64,000 nt of DNA from positions 1,984,001 to 2,048,000 of the forward strand of contig NZ_CP013611.1 in assembly GCF_001482385.1 (NCBI RefSeq), written 5' to 3'. The first letter of the stretch is position 1; every line of letters starts with the position of its first letter. The notes beneath the pieces are model-generated. The model was not told the DNA's origin. It searched no databases and saw nothing but the letters and a program-made list of their open reading frames with translations. The DNA is from Pseudoalteromonas rubra (GTDB taxonomy: Bacteria > Pseudomonadota > Gammaproteobacteria > Enterobacterales > Alteromonadaceae). The position numbers and the translations under genes are program-made. Below, piece by piece: positions 1 to 64,000 of the stretch.

Positions 1-717
1 TTCATCTTCCTGTGCCGCAATGGCGTCATCGAACGCATCTTTAACCTCAGCAGGCGGACGCGAATCTTTAAAGTTCACATCGGTGACTATGATACCCAGG
101 TTATAAGGTTCGATGATTTTGGTCAGCTCATCCCAAGTGCGCTGACGCACTAACTCACGACCTGTGGTTAAGACCTGATCCATGCGAGAATGACCCACAA
201 CATAACGCAATGCACTATCAAGTGCTTGCTGCAAGCTGTGATCGGCATCAGTTACGCTGAAGCGATACAAAGTCGGATCAACCACTCGATACTGTACTTC
301 AAACTCAACACTTACCACGTTTTCGTCTTCGGTCAGCATAAAGCCGGATGCCGACAGTGAGCGAACCGCTTCAATATCAATGGGGATAACACGCTCAACG
401 AAAGTCATTTTCCAGCGCAGGCCCGGCTCGGCAATACGGTTAAATTCACCGAATTGCAGCACGATGCCACGCTCGGCTTCTTTCACTGTGTAAATACCGC
501 TCAGTGCCCAAACAACAAACGCAATCAGCAGCACAAACACCGTACCGGCTCCGCCGATACCACCGCCTTTGCCTGGCTTACCGCCAAACATACCGCCAAA
601 CTTGTTGTTGAATTTGCGGAATACCTCGTCTAAGTCAGGTGGCCCCTGATCACGACCGCCGCGATTCTTCCACGGGTCGTTATCATTGCCATTATTACCC
701 GGTTCGTTCCAGGCCAT
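1..717 (-). CDS. hflK: HflK, membrane protease modulator (3' end outside window)
   Basis: N-terminal 239 residues of HflK, which with HflC forms the inner-membrane complex that surrounds and modulates the FtsH protease. The visible part starts MAWNEPGNNG, followed by a Gly/Asn/Pro-rich cytoplasmic segment (about 1-55), one transmembrane helix (about 57-75) and a prohibitin/SPFH domain running to the window edge. The SPFH part is clear from the stretch around GIVLQFGEF and the following beta-rich residues. It lies 91 bp downstream of hflX as the last visible gene of the nnr-to-hflK operon; hflC is expected next, to the left of the window. The frame is open to base 1, so the truncation is only the window edge. 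Confidence 0.95.
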   Translation of the reverse strand, partial: MAWNEPGNNGNDNDPWKNRGGRDQGPPDLDEVFRKFNNKFGGMFGGKPGKGGGIGGAGTVFVLLIAFVVWALSGIYTVKEAERGIVLQFGEFNRIAEPGLRWKMTFVERVIPIDIEAVRSLSASGFMLTEDENVVSVEFEVQYRVVDPTLYRFSVTDADHSLQQALDSALRYVVGHSRMDQVLTTGRELVRQRTWDELTKIIEPYNLGIIVTDVNFKDSRPPAEVKDAFDDAIAAQEDE

Positions 718-808
718 AGCTATACTCCATTGTTATAAAATGAATTAATCTAAATCTAACAAAAAACACAGAGATCTAATAGAGAAATGCGTGCGATATG
801 CGGCTTTT

Positions 809-2098
809 TCAATCCCCAACCACAAATTGCTCTATTTCTTGCCCCTGCTCTTTCTTTAATCTTTCCCAGTCAGCCTGCGGCAGTCTGATATCCAATAGCC
901 AATTTCCGGACTCATCATAAGACTCGCCATTGACCGCATTGAGGTTGAACAAAGCACCACGTAACTTGCCAAATGCCGGCGGTACAATGAGCTGATGAGC
1001 AAAAATCTTCTTCGCCAGCAGCTCTGAAATTGCCTGTTCAAGCAACTCACTGCCTTCACCAGTGTGGGCCGATAACCAAACGCGCACCGGAACGCCTTGC
1101 TCGTCTCTGTCTATTTTAGGGTTGATCTCGTCAACCAGATCAATTTTGTTGTAAACCAGTAATTGAGGGATCTCGTCTGCCTCAATTTCTTTGAGGACCG
1201 ATTGTACCTCTTCTATATTCTCTTTTCTTCTCTGATCTGCCACATCCACAACATGTAGCTGCAAATCTGCTTCTCGCGTTTCTGTCAGGGTAGCTTTAAA
1301 TGCCGCAACCAAATCGTGAGGCAAATGACGTATAAACCCAACGGTATCAGCAAAGATAACCGGTCCAACATCCACTATCTCCAGCTTGCGCAGGGTCGGA
1401 TCCAAAGTCGCAAAAAGTTGATCTGCTGCATACACATCTGCGTGTGTCACATGGTTAAATAAGGTCGACTTTCCTGCATTGGTATAGCCAACCAGCGACA
1501 CCGTCGGAATTTCATTACGACTACGGGCACGACGCCCTTGCTCGCGCACCGTAGCTACCTTTTCAAGCCTTTTACGGATACTTTTAATCCGCTCTCTGAG
1601 CAGCCGTCGGTCGGTTTCCAGCTGGGTTTCACCCGGCCCACGCAAGCCTATCCCGCCTTTTTGTCTTTCAAGGTGAGTCCAGCCGCGGATCAGGCGAGTT
1701 GAAATATGCCGTAGCTGCGCCAGTTCAACCTGCAATTTACCTTCGTGGGTACGTGCACGTTGAGCAAAAATATCTAAAATTAAGGTCGTTCTATCTAATA
1801 CACGACAACGGCAGACACGCTCTAAGTTGCGCTCTTGAGAGGGACTGAGTTGATGATTAAAGATGATGACATCTGCATTGTGAGTTCTGACAATCTCAGC
1901 GATTTCTTCTGCTTTCCCCGTCCCGACAAATAATTTCGGGTGAGGCGCCTGACGGCTGCCTTGCACAACCGTCAAACAACTAACACCAGCAGAAGACACT
2001 AGCATTTCCAGCTCGCGAAGATCTTCTCGATCTCCTTCATTCGGAAACTCTATATGTACTAAGACTGCCTGTTCGCCGGCTTCATAACGGTCAAACAA
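809..2098 (-). CDS. hflX: GTPase HflX, ribosome-splitting factor
   Basis: 429-residue GTPase that binds the 50S subunit and rescues stalled ribosomes under stress (family knowledge). Residues 1-190 hold the HflX N-terminal domain with its glycine-rich stretch (KLFVGTGKAEEI) and a coiled coil ending in GLRGPGETQLE. The G domain follows: P-loop GYTNAGKST (about 204-212), switch region DTVGFIRHLPH, and NKID. The length is normal. It sits 31 bp after hfq, in the same order as in enterobacteria (hfq-hflX-hflK-hflC), so cotranscription is likely. Confidence 0.97.
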   Translation of the reverse strand: MFDRYEAGEQAVLVHIEFPNEGDREDLRELEMLVSSAGVSCLTVVQGSRQAPHPKLFVGTGKAEEIAEIVRTHNADVIIFNHQLSPSQERNLERVCRCRVLDRTTLILDIFAQRARTHEGKLQVELAQLRHISTRLIRGWTHLERQKGGIGLRGPGETQLETDRRLLRERIKSIRKRLEKVATVREQGRRARSRNEIPTVSLVGYTNAGKSTLFNHVTHADVYAADQLFATLDPTLRKLEIVDVGPVIFADTVGFIRHLPHDLVAAFKATLTETREADLQLHVVDVADQRRKENIEEVQSVLKEIEADEIPQLLVYNKIDLVDEINPKIDRDEQGVPVRVWLSAHTGEGSELLEQAISELLAKKIFAHQLIVPPAFGKLRGALFNLNAVNGESYDESGNWLLDIRLPQADWERLKKEQGQEIEQFVVGD

Positions 2099-2129
2099 GC
2101 ATTACGCTCCTACTATCGACTAAAAACGA

Positions 2130-2393
2130 TTAAAAGTTACCATCTTCGCCATGATCTGCACTGTCACTACCTTGAGTGTTCTGGAAATTTACAGCACGAG
2201 CAGGCACCACAGTGGAAATGGCATGTTTGTAAACCATTTGATTTACAGTGTTTTCAAGCAAGATGACGAACTGATCAAAGGACTGGATCTTGCCTTGTAA
2301 TTTGATACCGTTAACTAAAAAGATGGAAACGGGAATGCGCTCACGACGTAAGACATTCAAAAATGGGTCTTGTAACGATTGGCCTTTTGCCAT
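2130..2393 (-). CDS. hfq: RNA chaperone Hfq
   Basis: 87-residue Sm-like RNA chaperone that pairs small RNAs with mRNAs. The Sm1 and Sm2 motifs are intact: [20 protein letters not shown] near the N-terminus, then the QSFDQF loop and the YKHAIST signature. The start used is the ATG at 2393 ([10 protein letters not shown]), the universal Hfq start, with AAGGAT upstream; an in-frame ATG 24 codons further upstream would add a non-conserved leader and is rejected. The C-terminal tail ([16 protein letters not shown]) is acidic and shorter than the E. coli tail. Confidence 0.98.
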
Positions 2394-2471
2394 GTTCTTA
2401 TCCTTCGTTCTAGGTGTTATTATGTTGAGATAGTTGAAGTAATCTGAATAAAAAGATTCCCTCAACCTCTA

Positions 2472-3389
2472 TTAGCTTAGCGAACTTAATACACGTTGCA
2501 AGTTTTCTTGCCCGTCGGTTTCAAGCCAGGTGACATCTGGCCAACTACGTAACCAGGTTAATTGGCGCTTCGCTAACTGCCTGGTTGCAGCGATCCCTTT
2601 GAAGAGCATTTCTTCATAATCGCACTCACCAGCCAAATGCTCCCACATTTGCCGATACCCCACACAACGAATGGAAGGCAAATCTGGATGCAAATCATCT
2701 CGCTGATATAAGGCCAAAACTTCGTTTTTAAAGCCCTGATCCAGCATTATTTTAAATCTTTTTTCTATCCTTTCGTGCAGTATCTTACGATCCTTCGGGG
2801 CAATTGCAAACTGATGAAACTGATATGGCAAAGGCGCTTGTTTGGCTTTTTGCAATTCCGTCATCGTTTTGCCCGTTAGGCGATACACTTCCAGCGCTCT
2901 ATTAATCCGCTGTGAATCATTTTCGCTGATTTTACTCGCCGCTTGCGGATCGATCGCTGTCAGCTGCGCATGTAAAGCGGGCCAGCCCTGTGCATTTGCT
3001 TCTTGCTCCAGTGTTTCGCGCACTTTAGGACATGCTTCCGGTAAGGGGGATAGCCCTTCAATCAACCCTTTAAAGTACATCATGGTACCGCCAGCCAACA
3101 CAGGCACTTTACCTTGCTGGTGAAGACGATCGATACAGGCAATGGCATCACGTCGAAAATCCGCCACAGAATAACTCTCAGCCGGATCCAGCATATCGAT
3201 CAGGTGATGCGGTGCCATTGCCTGTTCAGCAGCATCAGGCTTGGCGGTGCCTATATCCATACCTTTATAAACCAGTGCAGAGTCCACACTGATAATCTCA
3301 CTGTTTAAATGCTGACAGAGCTCAATGGCCAACGCGGTTTTACCGGCGGCGGTTGGCCCCATCAAGGTAATAACGGGTTTTGCTTGCAC
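2472..3389 (-). CDS. miaA: tRNA dimethylallyltransferase MiaA
   Basis: 305-residue enzyme that transfers a dimethylallyl group to A37 of tRNAs reading UNN codons. The P-loop GPTAAGKT lies at residues 11-18, followed by the conserved [18 protein letters not shown] segment and the [10 protein letters not shown] segment. The C-terminal part has the conserved RCVGYRQMW and KRQLTWLR motifs. It lies between mutL (60 bp upstream) and hfq (78 bp downstream). In other gammaproteobacteria hfq promoters lie within miaA; none was resolved here. Confidence 0.97.
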
Positions 3390-3449
3390 GCTGTTTCTCT
3401 ACTGCTGTTGGTGCTGCAACCAATCATGGGTTGCAGCCAGGACAAGAAC

Positions 3450-5342
3450 TCATTGTTCTTGTTGGGACAAGCTTGATAACTTGCTTTGATCTATTGTAAC
3501 CGCTTTTGCCTCAATTTGAGCACAGCTTCTGGCATTTTTTATGATTTTTTCTGCCACTGCCGCAAAGTGTTGCGAATAAAAATATCCTGCGGGGGTGGTT
3601 ACTTGTAACCAGTTTAACCAGGCATTCAGCGTTTGCTCCTGCATTGCGCAAGCACTCAGCACCTGATCAAGGCATTGCGGTACGTCCAGGCTGTATAGGC
3701 TCAGCGGGAGCTTTTTAATCATCACATAACGCTCATGCGCCTGAATGGCAAACCCCAATAATGTCAGCCAGGATTCCTGCGCCATGACGCGCGCAATTTC
3801 CTCCGCACTGAGATTCACGCGCACTGGCAACAACAAGGCTTTGCCCTGCAAAGTACCATCTTGCTCAATTTGCGCTTGCCAGATCTCAACCAGACCATCT
3901 CGGCAATGCCCTAGCCGGAGCTCCCCCTCCTGGGTGAAAAGCACCGCCCCTTCAGCTAATACTAGAAAGCGGGTTACTTCCGTGCGCTGTGGTTTTATCT
4001 GCTCGTCTGTTGCCGGTGCCAGCTGCGGCATATCAGTAACCGTGGCCATCCCCTGGTAAAGCTCGTTCACATTAACTTGCCGGGACTTAGCAGCGCCTGA
4101 ACTGTTGCTGCTTTTCGCACCACTTCGATAACCCAGGTTGGGCGTAAACGCAGCGGAACCAGATCCAGGAACCGAAGTCCCAGCACCGTCTTGCACCGAC
4201 CCATAGTCACTCTGTAATGGTGAACGATATGCCTGGTGTTGACGCGCATCCTGTGAAGTCAACTGTTCAGATACTGGCGAGCTATGGGGTTGTTGTACAT
4301 CACTCATAACGCTGCTCGCCAGCGGTGGTTCAGCCACCGGTAAAGGTAACTCCGGGGAGTCGCTGAGCACCACCTGTTTGACAGCCTGAACGATGAAGTC
4401 ATGGATAAGCCGGGCCTGATGAAAGCGCACTTCGTGCTTAGCCGGATGTACATTGACATCCACCTGAGTAGGATCCAATTCAAGATAAATCACAAACCCG
4501 GGTGTATCAACGGCCCCTGCAGTCTCTTCAAACGCTTGTCGAATAGCATGTAAAATGAGCTTATCGCGCATCATGCGGCCATTCACATAGGTGTACTGAG
4601 TCTGATTGCTGCTACCCACTGGCAGTACCCAACCATACAACTTCAAACCATCATGGCCAGACTCAACAAAACTCGCTTGTTGCGCAAAGATTTTACCTGC
4701 AACCTGCGCAACGCGTTCAACGCTGTATGTATCAGGTCGGGCACGAAACTGTCTGATCACTTTCTGGTTGTGAGTGAGGGTCAGAGCCAGGTCAAAGCGA
4801 CTCAGTGCAATGCGTTTGATCAGCTCGTCAATGTGACTGAATTCGGTTTTTTCCGTGCGTAAAAATTTACGTCTTGCCGGCGTATTGAAGAACAGGTCCT
4901 TCACTTCAATGGTGGTGCCATTGGGGTGGGCTGTTGGCTGGATCTGAACCGTCATGTCACGGCCCTCGGCAAATGCCTGCCAGGCCGTTTCCTGCTCTGC
5001 AGGTTTGGAGCTCAGTGTCAGCCGCGATACCGAGCTGATTGACGCCAGTGCTTCACCACGAAATCCCAGTGAAGCAATACACTCCAGATCGTCCAAGGTT
5101 TTCAGCTTACTGGTTGCATGACGGGACAATGCCAAAGTCAGTTCATCTTTGACTATCCCAGCGCCGTTGTCCCGGATCCGGATCAGTTTATGACCGCCAC
5201 GCTCTATGTCGATCTGAATGCGTGTCGCACCGGCATCAATGCTGTTTTCAACCAGCTCTTTGACCACTGACGCGGGACGCTCAACCACCTCCCCCGCGGC
5301 TATCTGGTTGGCCAGCCTGGCTGGTAAAATTTCAATGCTCAC
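3450..5342 (-). CDS. mutL: DNA mismatch repair protein MutL
   Basis: 630-residue mismatch-repair matchmaker that links MutS recognition to downstream excision. The N-terminal GHKL ATPase has [27 protein letters not shown] and RGEALASI (about residues 12-105). A Ser/Gln/Gly-rich linker spans about 330-425, followed by the C-terminal dimerisation domain. The DQHAAQER-type endonuclease motif is not visible, consistent with the MutH-dependent MutL of gammaproteobacteria. The start ATG at 5342 is 3 bp after the amiB stop, so the two are translationally close. Confidence 0.97.
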
Positions 5343-5345
5343 GGT

Positions 5346-6692
5346 TTACGCCTTCGGAATGGTCAATACCTGACCAATATACAAAGTGTTCTTGGTCAAG
5401 CGATTTGCCTTTTTAAGCGCCGACACCGTTGTGCCATAACGCGCAGCCAGCACACTCAGTGATTCTCCTCGCTGCACCTTATGACGCAGTGGTTTGTTAT
5501 TTTTCAGGCTCGCGAACAAGGTGTTGTCCGGCGGATTTTGCTGATAATAACGCTTAATCGATTTAAATATCGCATTTGCGAGGCGTTGCTGGTGATAGCT
5601 GGTTTTGAGCTGCTTCTCTTCCTGAGGATTAGAAATAAACCCTGTTTCGACCAAAATCGATGGTATATCTGGCGACTTCAGCACCCCAAAGTTTGCCGCC
5701 TGAGGGCGTTTTTTATGTAACTTAGTGACTTTTTTTAGCTCGCCAACGACCTCTTCAGCCACTTTAAAACCGGTTTTCATCGAGTGATCCATCGACATAT
5801 CAAGCAGTGCTTTCGCCAGGTATTTTTCGTTGGCAGTGTCTTTAATCACATCTGCTGCACCGCCTAGCAACTGAGAGTGCTTTTCTTTGTCTTCCAGCCA
5901 TTTACCCACTTCTGAATTGGCCCGACGTAACGACAGGATCCATACCGACGCACCTCGCGGCTCTGGACGCGAAAACGCATCTGCATGAATAGACACAAAA
6001 AAGTCAGCCTGGCGCTCTCTAGCCCGTGCAGTACGTGTGTTCAGTTTAATGTAGTAATCGCCCGTGCGGGTCAAGCGTGCTTGCATGCCCGGTTCTTTAT
6101 CGATCAGGCGGGCAAGCCGTTTGGCGATTGGTAATGTGACGTTCTTTTCATAGGTGCCGGCAGGTCCAATGGAACCCGGATCTTCTCCTCCATGCCCTGC
6201 ATCAATGGCTATAATGATATCTCTGTCTTTGGCCAGCTCACGCTTTTTACTTTGCGTCGATTTACTCGCGTAGAGGCTCTTTTGCTGGCCATACAGGTCC
6301 ACAACCAGACGGTCTTTATATGGTCCGGTCGGCGCCAGCGCAAAAATAACGGGCTTGGCTGTGCGGCTTAACTCCATCACCACCCGGGTGCTGTTGCGGC
6401 TCTTTGCCTGACTGTAGCGAAGTTTATGTACAATTTTGTGTTCTTTAGGCAAGGTCGGTAGCTGCTTGAGTTTGCTGGTATTTTCCAGGTCGATCACCAG
6501 CCGCAGCGGGTTTTTCAGCATAAAGTAGCTGTATTCAGGCTTTTTGGACAAATCAAACACCACGCGCGTGCTTTCGGGTGAAGGCCAGACACGCACACCG
6601 TTGATTTTGTTTTTTGCCTGTGCAGCGCTGGCGAGCAATAACACGCTCAGCGCAAACAGGGTAAAGCTAATTCTTATTATCGCACTACGCAT
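5346..6692 (-). CDS. amiB: N-acetylmuramoyl-L-alanine amidase AmiB
   Basis: 448-residue periplasmic cell-wall amidase that splits septal peptidoglycan during division. A signal peptide (about 1-26, ending AQA) is followed by an AMIN targeting domain (about 30-135), an amidase_3 catalytic domain (about 157-385) and a C-terminal LysM domain (about 403-447). Zinc and catalytic motifs are visible: IAIDAGHGGEDPG, VSIHADAF and SILVETGFISN. The start overlaps the end of tsaE by 8 bp. Activation by an EnvC/NlpD-type factor is known for the family but not visible here. Confidence 0.96.
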   Translation of the reverse strand: MRSAIIRISFTLFALSVLLLASAAQAKNKINGVRVWPSPESTRVVFDLSKKPEYSYFMLKNPLRLVIDLENTSKLKQLPTLPKEHKIVHKLRYSQAKSRNSTRVVMELSRTAKPVIFALAPTGPYKDRLVVDLYGQQKSLYASKSTQSKKRELAKDRDIIIAIDAGHGGEDPGSIGPAGTYEKNVTLPIAKRLARLIDKEPGMQARLTRTGDYYIKLNTRTARARERQADFFVSIHADAFSRPEPRGASVWILSLRRANSEVGKWLEDKEKHSQLLGGAADVIKDTANEKYLAKALLDMSMDHSMKTGFKVAEEVVGELKKVTKLHKKRPQAANFGVLKSPDIPSILVETGFISNPQEEKQLKTSYHQQRLANAIFKSIKRYYQQNPPDNTLFASLKNNKPLRHKVQRGESLSVLAARYGTTVSALKKANRLTKNTLYIGQVLTIPKA

Positions 6693-7161
6693 ATCGACTT
6701 ATAGCTTCAGTAAGCTGCTTTCCTCGTTCTGTGTGTGGCCTTATTACTGCACGGCGCCCCGCACCGTAATAGGCCAAATCAATGTCCATATCCGCCGTTG
6801 GGATCACGCCTGCACCTTTTTCTGGCCACTCGACGATGCACACAGCGTGTGGTGCAAAGTAATCCCGGATCCCCATAAACTCGAGCTCTTCAGGGTCACC
6901 CAGACGATACAAGTCAAAGTGATAGATGCTGACCTCACCCAACTCATACGGTTCAACTAAGGTATAGGTCGGGCTTTTCACATTCCCCTGATGACCCAGC
7001 CCCTGAACAATACCGCGCGTTAGCGTCGTTTTGCCGGCGCCCAAATCACCATGCAAATAGAATACCGCACCTGAGTGAATCAACTTGGCCAGCTGGCTTC
7101 CCAGGGCAATGGTTGCAGCTTCATCAGCCAGATCAATTTCTAATGTCATATCGACACTCAT
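6685..7161 (-). CDS. tsaE: tRNA t6A biosynthesis ATPase TsaE
   Basis: 158-residue P-loop ATPase required with TsaB, TsaC and TsaD for threonylcarbamoyladenosine at position 37 of ANN-decoding tRNAs. Walker A GDLGAGKTT lies at about residues 39-47, followed by the conserved SPTYTLVEPY stretch, the HFDLYRL motif and the VEWPEKG segment. The gene overlaps nnr by 4 bp at its start and amiB by 8 bp at its end, so translational coupling is likely. An ATG four codons in is an alternative start. Confidence 0.96.
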   Translation of the reverse strand: MSVDMTLEIDLADEAATIALGSQLAKLIHSGAVFYLHGDLGAGKTTLTRGIVQGLGHQGNVKSPTYTLVEPYELGEVSIYHFDLYRLGDPEELEFMGIRDYFAPHAVCIVEWPEKGAGVIPTADMDIDLAYYGAGRRAVIRPHTERGKQLTEAISRYA

Positions 7162-8651
7162 CCGATAATACCTCTAATATGGACAAATAAATCACTTGCC
7201 AGCAACCCATGCGCGCCGTCATGAGCCGCTTTTTCAGCCGCAAGACCATGAATATACACCGCTAACATAGCCGCATCAAATTTACTCAGGCCCTGCGCTA
7301 ACAAAGCCGCAATTATACCAGATAATACATCGCCCATCCCAGCACTGGCCATGGCTGCACACCCCGAGCGATTGATATTTATCCGCTTTGCCTGCTGAAC
7401 CAAAGTCCCCGGCCCTTTGAGTACCACGCAGGCCTGATAATGCTGAGCAAGCATATTGCTCATGCCGAAGCGACTTGATGTTTCAGCGTCTGCCTTAATA
7501 GCGGTGCTCAGGCGCCTCGCCTCTCCCCAATGTGGGGTCAAAACCGCATTTTGCCACTGCATTGGCTGGCTCGCCAGTAAATTCAACCCATCGGCGTCGA
7601 CAACAACATGTTGCTCACTTGAGCGCACAGCGTCGAATAATGCGTGCGCCCATTCTGACTGACCTAACCCTGGGCCAATCACCAACGTATCGGCCTTGTC
7701 CAGTAAAGGCGTCAGCGCCTGGGCGTTTGCAACACCATGCACCATAAGTTCATAACGGCCTTGCAGGACCATAGCCTGATTGTCCGGGTGCGTCGCTACA
7801 CTCACCAGCCCTGCCCCGGCGCGTAAACAGGCTTCCGCTGCCAAACGTATCGCACCAGCCATCCCCGGACCGCCACCAATTAACAGAACATGGCCACAGC
7901 GGTTTTTATAACTATCCATGGGCCGCACTGGGCGCTTTGCCAGTAACGCTTCTTTGCTAAAATAATGACTTGAGGGAGACACCAGCTGAGCAAATTCTTG
8001 GCCGACCCCTAACTGTGCCAGATACACGCTGCCGCTATGACCTTTGGCTGAGCCACTTAGCAACCCTTGTTTCAGCGCAATGAAGGTCATAGTGACATCC
8101 GCAACAAAGGCATCGCAAGCCACTTCGCTGCTTGAGCCATTAACACCGCTGGGTATATCAACGGCAAGCCGGTGTGCCGGGCACGATGCAAAGTGCCGAA
8201 ATACCGCAGCAACGTTTTCGGGCAACTGACCACGAAAGCCACTGCCAAAGACCGCATCGACTATCAAGCCCGGCGCATTGTCTGGCTGCACACTATCCAG
8301 TACGACACCGCCACCGCTCAGGTAAGCCTGGTACGCCTCGTATGCATCACCCTGAAGTTGCTGCGGATCGAACAAGGCCAGCACGGTAACCTCCATGCCT
8401 GCCTGATGACACAAACGCGCCAGAACATAACCATCGCCCCCGTTATTGCCCTTGCCCGTGAGAATTAATATTGGACCACACGGTGCCAGGCTACTGACGT
8501 AATCAAATAAGGCAGCCCCGGCGCGCTGCATCAAGGCGCTTAAGGTGGTTCCCGCAAGACGCGCCGCTTCGGCTTCATTCGTTTGTACCGCTTGGGCCGT
8601 ATAGGCAACTTGTGGTAAATTAGTCAGGTATTTTGCTTGTGATATAGACAT
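7158..8651 (-). CDS. nnr: Bifunctional NAD(P)H-hydrate epimerase/dehydratase
   Basis: About 497 residues. This fused enzyme repairs hydrated NAD(P)H: the N-terminal YjeF domain epimerises NAD(P)HX (motif GKGNNGGDGYVLARL) and the C-terminal kinase-like domain dehydrates it (motifs GGGPGMAGAIRLA, IGPGLGQS and SAGMGDVLSGIIA). The start chosen is the ATG at 8651 (MSISQAKYLTNLPQ), which matches the family's usual length. Upstream ATGs at 8672 and 8780 are in frame but would run into queG on the other strand, and none has a convincing ribosome binding site. The stop overlaps tsaE by 4 bp. Confidence 0.93.
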   Translation of the reverse strand: MSISQAKYLTNLPQVAYTAQAVQTNEAEAARLAGTTLSALMQRAGAALFDYVSSLAPCGPILILTGKGNNGGDGYVLARLCHQAGMEVTVLALFDPQQLQGDAYEAYQAYLSGGGVVLDSVQPDNAPGLIVDAVFGSGFRGQLPENVAAVFRHFASCPAHRLAVDIPSGVNGSSSEVACDAFVADVTMTFIALKQGLLSGSAKGHSGSVYLAQLGVGQEFAQLVSPSSHYFSKEALLAKRPVRPMDSYKNRCGHVLLIGGGPGMAGAIRLAAEACLRAGAGLVSVATHPDNQAMVLQGRYELMVHGVANAQALTPLLDKADTLVIGPGLGQSEWAHALFDAVRSSEQHVVVDADGLNLLASQPMQWQNAVLTPHWGEARRLSTAIKADAETSSRFGMSNMLAQHYQACVVLKGPGTLVQQAKRININRSGCAAMASAGMGDVLSGIIAALLAQGLSKFDAAMLAVYIHGLAAEKAAHDGAHGLLASDLFVHIRGIIG

Positions 8652-8654
8652 TCC

Positions 8655-9803
8655 GTGACAACCACTACTCATTCTTCTGTTGATATTAACTATACTGAAC
8701 TTGCGCAAAAAATTAAGCTTTGGGGCAAAGAACTTGGCTTTGCAGAAGTCGGCATTACCGACATAGACCTCAGCGAGCATGAAGCGCAGCTACAGCGTTG
8801 GCTTGATAATGGCTATCATGGCGAGATGGAATACATGGCAGCACACGGTATGAAACGTGCCCGCCCTGCTGAACTAGTGCCCGGCACACAAAGGGTGATC
8901 TCGGTAAAAATGAACTACCTGCCACCCGATGCCAGTTTCGCCCGCGCACTCAACAATAAGCAAACCGCCTATATCAGCCGTTATGCACTGGGCCGGGACT
9001 ATCACAAAGTGATCCGCAACCGATTAAAGAAACTCGGCCAGCGCATTGAACAGGACGTCGGCCAGTTTGGCTTCCGTCCCTTTGTTGATTCAGCGCCGGT
9101 GCTGGAACGGCAACTGGCCGAAAAAGCCGGACTCGGTTGGCGTGGCAAAAACAGCTTATTGATCCACAAACAAGCCGGTTCGTGGTTTTTTCTCGGTGAA
9201 CTGTTTGTTGACTTGCCCCTGCCGGTTGATAACAACCCTCAGGAGGAAGGCTGTGGCAAGTGCAACGCCTGCATTACACTTTGCCCGACCGGAGCCATTG
9301 TGGAACCCTATGTAGTGGATGCCCGCAAATGCATTTCTTACCTGACAATAGAGTTACAGGGTCCGATCCCTAAGCAATACCGCCCGCTGTTAGGCAACCG
9401 GGTATACGGCTGTGACGACTGTCAGCTGGTGTGTCCATGGAACCGCTACGGCCAGCTCACCGATGAGCAGGATTTCCATCCCCGTCAGCAACTCAAAGAT
9501 CAGGAGCTGCTGACACTGTTCCAGTGGGACGAAGCAACCTTTCTGAAAAACACCGAAGGTAGCCCCATTCGCCGCATTGGCCATGAACGCTGGCTGCGAA
9601 ACTTAGCCGTAGGATTAGGCAATGCAGAGCCTGACGGACAAATAATCCAGGTGCTTGAAGCACGCCTGGAGTCCGCCTCCCAACTGGTCAAAGAACATAT
9701 TATCTGGGCCCTGGCGCAACAGCGTACCAAACACACCGAACAACAGCGCAAAAACGCCCGACTGATTAGGATCATAGAAAAAGGCCTGCCTCGGGACGCT
9801 TAA
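8655..9803 (+). CDS. queG: Epoxyqueuosine reductase QueG
   Basis: 382-residue cobalamin-dependent iron-sulfur enzyme for the last step of queuosine synthesis in tRNA. Two 4Fe-4S motifs are visible: CGKCNACITLCPTGAI and YGCDDCQLVCPWN. Between and before them are the conserved RYALGRDYHK and GWRGKNSLLI segments. A HEAT-like C-terminus follows. The likely start is GTG at 8655 (MTTTTHSSVD), which gives the normal N-terminus; it is 3 bp from the divergent nnr start, so its promoter must lie inside nnr coding sequence. Confidence 0.96.
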   Translation: MTTTTHSSVDINYTELAQKIKLWGKELGFAEVGITDIDLSEHEAQLQRWLDNGYHGEMEYMAAHGMKRARPAELVPGTQRVISVKMNYLPPDASFARALNNKQTAYISRYALGRDYHKVIRNRLKKLGQRIEQDVGQFGFRPFVDSAPVLERQLAEKAGLGWRGKNSLLIHKQAGSWFFLGELFVDLPLPVDNNPQEEGCGKCNACITLCPTGAIVEPYVVDARKCISYLTIELQGPIPKQYRPLLGNRVYGCDDCQLVCPWNRYGQLTDEQDFHPRQQLKDQELLTLFQWDEATFLKNTEGSPIRRIGHERWLRNLAVGLGNAEPDGQIIQVLEARLESASQLVKEHIIWALAQQRTKHTEQQRKNARLIRIIEKGLPRDA

Positions 9804-9807
9804 CCAT

Positions 9808-9827
9808 GTGAGCCAGCATTGGCTCAC
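9808..9827. terminator. Possible bidirectional terminator hairpin
   Basis: GTGAGCCA-GCAT-TGGCTCAC is a perfect 8-bp stem with a 4-base loop, 4 bp after the queG stop and 37 bp before the convergent receiver gene's stop. There is no strong T-run on either side, so termination is inferred from the position and the stem only. Confidence 0.45.
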
Positions 9828-9864
9828 TGCTACGGTTTAGATTGCTGTAACAACACGTATTCAG

Positions 9865-11007
9865 CTATTCTGGGTGCTTTGCTGGAGAGCTGAGTAATGA
9901 CAAATCGCTTTCAATTTCAGCAAATGCATCGCGCACCTGCATGATGGCCTCTTCCCGGGCAATTGAGCCCTGAATGGCTTCGTCGACATGCTGATAAATA
10001 AATACTTCCTGATCCTCATCCAACCCCATTGATGGGATCCGCTGCTCAAACACCTCCTGAAGGCGGCGAAAGATGGATTCATTCTGAGAGCGATTGTTGT
10101 TAAGCAGAGCCAGCAATCCGGTGAACTTACTGTGGATCATAGAAATGGCATCATTGAGCTCCGCTTGCTGAGACAGCAGCTGCTTGCGCGTCAAAATCGC
10201 CAGCAATTGCTGCTCAGTGACACTGGTGATAAAGCAAATATGATCTCTGAGCCGGCCATGTTTATCCGCATCTTCTGAGGGCATATTCAGGATCAACACA
10301 CTCACCAAATTGTAGTTCACCAGGATCCGGCTGGTAAACTCATGCAAGCGGCCCTTCGAACGTAATATTTCAAACAACTCCACTACAATTGGGGAACACA
10401 ATCCCGCAGTGGCAAAATGATGGCGCTGCTCATCGACCCGAAACTCAATATTGCAGCTTAATCCGAAATTGCTGAGGCACTGTATCAACGCCTTTGCTAA
10501 CGCCTGAATATCATCAATGGCACCGATCTGTTCAATGTAACTGACGATAAATCCCATTTCACTGCTGGTCGCCATGGCATTGAACGCCGTAGAAGTTGCG
10601 TCTTCTACCTGCTGCTCCAGGATATCGCGTTCCAGCAACATCTGTCCTAAATTAAGCAATTTAGCTTTCAGCTCATTATGGCCAAAAGGCTTAACGATGT
10701 AATCCTCCGCGCCAACCGCGTAGCCTTCCATGCGCTCTTCAACCGATCCTCGTGCCGACACAAACATCACGATGATATTCTGCGTCTCCAGATTGGCTTT
10801 AATCTGTTTACACACTTCATATCCATTCATCTGCGGCATGCTGACATCCAGTAATACGACCTGAGGCGCAAAATCCTCAATAACATCCAGGCACTGCTGC
10901 CCGCTGGTTACAGTCAGTAATTCAAAACCGAGGTCTTCGAGTATTTCTTCAATGATTTCAAGGTTGAAAGGTTCATCATCCACCGCCAGGATTCGTTGCA
11001 ATGCCAT
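9865..11007 (-). CDS. Response regulator with unassigned C-terminal region
   Basis: 380 residues. A canonical receiver domain occupies residues 1-125, with acidic pair D10/D11, phosphoacceptor D54 (VVLLDVSMPQMNG) and the conserved Lys in VKPFG. After a short coiled coil, residues about 140-380 are a mostly helical region with a possible GAF-like core (about 165-285) and a C-terminal helical tail; no DNA-binding, GGDEF, EAL or HD-GYP motif is seen. It lies 117 bp downstream of a hybrid kinase on the same strand and AAGGAAC precedes its start, so the two probably form one signalling pair. The output is unknown; a protein-protein or kinase-control role is an inference. Confidence 0.85.
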   Translation of the reverse strand: MALQRILAVDDEPFNLEIIEEILEDLGFELLTVTSGQQCLDVIEDFAPQVVLLDVSMPQMNGYEVCKQIKANLETQNIIVMFVSARGSVEERMEGYAVGAEDYIVKPFGHNELKAKLLNLGQMLLERDILEQQVEDATSTAFNAMATSSEMGFIVSYIEQIGAIDDIQALAKALIQCLSNFGLSCNIEFRVDEQRHHFATAGLCSPIVVELFEILRSKGRLHEFTSRILVNYNLVSVLILNMPSEDADKHGRLRDHICFITSVTEQQLLAILTRKQLLSQQAELNDAISMIHSKFTGLLALLNNNRSQNESIFRRLQEVFEQRIPSMGLDEDQEVFIYQHVDEAIQGSIAREEAIMQVRDAFAEIESDLSLLSSPAKHPE

Positions 11008-11124
11008 TTTTCAGTTCCTTTTCCGTTTCCAAAGCACCGTCATCTGCAAACACACCTTCAAACGTGAGAAATGCACCGACAATGACAGCTTTTATTTAGT
11101 TATAGACAGTGATCACCCAAGGCG

Positions 11125-13080
11125 CTAGTGCTCCACCTGAATTGGCAGCTCAATATGAATACAGGCACCCTGCTCCGGGTTATTTTCAGCGTAAATACAG
11201 CCTTTGTGCAGCAATATAAATTCTTTACAAATAGCCAACCCCAGTCCGGTTCCGCCAGCCCCACTGTTGGTTTTACTGCTTTGAGCGAACTTATCGAATA
11301 TATGCTCCAATTCATCTTCTGGTATGCCAACGCCCTTGTCCCGCACCAAAACATGGACATATCCCGCTTTAAGCGTCACTATGACGCTCACTTCGCTGTG
11401 CTCGGGACTGAATTTCAGCGCATTACCAAGCAAATTTCTCATCACCTGAGTCAGCTGCTCAGCATCACAACGCAGCACAATATTGTCCTCTTGTGCTTGC
11501 AGCTCGATCTGAATATGCCGGGCCATTGCCAGACCCGATACATCTTCTTTTGCGGTGTGTATTAAAGTGAGTAAATTGTGTGATGCTGGATTAAAGGGAA
11601 AGCGGCCAGCATCCAATTTAGACAAGTCGAGCAGATTGTTAAGCAGTAGCAGCAAGCGTTCACCACTAGTCTCAATGCGTGATAAGTATTTCTCCAGTTT
11701 ATTCACCGGTATCTCACCACACGCCAACTTATCAATCCCAAAGCGAGCAAAACTCAAAATGGAGTGCATGGGGGTTCTCAGTTCATGGGACATATTGGCA
11801 AGAAACTCAGATTTACTGATATTCGCGGCTTCTGCGGCCTCTTTAGCCGCCTGAAGTTGTGCCGTGCGTGCCTGTACCTCCACTTCCAGCACTTCTTTAT
11901 CCTCTTCGAGTAATTGCTGTTTTCGCTTCAATTGGGCAACGTTCTTAAAAATCGCGGCCAGGGCAATTTCACCGTGATGGTCAATCTCAATAAACGTTCC
12001 CATCAATGGAATACTCGGCCCGTCTTTTTGCGGCAACACCAGCTCACAATTGAAATGCCGCAACATACTGCCATTGTTGATGGCTTCCTTTAGTGCGGTG
12101 ACAGAGGCTGGTTCAAACAGGTCAAAAATAGAGTGTTGCTGTAGCTGATCTCCCGGCAGTTTTAGTAAAGAGGTACAACCATCATTGGCCTCAATCACAA
12201 AGCCATCAAGATTAAACAACATGATGGGGTCCGGAGTGTGCTTATAAATCACCCGCAGCAAGCTGTCCCGCTCAATGAGCGCGTCGACCGTATCCTGCAA
12301 ACGTCCAACCAATTCTTGATTATGGCGACGCAGTAACTCGCTTTGCCATAGTTTATGCAGCGACTGCAACAACGTCCCTTCATCTACGGGCTTAGTTAAT
12401 ACATCTTCCACACCCTGACGAATGGCTTCCATCATATCGACCTGATTTTGCCGAGAAGTCATCAGCAGACAACGCGCATCACGGTGGACCTGTCGCAACT
12501 TCTTGAACACATCCAGGCCACTCCCCTGCGCCAAATTAAAATCACAAATCAACAGGTCAATATCATGGCTACTTGCCTGTTGCATTGCCTCAGTAATACA
12601 GTGTGCAGTCACAACCGTAAGTTGTGCGCCACGCAGGCTGGCCGTCAAACGCCTCAGACGACCTTCACGATGGTCAACCAGTAATATTTTCGGCAGCTCA
12701 AGTCGGTCATGATCACCGGTTTCAAGCACCCGTTCGAGCAGCCCCGTAATTTCTTTATTACCAAAAAAGGGGTAGATCACGATGGCATTGCACAGCATTC
12801 GATTTAAGCGGCTGAATGCATCAACGTGCTCCGAGTTTTCAGGCTTCGGAGCGAGCAAAATTAGACGGTCGTGATCTTTAAGCTCAGACAGGGCAGCAAA
12901 GGTGTGATCAGGCAACCCATGGGCGATGGCGATAACATGAAACGCAAAGAAGTCCTGAACCTTGTGCAACATCTGAAAGTGTAAATGTACCACTTCACAG
13001 CCCAATAATTCGAATAAAACCTTCAGTCTCATAGCCAGCACACTGCTGCTATCGATAATTAATACCTTGTTGTTTTCCAT
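11125..13080 (-). CDS. Hybrid sensor histidine kinase with two N-terminal receiver-like domains
   Basis: 651 residues with no transmembrane segment, so probably cytoplasmic. Domain order: a degenerate receiver (about 1-118) that keeps an N-terminal Asp but has IAIAHGLPD where the phosphoacceptor strand should be; a full receiver (about 130-245) with D136, D180 (LLICDFN) and K230; a PAS domain (about 272-390); a coiled coil; a HisKA domain with H432 (MSHELRTP); and an HATPase domain with the N-box (NLLGNALKFSPE) and G-boxes (DKGVGIPEDE, GTGLGLAICK). Receivers upstream of the kinase core suggest input by phosphorylation from another kinase. The partner is probably the receiver protein encoded just downstream. 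Confidence 0.92.
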   Translation of the reverse strand: MENNKVLIIDSSSVLAMRLKVLFELLGCEVVHLHFQMLHKVQDFFAFHVIAIAHGLPDHTFAALSELKDHDRLILLAPKPENSEHVDAFSRLNRMLCNAIVIYPFFGNKEITGLLERVLETGDHDRLELPKILLVDHREGRLRRLTASLRGAQLTVVTAHCITEAMQQASSHDIDLLICDFNLAQGSGLDVFKKLRQVHRDARCLLMTSRQNQVDMMEAIRQGVEDVLTKPVDEGTLLQSLHKLWQSELLRRHNQELVGRLQDTVDALIERDSLLRVIYKHTPDPIMLFNLDGFVIEANDGCTSLLKLPGDQLQQHSIFDLFEPASVTALKEAINNGSMLRHFNCELVLPQKDGPSIPLMGTFIEIDHHGEIALAAIFKNVAQLKRKQQLLEEDKEVLEVEVQARTAQLQAAKEAAEAANISKSEFLANMSHELRTPMHSILSFARFGIDKLACGEIPVNKLEKYLSRIETSGERLLLLLNNLLDLSKLDAGRFPFNPASHNLLTLIHTAKEDVSGLAMARHIQIELQAQEDNIVLRCDAEQLTQVMRNLLGNALKFSPEHSEVSVIVTLKAGYVHVLVRDKGVGIPEDELEHIFDKFAQSSKTNSGAGGTGLGLAICKEFILLHKGCIYAENNPEQGACIHIELPIQVEH

Positions 13081-13190
13081 AACTAAACCCTGCTGTGGTA
13101 AACCAATTTACTGCGTTACTTGATGCAACCGCTAGCATTCAGTTTAGTCAAAAATCGCCAATCCGAAACACACGCTGGTTGAATCACAAC

Positions 13191-13205
13191 GTGTAACCGT
13201 TACAC
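13191..13205. promoter_or_regulatory. Perfect 15-bp palindrome, possible operator
   Basis: GTGTAAC-C-GTTACAC is an exact dyad 70 bp upstream of the peroxidase start and 110 bp upstream of the divergent kinase start. Its position between divergent genes suits a repressor or activator site. No regulator can be named from sequence. Confidence 0.4.
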
Positions 13206-13274
13206 TGTGAACTGACCACGTTCGTGCCACGTATACTCAGGCTATGAGTTTAAAACCGTTTCAGGGAGCCCTCT

Positions 13275-13841
13275 ATGATCAAACCACTATTGATATCCAT
13301 GGCACTACTTGCCAGCAATGCCGCGTATGCCAGCGAGACACCAGATTTCACCAAAAGTAAGGTCTGTGATGATTTTACCGGCTATGAATTCAGAAAACTC
13401 AGGTCAAAAGATACCGTCGACTTATGCGCTTTTGAGGGGAAACCATTATTGATCGTCAACACCGCCAGTAACTGTGGATTTACAGGTCAGTTCGATGGCC
13501 TGGAAAAATTACATAAAGCTTATGCCGATAAAGGCCTGGTGGTACTAGGGTTTCCGTCAGACGACTTCTTCCAGGAAGAAAACGACGAAAAAGATACGGC
13601 TGAGGTCTGCTTTATCAACTACGGTGTCACCTTTACTATGATGGCGACAGGTGCCGTGCGTGGCGACGATGCCAACCCGGTATTTCAGCACCTGGGTGAA
13701 CAAAGCGGCGCGCCCATGTGGAATTTCTACAAGTATTTAATCTCGGCTGATCGCAAAACAATCCAGCAGTTCAACAGCCGCACCAAACCGATGTCGGAGC
13801 CTATGATTGCAGCCATCGAAAAAGAACTTGATCTTAAATAA
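13275..13841 (+). CDS. Periplasmic glutathione peroxidase-like protein
   Basis: 188 residues with a signal peptide (1-19, cleaved after AYA), so probably periplasmic. It has the thioredoxin-fold peroxidase core with C67 in NTASNCGFTGQ, the position of the catalytic Sec/Cys in the GPx family, and the WNF motif near residue 150. The family's GFPCNQF motif is here GFPSDDF, so the usual catalytic Gln and neighbouring Cys are replaced by Asp and Ser. The fold assignment is firm; thiol-peroxidase chemistry and reductant are uncertain because of this change. The gene has its own upstream region with a palindrome. Confidence 0.88.
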   Translation: MIKPLLISMALLASNAAYASETPDFTKSKVCDDFTGYEFRKLRSKDTVDLCAFEGKPLLIVNTASNCGFTGQFDGLEKLHKAYADKGLVVLGFPSDDFFQEENDEKDTAEVCFINYGVTFTMMATGAVRGDDANPVFQHLGEQSGAPMWNFYKYLISADRKTIQQFNSRTKPMSEPMIAAIEKELDLK

Positions 13842-13907
13842 TGCGCTTTAAATCTAAGTATATTAGAATAATGTATGAGCAATAATTAACCCATCCATGG
13901 AGAGATA

Positions 13908-14189
13908 ATGACACTAGCCAGCGCAAGACACATATTAGTCAATAACGAAGCCCAATGCCTTGAACTTAAGCAGCGTATTGCAGCAGGTGAAGACTTTGCC
14001 GAGATCGCAAAACAATATTCCAGTTGCCCGTCTGGTCAGGATGGGGGGGAGCTGGGTGAGTTCGGGCCCGGCATGATGGTACCTGAGTTCGACAAAGTGG
14101 TATTTTCTGCACCACTCAATGAGGTGCAAGGGCCAGTTCAGACGCAGTTTGGTTATCACCTGCTTGAAGTCACCAACCGGGTCGATTAA
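13908..14189 (+). CDS. ppiC: Peptidyl-prolyl cis-trans isomerase, parvulin type
   Basis: 93-residue single-domain parvulin, like E. coli PpiC, with no signal peptide, so cytoplasmic. Conserved motifs: ASARHILV at the N-terminus, FAEIAKQYSSCPSG, GGELGEFGPGMMVPEFD and the C-terminal QTQFGYHLLEV. It catalyses cis-trans isomerisation at prolyl bonds (family knowledge). It follows the peroxidase gene by 66 bp on the same strand. Confidence 0.94.
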   Translation: MTLASARHILVNNEAQCLELKQRIAAGEDFAEIAKQYSSCPSGQDGGELGEFGPGMMVPEFDKVVFSAPLNEVQGPVQTQFGYHLLEVTNRVD

Positions 14190-14198
14190 ACCATGTTT

Positions 14199-14233
14199 GC
14201 TACTGGCAGTGTTTCTCTGTCAGTAGCTTTGCT
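14199..14233 (+). terminator. Probable rho-independent terminator after ppiC
   Basis: A hairpin with outer arms GCTACTG and CAGTAGC and inner CAG/CTG pairing, followed by TTTGCTT, starts 9 bp after the parvulin stop. Confidence 0.6.
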
Positions 14234-14326
14234 TGTGACCTAACGAAACTACCCTGCCCTGTTCCTACCCGTCTATAAGTAATGCTATAGTCATTGCGCA
14301 TCTAACCACAACATAAGGATTGAGTG

Positions 14327-14905
14327 ATGATCTTATATGGCTCGGATACATCTCCGTATGTCAGGCGCATCCGCATTTATTGTCTTCGCCATGATATTAC
14401 CCTGGACTATCGCAAACTGGACATCTTTAGTGAGGAAGGCAGAGCTATCCTTCACCAGCACAATCCGGCACGTAAACTGCCGTTTCTGCTTGCTGATGAT
14501 CAGGCGGTCCTGGATTCCAACGTCATTGCCCGTTACCTGCAACAAAAGTTTTCTTTGCCTCACCTCAATTGGGCACAGGAAAATCTGCTCACTATCATCA
14601 ATGCCTGCAACGATTCATTGGTAGAGCTACTGCTTTGCCAGCGTTCAGAATTTGATACTCAGGATGACAAGCTGTTTTTTAACCTGCAACGCGGGCGAAT
14701 AGCAGAAACCTTGCGCGTACTGGATCAAAGCTGTCATGAAACGGTATTTTTAAACTGCGAGTATCTTCAGATCAGTTTATACTGCCTGCTGGATTGGATC
14801 CGCTTCAGAAACTTGTTCGACTTAACACCGTACACCGCTCTGGAGCAGTTTTATGACCAATGGCAGCCTCAAGAAGAGGCACGTCTTACAGATCCCAGAG
14901 CATAA
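14327..14905 (+). CDS. Glutathione S-transferase-like protein
   Basis: 192 residues. The N-terminal thioredoxin fold (about 1-75) shows YGSDTSPYVRRIRIYC at the active-site region, KLPFLL with the cis-Pro, and LDSNVIARYL, the usual Glu-Ser position replaced by Asp-Ser. The C-terminal helical domain (about 80-190) is weakly conserved. ATG 14327 is preferred, with AAGGAT upstream; a GTG one codon earlier is possible. Substrate is unknown; it could be a conjugating enzyme or a binding-only member of the family. The stop codon overlaps the first base of a 163-bp repeat. Confidence 0.82.
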   Translation: MILYGSDTSPYVRRIRIYCLRHDITLDYRKLDIFSEEGRAILHQHNPARKLPFLLADDQAVLDSNVIARYLQQKFSLPHLNWAQENLLTIINACNDSLVELLLCQRSEFDTQDDKLFFNLQRGRIAETLRVLDQSCHETVFLNCEYLQISLYCLLDWIRFRNLFDLTPYTALEQFYDQWQPQEEARLTDPRA

Positions 14906-15067
14906 TACCAATTTGCTTAATTAAGTGTTCTATTTTGAGGCGAGAAAATAGGGTCGATAACAAGGCGAAAATTTTGCTGTTTAGTCGTTCTAAATGAGGA
15001 ATTTTTTAACGCCGTTAGCGTCGTATTTGCTCTTTCAAATTAAACAGGTATTAAGTGAAATTGGTAT
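14905..15067. repeat. MITE-like intergenic repeat, copy 1
   Basis: A 163-bp element with ten-base terminal inverted repeats ATACCAATTT and AAATTGGTAT. A near-identical copy lies at 51903-52064. The ends extend as an imperfect inverted repeat (CTTAATTAAG near the left end, TTAAGTG near the right). It has no coding capacity, consistent with a non-autonomous mobile element. Its left end supplies the last base of the GST-like gene's stop codon. Confidence 0.85.
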
Positions 15068-15093
15068 AAGCTCGATAACTATGGAAATACACC

Positions 15094-15444
15094 ATGAGTG
15101 ACATCGAATTAGAATCGGAAGTAGTCAATTTTGTCGTGACAGCAAAAGAGCAAGAGCAAGTTTGGGCACTAGGCTCAGATGACGGCGGCCTGGTTGTGGT
15201 TGACTCAAACCAGTTTGAAGAGTCGGACGTATTGCTGCTATGGGATAATGAAGAGAGCGCTCAGGCACAGTGCCGTGACGAGTGGGCAGACTTCAAACCA
15301 ATTGCCATCGCGCTGGATGAGTTGCTTGACGAATGGATTGAAGACTTACGCGACGACAACGCCCTGCTGGGCCTTAACTGGAATGATGACAACGTGTGTA
15401 CAGAGATCGAGCCGGTTGGTCTGGCCCGTGCTCTGTCAGAATAA
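15094..15444 (+). CDS. DUF2750 domain protein
   Basis: 116-residue small acidic cytoplasmic protein. The pattern VNFVVTAKEQEQVWAL, the VLLLWDNEESA segment and the C-terminal GLNWNDDNVCTEIEP match the DUF2750 family, whose function is not known. It starts 27 bp after the repeat and ends 6 bp before a convergent VOC gene, so it is probably transcribed alone. Confidence 0.88.
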   Translation: MSDIELESEVVNFVVTAKEQEQVWALGSDDGGLVVVDSNQFEESDVLLLWDNEESAQAQCRDEWADFKPIAIALDELLDEWIEDLRDDNALLGLNWNDDNVCTEIEPVGLARALSE

Positions 15445-15450
15445 GCGCCG

Positions 15451-15834
15451 TTATTCCACGCTGATCAGCGCCACTAAGGTGCCTTCAATTGAGCGCACAT
15501 ATGCCTGTGTGTGCTCCCCCTTCAAAGTCGGCGGCGACAACGGCTCTGCGCCCGCTGCCACGGCTTTATCATAACTCTTCGCGACATTCTCACACCCCAA
15601 AGTTAACTCAAAACCCAGCGCTGGCTGCTTAGGTTGGCTACGAATGTAGCTTTGTTTAAACTGCGCCTGTGCAACCGGGTGGGTAGCAAAAGCAAGTAAA
15701 ACCTGTCCGGTGTCCAGCTCTCCATAGTCTCCGTCCTCACTGAGGCCACAGGCACTGAGCCCGAAGGCCTGAAAGTAAAAGTCCAGTACCTCTTCGACAC
15801 TGTCGACGTAGATCACGGTTTTCAGAAACTGCAT
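15451..15834 (-). CDS. VOC (glyoxalase/bleomycin-resistance) family protein
   Basis: 127 residues with the paired beta-alpha-beta-beta-beta units of the vicinal-oxygen-chelate fold: TVIYVDSVEEVLDFYFQAFG at the N-terminus and ENVAKSYDKAVAAGAEPLSPP in the second half. The usual metal ligands are not all evident (the first position is a Val rather than His), so catalysis is uncertain. Cytoplasmic, function unknown. Confidence 0.85.
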   Translation of the reverse strand: MQFLKTVIYVDSVEEVLDFYFQAFGLSACGLSEDGDYGELDTGQVLLAFATHPVAQAQFKQSYIRSQPKQPALGFELTLGCENVAKSYDKAVAAGAEPLSPPTLKGEHTQAYVRSIEGTLVALISVE

Positions 15835-15926
15835 GGCTAAATTTCAAGCTAAATAAATATAAATAAAGCATATTTTTCGTTCAGCGTAAACCGATTTAAG
15901 ATCCGGACAGAGTAGAGACAGGCAAT

Positions 15927-15949
15927 AGAAAGGGCGCCATTGGCGCCCC
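15927..15949 (-). terminator. Rho-independent terminator of der
   Basis: Read on the minus strand, GGGCGCC-AAT-GGCGCCC followed by TTTCT lies 12 bp after the der stop codon. Confidence 0.8.
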
Positions 15950-15960
15950 TTATCAAGCAA

Positions 15961-17433
15961 TTACTGCTTATTCTTTTGTTCTTTCGTAAATGCCCTGAGT
16001 TTACGTTTCTGCGACAGGGTCATTTTGTTGGTGCGACCAGAATACGGGTTATCCCCTTCACGGAACTCAATCTTAATCGGCGTCCCCATGATATTCAGCG
16101 CCTTACGATAGTAATTCATCAGATAGCGCTTATAACTATCAGGCAAGTCATGCACCTGGTTACCATGGATCACGATACGCGGCGGGTTATAACCACCGGC
16201 ATGGGCATATTTCAGCTTAACCCTGCGACCACGTACCAGAGGAGGCTGGTGATCGGCCTGGGCCATATCCATGATACGTCTCAGCATAGCTGTACTGACA
16301 CGTTTAGTCGCCGACTCATACGCTTCTTCAACAGATTCAAACAAGTGGCCAACCCCGGTACCATGCAGCGCCGAAATGAAGTGCAGTCGGGCAAAATCAA
16401 TAAAGCCAAGACGACGATCCAGTTCAGATTTAATACGCTCTTTCACATAGTCGTCCAGACCATCCCACTTGTTCACTGCGATCACCAAAGAACGACCCGC
16501 GTTCAGAGCAAAGCCCAGCAGACTGAGATCCTGATCTGAGATACCATCTCGTGCGTCGATCACTAACAGAATGACGTTAGCATCTTCAATGGCTTTCAGC
16601 GTTTTAATTACCGAGAACTTTTCGACCACATCACTGACTTTCTTACGCTTACGAACACCTGCGGTATCTATCAACACGTAGTCGCGTTCATTACGCGTCA
16701 TCGGGATATAAATTGAGTCGCGTGTCGTGCCTGGCATATCGTACACAATTACTCGCTCTTCACCCAGGATGCGGTTAGTAAGCGTTGACTTACCTACATT
16801 AGGACGACCGATGATAGCCAGTTTAATGGGTTTGTCTTCAAAGCCAGTTTTGCCCTCTTCCGGAGCTTCTTCCCCTTCCAGGTAAAGCTCAGTCAGCAGC
16901 TCATCGTCCTGCTCAATTTCATCTTCTTCTGAGGCCAGCTCCGCAATTACCGGACCCAGAGTCGCTTCGAGTAGCTGTGTAACACCCCGACCGTGTGCAG
17001 CGGCAATGTGATACACCTCACCCAGCGCTAACTGGTAAAACTCAGCACAGTTGGAATCTGCATCGATGCCGTCTGTTTTATTGGCCACCACAAAGCTTTT
17101 CTTCTGTTGCTTACGCAAATGTTGCGCGATGGCCTGATCCGCTGCGGTCATGCCTGCACGGGCGTCGACCAGAAACAGCACCACATCGGCTTCTTCAATG
17201 GCCAGCAAAGACTGCTCTGCCATCTCCGTTTCGATGCCTTCTTCACTGCCATCAATACCGCCGGTATCGACCACGATAAACTCATAGCCATCATAATTTG
17301 CCTGGCCATATTTACGGTCACGTGTAAGGCCCGGAAAGTCCGCCACTAACGCATCACGCGTGCGGGTCAGACGGTTAAATAAAGTGGATTTCCCCACATT
17401 GGGTCGCCCGACGAGAGCGATCACAGGAAGCAT
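15961..17433 (-). CDS. der: Ribosome biogenesis GTPase Der
   Basis: 490-residue essential GTPase for 50S assembly. Two tandem G domains are evident, each with GRPNVGKST (about residues 8-16 and 210-218), DTGG or DTAG switch motifs and NKTD/NKWD specificity motifs, separated by an acidic linker (about 165-200). A C-terminal KH-like domain with [15 protein letters not shown] follows. Last gene of the ndk-to-der operon, with a terminator just beyond. Confidence 0.98.
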
Positions 17434-17448
17434 AGACTACCTCTTTTA

Positions 17449-17481
17449 AAAACAACAAAAGGCTTCGCACCGCGAAGCCTT
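17449..17481 (-). terminator. Terminator-like hairpin between bamB and der
   Basis: On the minus strand a 10-bp stem AAGGCTTCGC-GGT-GCGAAGCCTT is followed by TTGTTGTTTTT, inside the bamB-der gap. It would end or attenuate transcription from bamB before der. Confidence 0.7.
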
Positions 17482-17507
17482 ACTTCTATTCATTCAGCAT
17501 ATGGTGG

Positions 17508-18683
17508 TTACGGAATTTTTACCGCACTGACTTCACCATCGCGGGTGTACAAGATCAAGGTGTCATCGACCACAATAGGCTCGACAAAAAAGCCTGAGCT
17601 ATCAAACTCTTCACGAGAAACCAATTGACCTGTTTGTTTATCCAGCCAATGCAGGTTACCTTCCTGATCACCCACTACCAGATAATTACCAGCCACTGCC
17701 GGCGTCGTCAGGTACCAACCACGTAACGCAGATTGGCTCCAACGCTCAATGCCCGACTCTCTATCTAGAGCATAGAGTACGCCTTCGCTATCTACCAAAT
17801 AAATGGTATTCAGCTCAACACTGAGGTCACGGTAACTGCTGTACTCACGATCCCAAAGTACATTGCCGTTACGCACATCCAATGCGGCCAGTTTACCATT
17901 GTAGGCGATGGTATACACGGTACTACCAACAACCACAGGCTTAGTATCTACATCAACCAGGCGCTCAAACTCAGAAGCGCCTTTCGCCAGAGCGATGTCC
18001 GTACTCCAGGCCATGAAGCCATTCTCAGCAATCAGCACCGATAATTTACCGCTTTCTTCACCAACCAGTACGCCACCATTTGCTGACGTAGGTGAACTCA
18101 GGCCACGTAATGTCAGTGCAGGCACTTCCTGCTCAAACTGCCAGCGCTCCTCGCCGGTATCCGGGTGTAATGCCAGAAGCTTTCCTGAACCCAAGTTAAC
18201 GTAGACCAAACCATCTCCAGCCGCCGGGGTCGAAAGCGCTTCTCCCGGCACCGCCTTACGCCAAACGACCTCACCGGTTTCACGGTCTAAAGCAATCACT
18301 TCGCCGTGCTCAGAGCCGATATACAACTTGCCGTAGGCCTGCAAAATACCGCCCGACAGCTTAGCCGTGTCATCGTCTTCCCATGGCCAGAAAGCCGGGG
18401 TTTCACGCGTATCAACTTCCCATAGCGTATCGCCGCTGCTGCTATCAAGTGCAGCGACCAAACCATTTCGTTCTGCTACGTAAACCGTACTTTGATAAAA
18501 GGTGGGTGTCAGACGTGAGAAGTAATGCTCAACGCCATCACCAATAGATTCCTGCCAGACAACGTCGGTTTCAAACTGGTTTACGATTTCAGGTAACACC
18601 AATTCCTCTTCATCGTCACTTGAGGAGCATCCCAGCAATGACGCCATACATAGCGCCAATGAGGCCATAGTCAACTTCTTCAT
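17508..18683 (-). CDS. bamB: Outer-membrane assembly lipoprotein BamB
   Basis: 391-residue lipoprotein of the BAM complex that inserts outer-membrane beta-barrels. The lipobox ASLLGC puts the lipidated Cys at residue 19. The rest is an eight-bladed PQQ-type propeller, visible as repeated units such as VAALDSSSGDTLWEVDT, VIALDRETGEVVWRK and LLALHPDTGEERWQF. It follows yfgM by 9 bp, the standard order in gammaproteobacteria. Confidence 0.97.
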   Translation of the reverse strand: MKKLTMASLALCMASLLGCSSSDDEEELVLPEIVNQFETDVVWQESIGDGVEHYFSRLTPTFYQSTVYVAERNGLVAALDSSSGDTLWEVDTRETPAFWPWEDDDTAKLSGGILQAYGKLYIGSEHGEVIALDRETGEVVWRKAVPGEALSTPAAGDGLVYVNLGSGKLLALHPDTGEERWQFEQEVPALTLRGLSSPTSANGGVLVGEESGKLSVLIAENGFMAWSTDIALAKGASEFERLVDVDTKPVVVGSTVYTIAYNGKLAALDVRNGNVLWDREYSSYRDLSVELNTIYLVDSEGVLYALDRESGIERWSQSALRGWYLTTPAVAGNYLVVGDQEGNLHWLDKQTGQLVSREEFDSSGFFVEPIVVDDTLILYTRDGEVSAVKIP

Positions 18684-18692
18684 GGCGACTCC

Positions 18693-19310
18693 TTACAGTG
18701 CTGCTGTGCTAGCCAGATCGTCCAGTTTAATTTGTAGCAGTGGGTTATTATCACTGCCACCGGCAGTCACTGCTTTTTGATACTCATCGCGCGCAGCCTC
18801 TTTCTTACCTTGCGCTAATAGTACATCGCCTTTCACCTCAGCTACCTGAGCAGCGAAGCTCTCTGGCATCGGGTTGCCCAGCGTCGCCAGTGCCGCACTA
18901 TAATCTTCACGCGCAGCCTGTACACGAGCCAAACGCAGATAAGCCGTCGCTTTTAGCTCTGGTGATTTAACTGTGTTTGCAGCGAAGCTCAGCTTCTCTT
19001 GTGCAACGTCCAGTTTGCCTTGTTCAACGGCTTCTTTTGCTGCCACAAATGCAGCCAGTACCGCATAGCTCGACTCACCATTCGTTGCTAAAAAGTCATC
19101 GCTTTTGGTCAGAACGTCACCACTATCAACCAATTGGTTATAGGCTTCAGAACCTGCTTCTGCGGTGTCAATTTGATGCTGGTTATAAGCTTTCCAACCA
19201 TACAGGCCACCCAGGCCCAGCACCGCGCCGATGATCAAAGATGTTCCATTTTCACGGAAAAATCGTTTTATTGCTTCGGCTTGTTGTTCTTCTGTTGAAT
19301 AAATTTCCAT
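18693..19310 (-). CDS. yfgM: YfgM family SecYEG-associated protein
   Basis: 205-residue inner-membrane protein with a short cytoplasmic N-terminus (MEIYSTEEQQAEAIKRFFRE), one transmembrane helix (about 24-41) and a periplasmic TPR-like domain. In E. coli YfgM associates with SecYEG and PpiD and helps pass clients to periplasmic chaperones. It lies between hisS and bamB, as expected. Confidence 0.95.
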   Translation of the reverse strand: MEIYSTEEQQAEAIKRFFRENGTSLIIGAVLGLGGLYGWKAYNQHQIDTAEAGSEAYNQLVDSGDVLTKSDDFLATNGESSYAVLAAFVAAKEAVEQGKLDVAQEKLSFAANTVKSPELKATAYLRLARVQAAREDYSAALATLGNPMPESFAAQVAEVKGDVLLAQGKKEAARDEYQKAVTAGGSDNNPLLQIKLDDLASTAAL

Positions 19311-19384
19311 TCTGACCTCTTTATTAATAGCGTAAAGCCAGTCCCTTTTCAGATAACTGGCCTGACTTTACTGCGCCTGGGCGC

Positions 19385-20662
19385 TTAATCCACTAACGCC
19401 GACAGCAGGCCTTTTGCCTCTGCCAGTGTCAGGGTAACTTGTTCTTTGTGTTCGCGGAGATACTTAACCGTCACCTTACCTTCGGCCAATTCATCTTCGC
19501 CAAAAATCAGGGCAACTTGTGCATCGCTCTTATCCGCACGTTTCAGTTGTTTTTTGAAGTTGCCGCCACCGGCATTGACCAGTACGCGCAGGCCTGGGAT
19601 TTCACTGCGTAGTTGTTGCGCAATAACCGGCGCCTGAATGCCAGCCTGTTCGCCCATCGCTGCAACGAACACATCGGCATTACGGCGTACTGTGCCGATA
19701 CGCTCAAGCTCTTGTAACATCAGTACAAGACGCTCCATACCCATTGCAAAACCCACAGCCGGCGTCGCTTTACCACCAACCTGCTCTACCAGGCCATCAT
19801 AACGCCCACCGGCACACACAGTACCCTGAGCGCCTAAGCTATCCGTTACCCATTCGAATACGGTGCGGTTATAATAATCCAGGCCGCGTACCAGTTTTTC
19901 ATTAACCTGGTATTCGACGCCAGCAGCGTCTAAACGTTCACATAAATTTGCAAAATGTTCACGCGACTCTTCATCCAGATATTCAGACAGTTTTGGTGCG
20001 TTCACCAAAATGGCCTGCACGTCGGGATTTTTGCTGTCCAGCACACGTAACGGATTGCTGTGCATGCGGCGCTTTGAATCTTCATCCAGATCCGCTTCGT
20101 GCAGTTCAAGAAACGCAATCAAGGCATCTCGATAGGTTGCGCGCGCTTCATTTGAGCCCAGAGAGTTGAGTTCAAGACGAACAAATTCGCTGATCCCAAA
20201 CTGCTGCCACAGGCGCGCCGTCATCAGGATCACTTCAGCGTCCATGTCGGCACTTGCCACACCAAAGGTTTCTACCCCAAATTGATGGAACTGGCGGTAA
20301 CGGCCCTTTTGCGGACGCTCGTGACGAAACATAGGTCCCATGTACCACAAACGCTGCTCCTGGTTATACAGTAAGCCATTCTGGTTACCGGCCCGCACAC
20401 AAACTGCGGTGCCTTCAGGACGCAAGGTCAGGAGATCGCCATTGCGATCTTCGAAGGTATACATTTCTTTTTCAACGATGTCGGTGACTTCACCAATTGA
20501 GCGCTTGAATAACTCGGTGGATTCCACGATAGGAAAACGGATCTCCTGATATCCAAAAGATGCCACTGTGTCACGTAAGATAGATTCTACCTTCTGCCAG
20601 ACTTGCGTATCACCCGGCAGACAATCGTTCATACCTCGAATTGCCTGAATTTGTTTTGCCAC
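19385..20662 (-). CDS. hisS: Histidyl-tRNA synthetase
   Basis: 425-residue class II aminoacyl-tRNA synthetase. Motif 2 is seen as [19 protein letters not shown], the histidine-A signature as [14 protein letters not shown], and motif 3 as GFAMGMERL. The C-terminal anticodon-binding domain covers about 330-425. Length and start ([13 protein letters not shown]) are typical. It follows ispG, with a strong hairpin in between. Confidence 0.98.
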
Positions 20663-20699
20663 TGAAAATCCTAGTAATCTAATTTTTTACACGAAACGG

Positions 20700-20725
20700 C
20701 TGGCTAAGTCCGATGACTTAGCCAG
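20700..20725 (-). terminator. Perfect hairpin between ispG and hisS
   Basis: An 11-bp perfect stem (CTGGCTAAGTC/GACTTAGCCAG, 4-base loop) lies between ispG and hisS. On the minus strand it is followed by CCGTTTC, a weak T-run, so it could be a weak terminator or a processing/stability element. Confidence 0.45.
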
Positions 20726-20795
20726 ATCTGATAAACCCGCTATTATACCCAGCTCGGCTAAAACGTAAACGCTTAGTTTGCCCGGTCTGCCGCGC

Positions 20796-21914
20796 TTACT
20801 CGACTATCTTGACGTCGATTTTGGGTTCATTTTGTTGTTTTTCAACATAGCTGCGTACCTGCTCTTCCAGCTGTTCAACAATGTGATCGTTGTCGATACG
20901 CAATTTTTGACGCTCACCATTGATATAGAGGCCCGAACGGCGGTTTGCCCCTGCCAGACCCAGATCGCTCACCAAAGCCTCACCCGGACCATTTACCACA
21001 CAACCAATCACTGAAACCGAAATCGGGGTAGTGATGTCTTCAAGACGTTCTTCAAGTTGATTCATGGTGTTAACCACATCAAATTCCTGACGAGAGCAAC
21101 TTGGGCAGGCGATAAAGTTAATTCCCCGCGAACGAATACGCAGCGACTTAAGAATATCAAAGCCTACTTTAATTTCCTGAACTGGATCGGCAGCCAGGGA
21201 AACCCGCAACGTATCACCAATGCCCTCAGCCAGCAGCATACCTAAGCCCACTGCCGACTTGACCGAGCCGGCACGCATCCCACCGGCTTCGGTGATCCCC
21301 AAATGCAGTGGTTGGTCAATTTCTTTGGCTAACAGGCGATATGCTCCAACCGCTAAGAAAACGTCCGACGCTTTAACCGAGACTTTAAATTGGTCAAAGT
21401 CGAGCCGCTGTAAGATCTCAACATGACGCATCGCTGACTCAAGCAAAGCTTCTGGCGTAGGTTCGCCATATTTTTCCTGCAGATCCCGCTCCAGCGAGCC
21501 GCCATTCACTCCGATACGGATCGGAATGTTCTTATCACGTGCAGCATCGACGACGGCACGAATACGCTCTTCATTGCCGATGTTGCCGGGGTTGATGCGC
21601 AAACAATCCACACCATATTCAGCCACTTTCAGGGCGATACGATAATCAAAGTGAATGTCGGCGACCAGCGGTATCTCGGACTGTTCTTTGATGCTCTTAA
21701 ACGCTTCTGCGGCTTCCATAGTCGGAACAGAGACCCGCACAATGTCCGCGCCGGCATCGGCAATCGCCCGGATCTGAGCCACAGTGGCGTCCACGTCCAG
21801 GGTATTGGTGTTGGTCATCGACTGCACGGCGATCGGTGCTCCGTCCCCGATGGGCACATTCCCCACATTGATACGCGTGGATTTTCTACGTTTGATCGGT
21901 GATTCTGAAAACAT
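20796..21914 (-). CDS. ispG: 4-hydroxy-3-methylbut-2-enyl diphosphate synthase IspG
   Basis: 372-residue 4Fe-4S enzyme of the MEP isoprenoid pathway. The TIM-barrel part begins at [17 protein letters not shown]; the cluster ligands are in [12 protein letters not shown] and [10 protein letters not shown]. The start is 5 bp from the rodZ stop. Reduction is by flavodoxin or ferredoxin in the family. Confidence 0.98.
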
Positions 21915-21919
21915 GACGA

Positions 21920-22894
21920 TTACTCTGCTAACGGTAAATTAAATTTGGCTAAACGATTGCGCGGCAAGCCGGAAATATCCACAGCTGCGCCATCGAGTGT
22001 GATGCTCACGGCAAGATGTTTGCCCAGTACGACGGAAAACGGGGCCTGCCCACTGACGGTCATGGTATAGCCGGCTTTCTTCACCCCAAAGGCAACGCGC
22101 TCCTGACCGGCATCAAAAATCTCTACCCAGCTGTCTTCTTTAAACACCATCACAATGGTGTTCTGATCAAGCTCTGGCTGAGGATTGCGCTCGGCCGCGG
22201 GCGCAGCTTGCACCTCTGCAACGGCATTGTTTTGTGTGATTGCGCTCGCTTCTGGCGCTGGTTGCGCAGCCTCTTCAGATGGCTCTGACGCAGGCTCTGG
22301 GGTCATATCTAAGGCCGGGTTCTCGGGCTCAATGGTACTCTCAGGCTGATACTCAGGGGTGACTGTCTCAGGCTCATCTGCGACGGCTTGCAACGTATTT
22401 TGCTCGTCATTTTGCCCATCGCCAGAAACAACATTAGCCTGAGGTATATCCCGGGCATCACCCGGAGTGATCTCGCTCTGCGAGCTGCTGTTTTGCCAAA
22501 ACCAAATCGCGGAGCTGCCCACGACCAGGATCAAGACAGCATAGCTGAACCACATCAGACGATTGTCGTGCGCTTCTTTCTCGGTACGGCGTGAGAAGCT
22601 TTTCATCTTGCCTTTTTGTTCAGGCACAACGGGAGACTGATATAATTTCAGTGTTTCCTGCGCATCCAGGCCCAGTAAATGACAGTAACTTTTGATGTAG
22701 CCCCGAACAAAAGTTTCGGGACCCAGGTTCTGATAGTCGTCCTGCTCTAATTTATTGATCTGGGTTTCACTGAGCTTCAACCGTGTGGTGATCTCTTCAT
22801 AGCTAACACCCCTGTCATGCCTGGCTTTAGCCAGTGTTTGTCCAAGCGACAATAAATCGCTGCTATTTTCTGTATCTAATTCTGCTTCGTTCAT
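21920..22894 (-). CDS. rodZ: Cell-shape protein RodZ
   Basis: 324 residues. A Cro-type HTH domain (about 15-80, [20 protein letters not shown]) that contacts MreB in the family, a transmembrane helix (about 113-133), a periplasmic Pro/Glu/Ala-rich linker (about 140-235) and a C-terminal DUF4115 beta domain (about 240-320, with [13 protein letters not shown]). It overlaps the pilW stop by 4 bp, indicating coupling. Confidence 0.95.
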
Positions 22895-24543
22895 AAGGTA
22901 TAGTTATCTGGATCCACGATTAAGAGATGTCGCCCCGGTTGTAAGGCGATATCCGGGGTCAATTTGTTCCACCGCATCAGGTCGTCAATCTGGAGATTAT
23001 ATTCCATTGCAATATCGAACAGCGACTGACCCTGGCCTATGGTGTGCACAATCTTAGGATTGTTCAAATACACCACCTGACCAATCGACAGCCGGTCCGA
23101 CTCACGTAAATTATTCCATGCCATCAGTTTTTCTAACTTCAGGTTGTACTTCACTGAAACACTAAACAGGTTTTCCCCCAACCTGATGATATGCTGAGGA
23201 ATACTAGGTAACATCAGGTCGCTATTCAGCAGGCCACCAACCGCACGACCTTGCACATTCTCTGCCGCAGGCTCTGATGGAAGTTGCGCAAGCCAGCTAT
23301 TTGCAGGCTTATCGGTTATTGCGGCCGTGTCCCCGGTGCGTACAGAAGGCGCTGAAAAGGCAATATCAGCCGGATCAGGCTCATAAAATACCACCTGTCC
23401 TCTTGTATCTGATGCAACGAGTTTAACTGTGTCAGCAGCTTTATCAGGAACACTCTGAGCCGTTACTGTATCCTGCTCGGGTGAATTCTGAGTGAACTGC
23501 TGTGCACGCAACGAACGTGCTGGTGTCTGAGCCAGTTGCAGTGCTGGTTCAGATGCAACTGGCACAAGCTCAAGCTCCTGAGGCTGAGGGCTGGCCGATT
23601 CGACTTTACGACGTACCTTGATTTTGGGTTCAGCCACCAAATGCGTTGGCGACTTATGGGTGATTTTTGTCAACTGGGCCTGACGATATTGCTCTTTCAA
23701 ACGTTCAAATTCACTGTCTTTCAGACGTTGCTGAAGCACCAATGCCGCCTGGGGTGACTCAGGATAGGTCTGTAGCAACAAAGTTGCTGTCTCTTCTGCT
23801 TTTTGCAAATGGCCTTTTCGCACTTCCAGTAAATGAGATAGTAATAACCCACGCGCAGAGACAAACCCACGGTCGCCATATACCTTCAGTACTTCCTCTG
23901 CGCGATGCAACTCACTTTTCGCATAGTGCAGGCCGGCCATCAGTAGCAAAGTCGACTGACGCTGCCCATTGTGTTTTTCAGCACTGCCCAGATACTCCTG
24001 TGCCAACTCGAAGTTATCCTGGCGCAATGCACACATCGCGAGGTTTTCGTAGCTTTGTGCAACACGGATATAACTCGGTATGTTAATGGCTTTAAGCAAC
24101 TGTTCAGTGGCGGCGTCATATTTGCCGATACGACACAGGAAAGTGCCATAATTATTGAGCGTGTTTGGGTCTTTCGGGGCAAGTGTCAGGGCTTTTTGAT
24201 AGGCCTGCTCGGCACGCGCATTCTCCCCCACTTGCTCGTAATAATAAGCCAGTGAGTAATGTGCTTCGGGCAATTTCGGAGCCAATGTCAGTGCCCGTTC
24301 GAGATTAAACTTTGCCTGGGTATTATTGCCATTCACTAGGTATTGTAGGGCCAGTGAAATACGCGTTTTAGCAGCGTCTTCGCGGCTCGCTTTACTCTGC
24401 ACAACCGGCTTATCGCTGTTGGCATAACGCGTTTCGGTCACACAACCACTGAGTGTCACGCCCAATATCAACAGCAACCCGGTACGGGCAACCTGAACAC
24501 GCTTTGAGACCTCAAAGGAGAAGCTTTTTACCAATGAAAACAT
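22891..24543 (-). CDS. pilW: PilW-like pilus lipoprotein with two LysM domains
   Basis: About 550 residues from the ATG at 24543. The lipobox LGVTLSGC gives a lipidated Cys at residue 34. TPR repeats (about 55-260) match PilW/PilF, the pilotin that helps assemble the type IV pilus secretin PilQ. After a Gln/Pro-rich linker (about 270-420), two LysM modules close the protein (around LGENLFSVSVKYNLKLEKL and QGQSLFDIAMEYNLQIDDL). Typical PilW is about 250 residues, so the LysM half is an added peptidoglycan-binding part. ATGs further upstream (to 24618) would only add a poor leader. Confidence 0.9.
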   Translation of the reverse strand: MFSLVKSFSFEVSKRVQVARTGLLLILGVTLSGCVTETRYANSDKPVVQSKASREDAAKTRISLALQYLVNGNNTQAKFNLERALTLAPKLPEAHYSLAYYYEQVGENARAEQAYQKALTLAPKDPNTLNNYGTFLCRIGKYDAATEQLLKAINIPSYIRVAQSYENLAMCALRQDNFELAQEYLGSAEKHNGQRQSTLLLMAGLHYAKSELHRAEEVLKVYGDRGFVSARGLLLSHLLEVRKGHLQKAEETATLLLQTYPESPQAALVLQQRLKDSEFERLKEQYRQAQLTKITHKSPTHLVAEPKIKVRRKVESASPQPQELELVPVASEPALQLAQTPARSLRAQQFTQNSPEQDTVTAQSVPDKAADTVKLVASDTRGQVVFYEPDPADIAFSAPSVRTGDTAAITDKPANSWLAQLPSEPAAENVQGRAVGGLLNSDLMLPSIPQHIIRLGENLFSVSVKYNLKLEKLMAWNNLRESDRLSIGQVVYLNNPKIVHTIGQGQSLFDIAMEYNLQIDDLMRWNKLTPDIALQPGRHLLIVDPDNYTL

Positions 24544-24678
24544 AGCTGAACTAAACACTTTAATTAAAAGCGCGCATTGACAAGTCACAATTGGCGCAAG
24601 GCCGCAGGCATAGCTCACCAGAGCGCTGTTGATCTATGCCCATATATTACCCGAATGCGTTCGAGTTTCACCCTTTTT

Positions 24679-25809
24679 TTAGCCAACCTTCACGGCTATA
24701 GCGTTGTCTTCCAGCTGCTTTTTCTTCGCAAGACGTTTGGTTCTGTCGACCACATCACCAACCAGCTGACCACAAGCGGCGTCGATATCATCACCACGGG
24801 TACGGCGGACAATACAGGTTAACCCGGCTGCCTGAAGTACTTTAGAGAAACGGTCAATACGGCTGTTACTCGAACGCCCATACTCATTGCCCGGGAATGG
24901 ATTGAATGGGATCAGGTTAATTTTCGACGGTGTGCCTTTTAATACCTGAACCAATTCATGCGCATGATCTGTGCTGTCGTTCACGCCCTGTAGCATGACG
25001 TATTCAATTGTGACGTCTTTATTGGCTTTCGAACCATCAATATAACGACGACAGGCCGCCAGGAACTCTTCAATTGGATACTTTTTATTGATAGGCACCA
25101 GCTCATCACGCAGCGGGTTGTTTGGCGCATGCAGAGAAATTGCCAACGCCACATCAATTTTTTCTTTCAGGATATCCAGCGCCGGTACCACACCTGAGGT
25201 ACTCAGGGTCACACGACGTTTGGACAAACCAAATGCCCAGTCATCCATCATCAGTTCCATTGCTGGCACTACGTTGTTGATGTTGAGCAGCGGTTCACCC
25301 ATGCCCATCATCACCACATTGGTGATCGGGCGCTTAGTGCTGTCGCCATCGTGCAAGCCGATGTCTTTGGCCACGCGCCACACCTGGCCAATGATCTCAC
25401 TGACCTTCAGGTTACGGTTAAAGCCCTGTTGCGCTGTTGAGCAGAAGGTACACTCCAGCGCACAGCCGACCTGAGACGAAACACACAAAGTGGCACGATC
25501 TTTTTCCGGGATCCACACAGTTTCAACTTCCTGTCCACCATCCAGTACAAGCGCGTATTTAATGGTGCCATCGCTGGCTTGCTGGCGCACTGAGATCTCA
25601 GGTGCGCAGATCTCACACTCTGCCTGCAACTTAGCACGCAGTTTTTTGTTAATGTTGCTCATGTCATCGAAGTTATCGATGCCGAAGTGGTAAATCCATT
25701 TCATGACCTGATCGGCGCGAAACGGTTTTTCACCGTATGATGCAAACAACTCGCGCATCCCCTCGCGATTTAAATCAAGTAAGTTAATTTTTTTCTCAGT
25801 CGTAGTCAT
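24679..25809 (-). CDS. rlmN: Dual-specificity RNA methyltransferase RlmN
   Basis: 376-residue radical-SAM enzyme that makes 2-methyladenosine at A2503 of 23S rRNA and A37 of some tRNAs. The CxxxCxxC cluster motif is in [16 protein letters not shown] conserved Cys in the C-terminal [11 protein letters not shown] segment serves in catalysis in the family, as does one in IVRRTRG's vicinity. It lies between ndk and pilW. Confidence 0.98.
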
Positions 25810-25953
25810 GAAACAACCCCAGATCAGATGACGGCCAGTGCAAATTTAATAAAGCGCCAAATTGTACAAAATTCAACCAACGCTTTCAAATCTGAATACT
25901 TTGCTAAACCCGCTGCATGTTGCATTCAGGCTTAGTAAAATACATCAGGGACG

Positions 25954-25975
25954 AAAAAAGGGCGCTAAGGCCCTT
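25954..25975 (-). terminator. Rho-independent terminator of ndk
   Basis: On the minus strand AAGGGC-CTTAGC-GCCCTT followed by TTTTTTCG lies 23 bp after the ndk stop. It separates ndk from rlmN, although read-through is possible. Confidence 0.75.
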
Positions 25976-25997
25976 CTTTCATGTCACAGTGCTCGAA

Positions 25998-26429
25998 TTA
26001 ACGAGTACGTGCACACAGCTCTTCTTCAGTGAAGAAGTAAGCGATTTCACGTGCAGCAGACTCTGGAGCATCTGAACCGTGTACCGCATTTTCGTCGATG
26101 CTGTCAGCGAAATCAGCACGTAGCGTACCCGCTAGCGCTTCAGCTGGGTTAGTTGCACCCATGATTTCGCGGTTTTTACGGATTGCATCTTCACCTTCAA
26201 GTACCTGAACCATTACTGGACCAGATGTCATGAACTCAACCAAAGCACCAAAGAAAGGACGCTCTTTGTGCTCAGCGTAGAAACCTTCCGCTTTCTCTTG
26301 AGAAAGGTGGATCATTTTAGCTGCAACGATCTTCAGACCAGCAGACTCGAAACGGTTGTAGATTGCACCGATGTGGTTTTTAGCTACCGCATCAGGCTTA
26401 ACGATTGAAAAAGTACGCTCTAAAGCCAT
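25998..26429 (-). CDS. ndk: Nucleoside diphosphate kinase
   Basis: 143-residue kinase that balances NTP pools through a phosphohistidine intermediate. Signature [16 protein letters not shown] contains the active-site His; the N-terminus [17 protein letters not shown] is typical. The length is normal. Confidence 0.98.
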
Positions 26430-26587
26430 CTTTTTTGCTCCAAAATGAAATTAATGAATTTATACGGGCGCGAATTATACGCGTTTTAGATGTAAAAACC
26501 TACTATTTCCGTCCCGCTATGATTTTGTGTGAAACGCAACCTGCCTTTGCAGCATCTGAGCCGGCTATTCCGCAGATCCGGAAAAAC

Positions 26588-26629
26588 CTGATCCAGGTCA
26601 AATCATCCCGTTAAACCTTGCCCTATACT
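26588..26629 (+). promoter_or_regulatory. Possible FNR-type class II promoter for trhP-yfhL
   Basis: CTGAT-CCAG-GTCAA (26588-26601) matches the FNR-family consensus TTGAT-N4-ATCAA at 8 of 10 positions. A TATACT -10 hexamer lies at 26624-26629. If transcription starts near 26636, the site is centred at -41.5, the class II activator spacing. The 321-bp gap to ndk holds no other gene. The regulator is inferred; CRP-like proteins are alternatives. Confidence 0.45.
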
Positions 26630-26750
26630 GCGCCGCTTTTTGATTTAACCCAATTGCCCAAGCCCTTGTACTGCTTGAAGTACGGGCCAAACTGGCGATT
26701 GATTTACCCCAACAGCTGACCCGTAATCAGTTCAATGTATGAGGTTTGAG

Positions 26751-28109
26751 ATGTTTGTACCTGAGCTCCTTTCACCCGCAGGTAGTTTAAAGAATATGCG
26801 TTACGCTTTTGCGTATGGTGCTGATGCCGTTTATGCCGGCCAGCCACGCTACAGCCTGCGTGTGCGTAACAATGAATTCGACCTGGCCAATCTCGAAATT
26901 GGCATCAACGAAGCCCACCAGCAAAATAAAAAGCTGTATGTGGTGTCTAACATTGCCCCGCATAACGGCAAAGTGAAAACCTACCTGCGTGATATCGAGC
27001 CAGTCATTGCCATGCAACCGGATGCACTGATCATGTCAGATCCAGGCCTCATCATGCTGGTACGTGAAAAATGGCCTGACATGCCCATCCATTTGTCCGT
27101 TCAGGCCAACGCCGTCAACTATGCCGCCGTACAATTCTGGGCAAAACAAGGGATCGAACGCGTGATCCTGTCACGGGAACTGTCACTGGAGGAAATTGCC
27201 GAAATCCGCACTTTATGCCCGAATACCGAACTGGAAGTATTCGTTCATGGTGCCCTGTGTATGGCGTATTCCGGGCGCTGCCTGTTGTCAGGCTACATCA
27301 ATAAACGCGACCCAAACCAGGGCACCTGTACCAATGCGTGTCGCTGGAGTTACGATGTTAAGCCAGGACAGGAAACGGCAACGGGCGATGTGGTGCACAA
27401 AATCGACCCTCAACAGGTGATCCCAACCCTGGGAGACGGACAACCAACCGATCAGGTGTTTATGCTTGAAGAACAAGGGCGTCCGGGTGAATATATGCCC
27501 GCATTTGAGGATGAGCATGGCACTTACATTATGAACTCCAAAGATCTGCGTGCCGTGCAATATGTTGACCAGCTGACCAAAATGGGTGTACACAGCCTGA
27601 AAATAGAAGGCCGTACTAAATCTTTCTACTATGTCGCCAGAACCGCACAGGTGTATCGTCGTGCCATTGACGATGCCGTCGCTGGTAAACCTTTCGATCC
27701 GTCATTGATGCGTACGCTGGAAAACCTGGCACACCGGGGTTATACCGAAGGCTTCCTGAAACGCCACGCCCACCAGGAATACCAAAACTACGACTATGGC
27801 CACTCCGTATCGGATCAACAACAGTTTGTTGGTGAGATTTTGGGCCGTCACGACAATGGCCTGGTGGAAATTGACGTCAAAAACAAGTTCTGTACCGGTC
27901 ACAGCCTGGAGCTGATGACACCTCAGGGCAATATCAGCTTTACTCTGCAGCACATGGAAAACAAAAAAGGCGAGCTGATCAGCGATGCCAAGGGTTCTGG
28001 CCACATAGTTAAAATTCCGCTGCCAGAAGACATTGACCTCAATCATGCCATTTTGATGCGTAACCTGGGTGCTCAGGAAGACACCCGTAACCCGTTTAAA
28101 AAAGCCTGA
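26751..28109 (+). CDS. trhP: tRNA uridine 5-hydroxylation protein TrhP (peptidase U32 family)
   Basis: About 452 residues, the E. coli YegQ/TrhP homologue. In the family it makes 5-hydroxyuridine at U34 of tRNA by the prephenate-dependent, oxygen-independent route. The U32 signature is clear: LEVFVHGALCMAYSGRC with the following conserved Cys residues in GTCTNACRW. ATG 26751 (MFVPELLSPAGS) is preferred because GAGG lies 6 bp upstream; an in-frame ATG at 26739 contains that site. It is followed by yfhL with a 23-bp gap. Confidence 0.95.
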   Translation: MFVPELLSPAGSLKNMRYAFAYGADAVYAGQPRYSLRVRNNEFDLANLEIGINEAHQQNKKLYVVSNIAPHNGKVKTYLRDIEPVIAMQPDALIMSDPGLIMLVREKWPDMPIHLSVQANAVNYAAVQFWAKQGIERVILSRELSLEEIAEIRTLCPNTELEVFVHGALCMAYSGRCLLSGYINKRDPNQGTCTNACRWSYDVKPGQETATGDVVHKIDPQQVIPTLGDGQPTDQVFMLEEQGRPGEYMPAFEDEHGTYIMNSKDLRAVQYVDQLTKMGVHSLKIEGRTKSFYYVARTAQVYRRAIDDAVAGKPFDPSLMRTLENLAHRGYTEGFLKRHAHQEYQNYDYGHSVSDQQQFVGEILGRHDNGLVEIDVKNKFCTGHSLELMTPQGNISFTLQHMENKKGELISDAKGSGHIVKIPLPEDIDLNHAILMRNLGAQEDTRNPFKKA

Positions 28110-28132
28110 ACTGGTCAAACGGAGTGTGAACA

Positions 28133-28384
28133 ATGGCGTTACTGATCAACAGTAAATGTATTAACTGCGATATGTGTGACCCGGAATGTCCTAACCAGGC
28201 CATTTATATGGGTGAAAAAATCTACCAGATAGACCCGGAAAAATGTACGGAATGTGTCGGGCACTACGACCAGCCAACCTGTGTGAGTGTCTGCCCGATA
28301 GATTGTATTAAGCCCGACCCTGCACATCGCGAAAGCCTCGACACCCTGGCCGAAAAGTACCTCAAACTGACCGGCCAGAGTTGA
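28133..28384 (+). CDS. yfhL: YfhL family 4Fe-4S ferredoxin
   Basis: 83-residue small ferredoxin with two cluster motifs: CINCDMCDPECPNQAI and CTECVGHYDQPTCVSVCP. In E. coli YfhL is linked genetically to TrhP-dependent tRNA hydroxylation, so the tight trhP-yfhL pair here suggests that it supplies electrons to, or supports the cluster of, TrhP. Confidence 0.95.
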   Translation: MALLINSKCINCDMCDPECPNQAIYMGEKIYQIDPEKCTECVGHYDQPTCVSVCPIDCIKPDPAHRESLDTLAEKYLKLTGQS

Positions 28385-28390
28385 TCCCAG

Positions 28391-28418
28391 AAAAGCGCCC
28401 GACGGCGCTTTTTCTTTT
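28391..28418 (+). terminator. Rho-independent terminator of trhP-yfhL
   Basis: AAAAGCGCC-CGAC-GGCGCTTTTTCTTTT starts 7 bp after the yfhL stop. Confidence 0.85.
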
Positions 28419-28567
28419 ACCAATCCCCAGTTATTAATCGCAGATAGTAAACTCATACAGCAATGTCCACTGCACTACAGTGTGATTAATCGAGTACAGT
28501 TCGATTGCAAAACCTGAGGGCTGTGCCAGCCTTGCTTAGATATCGGACTCTTAAATAGGGAGCTTTT

Positions 28568-29310
28568 ATGCCTGGCTGCAAAACATGACGTTGCCATACC
28601 GATTATCACATGGGCATTACCATGGCCATGCAGTCAATCGTGGGCCTGTGCAGCCGATAAGTTTATGCCTATGAAACTCTGGTCAGAGGGGCCCAGGGCC
28701 AATCAGCCGGACAGGTGATCTCCCAGGCAACAGAAGATAGCCAATATTATTTCGATCAATTGTGTCGCACAACCGCCATTGAAATAATGGCCAAACTCAG
28801 CGACACCGCGAAACTGTCTATCAACTTGTTACCCAACGCCATCTAGGCTCCCCAAACCTGCTTGCGTAAAACGCTCGAAGCCGCCGACCAATTCAATCTG
28901 GTAAAAAAGCGCATTATTTTCGAAGTCTCGGAGCAGGAGCACCTTACCGATCCTGACAAACTCATCGACATTGCCAACACCTAAAATGAAAACGGCTTTA
29001 AAGTTACGCTGGACGATTTTGGTACCGGTAAAGCAGGCCATTGTAGACAGAGTGTGCCTTAGACAGAGTGTGCCTGATAGTACGCAGGTTGAATATCGAC
29101 TTAGTGGTAGAAGGCGTTGAAACCAAAGACGATTACAGGTGTCTGTGCGATTTAGGCGTTTACCTGATGCAAGGTTATTTATTTGCCAAGCCCGTGGTTG
29201 CCACTTTGCCCCAGCCGGGTTTCCTCCCTAAACATTTACTTTCCCATCATACGCTTGACCTGGAAGCTATTTGTGCTGCCTTTTCAATGTACCAGAATGT
29301 AATGAAATAA
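28568..29310 (+). pseudogene. Decayed EAL-domain protein (c-di-GMP phosphodiesterase)
   Basis: Reading from ATG 28568, one frame gives recognisable EAL-domain sequence (YETLVRGAQGQSAGQ, SINLLPNAI, IIFEVSEQEHLTD, FKVTLDDFGTG) but is broken by stops at 28586 (TGA), 28658 (TAA), 28844 (TAG) and 28982 (TAA). After a 16-bp tandem repeat the frame shifts and roughly 40 residues are missing; the sequence resumes near 29089 as LNIDLVVEGVETKDDY and YLMQGYLFAKP, ending at 29310. A Cys-rich N-terminus (MPGCKTC-like) is also kept. The gene once encoded a stand-alone EAL protein and cannot make one now. Confidence 0.88.
29044..29075. repeat. 16-bp perfect tandem duplication at a deletion junction
   Basis: TAGACAGAGTGTGCCT occurs twice head to tail (29044-29059 and 29060-29075) exactly where the EAL pseudogene loses its central segment, suggesting slippage or a deletion scar. 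Confidence 0.9.
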
Positions 29311-29421
29311 AATTGTAAACAAAAGGAAACAAAAGCGAAGTACAGAGCAAAAACTCAAATTGTACATTTATTAAACAAAAGGATATACCTGACTATGCAC
29401 TCACCTTAATGAGGATACAAC

Positions 29422-30609
29422 ATGAAAACACTACAATACGCTTTACTGGCGGCCGGACTGGCACACTTATCCGTGCATGCCCAGGGTCAGCACCATGATC
29501 AAACAGCCTTTCAGATCAAAGAAGATACGCTGACAAAACACGCGCTCACGCCCCTGCTCAATATAGACACGCAGCAATTCCTGTTTAGTAATACCCTCCA
29601 GCAAACAGACTGGGAAAGCACGCTGGCAACCCTTGCGCCCCATTTGCAGGACCAACTGGAAACTCTGTTGCACTGGGCCGGTCACGCCAGCATCAACCCC
29701 AAGTTATTGCTCGCACTGATGGAACAACACAGTCAGCTGCTCTCCGCGCCGACACCAGCAGCATTTGAAAGGCCGTTTGGTCTGTTAGTGACACCATCCG
29801 GATTTTCAGCACAGCTGGAAGCACTGACCCATGCACTGTCACAGCACTTTTATGCGTATGAACAATGGCAAAGTCAGCAACGCAATCAGGTGCAGCATAC
29901 AGTATCTGACCACCTCCATCATCAGGCGCTCACTGTCACGCCAGCTACCTTTGCACTAAGCGCTGTACTGGATGATGCTAGAGCCTTTGCTCAGGTGGCC
30001 GGACAATACCAGTCCTACTTTGGCGATGCATTACTCAACCCCGCTGCGCGCTCAGCAACGCCGGATGTTGAGTCTATCGCCATCAGTAATAATTTTTATC
30101 TTAATTTCCCCTGGCCATCAGGCTATGCCTGGTACAGTGGCGGCGCTCATTCCAATACCGGCTCGGGCTACCCCTACTCCTCGCTGGATTTCAACAATAA
30201 CTCTGGTGGCTGGGGATCCAATACTCCCTGGGTTCAGGCAGCGCATGGTGGCACCGTGACACGTTATTCACGCTGTAACATCCGTATTACGCACCCCAGT
30301 GGCTATGCAACTCAGTATTACCACATGGATGCACTTCAGTATCAAACCGGTGACGTGATTGATGCCGGGGCCTGGCTGGGCCGATATGCCAATGACTACA
30401 ATACGGCACTGTGCCAGGGCGGTCAGTCCAGCGGACCTCATTTACACTTCTCCCTGCTGTATAATGGGCGCTTTGTTTCTTTGCATAACACCTACATCAG
30501 CGGTTACCGGGTCGATGTGGGCAACTACAATTACGACGACAACTGCAACCGTTTTTACTTTGAGCGCAATGGCTACCGTACCTGTGCCTGGCGTGCGCTC
30601 TACCGATAA
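29422..30609 (+). CDS. Secreted LasA-like M23 metalloprotease
   Basis: 395 residues: signal peptide (1-20), propeptide (about 21-220) and an M23A peptidase domain (about 221-395) closely like Pseudomonas LasA. Zinc ligands are H243, D256 and H342; H301 and H340 match the LasA catalytic histidines, each at a constant offset of 220 from LasA mature numbering as I recall it. The GAHSNTGSGYPYSSLDF, YYHMD and GPHLHFSLLYNG motifs are diagnostic. The family cuts Gly-Gly bonds in elastin and in some bacterial cell walls, so roles in nutrient gain or lysis of competitors are plausible. It sits between the EAL pseudogene and csgD. Confidence 0.93.
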   Translation: MKTLQYALLAAGLAHLSVHAQGQHHDQTAFQIKEDTLTKHALTPLLNIDTQQFLFSNTLQQTDWESTLATLAPHLQDQLETLLHWAGHASINPKLLLALMEQHSQLLSAPTPAAFERPFGLLVTPSGFSAQLEALTHALSQHFYAYEQWQSQQRNQVQHTVSDHLHHQALTVTPATFALSAVLDDARAFAQVAGQYQSYFGDALLNPAARSATPDVESIAISNNFYLNFPWPSGYAWYSGGAHSNTGSGYPYSSLDFNNNSGGWGSNTPWVQAAHGGTVTRYSRCNIRITHPSGYATQYYHMDALQYQTGDVIDAGAWLGRYANDYNTALCQGGQSSGPHLHFSLLYNGRFVSLHNTYISGYRVDVGNYNYDDNCNRFYFERNGYRTCAWRALYR

Positions 30610-30873
30610 ACCTCTGCGCCTCGAAAGGTGGTCAGGATAGTCGTCTGATCACCTATGTATCATGCCACTCTAACCATGTGAATCATCAATATTCCTTTCT
30701 TCAGGGGCAGAAAAGCGTCACTCACCCCTTGGCTACTTTGTCTATGACAAAATGGAATGTTCCAATACGACATACAGATCCGGTCAGTTCCAAAAATTGA
30801 AAATAAGTACTAAACATCTTGTAAAAAATATGTATATTTAGGTTAACGGAACAACAAAAGGACAGTCGAGATA

Positions 30874-31572
30874 ATGATGTATTCAGACAATCAAACGCGT
30901 GGTGCTCTGTTCGTCCTGACAGACCAAAAGACCAACACGCTGAGTCAGGATTTCCTCATGTTTGTCAAAATGCTTGAGGCTTGCGGTAACAATATCAAGG
31001 TCGATACCCGCCTGCCAATCACTGAGCACAGAGCGCACTACCAGCTGTTTCTGGTCGATGTCAGCCACCGCGAATGTCGCGATTTACTCAGCGCACAACT
31101 CAGAGCGTTAGCACAACATCACAGCGTCTTACTATTTAATGCCTGCCCGGATACCCTGAACGAGCAAACTGCACTGCTTGCCAACGTCAAAGGTGTGCTC
31201 TACCAGGGCGCCTCGCCGGAAAGTCAATTCAAAGGCATTCAGCGCGTGCTGGGCGGCGAATTATGGTTTGGCAGAGGCGCTATTTCACTGGCGTTCAGCG
31301 CCCTGATGCAGCGCCTGCCACAAGCGCTGCCAGCACTGTCAGACGAACAAAGAGACATTACGCTGGCCTCACTCACTAAACGCGAAAAGTCGGTGATCAG
31401 ACTGCTCGCTGATGGGGCCAAAAACGACGATATTGCCGATTCTCTGAATATCAGTAGTCATACCGTCAAAACCCATATTTACAGCGCGTTTAAAAAGACA
31501 AACTCGCGCAATCGGATTGAGCTGGCAAACTGGGCACAGCAGCACATCCCCTTCGGTGGACTGGCCAATTAA
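30874..31572 (+). CDS. csgD: CsgD-like LuxR-type regulator
   Basis: 232 residues: an N-terminal receiver-like domain (about 10-135) lacking the usual acidic cluster, as in CsgD, and a LuxR-type HTH (about 165-225; LTKREKSVIRLLADGAKNDDI and SSHTVKTHIYSAFKK). CsgD activates curli genes in enterobacteria. Here the gene converges on csgG, sharing the bases TTAA (31569-31572) for both stop codons, and lies within the curli cluster, so control of the curlin operon is likely. Start may be ATG 30874 or the next codon. Confidence 0.88.
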   Translation: MMYSDNQTRGALFVLTDQKTNTLSQDFLMFVKMLEACGNNIKVDTRLPITEHRAHYQLFLVDVSHRECRDLLSAQLRALAQHHSVLLFNACPDTLNEQTALLANVKGVLYQGASPESQFKGIQRVLGGELWFGRGAISLAFSALMQRLPQALPALSDEQRDITLASLTKREKSVIRLLADGAKNDDIADSLNISSHTVKTHIYSAFKKTNSRNRIELANWAQQHIPFGGLAN

Positions 31573-32351
31573 CCCGCTTGCTGCTCAGGTTTAGCAGCCC
31601 ATACACCTTTTTCGAGGCCCTGATGCACTAACAACGTCAGGGCTTTTTCAATCGCCTGAGTCACACAAATATGCATGGGCTCATTTTCACTGTATCCGGC
31701 TTCCGCTTCGGCCAGGCGTTTATAGCTAACGTAACGAAAAAATCCTGCACGCATTTCCTTTGACAGCACTTTTTTGCTGGTCGCAACCGACAGCAAAACC
31801 TGGCCCGTACGGACATCCACCGCGCGCAGGTAAATACTAATGGTATCTTCGCGATATAGCTCAGATGCGCCAATCCCAAAGTACTCCATCCCCATGCCGC
31901 CGGTTTTGATATTGGCATCATAACTGATGATGCCCCCCTCGAAGATCAGCTTAGCATGCGTCAATGGTGGCAGGCTGTTTGCATTTTCCTGGTCCTGCAT
32001 TGCCGCCCGGGTGATCTTACGCTCGGTCAGCAGGTTTTGCAGCCCTTCACGTTCAATGGGAATGAACCAGTCCGTTTCATGCAGCGCCTGCATCAAAATT
32101 GAGTTGGCCCCCTGCGTCACTGCCGTCGAAAATGAACTGACGTTTTCCTGGGGTTTATATTGTCCGGTCTGGTCCCGAAATGAATATACAGAAACCGGGA
32201 TAGGTCCGCGTGGCGTTGGCAATGCTTTTAATTCGCTGAAGACTTCAGTGGCTGCCAGCGGTTGTGCCTTCGCCATCGGCGGTGGCAAAACAGGGATGCT
32301 GCTACAGGCACTCAGCAATAACATAAAACAGGTAATACTCAGGTACTTCAT
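31569..32351 (-). CDS. csgG: Curli secretion channel CsgG
   Basis: 260-residue lipoprotein that forms the outer-membrane curli export pore. Lipobox LLLSAC gives C16; the body has PVSVYSFRDQTGQYKP, GANSILMQALHETDWFIPIEREGLQNLL (read in pieces) and the late region VDVRTGQVLLSVATSKKVLS typical of CsgG. It is the last gene of the curlin-csgE-csgF-csgG run; its ATG overlaps the csgF stop by one base. Confidence 0.96.
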   Translation of the reverse strand: MKYLSITCFMLLLSACSSIPVLPPPMAKAQPLAATEVFSELKALPTPRGPIPVSVYSFRDQTGQYKPQENVSSFSTAVTQGANSILMQALHETDWFIPIEREGLQNLLTERKITRAAMQDQENANSLPPLTHAKLIFEGGIISYDANIKTGGMGMEYFGIGASELYREDTISIYLRAVDVRTGQVLLSVATSKKVLSKEMRAGFFRYVSYKRLAEAEAGYSENEPMHICVTQAIEKALTLLVHQGLEKGVWAAKPEQQAG

Positions 32352-32767
32352 TAACCAAACCTCGGCACTTCCAGTGTTGTAATATCACCCGTCAGCGTGT
32401 TGGTGATCTGCACCGTGATGGAATCCGGTGTACTGGTGATCACCTGGATTTCATAATCCCCACTCATAAACGTCGAGTCTTTATCAAAAATACTGTCTTC
32501 GACTTCATCACCAAACGCCGTGGACGTAATTTCCCTGACCATGCGATTCAGATAAGTCCGCTCCAGCGACTCCTGGAATCGGTCACCATAGGATTTTTCA
32601 ATCACTGGCGCACGATGTTTATTTTGAGCCTGTGCCTTGTTTAATAACATGTTGGCATTGAGAGGGTTGCCGCCGAACGACGGATTAATGGGCTTATAAA
32701 CCAATTCAGTCGCATGCAGCGACAAACTGCATAGTGCCCCCAAGCAACCTAGTATTGTTGTTTTCAT
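32351..32767 (-). CDS. csgF: Curli assembly factor CsgF
   Basis: About 138 residues with a signal peptide (1-18). The mature N-terminus has ELVYKPINPSFGGNPLN, the conserved CsgF segment that plugs the CsgG pore. In E. coli CsgF couples secretion to nucleation on CsgB. Start taken as ATG 32767; a GTG three codons upstream is possible. The gene abuts csgE and csgG, indicating one transcript. Confidence 0.94.
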   Translation of the reverse strand: MKTTILGCLGALCSLSLHATELVYKPINPSFGGNPLNANMLLNKAQAQNKHRAPVIEKSYGDRFQESLERTYLNRMVREITSTAFGDEVEDSIFDKDSTFMSGDYEIQVITSTPDSITVQITNTLTGDITTLEVPRFG

Positions 32768-32769
32768 TG

Positions 32770-33162
32770 TTACCACCCGCTTGTTGCTAAATCTGGAGAG
32801 TGTTGCTGATGCTGTGCGCTGGCCATGGCATCCATAATGGCAAATAACGCCGTCTCGACGCGCGCTTTTAACGGTCCGCCGCGACGTCCCATGGCTGTGG
32901 CATAAACCAGCTGGTTGTTCATAAATACCTGTAACCGCGTACCCGCGCGCGGCAACACGGTTTCTTTAATGGTGATATTCACACCTGCGGTGCCCGGTAC
33001 ATCGCGCCACAACTGCGAAAAATCAAAATAAAACTGATAGCCAAAGCGGCTGATACTCTGGTCAATAACCAGTCCTCCCAGCTCGACTTCCTCATCGGCG
33101 CCCTGACTGTGTGGTATGACGCTCAAAAGCAAAATACCGAGAATAAATAGCGTATACTTCAT
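32770..33162 (-). CDS. csgE: Curli assembly factor CsgE
   Basis: About 130 residues with a signal peptide (1-21). Typical CsgE residues: GLVIDQSISRFGYQFY, the IKETVLPRAGTRL segment and RRGGPLKARVETALFAI. CsgE caps CsgG from the periplasm and delivers curlin subunits. ATG 33162 is used because it begins the signal peptide; the upstream GTG at 33204 would translate through a stem-loop. Confidence 0.94.
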   Translation of the reverse strand: MKYTLFILGILLLSVIPHSQGADEEVELGGLVIDQSISRFGYQFYFDFSQLWRDVPGTAGVNITIKETVLPRAGTRLQVFMNNQLVYATAMGRRGGPLKARVETALFAIMDAMASAQHQQHSPDLATSGW

Positions 33163-33173
33163 AACAACTACGT

Positions 33174-33203
33174 TGGCCACAAAACCACCCGGTTTTGTGG
33201 CCA
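33174..33203 (-). other. Strong stem-loop between curlin gene and csgE
   Basis: TGGCCACAAAACC and GGTTTTGTGGCCA form a perfect 13-bp stem with a 4-base loop, ending 7 bp after the curlin stop codon and 12 bp before the csgE start. No long T-run follows on the minus strand. It may protect the upstream curlin mRNA or partly terminate, lowering csgEFG expression relative to the curlin subunit; this is inference from position. Confidence 0.75.
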
Positions 33204-33209
33204 CCTGGC

Positions 33210-34730
33210 TTACTGCTGCGTCACAGTCGCAACGTTATAGTCACCAACCTGAGTAATATTCACAACCTGGCCATTGCCACTCACCCCACCTTCAACCAGG
33301 TTGCCAAAGCCGTCCTGATTAATCTGGATGTTGTTATCGCTACCATTGACCACAAACGCACCTGAACCAACACCGGCAACAAAGTTCGCGCCGCCCGTTT
33401 GTTCAATGGCGATGTCATTGCCACTGCCCTCAAGCATCAAATCGATGGCGTTCAGTTCACCGCTTTGTACCAAATCAAGCTGATTCAGCCCACTTTCCGC
33501 CACAGAAGCAAGTGTCACTGACACACCGTTACTGTCGCCTGTTTGCGCGACATTCAGCATGTTGTTGTTACTGCTCAGTGCGTTGTCCGGATACGATGAC
33601 TGCAATACAACTTCGTTGTTATCACCATTTTGGATTACGCCGACTTCACTGCCTGTGCTGTTAAATTTCGCAATGTGCAGCTCATTATTGTCGCCCAGCT
33701 GCAAAGTGCTGTACTCATTGTCATCACCCACGGCACCAAGGTAAGCCTGGTTGTCGTTACCACGCTGCTGTGCATCGAAGTCATTGTCATTGCCCACTAC
33801 ATCGAACGTAGTCTGGTTGTTGTCTCCCAGCTGTGCCACAGTGACATAGTTGCTGTCACCGCTGAACATGGTAGAAGTCATGCGGTTGTCATTGCCTTCC
33901 TGTTCCAGATCGACCCGGTTGCTTTCACCCTGAAGTTCAGCCATGTCAACCCGGTTACCATTGCCTGCGCTTTGCTCAACCCGTAACTCGTTGTCGCTGC
34001 CCGTCAGCACATCAATACTGAATTTGTTGTAGTTCCCTTCCTGAGAGAGCGTCAGGTCATTATCGTTGCCCTGTAAAACAGTCAGATTCAGCTCGTTGTA
34101 TACGCCATCTTGATCAACTTCAATGCTGTTCTGATCGCCCTGCACTCGGTCAATGTTCACTTCACCCCAGGAACCCAGCTGGCTGGCAACAACCTGGTTA
34201 TTGTTACCTTGCATGTCAGTATTGTAGAACCAGTGGCCACCGCTGCTTTGCTCAACATGAACCTGGTTACCATCACCATTAATGGTGTTTGTCACTTCAT
34301 TATTGATTCCAAGGTAAGCAACACCACGCTGGGTGATGTTTAAGTTATTGTCATTACCATTAAGCTCTGTCAGTGTGCCATTGCCCTCGCCATCCTGACT
34401 GTATTCTTGCGTATTGCCATCGCCTACGACGGTTGCTTTGGTCAAGTTGCCAATGCCAGCCTGCGCAGCTGTGGTGATATTGTTATCTCCAGCAACCGAC
34501 AAGTCACTCACATTGGACTCGCCCTGTTGTGAACTAGTCAGCACATTTCCCGCGCCATTATTTGATTGCTGGGTTACCGTCAGCGTATTACCCGTGTTGT
34601 CAATTTGCATCAGCTGTGCCAACTCTGACGTTGAAGCTGCTTTTGCTTCTGCGTCAGCTGCCTGTGCCACGCTGACACCAGATAAAGCCAGTGCAATTGC
34701 ACAGCAGGTCAGTGATTTTGAAAATTTCAC
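33210..34730 (-). CDS. Very large curlin-repeat amyloid protein
   Basis: 506 residues from the GTG at 34730, which has AAGGAG at proper spacing; the longer frame to 34835 has no such site and spoils the signal peptide. The signal peptide (KFSKSLTCCAIALALSG, cleaved after AQA) is followed by about 19 curlin-like repeats of roughly 20-27 residues. Their pattern is N-x-hydrophobic-x-hydrophobic-x-Q-x-G-x-x-N, e.g. NDLTLSQEGNYNKF and NYVTVAQLGDNNQT. The repeats are Asn/Gln/Gly/Asp-rich and acidic, with few charges of the basic type. E. coli CsgA and CsgB are about 150 residues with five repeats, so this is more than three times longer. No second curlin gene is seen nearby, so it may serve as both major subunit and nucleator. 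It heads the csgE-F-G run. Confidence 0.93.
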   Translation of the reverse strand: MKFSKSLTCCAIALALSGVSVAQAADAEAKAASTSELAQLMQIDNTGNTLTVTQQSNNGAGNVLTSSQQGESNVSDLSVAGDNNITTAAQAGIGNLTKATVVGDGNTQEYSQDGEGNGTLTELNGNDNNLNITQRGVAYLGINNEVTNTINGDGNQVHVEQSSGGHWFYNTDMQGNNNQVVASQLGSWGEVNIDRVQGDQNSIEVDQDGVYNELNLTVLQGNDNDLTLSQEGNYNKFSIDVLTGSDNELRVEQSAGNGNRVDMAELQGESNRVDLEQEGNDNRMTSTMFSGDSNYVTVAQLGDNNQTTFDVVGNDNDFDAQQRGNDNQAYLGAVGDDNEYSTLQLGDNNELHIAKFNSTGSEVGVIQNGDNNEVVLQSSYPDNALSSNNNMLNVAQTGDSNGVSVTLASVAESGLNQLDLVQSGELNAIDLMLEGSGNDIAIEQTGGANFVAGVGSGAFVVNGSDNNIQINQDGFGNLVEGGVSGNGQVVNITQVGDYNVATVTQQ

Positions 34731-35440
34731 CTGGTTCTCCTTAGAGTTATTAATCGTTTTCGCAATGATTTCCTTCAACTCGCACTGCGTGATTGTCTTT
34801 ATATATTTGCGTATCGCCTTAGTGGAGGTTGCCAACTCCTGACCTATACGCCAACGCAGTACTGTGTTTCAACCGGGTTATCTTTCGCTCCCCTTGTTAT
34901 AACCAAAGCCCGGTGGGCTGCTGTTATCAATCAGGGGGGCGTTCATACTCGCTTAGCCATCTAAGCCTGAGTCCGCTGCCCAGCTTGTGGCTGCGCAGTG
35001 TTTGCACGTTATTTTTTCGGACTCGTGTAGTCACTCTAGAGCGTCGCATTGGCCAGGGGAATGAGAAATAATTTTGAATCTTGTAACTTGATTAAATTCA
35101 TACAGTTAAAGCCACAACCATTGAATTACCGATATTAATACCAAGTATTCTCACAAAATAGTATGAGTTACAAAATAGTTAACCAAATGATAAAAACCAG
35201 CAAAAAAGCATGAATAATGCTGAACAAAAATCATCCAAACTACAAAAAAGTTGGATTTTAACGACGTAAACTCATTTTAAAATTGCATCCCTAATTCAGG
35301 CTGTTTTAGCGTGACCTGAGTTGCCAAACCGAGTTATCAACCGCCAGCCCGAAGGCCTGGCGGATCACACATCATGCCACTTAGTCGAGCACACACCATG
35401 GCCTCATGGTCAATAACTCAACTAAATATATCTAGGACAA
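34731..35440. other. 710-bp intergenic region with structured leader candidate
   Basis: No gene. The part nearest the curlin gene holds several possible stems: GCGTAT/ATACGC enclosing GGAG/CTCC (34809-34852), alternative pairings of ACCGGG or GGTTAT with the same ATAACCCGGT stretch (about 34870-34920), CTTAG-CCAT-CTAAG (34952-34965) and GAGTCCG/CGGACTC (34969-35024). Bases 35080-35330 are AT-rich and may hold promoters for both directions. A GC-rich hairpin CCGCCAG/CTGGCGG lies at 35341-35363. Confidence 0.5.
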
Positions 35441-37945
35441 ATGATGAAATTAAAACTTTCTGCCTTAACATTGGCATTACTGCCAGTTTTCAGTGGCGCA
35501 GCACAAGCTGCAGTACAAATCACAGCGACAGAAAAAACCAATGACAACAGCGTGATGGTGGTTTTCAAACAGGATGCGTCCAGTGCACTGAGAGCACAAG
35601 CCCGTAACCTGGTGAAAGCCCGTATCTCAGACAACAATGCCGATGAAATCGATGATCGTTACAAGCACGTTCTGGCAGGCCGCCTGGCGAACTTCAAGCT
35701 GGATGGGATCAGCAGCAAAGAAGCCATTGCTAAGCTGGCGAAGCACCCTGCGGTAGAGTACGTTGAGCCTGATTATCAAGTGAAAGCGCTGGGCATTCCG
35801 GATGATGCACGCTTCGACGAGCTTTGGGGCCTGCACAACACAGGTCAAACTGGCGGCGTAGAAGATGCCGACATCGATGCGCCTGAAGCCTGGGATATCA
35901 GCATTGGTTCACGTGACGTGATCGTTGGGGTTATCGACACAGGGGTTGACTATACGCACCCGGATTTGGCGGCGAACATGTGGCAAAACCCAGGTGAAAT
36001 CCCTGGAGACGGTATTGATAACGACAACAACGGCTACATTGATGACATTTACGGTGTTAACGCCATCACAGGCTCTGGTGACCCAATGGATGATCAGGGC
36101 CATGGTACACACGTATCAGGTACCATAGGCGCAACGGGTAACGATGCCACCGGCGTCGTCGGCGTAAACCAGGAAGTCTCAATCGTCGGCTGTAAGTTCC
36201 TCAACTCTTCGGGCAGTGGGTCAACCTCAGATGCCATCGAATGTATCGATTACATGGTATCGCTGAAGCAAGCGGGCCATAACGTCCGCGTACTGAACAA
36301 CAGCTGGGGGGGTGGCGGTTTCAGCCAGACACTGGCCGATGCCATTACCGCCAGTGAAAATGCGGATATCCTGTTTGTCGCGGCAGCCGGTAACGGTGCT
36401 GTTGATAATGACAGCAATCCACATTACCCATCAAGCTATGAGCATGACAGCGTTTTCTCAATTGCTTCAACCACAGACAACGACACTATGTCATCGTTCT
36501 CACAGTGGGGCCTGGCTTCTGTAGACATGGGTGCTCCTGGTAGCGCCATTCTGTCGACTGTACCGGGCGGCGGTTACAGCAGCTTCTCAGGTACCTCAAT
36601 GGCGACACCCCATGTTGCTGGTGTTGCAGCATTGGTATTGTCTATTGACCCAACACTGGACGCGATTTCTCTGAAAAACCTGCTAATGCAAAGCGGTGAT
36701 GCAAATGCAGCACTGGATGGCAAAACGGTCGCTGGTACACGCCTGAACGCACACCAGGCACTGATCGATGCGGATCCGGCACCAGGCTTCAGAATGGGTG
36801 TCACGCCAGGTGGCCAGGAGATCACCGCAGGTGAAACTGCCAGCTATGAATTCAGCTTCACTTCGGTAGCTGACTGGCAGGGCGACATTGCTCTAACGCT
36901 GGACAGCCCACTGCCTGGTGCCGTGTTATCACAAAGCACCGTCACTCCGGGTAACACAGTGACACTGACAGTGCCTACCACTGCAGATACTCAGTGGGGC
37001 AACTACAGCTTCACCGTTAACGCTACCTCTGGCGATTTGGCAGACAGCAAGTCCGTTAACTTATCTGTGTTACCGCAAGGTCTGAGCGATTTCAGCTATG
37101 ACAATACAACTGCGGTAGACATTCCTGACAACGACGCCACAGGCATCAGTTCAGTCATCACGGTTGCTGACGACATCACCATTTTCGACAGCAACACGCT
37201 GGTGGATATCACTCACACTTATATTGGCGATCTGTTGGTAACCCTGACTTCTCCAGCAGGTACTTCAGTGACACTACACAACCGTGCAGGTGGTAGCGCC
37301 GATAACCTGGTTGAGACCTTCAATTCTGGCGCCTTCAATGGTGAAGCAGCACGCGGTGACTGGACGTTGAATGTATCGGATAACGCTGGTGTGGATACCG
37401 GTACACTGAACAGCTGGACGCTGACATTGACCGGCCTGGGTGAAGTGTCTGCACAGCCACCTGTGGCAGGTTTCAGTTTTGAGAAAAGTGGCCTGAGCGT
37501 TGCCTTTACTGACAGCAGTACCGATGCCAACAATGACATCGTCAGCTGGCAGTGGGATTTCGGTGATGGTAACAGCAGCGCTGATGCGAACCCAACTCAT
37601 ATCTACACTGCGTCAGGCACTTACTCTGCCACCCTCACCGTCACTGACAGTGAAGGCAACAGCAACAGCACCACACAGGAAGTCACTGTCAGCTCAGATG
37701 ATATTGCGCTGGAAGTCGTGCGTACTAATAAGTCACGCCTGGGCTTCTATCGGGTATCACTCTCCTGGTCTGGCAGCAGCGCTGAGCAGGTAGATGTTTA
37801 CCGCGATGGTACGCTACTACGCACAGTCAATAACTCAGGTCAGTTCCGAGATTTCGGTCGTGACCCGGCAATCAGCGGCTTCACTTACAAGATCTGTCAG
37901 TCAAGTGATATCTGCTCAAACGAAGTAAGTGTACGTTTCGAGTAA
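35441..37945 (+). CDS. Secreted subtilisin-like protease with P and PKD domains
   Basis: 834 residues: signal peptide (1-23), I9-type propeptide (about 25-115), S8 catalytic domain (about 125-450) with D166 (VIDTGVDYTHPDL), H221 (GHGTHVSGT), N318 and S386 (SGTSMATPHVAG), a linker, a proprotein-convertase P domain (about 553-666), a PKD domain (about 671-748, WDFGDGNSS) and a C-terminal FN3-like domain (about 755-834). The C-terminal modules are typical of exported proteases of marine bacteria and may bind substrate or help secretion. A ribosome site AGGA precedes ATG 35441. The gene is transcribed alone and ends in a strong terminator. Confidence 0.95.
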   Translation: MMKLKLSALTLALLPVFSGAAQAAVQITATEKTNDNSVMVVFKQDASSALRAQARNLVKARISDNNADEIDDRYKHVLAGRLANFKLDGISSKEAIAKLAKHPAVEYVEPDYQVKALGIPDDARFDELWGLHNTGQTGGVEDADIDAPEAWDISIGSRDVIVGVIDTGVDYTHPDLAANMWQNPGEIPGDGIDNDNNGYIDDIYGVNAITGSGDPMDDQGHGTHVSGTIGATGNDATGVVGVNQEVSIVGCKFLNSSGSGSTSDAIECIDYMVSLKQAGHNVRVLNNSWGGGGFSQTLADAITASENADILFVAAAGNGAVDNDSNPHYPSSYEHDSVFSIASTTDNDTMSSFSQWGLASVDMGAPGSAILSTVPGGGYSSFSGTSMATPHVAGVAALVLSIDPTLDAISLKNLLMQSGDANAALDGKTVAGTRLNAHQALIDADPAPGFRMGVTPGGQEITAGETASYEFSFTSVADWQGDIALTLDSPLPGAVLSQSTVTPGNTVTLTVPTTADTQWGNYSFTVNATSGDLADSKSVNLSVLPQGLSDFSYDNTTAVDIPDNDATGISSVITVADDITIFDSNTLVDITHTYIGDLLVTLTSPAGTSVTLHNRAGGSADNLVETFNSGAFNGEAARGDWTLNVSDNAGVDTGTLNSWTLTLTGLGEVSAQPPVAGFSFEKSGLSVAFTDSSTDANNDIVSWQWDFGDGNSSADANPTHIYTASGTYSATLTVTDSEGNSNSTTQEVTVSSDDIALEVVRTNKSRLGFYRVSLSWSGSSAEQVDVYRDGTLLRTVNNSGQFRDFGRDPAISGFTYKICQSSDICSNEVSVRFE

Positions 37946-37998
37946 CCTCGTTCGAGTAATCTTGTTTGATTAATCAAATCCAGATTTAGTAACGATCA

Positions 37999-38026
37999 AG
38001 GCCGCATTAAACTGCGGCCTTTTTTA
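37999..38026 (+). terminator. Rho-independent terminator of the subtilase gene
   Basis: AAGGCCGCA-TTAAAC-TGCGGCCTT followed by TTTTA lies 54 bp after the stop codon. Confidence 0.9.
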
Positions 38027-38121
38027 TGCTCATAAGATGCGCTATCAGATCCAGCAACATCAAAGCGATTAAACGTAATCAAACGAAGTAATATAAGAAA
38101 ACACTAACACTGACGATATCC

Positions 38122-38541
38122 TCATTCGAGGGCGTTAACCTCTCCTGGCACCTCATAAAGCTCGAGCGGTAGCCCATCCGGGTCAGCAAAAAAGCAAAAT
38201 CGTTTTTGAGTATATGGGTCAAGGCGAATGGGCTCACAACTCACCCCTTGCTCTACGAGTACATGGCGCGCCGCCTCAATGTCAGTGACGGACAAAGCAA
38301 GATGACGCAGCCCCAGTGCTTCAGGGTAACTCGGCCGTGCTGGAGCCGAGGCAAAGTGAAATAGTTCAATCTGGGTGCCGTCAGGCAATGACAAATCCAG
38401 TTTAAAGCTCTCACGCCCGGGTTGATAGTTCTCAGCAATGACCCGACACCCTATCACATCAGTATAAAATGCTTTTGATACGGCATAGTCTGAACAAATA
38501 ATCGCAACATGGTGAACACGCTGAATGTAACTGGCAAGCAT
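38122..38541 (-). CDS. gloA2: GloA2/YaeR-like VOC family protein
   Basis: 139 residues of the vicinal-oxygen-chelate fold. VHHVAIICSDYAVSKAFYTD, the GLRHLALSVTDIEAA segment and DPYTQKRFCFFADPDGLPLELYE match E. coli YaeR (GloA2) closely. The His and Glu metal-ligand positions appear kept. Role by family: glyoxalase I-like, not established. It stands alone between the subtilase and the exporter operon. Confidence 0.9.
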   Translation of the reverse strand: MLASYIQRVHHVAIICSDYAVSKAFYTDVIGCRVIAENYQPGRESFKLDLSLPDGTQIELFHFASAPARPSYPEALGLRHLALSVTDIEAARHVLVEQGVSCEPIRLDPYTQKRFCFFADPDGLPLELYEVPGEVNALE

Positions 38542-38614
38542 AAGTTTTTATTACGAAAAGAGTAAAACCGTACTGTGCCGTATCCAGTCAGACATGTCCA
38601 CCTGCCGCGGCCCA

Positions 38615-41125
38615 CTAACTCTGCCTGAGTGCCTCAGCGGGGGGCACCTGAAGCTGCCGGGAAACCGGCAGCAAGGTCGCCAGCAGCACCAACATCACGA
38701 TAAACCCAGGTATCCCGAGCAACGCCCAGACATAGCTATTCGGGTCAATATTCATGGCCCCGGCAAGCTGCGCGCTTAGCCACAATGCCGCGCCTATTCC
38801 CAGCGTTAAGCCCACTGCCAGCTGCCACAGTGCCTGCCTGACAAACAAAAGTACGACTTGCCCTTCCGGTACGCCGAGCGCACGGCGCGTGGCAATTTCC
38901 TGGCTACGCAAAGCAATACTGTTGGCTGCCATCGCATAAATGCCACTGGCCGCTAAAAACAACGCCACCAGCCCGCCAACCAAAAATATCTGATTGAGTG
39001 ATGCCATCAGCAACAGTGGCTGTTTAATAAGGCTTTGATAACTCTGAATGTCGTGTACCGTGGCATCGGCATCCAGATCAACAATGGCCTGGCGCAGTGC
39101 GGCAATGGCCTGTGATTGCTCACCACGGTAATGCATCACAAGGTTCATTCTCCAGGGCCGTAAATCCATCAGCCCATAGCCAGTATGCCGGGCACTGGTT
39201 GCATCCATTGTCGGACCATGAACACTGTCAGACACCACGCCCACAATGGTGCGCCATTCGGTATGCCAGCCTTCACCATTGAGTGTTCGCACGCGCTGAC
39301 CCAGTGCATTCCCCTCAGGAAACAACTCTCGTGCCATGGCGGCGTTAATAATCACCACAGACCCCTGCTCACGCAGCTCGCGGCTATCAACAGCCAGGTC
39401 GCTCAGATTAAAATCACGACCTTCAAGCAACTGCATACCCACAGTACGCCAGGCATCCCGGCTGACCAGCTCAAAATTCCACATTGGGTTGTCACTGAAT
39501 ACCGCTTCCGCCCGCCCCTGAATTTCAAAGTGAGAGGTCCCGCCTCCGGTGCCCGGCAGACTGCTAAAATACGCCACACTGTTAATCTGAGGAAGTTGCT
39601 CTAACTTTGCTTTGAGTCCATAGTAAAAATCATTGCGCTTTTTTCTTGCCTCAGGTGCGCCGCCATTCCAGCGATAGCTGCCCCAGGCCAGACGTACCGA
39701 TGCCGTTAAGCGATGTTCAGTTTGCACACCATAATCGGCCTGTTGCGCCGCCAGGCTGCTACCCAATAACATGGCAGCAATGGCCAACACCACACAAGAT
39801 AAGGCAATCTCAGCAACTACCAGCGCCTGATTAACCCGTCCCGCTCGTTTGCTCACCGCACCGCGCGTACCATCACGCAATATGCCATTAATATCCCCCT
39901 GCAAAGCACGCCACGCAGGGATCAGCCCGGTGATCACTATCATCACCACCACAGCGAGTATCAGCATCCAGACTCCGTCCGATGAAATACTGAGGGTCCA
40001 CCAGAAAGGCCGTGCGCCACTCATGGCAAAAATCTCATCAAAGGCCAGATTGGTCAGGACAATCCCCCAGTGCGCCAACCCCAATGCCAGCAGACCACCC
40101 AGGCAGCAGATCAGAGTGCTTTCCCACAACATCTGTAACACCAGGCGATGCTGTGGCACGCCAAGTGCCACCCGAATTGCCACATCCCGGATCTGTTCAT
40201 TGACCCGGGCCAGCAACAGGTTGCCCACATTGATACAGGTCAGCATTAAAATCAGCACTACCACCAGGATCATCGCCACTAAAATCGTGTAATGTTGATA
40301 CAATACATCAACGCTGAGCTTGAACGGGATCGCCTGGAGATATCCCCCAGCCACATCTGAACGCCAAGCAAATTCCTGCGGTAAGGCCTGAAGTTGACGC
40401 TGTAACAGCGTGGCCAATTCGTGCTGGAACTGCGCCAAAGTCACTTCGGGCTTCAGTCGGGCAATCGCCTGCAAAGCGCCCCGGTTTGATGGATTAGCCG
40501 GCTCAAGGCGAGTCTGCGTCATGATTTGCCATACCTGTGCCCGAGTTGGAAAAGCAAACCCGGGTGGCATCACACCGATCACCTGCTTGGGGATCGCTTC
40601 TACCTGGATCATCCGGCCTATGATAGTTTCATCGCCGTCAAACACCCGCTGCCAGATATCATGACTCAACACCACCACAGATTGCGCGCCATCTTGCTGA
40701 TCTGACGGACTAAAGCTACGGCCGAGCAGAGGCTGCACACCGGCGACTTCAAACAGATTCCATTGCGCATAGGTGAGGTGTACTTTATGGGAGATGGCTT
40801 CGTTGCCCTGCCTGCCTACAGTGCGCACAGCCGACTCATACAGACTCATATTCTGTAATAATATGCTGTCGGCCTGGACTTGATTGAGATGATAGGGATC
40901 AACCCGCTGACGCGCCCCATGGGCGGCTTTAAACTCACCGGCAATCGCAACCAGGGGCGTATCCTGGCCTAGCGTCAGTGGCTTAAAGACCAGTTGCTGC
41001 ATCAGAGTAAAGGTATATAAAGTCAGGGCCAGGCCCACGGTCACAATCGCCGTGGTGGTCAGAGTGAATAACGGCTTTTTAAGCAGCAGCCGGGCTGCAT
41101 ATCGAATATCTATCCAGGCAGACAT
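38615..41125 (-). CDS. MacB-like ABC permease, duplicated FtsX type (exporter 1)
   Basis: 836-residue inner-membrane protein with two MacB_PCD-FtsX halves: N-terminal helix (about 15-42), a periplasmic core domain (about 50-285), three helices (to about 410), then a second helix, periplasmic core and three C-terminal helices, about eight helices in all. The second half keeps the FtsX cytoplasmic motif EIATRRALGVPEG; the first half has RDVAIRVALGVPQH. It carries no ATPase; that is the next gene upstream. Such permeases act in mechanotransmission-type export or substrate extrusion; the cargo is unknown. Last gene of the adaptor-ATPase-permease operon. Confidence 0.92.
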   Translation of the reverse strand: MSAWIDIRYAARLLLKKPLFTLTTTAIVTVGLALTLYTFTLMQQLVFKPLTLGQDTPLVAIAGEFKAAHGARQRVDPYHLNQVQADSILLQNMSLYESAVRTVGRQGNEAISHKVHLTYAQWNLFEVAGVQPLLGRSFSPSDQQDGAQSVVVLSHDIWQRVFDGDETIIGRMIQVEAIPKQVIGVMPPGFAFPTRAQVWQIMTQTRLEPANPSNRGALQAIARLKPEVTLAQFQHELATLLQRQLQALPQEFAWRSDVAGGYLQAIPFKLSVDVLYQHYTILVAMILVVVLILMLTCINVGNLLLARVNEQIRDVAIRVALGVPQHRLVLQMLWESTLICCLGGLLALGLAHWGIVLTNLAFDEIFAMSGARPFWWTLSISSDGVWMLILAVVVMIVITGLIPAWRALQGDINGILRDGTRGAVSKRAGRVNQALVVAEIALSCVVLAIAAMLLGSSLAAQQADYGVQTEHRLTASVRLAWGSYRWNGGAPEARKKRNDFYYGLKAKLEQLPQINSVAYFSSLPGTGGGTSHFEIQGRAEAVFSDNPMWNFELVSRDAWRTVGMQLLEGRDFNLSDLAVDSRELREQGSVVIINAAMARELFPEGNALGQRVRTLNGEGWHTEWRTIVGVVSDSVHGPTMDATSARHTGYGLMDLRPWRMNLVMHYRGEQSQAIAALRQAIVDLDADATVHDIQSYQSLIKQPLLLMASLNQIFLVGGLVALFLAASGIYAMAANSIALRSQEIATRRALGVPEGQVVLLFVRQALWQLAVGLTLGIGAALWLSAQLAGAMNIDPNSYVWALLGIPGFIVMLVLLATLLPVSRQLQVPPAEALRQS

Positions 41126-41151
41126 AAAGCATTCCTCTCAGCAAGGGCAAT

Positions 41152-41883
41152 TCAAACCGCAATGGCAGTACGCGCTTTGGCCGGGCTGTCAGACACGATG
41201 GCACCATCCTTCATTTCAATGATCCGCCCGGTACGCAACGCCGACGACATATCATGCGTCACCATACAAATGGTTGCGCCATTGTGATTAAGCGTGTCGA
41301 GCAGCGTCATCACGATCCGGGCATTGTTAGAGTCCAGGTTACCTGTGGGTTCATCGGCCAAAATAATGGCTGGCTGGCCTGCAATAGCACGGGCAATGGC
41401 AACACGCTGCTGTTGTCCTCCGGACAGCTGAGCTGGATAATGGCTGGCTCGATGGCTCATTTCGACCTGCTCCAGCGCCGCCGCAACCCGCTCATGCTGC
41501 TCTGCGCGACTGAGATCCGCACGATAACTCAGCGGCAGGGCAACATTGTCAGCCACACTTAACTCACTGATTAAATTGAACGCCTGAAAAATAAAGCCGA
41601 TTTCCTTATTACGGATGCGGGCTCGCTCATGCTTATCGATCTGGGCGGTATTGTGTCCGGCCAGCCAGTATGTGCCATTGCTCGCTGTATCCAACAGACC
41701 CAGTTGGGCCAGCAAAGTCGATTTACCACACCCGGACGGACCGGTAATGGCTAGGTATTCGCCTTTTGAAATGGTGAGATTGATGTTGTTCAGTGCCCAG
41801 GTTTCGACATCATCACTGACAAATATCTTATTTAACTGACTTAACTCCACCAGGCGGTCGCTGCTGTGTTGTTGATGTGACAT
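41152..41883 (-). CDS. ABC exporter ATPase, MacB/LolD type (exporter 1)
   Basis: About 243 residues. Walker [10 protein letters not shown], signature [14 protein letters not shown] and Walker [13 protein letters not shown] are complete. ATG 41883 ([11 protein letters not shown]) has GGAG at good spacing; the ORF extends further upstream without support. It powers the duplicated permease encoded 26 bp downstream and follows the adaptor gene closely. Confidence 0.94.
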
Positions 41884-41908
41884 TGTGTGTACTCCGTTAA
41901 AAATGTGA

Positions 41909-43186
41909 CTACTGCAAGGAAGAAAATGACTGCTTGAAACGTACTTCGGCATGTTGCCAGTGTGAGGTATCAGAGAGGATCACCCGCTCGCCCTCAGCGG
42001 CGCCATGCTCAATCTCAATGTACTGACTGGACATGTGGCCAAATGTCAGCGGTCGGCGAAGAGCCTGCTCTCCAGAGTTCGCCAATAAGTAGAAGCTGGC
42101 CTGACTAAAGCCACTGGCCATAACCGGCCGCTTCACAAACAGGGTGTCCTCAATCGTTGCGATTTCAATCACCCCGTCGACACTCAGTGCCGGGCGCACT
42201 TCTTTTGGCAACTCCCCGCTGAGCGACACTTCCACCAACACCGCACTGTCGCTAACCACAGGATCAATACGCTGCACCATCCCTGTGATCTGACTGGCAC
42301 GGGTATCCAGAGTCACCGCCTGGCCGAGCTGCACATCCTTTATCTGGCTTTCAGGAATGCGTAACTCGGCAAAGAACTGATCATTTCTGGCCAACATCGC
42401 CAGGTTACTGCCCGCCGCGATCTGCTGTCCCGGCTCCAGCGGCATGGCCTGCACTATGCTGTCCATTGTCGCAACCACAGTCAGACCAGTGACCTGCTGC
42501 TCAATCCGCGCGACCCGTTTGCGCAGGCTGTTAAGCCTCGCATCACCGGCACGCTGTTGTGCTGCCAGATTTTCACGTCGCTTTTGCAGCCTTTGCTGTT
42601 CCAGCGCAAAACGCTGGCGGTACTGAGCAACATTGATCTTGACCTCTTCAAAATCAATCTTAGACACCGCCACTATCCCCTGCGCCAGCAGCTGCTCCTG
42701 CGCAGCCAGCGTCAGCTGAGCGCGCTCCAGACTGAGTTTTTCGTCTACGACGGCAATTTCCTGGTCCAGTACAGTCGACTCCAGCGCAACCTGTTCGGCG
42801 TGAATTTGTGCTTCTAATGCCTGTAGCTCCCACCGTGCCTGTGCCAGCGCTTCTTCCAATTCGGGATTGCTCAGTTGCAGTAATACATCGCCCTGTTTCA
42901 CCTCAGCGCCGGCTTTTTTAAACACTTGTTCGACTCGACCATCGACCGGCGTTGTGATCCAACGGATCTGCGCCGGCACCAGGACGCCACTGCCACGCAC
43001 CGTTACTTTTAACTCACCCCGACGCACCGTATCGATCAACAAGGGGGCTTTATCTACCAGATTGGACGCGCTAGTATGGTGGTTAAAAAACAGGGTCAGA
43101 CTGCTCACAACAATCAATCCCATCACGCTCATAACTTTGGCTTTGCGACTTAATAACGGGCTTTTATTGGTTCTCACTATGTCCAT
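41909..43186 (-). CDS. Periplasmic adaptor (HlyD/MacA family) of exporter 1
   Basis: 425 residues: one N-terminal membrane helix (about 18-36), a lipoyl/barrel-sandwich half (VDGRVEQVFKKAGAEVKQGDVLLQLS), a long coiled coil (about 110-230), then the beta-barrel and membrane-proximal domains. GGAGG lies upstream of ATG 43186. Together with the ATPase and permease it would make a tripartite exporter; an outer-membrane TolC is not encoded here. Confidence 0.92.
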   Translation of the reverse strand: MDIVRTNKSPLLSRKAKVMSVMGLIVVSSLTLFFNHHTSASNLVDKAPLLIDTVRRGELKVTVRGSGVLVPAQIRWITTPVDGRVEQVFKKAGAEVKQGDVLLQLSNPELEEALAQARWELQALEAQIHAEQVALESTVLDQEIAVVDEKLSLERAQLTLAAQEQLLAQGIVAVSKIDFEEVKINVAQYRQRFALEQQRLQKRRENLAAQQRAGDARLNSLRKRVARIEQQVTGLTVVATMDSIVQAMPLEPGQQIAAGSNLAMLARNDQFFAELRIPESQIKDVQLGQAVTLDTRASQITGMVQRIDPVVSDSAVLVEVSLSGELPKEVRPALSVDGVIEIATIEDTLFVKRPVMASGFSQASFYLLANSGEQALRRPLTFGHMSSQYIEIEHGAAEGERVILSDTSHWQHAEVRFKQSFSSLQ

Positions 43187-43275
43187 GATGCTTCCTCCAG
43201 CAGGCTATGAGACCTACTTTAGAGTGCGGGAGAGGGAGCAAACAGGCTGACTATGTAAAAGAAAACAGCACAGGT

Positions 43276-43290
43276 TTTACAAAAGTTTAC
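43276..43290. promoter_or_regulatory. TTTAC direct repeat, possible OmpR-type site
   Basis: TTTAC-AAAAG-TTTAC has a 10-bp period, as expected for tandem half-sites of OmpR/PhoB regulators; a third TTTAC lies at 43318. It sits between exporter 1 and its divergent two-component genes, so autoregulation or exporter control is plausible. Confidence 0.4.
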
Positions 43291-43361
43291 GTGCACTTTC
43301 GCGGCGGGCCCGCTAGCTTTACGCTAAACTGGCCAGCGCAAAACAGGGAAATAATAACAAC

Positions 43362-44051
43362 ATGAAACCTACCCTACTGATCGTAGAAGATGAGCCAGCC
43401 ATCTTACGTGGCCTGACCGACCTGTTTGTTTTTCATGGCTATGAAGTCGACAGTGAAATGGACGGTGAGCAAGGCCTTAAGCGTGCCCAACAGGGCGATT
43501 ACGCCTGCATTTTATTAGACGTCATGCTGCCATCGATGAACGGCTTTGCGGTCTGTGAAGCACTCAGACAAAGCGCACCGACTCAGCCCATTATGATGCT
43601 CACCGCCAAAAGCACCGAGCAGGACATAATCAATGGTCTGAGCCTGGGTGCCGATGATTATGTGGCCAAACCCTTTTCAACCTCGGAACTGGTATTGCGC
43701 GTCAACGCGCTGGTACGTCGCTCGGGCTGGCACCAGCATGACGAAGAGCTGATTTTGAGCCAAGACGTCTGTGTCAACCCACAAACACTGACCGGCACAT
43801 CTTACCAACAGAGCGTTAAATACACGCGCCGTGAGGTCAGCTTATTGAGTTACCTGCTGCGTCAGAATAAGCCCGTCAGCCGTGATGAACTATTACACCA
43901 GGTTTGGGGCTACAAAACAGTGGGAGACATAGATACGCGTACCGTGGATATTCATATCGCCAAACTGCGAAAAAAAATAGAGCAGGACCCAAAATCTCCG
44001 CGCCACCTGGTCACCCATCGCGGTGAAGGTTATCAACTCTATACCCAGTAA
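43362..44051 (+). CDS. OmpR-family response regulator (beside exporter 1)
   Basis: 229 residues: receiver (1-120) with D10, D53 (CILLDVMLPSMNG) and K in VAKPFS, then a winged-helix DNA-binding domain (about 130-228) with TRREVSLLSYLLRQNKPVS and the RTVDIHIAKLRKKI recognition helix. Divergent from the exporter operon and followed by its kinase. Confidence 0.95.
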   Translation: MKPTLLIVEDEPAILRGLTDLFVFHGYEVDSEMDGEQGLKRAQQGDYACILLDVMLPSMNGFAVCEALRQSAPTQPIMMLTAKSTEQDIINGLSLGADDYVAKPFSTSELVLRVNALVRRSGWHQHDEELILSQDVCVNPQTLTGTSYQQSVKYTRREVSLLSYLLRQNKPVSRDELLHQVWGYKTVGDIDTRTVDIHIAKLRKKIEQDPKSPRHLVTHRGEGYQLYTQ

Positions 44052-44061
44052 CGGCATCACC

Positions 44062-45909
44062 ATGTGGTTCAAAAACAAACACCTTATGACCTATGCACAA
44101 CGCAAACAGCAGCTGCGTTTGCAGGCCGGTGCCTTCTTATTATGCCTGTTAATTCCGCTTAGTATTTTGCTCTACTTTGGCTTTGCACAACTTAAAAAAA
44201 ACCAGCTGAACGAGTATCAGGAGCAGGCCCGTAGCCTGATATCACAAATTGACCGCCAGATGTTTAAGCGCCGCCTGCTGTCCAGTTCACTGCCTGTCGA
44301 GGCATTTGATTATTATCAGTCTGTGTATAACCCACTCACTGAAGAAACCCTGCAGATCCCTTCTGTCTTGTCACATCTGGATCCGGCCAGGCCAACGGCC
44401 ACCCGGCCAATTCAGGGACTGGTCGGTTATTTTCAGTTTGATGCGCAAGGCCGGTTCAACAGCCCCATCTGGCCAGAGCCACTGTCTGCCGAAGACCTCA
44501 CGAAGCCCACATCAGAACAACAAAAAACCTCTGTCGAGCTGCAGCAACGCTACGACCGGGCGAAGTTCATTTACCAGACGCTGGCCAAATCCACCGCGCT
44601 CCAAACTAAGCTGGCGACCGGGCTGAGCAAGGAAAATGGCTTGTATCAGATCTGGTTTGATGTGCCCGGCTACTTTATCTTCTATCGACTGCCTAAAGTC
44701 GGAGCAGAACGTAAGTTACAAGGTTATCTGGTCAAGCGTGACCCCTATTTACTCAGTCTTGTTGGCGAATATCTGAGCCAAAGTCAGTTTGATACCCCGG
44801 TTTTGCTCACGCTAGATGCGGATAGATCAAACAGCTCCAACAAATTGTATAACGCAATGACCGCACAGCCAGAGCAACTGTATTTCTTACGGCCTCATGC
44901 CCAGCCAAATGTACACAGGCTGGCAGAGGCCGACATTCCCGCAGAGCTGAGAGCACAGCCCGTGTATAGCAGTGCCCTGCGCTGGCCATTTAACAATTAC
45001 ACACTGCACCTTACCACACATACCTTGCCCATGAGTTCGACCCTATTTTACAGCGCGCTGTTTGCCTTGTTGCTCGTTCTCACGATTTTGGGTGCCTGTT
45101 ACGGATTTTACCGGCTGAGTGTCAGGCAGCTTGCGCTGGCTGAGCAAAGAATGAACTTTGTGTCTTCGGTCAGCCATGAGCTCAAAACACCACTTACCGC
45201 CATCCGCATGTATGCCGAAATGCTGCGTGCTGGTACTGTGGTTTCCGCCGATGCACAGCAGGATTATTATGGCTTTATTCACAGTGAAAGCGAGCGTCTG
45301 AGCCGCCTGATTGACAATATTCTGTTGCTGACCCGGCTGAATCAGGAAGATCACACTGGCCTGCCTCAGGTTAAACCAGACTATGCTCCAGTGGCCATGC
45401 TGGCCGATATCATTCGCTCCAAGACCTCTACCCTTCTGGAAAAACAAGACTTCCATCTGAATATGGTGATTGAAGCGCCGCTATCAGAGGAGCTTGAGGT
45501 TTTAGTGGATCAGGATGCCTTTGCCCAGGTGGTGATAAACATTGTTGAAAACACCGTCAAATTCTTTCGTGCCGAGGGCATCAGTGATCCCGCGCGCAGA
45601 CAACTCGATATTACCTTTCGACGTGCAGCGCAAAGAGACGACAAACTAATCCTGGAGATCCGTGATTACGGTCCAGGCGTGTCGCAACAGCAATGCGATA
45701 AGCTATTTGAGTTGTTTTATCGCGGTGGGGATGAGCTAACCCGCACAACCCAGGGCACGGGAATAGGGTTGGCCCTGGTCGCTCAGTTGGTCAAAGCACA
45801 GCAAGGTCAGATAACGGCTCACCAGATGACGCCGGGGCTCGCTTTAAGATTGACCTTACATACCCGACATATTGACCATACGATGTCCGAGCCGGTGAAC
45901 CGGAAATAA
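44062..45909 (+). CDS. Sensor histidine kinase (beside exporter 1)
   Basis: 615 residues from ATG 44062. Transmembrane helices at about 22-42 and 320-345 flank a periplasmic sensor of about 280 residues with no recognised fold. The HisKA has H372 (SVSHELKTPL); the ATPase has NIVENTVKFFRAEG, RDYGPGVSQ and GTGIGLALVAQ. It follows the regulator by 10 bp. The large sensor may read the exporter's substrate, but this is inference. Confidence 0.93.
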   Translation: MWFKNKHLMTYAQRKQQLRLQAGAFLLCLLIPLSILLYFGFAQLKKNQLNEYQEQARSLISQIDRQMFKRRLLSSSLPVEAFDYYQSVYNPLTEETLQIPSVLSHLDPARPTATRPIQGLVGYFQFDAQGRFNSPIWPEPLSAEDLTKPTSEQQKTSVELQQRYDRAKFIYQTLAKSTALQTKLATGLSKENGLYQIWFDVPGYFIFYRLPKVGAERKLQGYLVKRDPYLLSLVGEYLSQSQFDTPVLLTLDADRSNSSNKLYNAMTAQPEQLYFLRPHAQPNVHRLAEADIPAELRAQPVYSSALRWPFNNYTLHLTTHTLPMSSTLFYSALFALLLVLTILGACYGFYRLSVRQLALAEQRMNFVSSVSHELKTPLTAIRMYAEMLRAGTVVSADAQQDYYGFIHSESERLSRLIDNILLLTRLNQEDHTGLPQVKPDYAPVAMLADIIRSKTSTLLEKQDFHLNMVIEAPLSEELEVLVDQDAFAQVVINIVENTVKFFRAEGISDPARRQLDITFRRAAQRDDKLILEIRDYGPGVSQQQCDKLFELFYRGGDELTRTTQGTGIGLALVAQLVKAQQGQITAHQMTPGLALRLTLHTRHIDHTMSEPVNRK

Positions 45910-46224
45910 ATATGCAGTGTGTATAGTGGCCCGAAATGGCGATTGGTCAGGGTGGACATATATCCCTAAATTCTATACAACCTGCGCTACACTTTGATAC
46001 ATTTTGGTGGTGATTGTTACGGTTTTGCCCTCCGTCACTCGTTAAACTGTTGGTACCCAATGTGGCCACAAGAATAATAACAATGAATAAGGTTATGATA
46101 CGCCCCCAGGTAAGTTGCCCGCTACTTGCAAAGATGAGTCAGGCACTCATGCCTGCAAAGACCAGGCACGGACCTGCTCAGCTGTTTCCGGGATCTGCAA
46201 CAAAAATAAAAACATACGCGTAGG
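45910..46224. other. 315-bp region with no convincing gene
   Basis: Holds a weak 46-codon frame from 46083 not supported by a ribosome site. Two short overlapping stems compete (ATGAGT/ACTCAT at 46134-46150 and CAGGCA/TGCCTG at 46140-46155). Probable promoter of the following regulator-kinase pair lies here. Confidence 0.4.
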
Positions 46225-46959
46225 ATGGCGAATGCTCTGATGACGACTACACCGAATACACACCTGCTACTGGTTGAAGATGACCAGGAGCTGGCCCACT
46301 GGATCTGTGACTATCTGGCGGAAAAATCTTTTAAAGTCAGTTTGTGCCACCGTGGCGATGACGCCCCACAGCAGATCCTGAGCCTGAACCCGGACCTGGT
46401 GATCCTCGATGGCATGCTACCCGGTCTGGATGGGCTGGACGTCTGTAAGCAAGTCAGGCCCCTGTACCCTGGGCCTATCCTGATGCTGACGGCACGAGAT
46501 GAAGATATGGACGAAGTGCTGGGACTGGAAATGGGCGCCGATGACTATCTCACCAAGCCGGTGCGAGCACGGGTATTGCTCGCGCGGATCCGTGCGCTCC
46601 TGCGCCGCCATAACCCAACCAGTGTTGAACCGGATCCCCCTGGCAATACAGAGAGTATCGAGATACAAGGCCTGTTAGTGGACAAAAGCGCCCGCACCGT
46701 GACCTTACAGGGCAGGTCCATTGACGTCTCGTCCAAAGAATTTGATTTACTCTGGCTGCTGGCAAAATCAGCCGGTGAGCTGGTTACCCGGGATTTCCTT
46801 ACCCAGACTCTGCGTGGTTTTGAATACGATGGATTTGATCGCTCCATCGATCTGCGCATCTCACGGTTGCGCAAAAAACTCGGTGACAACCCGGTTGCGC
46901 CCTTTCGCATCAAAACGGTCTGGGGACAGGGCTATCAGTTGGTTCGGGAAGCCTGGTGA
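46225..46959 (+). CDS. RstA-like OmpR-family response regulator
   Basis: 244 residues: receiver with D62 (LVILDGMLPGLDG) and K in LTKPVR, and a winged-helix domain ending FRIKTVWGQGYQLV. The LRGFEYDGFDRSIDLRISRLRKKLGDN-like run (read in pieces) matches E. coli RstA. An alternative ATG lies 15 bp in. Its stop overlaps the kinase start. Confidence 0.92.
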   Translation: MANALMTTTPNTHLLLVEDDQELAHWICDYLAEKSFKVSLCHRGDDAPQQILSLNPDLVILDGMLPGLDGLDVCKQVRPLYPGPILMLTARDEDMDEVLGLEMGADDYLTKPVRARVLLARIRALLRRHNPTSVEPDPPGNTESIEIQGLLVDKSARTVTLQGRSIDVSSKEFDLLWLLAKSAGELVTRDFLTQTLRGFEYDGFDRSIDLRISRLRKKLGDNPVAPFRIKTVWGQGYQLVREAW

Positions 46960-48227
46960 TGCGTCATTTTGCCCTCTCACTCCTGCTGGCCATCGTGGTT
47001 ATTTCCATCGCCACCAGCTGGCTGTTTGACCATCTCTATCAGACGTTCACACCTACTCAGCAGCAACACACGCCTCAGACGCAACTGGCGCAGCTGGCCC
47101 GGGACATACATGCGTTGGTTGCTGCCACAAATTCACCCCATACCTTGCTGTCAAACTGGCCTGCTCAGTCGCTCCTGCACCCTCAAATTGTCCCGGCATC
47201 AGCATTCCCGCTTCCGGCTGCGCTACAAACCAAATTACAAGCCAATGAACAGATCCAGCTGGAAACCGATCAACAAAGACTGTTTCTGCAACGTCTGCCA
47301 AACTCGACAGACTTGTTGGTCATCCGCAGCGATCAAGTCACGTCTCGCAGTGATCTGGCCTGGTGGCTGACGGGGCTGTTTTACACCGCAATGATGACGC
47401 TGATCCTGATCTGGCTGCAGCCCTTTCTACTGCGACTGCTCAAACTGCGTCGGGCAGCCCAGCATTTTGGTGAAGGCGACCTGTCACAACGCTTGCAGGT
47501 TGGATCCGTGATGTATTTGCGCGATCTGGAACGGGACTTTAACCACATGGCTGAACGCATTGAATATCTGGTGCAGGACGTCAAACTACTCAGTGGCGCC
47601 ATGTCACATGAGCTGCGTACACCGCTGGCACGGATCCGCCTCGGAATGGATACCCTGGAAGAAACCACTGACCCCGACAAACGACGTCACTATGAAGCCA
47701 AGATCAACCGCGATCTGGATACCATGTCCGCGCTGATAGACCAGCTCTTAAGCTACGCAAGGATGGATCAAAGTATTGCAGAGCTGCAGCGTCGCCCGCT
47801 GGATCTTTGCCAACTGATCAAACAGGTATCAAGCACCTGGCACGACATGGATATAACGCTCAAGCTGGCTTTACCTGAACACGCCGTGCAGGTTACCGGA
47901 GATCCGTTTTACCTGACCACCTTGCTGAGTAACCTGCTGGAAAACGCCAGCAAATACGGAAACGGCCAGATTGTGGTCATGCTTAAGCACAGCCCTGGCT
48001 CCTGCACATTGGCAGTGCATGATGATGGTTCAGGCGTACCCACTACACAGCAAGCACATATTTTTAAGCCTTTTGTACGGGCGCATACAGACGACCATAC
48101 GCGCCGTGGATTTGGCCTGGGCCTGGCACTTGCTCAACGGATTGCCGATTGGCATCAGGGCCAACTCGAGGTCAGTGATTCAACACGCCTGGGCGGCGCC
48201 TGTTTTACTTTGCAACTTCCGGTATAG
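46959..48227 (+). CDS. RstB-like sensor histidine kinase
   Basis: 422 residues: helices at about 4-24 and 132-154, a short periplasmic sensor, a HAMP domain (about 155-205), H217 in AMSHELRTPLARIR, and a HATPase with NLLENASKYGNGQ, HDDGSGVPTT and GFGLGLALAQ. The start overlaps the regulator stop (TGATG). Layout and size match RstB. Signal unknown. Confidence 0.92.
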   Translation: MRHFALSLLLAIVVISIATSWLFDHLYQTFTPTQQQHTPQTQLAQLARDIHALVAATNSPHTLLSNWPAQSLLHPQIVPASAFPLPAALQTKLQANEQIQLETDQQRLFLQRLPNSTDLLVIRSDQVTSRSDLAWWLTGLFYTAMMTLILIWLQPFLLRLLKLRRAAQHFGEGDLSQRLQVGSVMYLRDLERDFNHMAERIEYLVQDVKLLSGAMSHELRTPLARIRLGMDTLEETTDPDKRRHYEAKINRDLDTMSALIDQLLSYARMDQSIAELQRRPLDLCQLIKQVSSTWHDMDITLKLALPEHAVQVTGDPFYLTTLLSNLLENASKYGNGQIVVMLKHSPGSCTLAVHDDGSGVPTTQQAHIFKPFVRAHTDDHTRRGFGLGLALAQRIADWHQGQLEVSDSTRLGGACFTLQLPV

Positions 48228-48273
48228 CAACACATGCAACAACTGTCGTTCAGCGTTGCTCACGCGCCTTATA

Positions 48274-48330
48274 TTGAGCTTCCAGTCTGAGACTTAAGGT
48301 ACCTTAAGTCTCAGACTGGAAGAAGCTCAA
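48274..48330. repeat. 57-bp near-perfect palindrome without a loop
   Basis: TTGAGCTTCCAGTCTGAGAC... reads back on the other strand around a central GGTACC. The two arms are identical except for three extra bases (AAG) in the right arm near its outer end; the inner 22 bp of each arm pair exactly. It lies 47 bp after the RstB-like gene. No T-run follows. Confidence 0.9.
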
Positions 48331-48576
48331 CCCAAACGCATGCACTCAATTGAAAAACAAGCCCCCACATTTATATACACTCTATTAATCATTTTTTGAT
48401 ACACTTCACAAATGAGTTTAATCGCTTGTTTGGGCACCACGTGCGGCATCAAAAGATCCAAATTAAAAACAAACGTCCTCATGAACAATACGCTTATACC
48501 GCTCAAACTCTCGATATGGATATATCACTAAATAGATAACTAGCATGCCCTCTACATAACTAAGGATAAAAATAAA

Positions 48577-49029
48577 ATGACAAAAATAATCCATTTGGCA
48601 CTGGGACTCATAACCCTGAGCTTTATCAACGTTGCACATGCCAAGCTCAGTGTAGGTGCAGGATACCCTTATGGTGGCTTGACTGGCATTCAGTACACCA
48701 GTGCAATCAATGACGATCATCTCGTGTCGATTTCCGCTGGCTTAATTGGCGCAGCCATGAGCTATGAGTACATCCTGGACAAGGATAATAAACATACGCT
48801 GGGCGTCATTGCCGGCAGTGAGGCTTTAACAAGTGAAAAAGGGTTTGTGGCACTTAATTACCACTACTATTCGCAAGGTGCGCTTCAGGAGGGCTGGACA
48901 TTTGGAGCCAGTGTTGGGATCCGCCGCACCGATGAGCGGGAGTACCGTACGGACATACTCGATATCTTTGGCACCGAAAAAGTAGAGTCCAAAGCATTAA
49001 TTGGCCTGCACTTAGGTTACCGCTTTTAA
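48577..49029 (+). CDS. Small outer-membrane beta-barrel-like protein, unknown function
   Basis: 150 residues: signal peptide (1-22, cleaved after AHA), then alternating hydrophobic beta strands (KLSVGAGYPYGGLTGIQYTS, WTFGASVGIRR) and a C-terminal strand ending GLHLGYRF. The terminal Phe and strand pattern suggest outer-membrane insertion by BAM. AAGGAT lies about 10 bp before ATG 48577. I do not recognise the family. Confidence 0.72.
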   Translation: MTKIIHLALGLITLSFINVAHAKLSVGAGYPYGGLTGIQYTSAINDDHLVSISAGLIGAAMSYEYILDKDNKHTLGVIAGSEALTSEKGFVALNYHYYSQGALQEGWTFGASVGIRRTDEREYRTDILDIFGTEKVESKALIGLHLGYRF

Positions 49030-49488
49030 TTTTTCGGACTTGTGGACCCCGGCTCCCCAGGGTTCACTCACCATTTCAACTCACTAAAAAGAACTTGTCT
49101 CTTTTTTTCAATGACTTTTTTGCATTATTTATTTTTATTTAAAATAAATAGTTACAAAAAATTAAATGAAAACATAGCTGCTTTTCGTAAACACGCCTGT
49201 CTGGCTCACCATTTTTTATTTCCCCATCACCGATTGAAGTAAAAATATTCACTAATTTATCAGTAAATAGCTGACTTTCTTCTACATAGATTGAGCAAGT
49301 GACGGCACGTTTGCACTCATCAGATGCAACCATATTTTATTTATAAAACCATGCGTACGCACAAACACATCATTTAACAAAAAGAAACAATGAAGAAACC
49401 ACGAAAACCAAAGCATTGATCTTACGGTAACAAATAATTACATTACCTATTCCTAATACAGGACTATTAGAAAAAACAGGAAATACAC
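49030..49488. other. 459-bp AT-rich stretch without a gene
   Basis: No coding sequence seen. A hairpin GTGGACCC/GGGTTCAC at 49042-49067 may end the upstream gene. The remainder is AT-rich and probably contains the promoter of the esterase gene. Confidence 0.6.
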
Positions 49489-50913
49489 ATGAAAATAAAA
49501 ACAATCACGATGGCACTCCTAGCCATCTCTGCAAGCTCTGCACTCGCTCAAAGCCAGGAAGTGGATGAATATGGTCTGACAATTGATTCATCACATACCA
49601 TTTCCATGTTCAGCAAAGAAACTCAAAACGCCTCGACAGAACGTCTGACTACGCCGTTTAAATCTCTTTCTGCCCAGCGTATGTCGACTACCAGCAGCAC
49701 AAACAGCACTTGGTATATCAACTCAACTGAGATGAACCGAGTTTGTGAATGGTGGGATGGAGAGCTTCCCCTTGGTATCGAACCAGAGCCCAATGAAGGT
49801 GCTTTGCTTGAGTCAGACACTCAGGAATTTGCGATTACACCACAGCGTACTTGCCGTCTTTGGACTGAATATCCAAGATACTCCTATGGCTATGCCGATG
49901 TATATATGGGTAATGACAACCGGCTCAATAAACCTGTTGTTGTTGTTCAGCCATATCACGTAGATATTTCGGGCTCTAGCTACACTAAGCAGGCTTTTTA
50001 CAATGATGTAAACAGCGGTGGTCTGATGAGCAGCCTGAGAAGCGCAGGCTACGATGTCATTCTTTACCGTTACAGATATCAGGACAAAGGTATCGAATAT
50101 AACGCCGATGGTGTTAAACGTTTGCTAGAAGTCATCAATAGTAAATCAGGTGTGTCTTCGACTTCTTTTGTTGGCTTGTCTATGGGCGGCGTTGTAACGC
50201 GCTTTGCATTACGTGAAATTGAAAAAACCGGTTCGCTCAATAATGTTGCGTCATTTATTTCCTTCGATGCACCACACCTGGGCGCTAACTTCCCACGCTC
50301 AATCCTGGACAATACCAATCGTCTACTTGATAAAGTCGATTCAAGTCTTTGTGGTTTAAGCGGTGACTGTCGTGAGGCACGTCGTCAGTTGGAAGCTATT
50401 ACCGCTAAACTGAACACAAAAACCTTTAAAGAACTGATCATGGACACCCCTTCAGGTTCATCAGATCGCAGTGCTTTACTGTCAAAACTAGCCAGTTTAG
50501 GTCACGTACAAACAGTACCAACTCTGGCTATCACCAACGGAGCACAGAGCCGTACTCAGGGTGCACCTACTGCTATCATGACGTCACACTTTAAATTGCA
50601 CCGTAAATGGTACAATGGCGGAAGCAAGTACTTTAAAGTCTACACCAAACCAAGTGTTGATAACGTTGCAGGTGGCTACGCCGACTTCTATCAGGTATTT
50701 TCTGACCTGATCGCTAACCAGTCACATCCAATCACACCTTATGTAACGATAGGCCAGAAGCATTCATTTGTATCAACTCGCTCAGCGTTGGCAGGCAGTG
50801 CAAATTACTGGGATGACGTCGCTGCTTATCCAAGTAACAACGAAGCACACATGACATTGACCTATACAAAAGCCAGAAAGATCCGTGAATGGCTAGATAG
50901 ATATCAAAACTAA
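49489..50913 (+). CDS. Secreted alpha/beta-hydrolase (lipase-like)
   Basis: 474 residues: signal peptide (1-20), a unique N-terminal part (about 21-145), and an alpha/beta-hydrolase core from PVVVVQPYHVD with nucleophile S231 in GLSMGGVV. An Asp in ISFDAPHLGANFP and a late His (EAHMT or QKHSF) are candidates for the triad. Sequence around the nucleophile is like lipases and PGAP1-type enzymes. Substrate is unknown. Codon use is somewhat more AT-rich than in the conserved operons. Confidence 0.85.
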   Translation: MKIKTITMALLAISASSALAQSQEVDEYGLTIDSSHTISMFSKETQNASTERLTTPFKSLSAQRMSTTSSTNSTWYINSTEMNRVCEWWDGELPLGIEPEPNEGALLESDTQEFAITPQRTCRLWTEYPRYSYGYADVYMGNDNRLNKPVVVVQPYHVDISGSSYTKQAFYNDVNSGGLMSSLRSAGYDVILYRYRYQDKGIEYNADGVKRLLEVINSKSGVSSTSFVGLSMGGVVTRFALREIEKTGSLNNVASFISFDAPHLGANFPRSILDNTNRLLDKVDSSLCGLSGDCREARRQLEAITAKLNTKTFKELIMDTPSGSSDRSALLSKLASLGHVQTVPTLAITNGAQSRTQGAPTAIMTSHFKLHRKWYNGGSKYFKVYTKPSVDNVAGGYADFYQVFSDLIANQSHPITPYVTIGQKHSFVSTRSALAGSANYWDDVAAYPSNNEAHMTLTYTKARKIREWLDRYQN

Positions 50914-50930
50914 TTAGCACTCAGTGCTAA
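50914..50930. repeat. Short palindrome directly after the lipase stop
   Basis: TTAGCAC-TCA-GTGCTAA, a perfect 7-bp dyad that starts at the first base after the stop codon, just upstream of the larger hairpin. Confidence 0.6.
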
Positions 50931-50936
50931 TAATAA

Positions 50937-50965
50937 GTTGCAAGTCAGGTATTCTGGCTTGCAAC
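50937..50965 (+). terminator. Probable terminator of the lipase gene
   Basis: GTTGCAAG...CTTGCAAC with inner CAG/CTG pairing, followed by TCTTATAG. The T-run is weak. Bases 50966-51318 beyond it hold no gene. Confidence 0.6.
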
Positions 50966-51318
50966 TCTTATAGTTTACCTGCAACGACTGACATTCAATA
51001 TTGAACGTATCGCATATTTAACTTTGGTGTTCATTCCCAATCAAATTATCTCTTCTGCTAATGCTTCACGGGCGAGCCAGAAACGCCACCGACTTTAGCC
51101 GAGAGAGGCTTCCCCGACAAAGACAGTGTGTTGTAACTCGCGCCAATTAATTACTAAATAGCAACAGATAACAACCCACCTATTTATCGTCCACCCCGGT
51201 CGGGGAGGCGTCTACACTCCGCGCTACTGCTAAGATAACACCGTTGCTGCCGAACTAAACCAAAATCAAAATCGGCTGCGAATATTACTTAAAGAGCAAT
51301 AAGCGGGAGGAATACAAC

Positions 51319-51738
51319 ATGAAATCACTCAAAGCGATCAGCATTGCACTTGCTAGTATATTGGCCTACTCAGCACCCGCCAGCGCCTACTGGACACAAA
51401 TTTTGGTCTGCCCCAAAAAGAAGGTCACCGTAAACCATGTCGCCTACCACTGTACCTACAACGGCACATTGTTCAGCGCTGCTAATAATGGGGACAACAC
51501 GCACGTTACCATCGGACGATACGTCTATGGCAAAAGCTGTGACGGCCAAATATTCGAGGGCAACTATTATCATAACGGGACGATATACACCGGATACTTA
51601 TCGCTTGTCGGCATCACCGACGCCAGCTATACCGAAGTAAAATGGGTCGACGACCCGGCTAGCTGTTATCTCAAAGATGTCTGGGTCGATGACATGGATA
51701 AAGAGTGTATCCGCAATAACAATTGCCCGGGTGACTGA
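51319..51738 (+). CDS. Small secreted six-cysteine protein, unknown function
   Basis: 139 residues with a strong ribosome site (GGGAGG) before ATG 51319. A signal peptide (1-23, cleaved after ASA) is followed by a mature part with six cysteines, enough for three disulfides, and many Tyr, Thr and Gly residues. No family recognised; an exported binding protein or toxin-like role cannot be told apart. It stands alone between the lipase and the repeat copy 2. Confidence 0.75.
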   Translation: MKSLKAISIALASILAYSAPASAYWTQILVCPKKKVTVNHVAYHCTYNGTLFSAANNGDNTHVTIGRYVYGKSCDGQIFEGNYYHNGTIYTGYLSLVGITDASYTEVKWVDDPASCYLKDVWVDDMDKECIRNNNCPGD

Positions 51739-51902
51739 TGATTGAAACGGTCAGCGTTTGCACGCATCGTCAAGCGGCATAATCCTGTGACTTTCACCCT
51801 ATACGCCTACTCTGGGTGTGAATACTTGGCCTGACTTGAGCTCAGCCATCATGCTGCGACACGATGAATCAGAGGGTACTTTGCCCAGCACGGTGTCTTC
51901 TT

Positions 51903-52064
51903 ATACCAATTTGCTTAATTAAGTGTTCTATTTTGAGGCGAGAAAAGAGGGTCGATAACAAAGCGAAAAATTTGCTATTTAGTTGCTCTAAATAGGAAAT
52001 TTTTAACGCCGTTCGCGTCATATTTACTCCTTCAAATTGAACAAGTATTAAGTGAAATTGGTAT
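51903..52064. repeat. MITE-like intergenic repeat, copy 2
   Basis: A 162-bp copy of the element at 14905-15067, same orientation, same ATACCAATTT/AAATTGGTAT ends and mostly the same interior (for example CTTAATTAAGTGTTCTATTT in both). No coding capacity. Confidence 0.85.
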
Positions 52065-52128
52065 TAACACCATGCAGTACCTGAGATTATGACCCCATGC
52101 CATGGTTGCCTGCCATGGCCTTCAAGCC

Positions 52129-52152
52129 AAAGCCAGCTGGCCTGGCTTTTTT
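52129..52152. terminator. Hairpin terminator beside the NtrB-like gene
   Basis: AAAGCCAG-CTGGC-CTGGCTTT followed by TTT on the plus strand, 4 bp from the convergent kinase stop; it could serve both directions, with the better T-run on the plus strand. Confidence 0.6.
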
Positions 52153-52155
52153 CCT

Positions 52156-53487
52156 TTAGCCAAACACACAGCGAAAACAGGCCCCTTGTGGTTTTTGCAA
52201 ATAGATAAGGTCGCCGCCATGACTAACCATGATCTGTCGCGACAGACTCAGGCCAATGCCCGATCCCTGCTGTTTAGTGGTGAAGAAAGGTACAAACATC
52301 ATATCAACGACATGTGCTTCAACGCCCGGCCCATTATCACAGATCTCCACATACACCTGTTGTGCCTCATTTTGTGCCAGCGTCAAATGAATTACCGGAT
52401 TGTCGATTTGCTGCGTGCCCTCTTGCTGCGCCTGCTCAATGGCCTGAACCGCATTGGTGAACAGGTTTATCAACACCTGTTCGATCTGTCCGGGATCCAG
52501 CATCACCAGCAGCTTGGTTGACACGCTCAGCTCACACTGTATCCCTGCCGCACTGAGCTGGTTTTTGTGTAAGGCCACTAACCGCTCCAACAAAGGCGCC
52601 AAAGAGGTGGGAGTCAGACTCGGGCGCGGCAAACTGCTGATCGTCCTGAAGCGGGCAATAAACGCCCCCAGATGCTCAGTGCGCGCAGCAAGTGTATTCA
52701 ATGCCAGGATTAAATCGTCTTTATCGTCTTCATCATCAAAACACAGTGCATCGGGCAACAGCCCCCGACAAGACTGGGCGATCGACGACAAAGGTGTGAT
52801 GGAGTTCGCCACTTCATGGGTCAACACCTGGGTCAGACGCTTATAGGCCTGTTGTTCTTTGCTATTCAGGGCAGTATGAATAGAGGTCAGGGTGATCACC
52901 TTGCGGATCTGGCCCTGAATTTGTGCAACGCTGACCTGAACCGACAAAGTATCCTGCTGCTCACCACGTAGCCAGGGGGCACTGGTTTTTAACTGCGTAT
53001 CACAACTTTGAATTAACTCACCAATGTCAGCCAGCTCAGCCACACTGTTGACCGACCTCCCCAGCAGACGTGCCACCGCCGGATTGGACTCAATCACCTG
53101 GCCTTCGCTGTCACACACCAGCACTGCCAGCTCAATGTGCAGTAACAAAGCCTGAAAAAACTGTGCCTGTTGCTCAGCTTTGAACCGCGCAGCCTGCAAA
53201 GTATGACGGATCTCGTCATACTCGTGGTGCAGCGGATGACTGGGACTGAGTCGCAAAGAACTATCGCCATTCACCAGCGCCCGGATCACCGCCGTGCTTT
53301 GTCTTTGCTGCCGGGCAAACAAGGTGAATATCGCGCCACAGCATACGACGATAAGTAGCAAGACGAGTAACCAAGTAGCACTGAGCCCACTGTGAAGATA
53401 CTGTCCGGTTGCAGCGCTGACCAGCACACACAAAAGGCCCAGTTGCAATCCAAGTAACCAGCGGGGGTGACGTTTCAGATAGGACAT
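52156..53487 (-). CDS. NtrB-type sensor histidine kinase
   Basis: 443 residues: two N-terminal helices (about 10-28 and 35-56) with almost no periplasmic loop, HAMP-like linker, PAS domain (about 110-205), H224 in VLTHEVANSITPL (the N-type HExxN motif of NtrB-like kinases), and a HATPase with NLFTNAVQAIEQA, CDNGPGVEA and GSGIGLSLSRQ. The short loop suggests sensing in or at the membrane. It follows its sigma-54 regulator by 9 bp. Confidence 0.92.
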   Translation of the reverse strand: MSYLKRHPRWLLGLQLGLLCVLVSAATGQYLHSGLSATWLLVLLLIVVCCGAIFTLFARQQRQSTAVIRALVNGDSSLRLSPSHPLHHEYDEIRHTLQAARFKAEQQAQFFQALLLHIELAVLVCDSEGQVIESNPAVARLLGRSVNSVAELADIGELIQSCDTQLKTSAPWLRGEQQDTLSVQVSVAQIQGQIRKVITLTSIHTALNSKEQQAYKRLTQVLTHEVANSITPLSSIAQSCRGLLPDALCFDDEDDKDDLILALNTLAARTEHLGAFIARFRTISSLPRPSLTPTSLAPLLERLVALHKNQLSAAGIQCELSVSTKLLVMLDPGQIEQVLINLFTNAVQAIEQAQQEGTQQIDNPVIHLTLAQNEAQQVYVEICDNGPGVEAHVVDMMFVPFFTTKQQGSGIGLSLSRQIMVSHGGDLIYLQKPQGACFRCVFG

Positions 53488-53496
53488 AGTTACTCC

Positions 53497-54897
53497 CTAA
53501 AGCCCATATTTTTCCAGTCGCCGGTACATGGCACCGCGCGTCAACCCCAGCGCTTTGGCAGCATGACTCACATTTCCCTGATAATGCTTAAGTGCTGCAC
53601 GGATGGCCCGCTGCTCCAGTACTTCCAGATCGAACGTATCATAGCTACCACTACTGCCTTGTGTTGCCTCCACCAAGGGCGCTGTCACGCCAATCACAGA
53701 CGTCACATCCAGCGTATCGCCATCCGATAAAATCACGGCCCGCTCAATCGCATGGGCCAGCTCGCGAACGTTACCGGGCCAGCCATATCCGCATAGCGAA
53801 GTCATATCTTGCTCGCTGATCTGCAATGCGCGTTTGTACCTGTGTGCAAAGTGCGCCAGATAATAATTCACCAGCAAAGGAATATCCTCGCTGCGCTCCC
53901 TCAGCGGAGGCAGACGGATTTCGACCGTATTGATACGGTACAACAGATCCTGCCTGAAGCGTCCTTCATTGACCGCTTGTTGCAGATTGTCATTAGTCGC
54001 GCAGATCAGGCGGATATCCACATCAAGCGGTTTGGTGCCCCCCACTGGGGTGATGCAACGATTCTGTAGCGCCGCCAGCAAGGTGGCCTGATGGTTTAAG
54101 GGCAAATTTCCCAGCTCATCAAGGAACAACGACCCGCCACTGGCCAGCTCAAACCGGCCTATTTTATCGGTTTTGGCATCGGTAAAAGCACCTTTTTTGT
54201 GGCCAAACAATTCGCTTTCAAACAGCCCATCAGAAATGGCGCCCATATCCAGGCTGATCATGGGTTGTGCAGCACGCAGACTGGCGCGGTGAATGGCGTG
54301 AGCGGCCAGCTCTTTGCCTGTACCGCTTTCACCGGTGATCAAAATATTGGCATCAGACTGAGCCGCTTTGTCTATGGTCGCAAACACCTGTTGCATGGCT
54401 GCACTTTGGCCCAAAAAGTCAAAGGCCGGACCCGTTGATGACTCACTGAGCGCCTGATTCAGTCCTTGTGTCTGGCGGGTCAGCTTACCCAACTGCTGCT
54501 TGTCTTTGGCGTGAGCAAACGCCGCCGCAACCGCCCCCAGTAACTGCTCGTTTTGCCAGGGCTTCGCAATAAAATCTGCCGCGCCGGCCTTGATGGCATC
54601 CACCGCCAGCTGAATGTCACCATAGGCGGTCATCAGCAATACCACGATGCTGGGGTCCTGCGTAATGATTTTCTTCAGCCAGTAAAAGCCTTCCTGACCA
54701 CTGATAGCATCACGATTAAAGTTCATATCCAGCAGGATCACTTCAATGTTGTGAGCTTTAACCAGCTGTTCTATATCAAACGGATTGTCGGTGGTTTTGA
54801 CCACCTGGTAGTGTTGTTTGAGCAGCAACCTCGCCGCGATCAGAATATCCGGATTATCGTCCACCACCAAAATGGCCCCGGGTTGTTTTGCGCTCAC
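53497..54897 (-). CDS. NtrC-family sigma-54 response regulator
   Basis: 466 residues: receiver (1-125) with D14, D57 (VILLDMNFN) and K in IAKPW, an AAA+ domain (about 160-390) with Walker A GESGTGKE, the sigma-54-contact loop GAFTDA (a variant of GAFTGA), Walker B GSLFLDELGN, and a Fis-type HTH (about 425-466, GNVSHAAKALGLTRGAMYRR). Divergent from exporter 2, whose promoter looks sigma-54 dependent, so control of that operon is likely. Confidence 0.94.
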   Translation of the reverse strand: MSAKQPGAILVVDDNPDILIAARLLLKQHYQVVKTTDNPFDIEQLVKAHNIEVILLDMNFNRDAISGQEGFYWLKKIITQDPSIVVLLMTAYGDIQLAVDAIKAGAADFIAKPWQNEQLLGAVAAAFAHAKDKQQLGKLTRQTQGLNQALSESSTGPAFDFLGQSAAMQQVFATIDKAAQSDANILITGESGTGKELAAHAIHRASLRAAQPMISLDMGAISDGLFESELFGHKKGAFTDAKTDKIGRFELASGGSLFLDELGNLPLNHQATLLAALQNRCITPVGGTKPLDVDIRLICATNDNLQQAVNEGRFRQDLLYRINTVEIRLPPLRERSEDIPLLVNYYLAHFAHRYKRALQISEQDMTSLCGYGWPGNVRELAHAIERAVILSDGDTLDVTSVIGVTAPLVEATQGSSGSYDTFDLEVLEQRAIRAALKHYQGNVSHAAKALGLTRGAMYRRLEKYGL

Positions 54898-54953
54898 GAT
54901 CTGTCCCTAATTTATTTTATTTGGCTTATTAGCTTAGCGTATTGCACGAGGAT

Positions 54954-55082
54954 GTGTCCATTTATGGGCACTTGCGTGATGCCGACTGTTCTATTAGCGG
55001 ACACCTGTGCCAGAATAACAAGCCAAATAAATTGGTAGTCCTTTGTATTTATTATACTTTCAAGGTTGGCACGCGGTTTGAT
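54954..55082 (+). promoter_or_regulatory. Probable sigma-54 promoter and upstream activator site of exporter 2
   Basis: TGGCACG-CGGT-TTGAT at 55067-55082 fits the -24/-12 consensus TGGCACG-N4-TTGCW except in the last bases. About 100 bp upstream lies a dyad GTGTCCAT-TT-ATGGGCAC (54954-54971, 7 of 8 arm positions paired), with a further half-site GGACAC at 54999. This is the usual layout for an NtrC-type activator; the activator gene diverges from here. Confidence 0.55.
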
Positions 55083-55130
55083 TACTTTAGTTCATACACC
55101 CGAACCGCATCAGACAGCAGGAGTTGCACT

Positions 55131-56378
55131 ATGGATAAGAAGATAGAACGCTCAGCACTTAACAAGCACCTTAAGACGGGCGTCGCGGTTAGCTTAATAT
55201 TAGCAACCGCCCTTGCCTATGCCTTTACACAATCGAGCAGCACCGGACGCAGCCAAAATGTATCACTAAACAGCCTGACCATCAGTACCGTAACACAAGG
55301 CCAGTTTGTTGATGCCCTGAGTCTGCGTGGTCAGGTGGTGCCAAAAACCACCATTTACCTCGACACCGTCGCAGGCGGGCGGGTTGAAGAACGCCTGGTT
55401 GAACAAGGTGAGTATGTTGAACAAGGTCAGCCACTGGTGCGTCTGAGTAATACCAACCTGCAACTGGATGTCATGAGCCGTGAAGCGCAAGTCACCGAGC
55501 AGCTTAACTTTTTGCGTAACACCCAAATGAACATGGAAACCAGCCGCCTGAACCTGCGCCGCGATCTGCTGGAGATTGAACTGCAGATCAACCACCTGCA
55601 AAGGCGCTACACACAGTCGGCGCGACTGGCTAAAAAAGGCTTGCTGGCCCAGGACAAGCTGGATGAAATCAAAGATGATTTGGCCTACTACCAAGCCCGC
55701 AAGGAGCTGACTCTGGATCGCCAAAAACAGGAAAACACCATCCGTGAAGTCCAGGTTGCACAGCTCGAAGACAGCGCCGAGATGCTGCAAAAAAACCTGC
55801 AATTTGCCCGTCATAACCTCGATAACCTGCTGATCAAAGCACCAGTGTCTGGCTATCTGAGCGAGCTGGGCATTGAAATTGGCGAGTCCAAAGAGCGTGG
55901 CGCACGCCTGGGTCAAATAGACATACCGAATGAATACAAACTCACGGTCCGGCTGGATGAATTTTATCTGAACCAGGTGCACAGCGGCATGGCGGTACAA
56001 GTGTCACTGGGCAGCGAGCAAGTGACAGCACAGGTAAGTAAAATTGACAGCCGGGTCACCAATGCGCAATTTCAGGTAGAAGTGGCGCTGCCAGCCGGGC
56101 TGGATGGCATAAAACGCGGCCAGAACCTGGATGTGGCTCTGATGCTGGGCGACAGCAAAAATAATGCCCTGCTGGTCAAGCGAGGGGCTTTTTATACCAG
56201 CAGCGGAGGCAACTGGGTTTTCGTCGTAGCGGGCGATACCGCGATCCGTAAAAATATCGTGCTGGGCAAGAAAAATCGTGACTACTTTGAAGTAATAGAC
56301 GGACTGGCACCGGGCGAACAGGTGATCACCTCCAGCTACAGCCAGTTTGATAAAGCACAGACATTGCAACTGAACTAA
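55131..56378 (+). CDS. Periplasmic adaptor (HlyD/MacA family) of exporter 2
   Basis: 415 residues from ATG 55131, preceded by AGGAG; longer frames to 54942 lack a site. Helix at about 19-36, lipoyl half (GGRVEERLVEQGEYVEQGQPLVRLS), a long coiled coil (about 105-225), then barrel domains ending with the RND/MacA-like C-terminus. First gene of the adaptor-ATPase-permease operon. Confidence 0.93.
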   Translation: MDKKIERSALNKHLKTGVAVSLILATALAYAFTQSSSTGRSQNVSLNSLTISTVTQGQFVDALSLRGQVVPKTTIYLDTVAGGRVEERLVEQGEYVEQGQPLVRLSNTNLQLDVMSREAQVTEQLNFLRNTQMNMETSRLNLRRDLLEIELQINHLQRRYTQSARLAKKGLLAQDKLDEIKDDLAYYQARKELTLDRQKQENTIREVQVAQLEDSAEMLQKNLQFARHNLDNLLIKAPVSGYLSELGIEIGESKERGARLGQIDIPNEYKLTVRLDEFYLNQVHSGMAVQVSLGSEQVTAQVSKIDSRVTNAQFQVEVALPAGLDGIKRGQNLDVALMLGDSKNNALLVKRGAFYTSSGGNWVFVVAGDTAIRKNIVLGKKNRDYFEVIDGLAPGEQVITSSYSQFDKAQTLQLN

Positions 56379-56411
56379 AACCAGAATAACAACAGCCTGA
56401 AGGAATTGAAG

Positions 56412-57104
56412 ATGATTAAACTGACCAACCTAAGCCGGGTATTTCGTACCGAAGACGTAGAAACCATCGCGCTGAACGAGATTGACCTACAGGTTAATGA
56501 AGGCGAGTTTCTGGCCATTATGGGCCCCTCGGGCTGCGGTAAATCAACCTTGCTGTCTATTCTGGGCATGCTCGACTCGCCCACCTCAGGCGCGTTTGAA
56601 TTCGCCGGGACCGACATTGCCGGATACAGTGAAAAACGCCTGGCTGAACTGCGTAAAGCGTCCATCGGTTTCGTCTTTCAGAGCTTTAACCTGATTGATG
56701 AACTAACCGTATTCGAAAACGTTGAGCTGCCACTGCAATACCAAAACATCTCCAAAGCCGAACGTAAACAGCGGGTTGAAGCCATTTTAAAACGTGTGGC
56801 CATTGACCACCGTGCCGATCACCTGCCCCAGCAATTGTCAGGTGGTCAGCAGCAACGGGTGGCCGTTGCCCGAGCGCTCGTGATCAACCCTAAGCTGATC
56901 CTGGCGGATGAGCCAACCGGTAACCTGGATTCCAGAAATGGCGAAGAAGTCATGGCTATGCTGCGCGAACTCAACCGCGAAGGTACCACAGTGATTGTGG
57001 TTACCCACTCAGAAAAAGAAGGGGCCTATGCCGATCGCCTGGTGCGGCTGCTCGACGGCCAGGTCATGCTGGACAAAGCCAACAGCGTTTGGCCAGCCGC
57101 TTAA
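56412..57104 (+). CDS. ABC exporter ATPase, MacB/LolD type (exporter 2)
   Basis: About 230 residues. Walker [11 protein letters not shown]-loop [10 protein letters not shown], signature [14 protein letters not shown] and Walker [16 protein letters not shown] 56412 has AAGGA upstream; a TTG two codons earlier is less likely. It lies 33 bp after the adaptor and 30 bp before the permease. Confidence 0.94.
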
Positions 57105-57134
57105 CGCACCGGAATTAAAAAGGACGTATCTGTT

Positions 57135-59546
57135 ATGATTGTGAATTATTTTAAAACCACACTCAGGGCGATTAAAAAAGACACCCGACACTTTGCTCTT
57201 AATCTGGCCGGTTTTAGTATTGGTCTGGCGGCCGCCATTATGGTGGCGCTGTTTGCCGCCTATGAGCTGTCTTTTGACAAGCAACACCCCCATGCCGAGC
57301 GTGTTTACCGGGTGCATACCGATTACCGTGCCTGGGGTCTGCAACTGATCGCAACCTCAGACTCGCAACAGGCCCTGAATATGCGAAACCATGCGCAGGT
57401 TGAAGACATCATGATGCTGGTGTCCACCGACAACCTGGCCTACTCCGCTGACCCGATGGCGCTGGACGTCAGTGTGGCGGGTGAGCAGGTACGCCTGAGC
57501 AAGGTCTATCTGGCCTCGTCAAACTTGCCGGAGTTTATCAATATGACGGTGCTGCATGGCGACCTGAACAGTGCCCTGAGCCGCCCGGGTTTGCTGGCCA
57601 TCAGCCGGGCACAAGCGCTGCGTTTGTTTGGCAGCGTGAATGCCGTGGGTAAAACCCTGTCATATACACAGGGTCAGTATGAAGTGGCCGCAGTCTTTGA
57701 CGATTTGCCTGACAACACCCACTTTGTGTTCGAAACCTTAACGGCACTGCCCAAGGTCACCCAAATGCCCTTCATCGGCTATGTCTATATGCGCCTGGCT
57801 GAAGGCACAGATGCTGCGCTTATCGCCAGACAAATGACTGAGGCCATGCGCGAGCAGTCAACTGGCCGCAACAAGCTCAAAGCCATAGAATTAAGCCGCC
57901 TGTCAGAGCTGCACTTTCATAGCAGTGGCCCGTTTGAGATGAAACAAGGCGGCTCTCGTCTGGTCATGCAGGTCTGCATTGCGTTAACCGTTTTGTTGCT
58001 GGTGATTGCCAGTGTGAACTTTATCAACCTGAACATTGCCGGTGCCGCAAAACGTGCCAAAGAAGTGGGTGTGCGCAAAGCACTGGGGGCCAGCAAGCCA
58101 CAACTGATCACCCAGTTTTTGACGGAATCTTTGTTTATTGTGATGGTGGCTGCGCTGGTCGCCCTGGCGTTAGTAGAAATGATGATCCCCTATGCCAATC
58201 AGTTGCTTGAACGCAGCCTGTCATTGAGCTTCTCGCCCTTATTTTTGGTCGCGGTGATGGGTGTCGTGGTGCTGATTGGGGTGATCTCTGGCCTCTATCC
58301 GGCGCTGTTTATCGCCTCATTCAGTGCCAAGCGGGTACTCAGTGGCGACCTGCAACGTGGCAAAACGGCCATCTGGGTACGCAAGCTGACCCTGGGACTG
58401 CAAGGGGCACTGTCGGTGGCGCTGATTGTTGCCGCAGCCGTGGTCTACAAACAAATGACGTTGATCAACGATCTGCCGGTTGGCTATGCGAAGCAAGATC
58501 GCCTGATCATCAAAAACCTGCCCGCAGAAGCACTGTATCAGGAAGCTGAACCTCGGGTGCTGAGAACCCTCAAAGCTCTGCAAGGTGTCGCCCAGGTCAC
58601 TCAGTCGGATACCCTGCTGACCAACGATATGAGCTCAGAACTGTTTTTGGTGTTTCCAAACGGTGAGCGCCTGGAAGGTACACAGCCGAGCGTCGCCACC
58701 GGCTTCCACGCGGTTGAAACACTGGGCCTGGAGCTGGTAGCAGGTCGGGATTTCTTGCCTCAGTTTGCCAGCGACTGGATCCAAACCAGCGATGACAATA
58801 TCCGATCGTTCTCTGTGCTGCTCTCACAGAGTCTGGCAAAACAAGCCGGCTACGATGACCCCAGCGTGCTGCTGGGCCTGACTCTCAGTTCACACACAGG
58901 CTCTGCGCGCGCCACCGTGGTTGGTATTATCAAAGACATTAAAATTGGCTCAGCACGTCAGCAGCAACTCCCGGTGTTACTGACTGCGGGGGACATTAAC
59001 GTCGCAATTGCTACTCTGGTGCTCAAGCTACAACCAGGTGCAAACAAAGCGCACGTGATGCGCCAGGCCGAGCAGCTCATTCGCGACCAGCTGGCGATAC
59101 CTGAGGTCGAGATCAGCCTGATCGAAGACGACTATCAGCGTGCCCACATCAACGAGTTCAGAATGCAGCAACTGGTGCTGCTGTTTAGTACGCTGTCGAT
59201 TGTGCTGACCTGCATGGGGATTTTGGGGCTGGCGTCGTTTGCGACCATTCGCCGCCAAAAAGAAGTGGCTGTGCGCAAAGTGCTGGGGGCATCACGGCTC
59301 AGTATAGTGACCATTTTATCTAAGGAGTTCATCACCATAGTCGGCATAGGGGGGTTACTGGCCATACCGCTGAGCTACTGGGTGATGAATGCCTGGCTGA
59401 ATAACTTTAACGAGCGCATTGAGCAGGCAGCCTGGGTGTATGCCGCCGCCACATTGGGTGTGTTGGCCATCACCTGGCTGACCGTCGCCTGTCTGGCCTT
59501 TAAAGCGGCTAGCACCCGTCCTTCGCTGATACTGCGTTATGAGTAA
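57135..59546 (+). CDS. MacB-like ABC permease, duplicated FtsX type (exporter 2)
   Basis: 803 residues with two MacB_PCD-FtsX halves: helix at about 20-42, periplasmic core, three helices (about 275-400), then a second helix, core (about 450-670) and three C-terminal helices. The conserved cytoplasmic motif KEVGVRKALGASKPQ in half one and KEVAVRKVLGASRLS in half two are both good. Cargo unknown. Last gene of the operon, closed by a strong terminator. Confidence 0.92.
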   Translation: MIVNYFKTTLRAIKKDTRHFALNLAGFSIGLAAAIMVALFAAYELSFDKQHPHAERVYRVHTDYRAWGLQLIATSDSQQALNMRNHAQVEDIMMLVSTDNLAYSADPMALDVSVAGEQVRLSKVYLASSNLPEFINMTVLHGDLNSALSRPGLLAISRAQALRLFGSVNAVGKTLSYTQGQYEVAAVFDDLPDNTHFVFETLTALPKVTQMPFIGYVYMRLAEGTDAALIARQMTEAMREQSTGRNKLKAIELSRLSELHFHSSGPFEMKQGGSRLVMQVCIALTVLLLVIASVNFINLNIAGAAKRAKEVGVRKALGASKPQLITQFLTESLFIVMVAALVALALVEMMIPYANQLLERSLSLSFSPLFLVAVMGVVVLIGVISGLYPALFIASFSAKRVLSGDLQRGKTAIWVRKLTLGLQGALSVALIVAAAVVYKQMTLINDLPVGYAKQDRLIIKNLPAEALYQEAEPRVLRTLKALQGVAQVTQSDTLLTNDMSSELFLVFPNGERLEGTQPSVATGFHAVETLGLELVAGRDFLPQFASDWIQTSDDNIRSFSVLLSQSLAKQAGYDDPSVLLGLTLSSHTGSARATVVGIIKDIKIGSARQQQLPVLLTAGDINVAIATLVLKLQPGANKAHVMRQAEQLIRDQLAIPEVEISLIEDDYQRAHINEFRMQQLVLLFSTLSIVLTCMGILGLASFATIRRQKEVAVRKVLGASRLSIVTILSKEFITIVGIGGLLAIPLSYWVMNAWLNNFNERIEQAAWVYAAATLGVLAITWLTVACLAFKAASTRPSLILRYE

Positions 59547-59569
59547 CAGCCACAGTTAGCCACGACCAG

Positions 59570-59604
59570 GCGGCACACAGACCTACTGCTGTGTGCCGCT
59601 TTTT
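59570..59604 (+). terminator. Rho-independent terminator of exporter 2
   Basis: GCGGCACACAG/CTGTGTGCCGC, an 11-bp stem followed by TTTTT, 23 bp after the permease stop. Confidence 0.92.
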
Positions 59605-59606
59605 AC

Positions 59607-61238
59607 TTATTTGGGGGTAAATAAGCGCTGTAACAGCAACCCACGCTCAGTGCGTGGTATCGCCATGGCCCGGTCGATATCTGCCTGAGTCAGCACCCTG
59701 CCATGATGTGAAGAGACATACTGCGAAACATCAATCCCCTGCTTGTTGAGCGTGTCCATCAGCGTATCCAATCTATAGTAAGTATCTAAGTCTGGCCAGC
59801 GAGCTGGTGAGTGCAGCGCCTGTTCGAAACTACTGCCAAACATGTCCTCTGTCAGTAAAATGTGTGAGTCAGGCAGGTATACAACCAGGTTATGTGCAGC
59901 ATGGCTGTTGGGCACATCCAACAGACGGATTTTTCCAGCAGCCAGCGTGTAGGAGGCAGGGATAGGTTTGATGTTAACACGTGGGCCCAGCTCAGCCTCT
60001 ACCGCCGCTTGGTCGGCTGGATGAACGAGCAAGGTGGTGTTCTCAGCCTGAGTATCTGCTAAGCCTCTCAGATGATCGGTATGATGGTGTGTCACAATGT
60101 GATACTTCACGGGCTTATTAAGTGAGGTACTGTCTCTTAATTTGCTCAGTGCTTTCGCCCATGCGCCGGCCTGCTCGTTCATCTGCCAGGTACCTGCCGA
60201 GATCAGATAATCACCAGCATCAACAAATAAAGTATAACCCCAATCCTGACCAACAAAATATACGCCTGCTGCCAGCTCACGTATTGTCAGCCCTGCAACA
60301 TCAAACGGCTTTACCTTTGGCGCGCGCTGATAAGCCGCAGGAATTTGAAACACCACCTCGCCGGGCTGCCCAACGTTAAGCGTGCGCCCTCGACTGTGAT
60401 AAAGCGGACCTGCTGCGGTGCTGACCAGCACGTGAGACGCCCACAGAATCCCCTGTGTTTTACGGTGCGCCATAAAGTCATAAAACCGTTTTTTACCTTG
60501 CTGCTCAGTCACCACCCGGCTCAGTGCGCCACTGTCCTGGTCCAGATAAAGTGTGTGCGTGGTCTGCGGATCATCATCCAGTGGTGCAGTCATCACATCA
60601 TGGGGGATACCAGCGATATATACCTTATCCAGCCACTGACTGGTTTGTTTAAGGCTTGCCAGTTTAAGCACGATCAGGGTATCCAGCATGGCGTCAAAGC
60701 CCAGCGTAGCGTTCTCAAAGAAAATACGCTGGCTCGGCTGATACCGCTGCAAAGCATGATCAATGCTGGTGCCCTTACCCGCACTAAACAAGCGATGAGT
60801 CACTTCAGGTGTATCACTGCCATGACTGCCCACCCGGCGAGTGTTAGCCTGCTTAAACACCTTACGTTGCGCGGCAAAATCAATGTGATATTCGCTTTGC
60901 AACTCGCTCATATAAGTCACCATAGGGCTCTGCAAGGCATGGCCGCTCAGCCCCTGTGAATAATGGTAGAAGGATTCATTGACCGACAAGCCCGGCATAG
61001 TCAGTAAGTGTTCACCTCCGTAAGCTTCAACCGTGCGTTCAATGATCTGTGCCTCGCGCATTTTAGCATGAGAAAGCGGACAAACGCCCAGTGTGACCAG
61101 CGCGCAACACAACACCAACATAGATGGGCGCTTTAGTATCAGCAACATCCCGGAGATCAGAGTACTCAGCCACTGAGAGATGTGTTTAAAATCGTTTCCG
61201 GAAGAACAGATAAAGCGTTTTTTATTATCAAAATACAT
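59607..61238 (-). CDS. Exported metallo-beta-lactamase-fold hydrolase
   Basis: 543 residues as drawn; the true start may be M31 (61148) or M40, which give a better signal peptide (LVLCCALVTLGVCPLSHA). An N-terminal region of about 240 residues, perhaps a lipoprotein-localisation-like beta fold (SGHALQSPMVTYMSELQSE), precedes the MBL domain (about 315-540) with HHHTDH (384-389), a second His in PNSHAAHN and Asp in LLTEDMFGSS. Metal-dependent hydrolysis is likely; substrate is unknown. It converges on exporter 2. Confidence 0.85.
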   Translation of the reverse strand: MYFDNKKRFICSSGNDFKHISQWLSTLISGMLLILKRPSMLVLCCALVTLGVCPLSHAKMREAQIIERTVEAYGGEHLLTMPGLSVNESFYHYSQGLSGHALQSPMVTYMSELQSEYHIDFAAQRKVFKQANTRRVGSHGSDTPEVTHRLFSAGKGTSIDHALQRYQPSQRIFFENATLGFDAMLDTLIVLKLASLKQTSQWLDKVYIAGIPHDVMTAPLDDDPQTTHTLYLDQDSGALSRVVTEQQGKKRFYDFMAHRKTQGILWASHVLVSTAAGPLYHSRGRTLNVGQPGEVVFQIPAAYQRAPKVKPFDVAGLTIRELAAGVYFVGQDWGYTLFVDAGDYLISAGTWQMNEQAGAWAKALSKLRDSTSLNKPVKYHIVTHHHTDHLRGLADTQAENTTLLVHPADQAAVEAELGPRVNIKPIPASYTLAAGKIRLLDVPNSHAAHNLVVYLPDSHILLTEDMFGSSFEQALHSPARWPDLDTYYRLDTLMDTLNKQGIDVSQYVSSHHGRVLTQADIDRAMAIPRTERGLLLQRLFTPK

Positions 61239-61595
61239 AGGATTAGCGCTCTTTTATTATTGTCTGAGCGCCATTGGATGCCATCGCGCAGCGCAACACC
61301 ACAAAGCTACCCTAATGAAAAGCTGATGAATTGCTGAGGGATAAAAGGTGAGCGGTTCAACATGAAACAAAAAGGTGTAAAACACTGAATTAGTTAGATA
61401 AATTTTTCGTTCCACTCCTTCTCAGTCATCCAATTCCCGACACGGGAGCGACTCATTTATCTGGATACTATGCACCAAACAAGCGCACGGCAAAATCATG
61501 TCACATTTCTCAGGCCTGTTCCGTGCCCCTGCACCTCGACAGACATAACATTGCGCCGTACACTCAATGCCGGATTCAGGCAGTAGCGGATTACA
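61239..61595. other. 357-bp divergent promoter region, no gene
   Basis: Separates the MBL-fold gene from the membrane regulator gene. No supported coding sequence, repeat or strong hairpin was seen; both promoters should lie here. Confidence 0.6.
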
Positions 61596-63692
61596 ATGGC
61601 ACAGACAAGATTCTTTATTGACGCATATGAAATCGACCTCTCCCGCAGTGTCGTGATCTTCAATGACCAGCACACCCATGTAGAGCCAAAGGTATTACAA
61701 GTTCTGCTATTACTGGCACAACGCCAGCGCGAACACGGCGAGCAAGTTGTCACCCATCAGGAGATTATGATGCACGTCTGGCAGGGCGTTGAAGTCGTGC
61801 CCAATGCCCTGCAACGCTGCATTGCCATTTTGCGTAAAGTACTGGGAGACAATGCCAAAAACCCCACCGTTATCGCCACCCACCCAAAGATAGGGTACCG
61901 CCTGCTGGTCCCGGTACGCTGGCCAGAAGCGGAGTCAAAGCCCGCTGAAACTGAAAGCCGAAAATCTTACTTGAAGCTTGCTATAACGTTAGTAAGCACA
62001 CTCTTACTGGGCACCTTGGTATACCTCAACTGGCCCACTAAGCCACTGCCCGAATACACTCGCCTCATTGGGGTGACTCACACTGATGCTCATGAATCTC
62101 ATGCGCTGTTCAGCCCGGATGGCCAGTATGTGATCTTTAACCGCTATGCGGGCAGCTGTAGCAGTCATTTGTGGGCAAGACACCTCGATAGTGGCAAAGA
62201 GTTTCAGCTCAGTAACATACCCGGCCAATTTGGCGCGCCTAGTTTTACCCCGGATGGTCGGGAGCTAGTGTTTGCAGCCAAAGCCGACTGCGATCAAGAC
62301 ATTGTCACCGACAAAACGCACACATGTTGGGCGCTGGCCACGCTGGATTTTGCCCAGGCCATCGCGGCGCCTCAGCCCGTCGAATCACGTTATGTGTGCA
62401 GTGATGGACAATCCTATATGTTCAAAGCACTGCCCAATCATGCCTATGCTTTTTTACAGCGAACGCCTGGGCGAAACCTGCTGATGCATTACGACGATTT
62501 AAGTAAAACCGTGCGCCCCCTATATCACGCCGGGGACGAATACCTGTACCACTTCGACTATCACAGGGCCACTCAACGCTTTGCCGTGTTGAGCCAGGAT
62601 AACCAGCTTAATCACTGGCTGACAATACTGAATAATGAAGCACAGCGCGTTCAGCGCACCCTGATTCCCCTGCAGCCCAACATGGATCCGAACGAGCCTT
62701 TACCTGGACGCTTTACACCCGATGGCAACGCCCTGTTGGCAGTCAGTCACGGTCAATTGTACCACCTGGATCTGAATGGCGACCTGAGCCGGGTAGCCAC
62801 ACCGACCAGTCACCTGATATCCGCAGATCGGCATCCAACTAGCGATACCTTGATAGCAGTGAACGGCGGTAAAGACATTGATATTGCTCGCCTGCAGCTC
62901 AGTCAAAATAGTCCGACAGCAGCAACACCAATGCCAGAACCCGATCTGAACACCCGCTCTGTGCCCTACCCTAGCTTGTCACGTACCCAGGCCCAGGAAC
63001 GGCAGCCGCAGTATTCACCCGATGGTCGGCATATTGCGTTCATATCCAATCGCAACGGAGTGGATCAGCTCTGGTTGCTGCAGGGTGAGCAGACAATGGC
63101 ACTCAGCGATGCAATCTCCCCCACTCCAATCCACCAGTTTGTCTGGTCAGCAGACGGCCAAGAACTACTGTGGGCGCAGGGCGGCAAACTACACATAGTG
63201 AATTTGTCAGGCCAGCAACGTATCATCGACACCAACCTGCCGGTGCATTCAGTGCTGGCCTGGGGAGATAAAGATCAGCTATTAGTCTTGCTCAACGACC
63301 CCGTGCCGGGTGGGCTATATCACTACAACTTAGCAACGGGCGAGCAGACCCCACTTGGGGTTAACCAGATACATCGTGCCTGGCTGGTGAGAGACAGCAT
63401 TTATTACAGTGATGAAAACGGTAAAGTCGCGTATTTTCAAGTCGACCAGAGTCCCTCACAGGCCAGAGAACTCAGCGCGCTCAACGGACATGCCATGGTG
63501 ATAACAGACAATGCCATTTTCAGTGTAGATAAAACCAGCTTACAACTCAGCCAATACAGCTTAAACGGTACTTTAATTAAACCACTTGGCGCTCTCAAGC
63601 CCACCGCTTGGAAAATCAACGATGTCTACCGGGGCCAGCTGCTACTTGAGCAATTTATTGGCATTGAGCAGGAAGTGGTTTTACTGAAATAA
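61596..63692 (+). CDS. Membrane-bound winged-helix regulator with beta-propeller sensor (CadC-like)
   Basis: 698 residues: a cytoplasmic OmpR-type winged-helix domain (about 1-105, VTHQEIMMHVWQGVEVVPNA and HPKIGYRLL), one transmembrane helix (about 126-147) and a periplasmic TolB/WD40-like propeller (about 155-695) with repeated SPDGxxIxFxSxR-type blades (FSPDGQYVIFNRY, YSPDGRHIAFISN). The ToxR/CadC layout implies one-step signalling from periplasm to DNA without phosphorylation. The ligand and targets are unknown; the divergent MBL-fold gene is the obvious candidate target. Confidence 0.9.
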   Translation: MAQTRFFIDAYEIDLSRSVVIFNDQHTHVEPKVLQVLLLLAQRQREHGEQVVTHQEIMMHVWQGVEVVPNALQRCIAILRKVLGDNAKNPTVIATHPKIGYRLLVPVRWPEAESKPAETESRKSYLKLAITLVSTLLLGTLVYLNWPTKPLPEYTRLIGVTHTDAHESHALFSPDGQYVIFNRYAGSCSSHLWARHLDSGKEFQLSNIPGQFGAPSFTPDGRELVFAAKADCDQDIVTDKTHTCWALATLDFAQAIAAPQPVESRYVCSDGQSYMFKALPNHAYAFLQRTPGRNLLMHYDDLSKTVRPLYHAGDEYLYHFDYHRATQRFAVLSQDNQLNHWLTILNNEAQRVQRTLIPLQPNMDPNEPLPGRFTPDGNALLAVSHGQLYHLDLNGDLSRVATPTSHLISADRHPTSDTLIAVNGGKDIDIARLQLSQNSPTAATPMPEPDLNTRSVPYPSLSRTQAQERQPQYSPDGRHIAFISNRNGVDQLWLLQGEQTMALSDAISPTPIHQFVWSADGQELLWAQGGKLHIVNLSGQQRIIDTNLPVHSVLAWGDKDQLLVLLNDPVPGGLYHYNLATGEQTPLGVNQIHRAWLVRDSIYYSDENGKVAYFQVDQSPSQARELSALNGHAMVITDNAIFSVDKTSLQLSQYSLNGTLIKPLGALKPTAWKINDVYRGQLLLEQFIGIEQEVVLLK

Positions 63693-63705
63693 CCGATAAC
63701 GGGGT

Positions 63706-63731
63706 CAAAAAAGCATGCCAGATGGCATGCC
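63706..63731 (-). terminator. Terminator of the partial gene at the right edge
   Basis: On the minus strand GGGCATGCC-ATCT-GGCATGC followed by TTTTTT lies about 58 bp after the stop of the partial gene. Confidence 0.8.
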
Positions 63732-63788
63732 CTAGGGGTAATAACGCATCATGACTGCGCCAGTATGCGCAAGACCCTGCGTTCTTGG

Positions 63789-64000
63789 TTACTTATAAAC
63801 GACGTGTGTGAACGCGCCTACCGGGGCTGAATATTGGCGACTACCCATCGGGTAATAGCACTTACCATGATCTTTCACATAGTAGCCCATGATCACTGCT
63901 GAGCCATTAAGCTTAGGTGAAATAGGAGAACATGCAGTGTGCCCAGCACTATACAGCTGGGTGCCCTTAGTGAGATCGAGCGTTCTTATGTAGTTCCTAC
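63789..64000 (-). CDS. C-terminal end of an unrecognised protein
   Basis: The last 69 codons of a minus-strand frame open to the window edge, ending in TAA at 63789. Residues include TLDLTKGTQLYSAGHTACS, AVIMGYYVKDHGKCYYPMG and the end FTHVVYK. Two cysteines suggest an exported protein. A good terminator follows, which supports it being real. I do not recognise the family. Confidence 0.6.
   Translation of the reverse strand, partial: RNYIRTLDLTKGTQLYSAGHTACSPISPKLNGSAVIMGYYVKDHGKCYYPMGSRQYSAPVGAFTHVVYK

What the first reader, a model, noticed from the sequence alone, without database searches (positions are those of the whole stretch)
33210..34730. One giant curlin gene in place of the small CsgA/CsgB pair
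The only curlin in this cluster is 506 residues with about 19 repeats, against five repeats in the known CsgA and CsgB. It is encoded directly ahead of csgE, csgF and csgG, with csgD nearby. A single long molecule with many repeats could act as both nucleator and fibre subunit, and could give a fibre of different width or stability. The repeats vary in length (roughly 20-27 residues), with insertions such as WFYNTDMQ, so it is not just tandem copying. Usually a long curlin must still pass the narrow CsgG pore unfolded.
Basis: partly seen in the sequence, partly recalled or inferred. Interest (0 to 1): 0.7.

Follow-up and report, generated by a model that had tools for sequence, protein, structure and literature searches.

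The report
Long curlin without its nucleator gene
The large curli protein in this marine bacterium is a normal size for its relatives; what is unusual is that the small partner gene thought to start and anchor the fibres was not found anywhere in the genome, while the rest of the system, and a linked secreted protease, remain.

Summary
The gene is real: window 33210-34730, minus strand, 506 aa, 19 curlin repeats, followed by csgE, csgF and csgG, with csgD convergent. It is a CsgA-type curlin of ordinary size: a long CsgA lies beside csgEFG in all 86 csg-bearing genomes among 108 of its genus, and long curlins are published (up to 22 repeats in 2012, 62 in 2023). It did not replace the CsgA/CsgB pair: 20 of the 86, and 58 of 65 scored loci from other genera, also carry a short csgB, with a CsgA about as long. 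What is unusual is that csgB was not found in this genome or in 65 more of the 86. On a CsgEFG tree this needs two changes, read as two losses: one in this Pseudoalteromonas clade, one in a Colwellia-like clade. In E. coli, CsgB is the reported link between CsgF and CsgA, so these species, which keep CsgF, must nucleate and anchor fibres differently. My paper searches showed no report of this. Separately, the divergent neighbour, a deseasin MCP-01-type protease, was found in 77 of 78 csg-bearing family genomes but 1 of 217 others. Nothing was tested biochemically.

The parts
33210..34730 (-). csgA: long major curlin, 506 aa, 19 repeats
   Evidence: PF07012 E 1.9e-25; repeat count; AlphaFold2 beta-strand ladder, mean pLDDT 84.2, pTM 0.80; PDB curlins 8c50 and 8enq by profile
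32770..33204 (-). csgE, adaptor of the secretion channel
   Evidence: PF10627 E 1.9e-27
32351..32776 (-). csgF, surface factor; retained although csgB was not found
   Evidence: PF10614 E 2.2e-27
31569..32351 (-). csgG, outer-membrane secretion channel
   Evidence: PF03783 E 3.1e-82
30874..31572 (+). csgD-like LuxR-type regulator, convergent with csgG
   Evidence: GerE E 1.7e-17; best NCBIfam match is CsgD NF007505, 88.7 bits, below its cut-off of 250
34731..35440 (.). 710-bp intergenic region, no csgB and no recognisable relic; divergent promoters of csgA and the protease presumed
   Evidence: Short frames only; tblastn with 20 CsgB proteins gave no match upstream of this csgA at E 10
35441..37945 (+). 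deseasin MCP-01-type secreted subtilase (S8, P-domain, PKD), divergent from csgA
   Evidence: Pfam domains; PDB 3vv3 deseasin MCP-01, E 1.6e-167; co-occurrence with csg; position

Best explanation
[quoted passage not shown] Shown by sequence: 19 repeats predicted to fold as one ladder of strands, with csgE, csgF and csgG in the same gene cluster, and no csgB found in the genome. Inferred from the known curli pathway: the chain crosses CsgG unfolded with help from CsgE and CsgF, then folds outside; each subunit adds about 19 rungs along the fibre axis (about 9 nm at the published 4.8 A spacing) rather than about 5. Because csgB was lost once in the ancestor of this Pseudoalteromonas clade, and separately in a Colwellia-like clade, nucleation and anchoring must be done by CsgA itself, most likely held at the pore by a direct CsgF-CsgA contact that E. 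coli lacks. That last step is inference.
For: Identity and gene order. csgB not found genome-wide. In one search, 20 of 108 genomes score 214-230 bits with the CsgB profile (these 20 supplied the profile) and the next best match is 40.9 bits, inside a long csgA; as a control the same alignment scores 127.7 bits or more on all 28 CsgB of nearer other genera, but only 30-103 bits on 30 from a distant clade. Long CsgA is general and co-occurs with csgB. Two changes on a CsgEFG tree of 151 rows: (shuffled mean about 50). Constraint on the csgB-less system: among 9 P. rubra-group genomes dN/dS is 0.041 for csgA and 0.0 for the last 115 residues of CsgF; csgE, csgF and csgG matched in 86 of 86 loci. 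In E. coli CsgB connects CsgF to CsgA (PMC6957492, passages; PMC10133297, passages). In the Colwellia-like clade the CsgF part reported to bind CsgB is remodelled: 9 of 27 conserved columns replaced, against 0-5 in 25 (overlapping) control clades, while the CsgG-binding part has 0 of 19.
Against: In the window's own clade CsgF shows only 1 of 27 conserved columns replaced, within the control range, so CsgF remodelling is not seen there by that test. The raised CsgF/CsgG branch ratio on that stem (rank 1 of 80) is shared by CsgE and rests on a very small CsgG branch (6.4 substitutions). Against CsgE plus CsgG together the two stems rank 7 and 9 of 104. These tests were made after seeing the pattern and there are only two events. 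The tree is of csg genes, not species. No fibre, nucleation or binding experiment on these species was seen.
Confidence: 0.72

Rival explanations
1. The nucleator role passed to an unrelated, or very diverged, surface protein encoded elsewhere, so a functional CsgB still exists.
For: Sequence searches cannot exclude a non-homologous nucleator, and the CsgB profile scores as low as 30 bits on CsgB of a distant clade.
Against: In 108 genus genomes the CsgB profile finds nothing above 41 bits outside the 20 known CsgB. PF07012 at E 1 finds no second curlin gene in the 7 Colwellia-like or 2 P. rubra-group genomes tested (only scattered matches of 15 bits or less away from csgA), while both controls show their 163-168 aa csgB. 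In 65 of 66 csgB-less Pseudoalteromonas loci the upstream neighbour is the same protease as in the csgB-bearing species (the other ends at a contig edge).
Confidence: 0.14
2. The long curlin evolved as a combined replacement of the CsgA/CsgB pair, for example by fusion or repeat expansion.
For: Only one curlin gene was found.
Against: A CsgA of the same length exists beside csgB in 20 of 86 Pseudoalteromonas, and a long one in most of the 58 csgB-bearing loci of other genera. Loss is not accompanied by lengthening: core 457 against 459 residues, the csgB-less ones slightly shorter (Mann-Whitney p 1e-4). CsgB's N-terminal motif is not found in the csgB-less CsgA N-termini above shuffles.
Confidence: 0.03
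3. Without CsgB the secreted curlin is released as soluble or loosely aggregated protein, as in E. coli csgB mutants, so the system makes no cell-bound fibre and serves as matrix protein or is decaying.
For: E. coli lacking CsgB or CsgF releases unpolymerised CsgA (PMC10192328, section 12).
Against: Decay is unlikely: long open frames and csgEFG matches in 66 of 66 csgB-less Pseudoalteromonas (csgG of G026 shows one in-frame stop in the matched stretch) and dN/dS 0.041 for csgA in 9 genomes. Unanchored secretion without decay is not excluded. The 15.5-repeat curlin polymerised in vitro as a purified single protein (PMC10192328, passages).
Confidence: 0.11

Closest known systems
E. coli CsgA/CsgB curli system (type VIII secretion)
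   Same: Curlin repeats, CsgE, CsgF, CsgG and a CsgD-like regulator
   Different: 19 repeats instead of 5; one gene cluster with csgD convergent; csgB not found; csgC not looked for
Pseudoalteromonas/Alteromonas csgBAEFG operons (Dueholm 2012, PMC3521004; P. tunicata, PMC2536512)
   Same: Long CsgA reported for orders outside Enterobacteriales, order A-E-F-G, csgD opposite and downstream
   Different: Those reports include csgB (the P. tunicata paper writes csgABEFG); here it was not found
R15.5, Pontibacter korlensis curlin (PMC10192328; that PDB 8c50 is this protein is recalled, not from a call)
   Same: Long multi-repeat beta-solenoid curlin; 8c50 matches the profile at E 3.9e-52
   Different: 15.5 regular repeats; the window protein has 19 repeats of variable length with conserved insertions
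Deseasin MCP-01 of Pseudoalteromonas sp. SM9913 (PDB 3vv3)
   Same: The linked protease matches its catalytic domain at E 1.6e-167 and has S8, P-domain and PKD
   Different: Studied as a casein- and collagen-degrading enzyme; nearby curlin genes were noted and the surrounding genes judged of little relation to its regulation (PMC6606773, passages)

Membership tests
CsgA, major curlin | Multiple curlin repeats (PF07012) | tested here: met
   E 1.9e-25, 6 stretches; 19 repeats counted
CsgA, major curlin | Beta-solenoid fold | tested here: met
   Prediction only: AlphaFold2 from an alignment of 49 sequences gives a regular ladder of strands, mean pLDDT 84.2, pTM 0.80; PDB curlins by profile. Foldseek against the PDB gave no match at E 0.001 or better
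CsgA, major curlin | Secreted, with an N-terminal signal and targeting segment | tested here: inconclusive
   Signal-like N-terminus by eye; no signal predictor was run; CsgG binding not testable
CsgA, major curlin | Forms amyloid fibres | not testable with these tools
   needs experiment
Curli (type VIII) secretion system | CsgG, CsgE and CsgF present | tested here: met
   PF03783, PF10627, PF10614
Curli (type VIII) secretion system | Separate nucleator CsgB (E. coli type) | tested here: not met
   Not found genome-wide (control). So it is a curli system, but not of the CsgB-dependent type
Deseasin MCP-01 subtilases | S8 catalytic domain, P-domain and PKD domain | tested here: met
   3vv3 match over residues 120-450

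The most novel reading that the evidence does not exclude
In this clade, and independently in Colwellia-like bacteria, the curli chain has lost its CsgB link, so CsgF engages the long CsgA directly. The system also has a dedicated secreted protease, the deseasin MCP-01 family, which processes, remodels or is tethered by the curli fibre. A well-studied marine 'collagenase' would then be a curli-system enzyme.
Probability: 0.3. Interest if true: 0.75.

Novelty: new variant of a known kind. Interest (0 to 1): 0.5.

Why it matters
CsgB is treated as the nucleator and as the bridge between CsgF and the fibre. Two natural losses, with CsgF and csgA kept, make the questions 'what does CsgF do without CsgB?' and 'can a long curlin nucleate itself on the cell?' directly testable in marine laboratory strains. 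The tight link with the MCP-01 protease offers a native context for a model marine protease that has been studied without one. CsgB-free curli would also interest builders of living materials.

Tried and rejected
Rejected: size as novelty (published, and the family norm); fusion or expansion in place of the pair; recent tandem duplication; a csgB relic upstream of csgA (best match in any csgB-less upstream region E 0.087); CsgB's N-terminal motif moved into CsgA (no better than shuffles; only 34 of 78 CsgB fitted the motif pattern used). A different clade-specific N-terminal signature, S-x-[SN]-x-[LI], is present in 59 of 66 csgB-less Pseudoalteromonas CsgA and in 0 of 85 others.

Led nowhere: Foldseek against the PDB (178 matches at E 10 or better, none at 0.001). 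In one search my rule for trimming the signal peptide misplaced the start of the window protein, so core lengths are taken from the alignment-based. In one search my pattern for the protease catalytic triad was too strict (71 of 156 frames), and I draw nothing from it; in the same of 9 loci were lost from the intergenic comparison, and I draw nothing from that either.

Dropped rows: loci L232 (second csg locus of one genome) and L260 (contig edge) were left out of the csgB count and trees (65 of 67 family loci used). A distant clade was left out of the CsgE/F/G rate and column tests (122 of 151 rows; 121). Locus L086 begins at csgA; its csgB status rests on the genome-wide search. The family set of 295 and the order set of 394 are samples drawn from larger groups. 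In one search at most 3 candidates per genome were scored, at most 9, so a poorly ranked protease orthologue in a csg-free genome could be missed. Of 26 protease matches outside the family I fetched 20; the six left out have frames of 1157-1210 aa.

Literature: 10 of 10 searches used. None of the rows listed showed a report of csgB-less curli in these genera or of a family-wide curli-deseasin link; only the top rows (at most 20) of each are shown, and the library lacks most subscription papers.

Full report
What is there. The curlin gene occupies window 33210-34730 on the minus strand (506 aa from a GTG start). It is followed on that strand by csgE (32770-33204), csgF (32351-32776) and csgG (31569-32351); a csgD-like regulator (30874-31572, plus strand) converges on csgG. 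Pfam gives Curlin_rpt at E 1.9e-25. By the ladder of conserved glutamines and asparagines I count 19 repeats, the last cut by the C-terminus, plus a half repeat before the first. AlphaFold2 with an alignment of 49 sequences predicts a regular succession of strands, read as a solenoid, with mean pLDDT 84.2 and pTM 0.80. The closest solved sequences are PDB 8c50 (a curlin-repeat protein, E 3.9e-52) and 8enq (major curlin subunit, E 2.7e-6); a Foldseek search of the model against the PDB found nothing at E 0.001 or better.

The size is ordinary. PF07012 and csgG are each found in 86 of 108 genomes of the genus. I fetched the csg loci of the 85 other genomes. Every one of the 86 has a long curlin frame (484-583 aa stop to stop) and matches to csgE, csgF and csgG. 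All 80 titled loci, from Pseudoalteromonas, Alteromonas, Bowmanella, Aliiglaciecola, Thalassomonas, Colwellia and others, have a curlin frame of at least 484 aa; the window's nearest titled relatives are P. rubra. Of 67 csg loci from other genera of the family, 64 have a curlin frame of at least 475 aa; the exceptions are L236 (419 aa), L232 (313 aa, a second csg locus of its genome) and L260 (contig edge). Dueholm 2012 (PMC3521004; text part 2, section 14 and passages) reports CsgA up to 529 aa and 22 repeats and the Pseudoalteromonas csgBAEFG order. Sleutel 2023 (PMC10192328; sections 6 and 12 and passages) reports 4-62 repeats and concludes that repeat number changes length along the fibre axis, not width.

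The small partner is missing. A short csgB directly upstream of csgA occurs in 20 of 86 Pseudoalteromonas loci. A profile of those 20 (A1) scores 214-230 bits in the same 20 of the 108 genomes, as it must; the next best match is 40.9 bits, inside a long csgA. As a control for sensitivity, the same alignment scores 127.7 bits or more on all 28 CsgB proteins of nearer other genera, but only 30-103 bits on 30 from a distant clade, so a CsgB as diverged as those might not stand out. On this evidence 66 of 86, including this genome, lack csgB. In the other genera, 58 of 65 scored loci have csgB; the 7 without form one clade. PF07012 at E 1 in those 7 genomes and 2 P. rubra-group genomes found no second curlin gene (only scattered matches of 15 bits or less away from csgA), while both positive controls showed theirs.

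Two losses. On a tree of CsgE, CsgF and CsgG (151 rows, quick IQ-TREE) presence or absence of csgB needs 2 changes, against about 50 for shuffled labels. In the genus-only tree the 20 csgB-bearing species are one side of a branch with 100% ultrafast bootstrap. I read this as two losses, because csgB is present through the rest of the sampled family and Dueholm found homologues of all csg genes but csgC in every order of Gammaproteobacteria examined. The tree is of csg genes, not of species; some deep branches are weak, and in the larger tree four csgB-bearing Pseudoalteromonas fall outside the rest of the genus.

Loss is not decay and not lengthening. Among nine P. rubra-group genomes dN/dS is 0.041 for csgA, 0.080 for csgE (last 130 residues), 0.013 for csgG (last 225) and 0.0 for the last 115 residues of CsgF. 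The CsgA core is 457 residues (median) without csgB and 459 with it in Pseudoalteromonas. All 20 tested ladder glutamines are present in every csgB-less Pseudoalteromonas and Colwellia-like CsgA.

Mechanism. In E. coli, pull-downs gave a linear chain CsgG - CsgF N-terminus - CsgF C-terminus - CsgB - CsgA, and CsgF did not bind CsgA (PMC6957492, passages); CsgA was also not recruited to CsgF condensates (PMC10133297, passages). Species with CsgF but no CsgB break that chain. The simplest repair is a direct CsgF-CsgA contact with CsgA nucleating itself. Dueholm already suggested that some species might make fibres without a nucleator. Supporting but not decisive: in the Colwellia-like clade, 9 of 27 columns conserved in the middle and C-terminal part of CsgF are replaced, against 0-5 in 25 overlapping csgB-bearing control clades, while the CsgG-binding part has 0 of 19. 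In the window's clade the same test gives 1 of 27, no more than controls, so there CsgF was kept nearly unchanged at those sites; that suggests its conserved half does more than bind CsgB. Branch-rate ratios are raised on both loss stems (CsgF/CsgG ranks 1 and 4 of 80; against CsgE plus CsgG ranks 9 and 7 of 104), but CsgE is raised too on the Pseudoalteromonas stem. A new N-terminal signature (S-x-[SN]-x-[LI]) is present in 59 of 66 csgB-less Pseudoalteromonas CsgA and in 0 of 20 csgB-bearing Pseudoalteromonas, 0 of 7 Colwellia-like and 0 of 58 other family CsgA; its meaning is unknown.

A linked protease. The divergent neighbour (35441-37945) is an S8, P-domain and PKD subtilase matching deseasin MCP-01 (PDB 3vv3, E 1.6e-167). 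It lies close upstream of, and divergent from, the csg genes in 85 of 86 Pseudoalteromonas loci (the miss is a contig edge) and 64 of 67 other family loci (misses L232, L236, L260); I did not check for small genes in between. By genome it is found in 86 of 86 csg-bearing and 1 of 22 csg-free Pseudoalteromonas, and in 77 of 78 csg-bearing and 1 of 217 csg-free family genomes (exceptions G378 and the weaker match in G145), with the scoring caps told under Tried and rejected. Of 26 matches in other families of the order I fetched 20: 16 have curlin genes beside the protease, in 10 of them with no csgE, csgF or csgG match in the fetched stretch. Of the four misses, one ends in a partial curlin-like frame at a contig edge, two are 45-46% relatives with no csg gene, and one has a csgD-like gene but no curlin. 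Shared ancestry and joint deletion inflate the significance of such counts. A 2019 paper on MCP-01 noted curlin genes near its gene in one strain and judged the surrounding genes of little relation to its regulation (PMC6606773, passages). I infer a role in curli maturation, turnover or tethering; no data here tell which.

Verdict. The finding as written is half right: one long curlin and no partner found is true; a giant curlin in place of the pair is not. What remains interesting is a twice-evolved CsgB-less curli system and a conserved curli-linked protease.

Noticed in passing
35441-37945 (+); same position in 149 of 153 csg loci examined (window included): Deseasin MCP-01-type protease divergent from the curli genes, found in 77 of 78 csg-bearing and 1 of 217 csg-free family genomes.
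   Followed up: yes
The best csgD match (58-61% identity) lies elsewhere: about 27-53 kb away in the 7 where it is on the same contig, on another contig in 3.
   Followed up: partly
N-terminal part of csgA, just after the signal-like segment (- strand, near 34650): S-x-[SN]-x-[LI] signature in 59 of 66 csgB-less Pseudoalteromonas CsgA and in none of 85 others.
   Followed up: partly
Loci L209, L210, L213, L215, L216, L217, L222: CsgF middle and C-terminal part heavily changed in the Colwellia-like csgB-less clade (9 of 27 conserved columns).
   Followed up: partly
Loci L277 and L283: Long curlin with no short csgB in the fetched stretch, in two other families of the order: possible further losses, not checked genome-wide.
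   Followed up: no
Genome G146: Curlin repeats over the Pfam cut-off in a genome without a csgG match at E 1e-20.
   Followed up: no
Loci L252, L237, L264, L265: Curlin order altered (long before short), and four curlin-like frames in L252.
   Followed up: no
29422-30609 (+): M23 peptidase gene upstream of csgD on the same strand.
   Followed up: no
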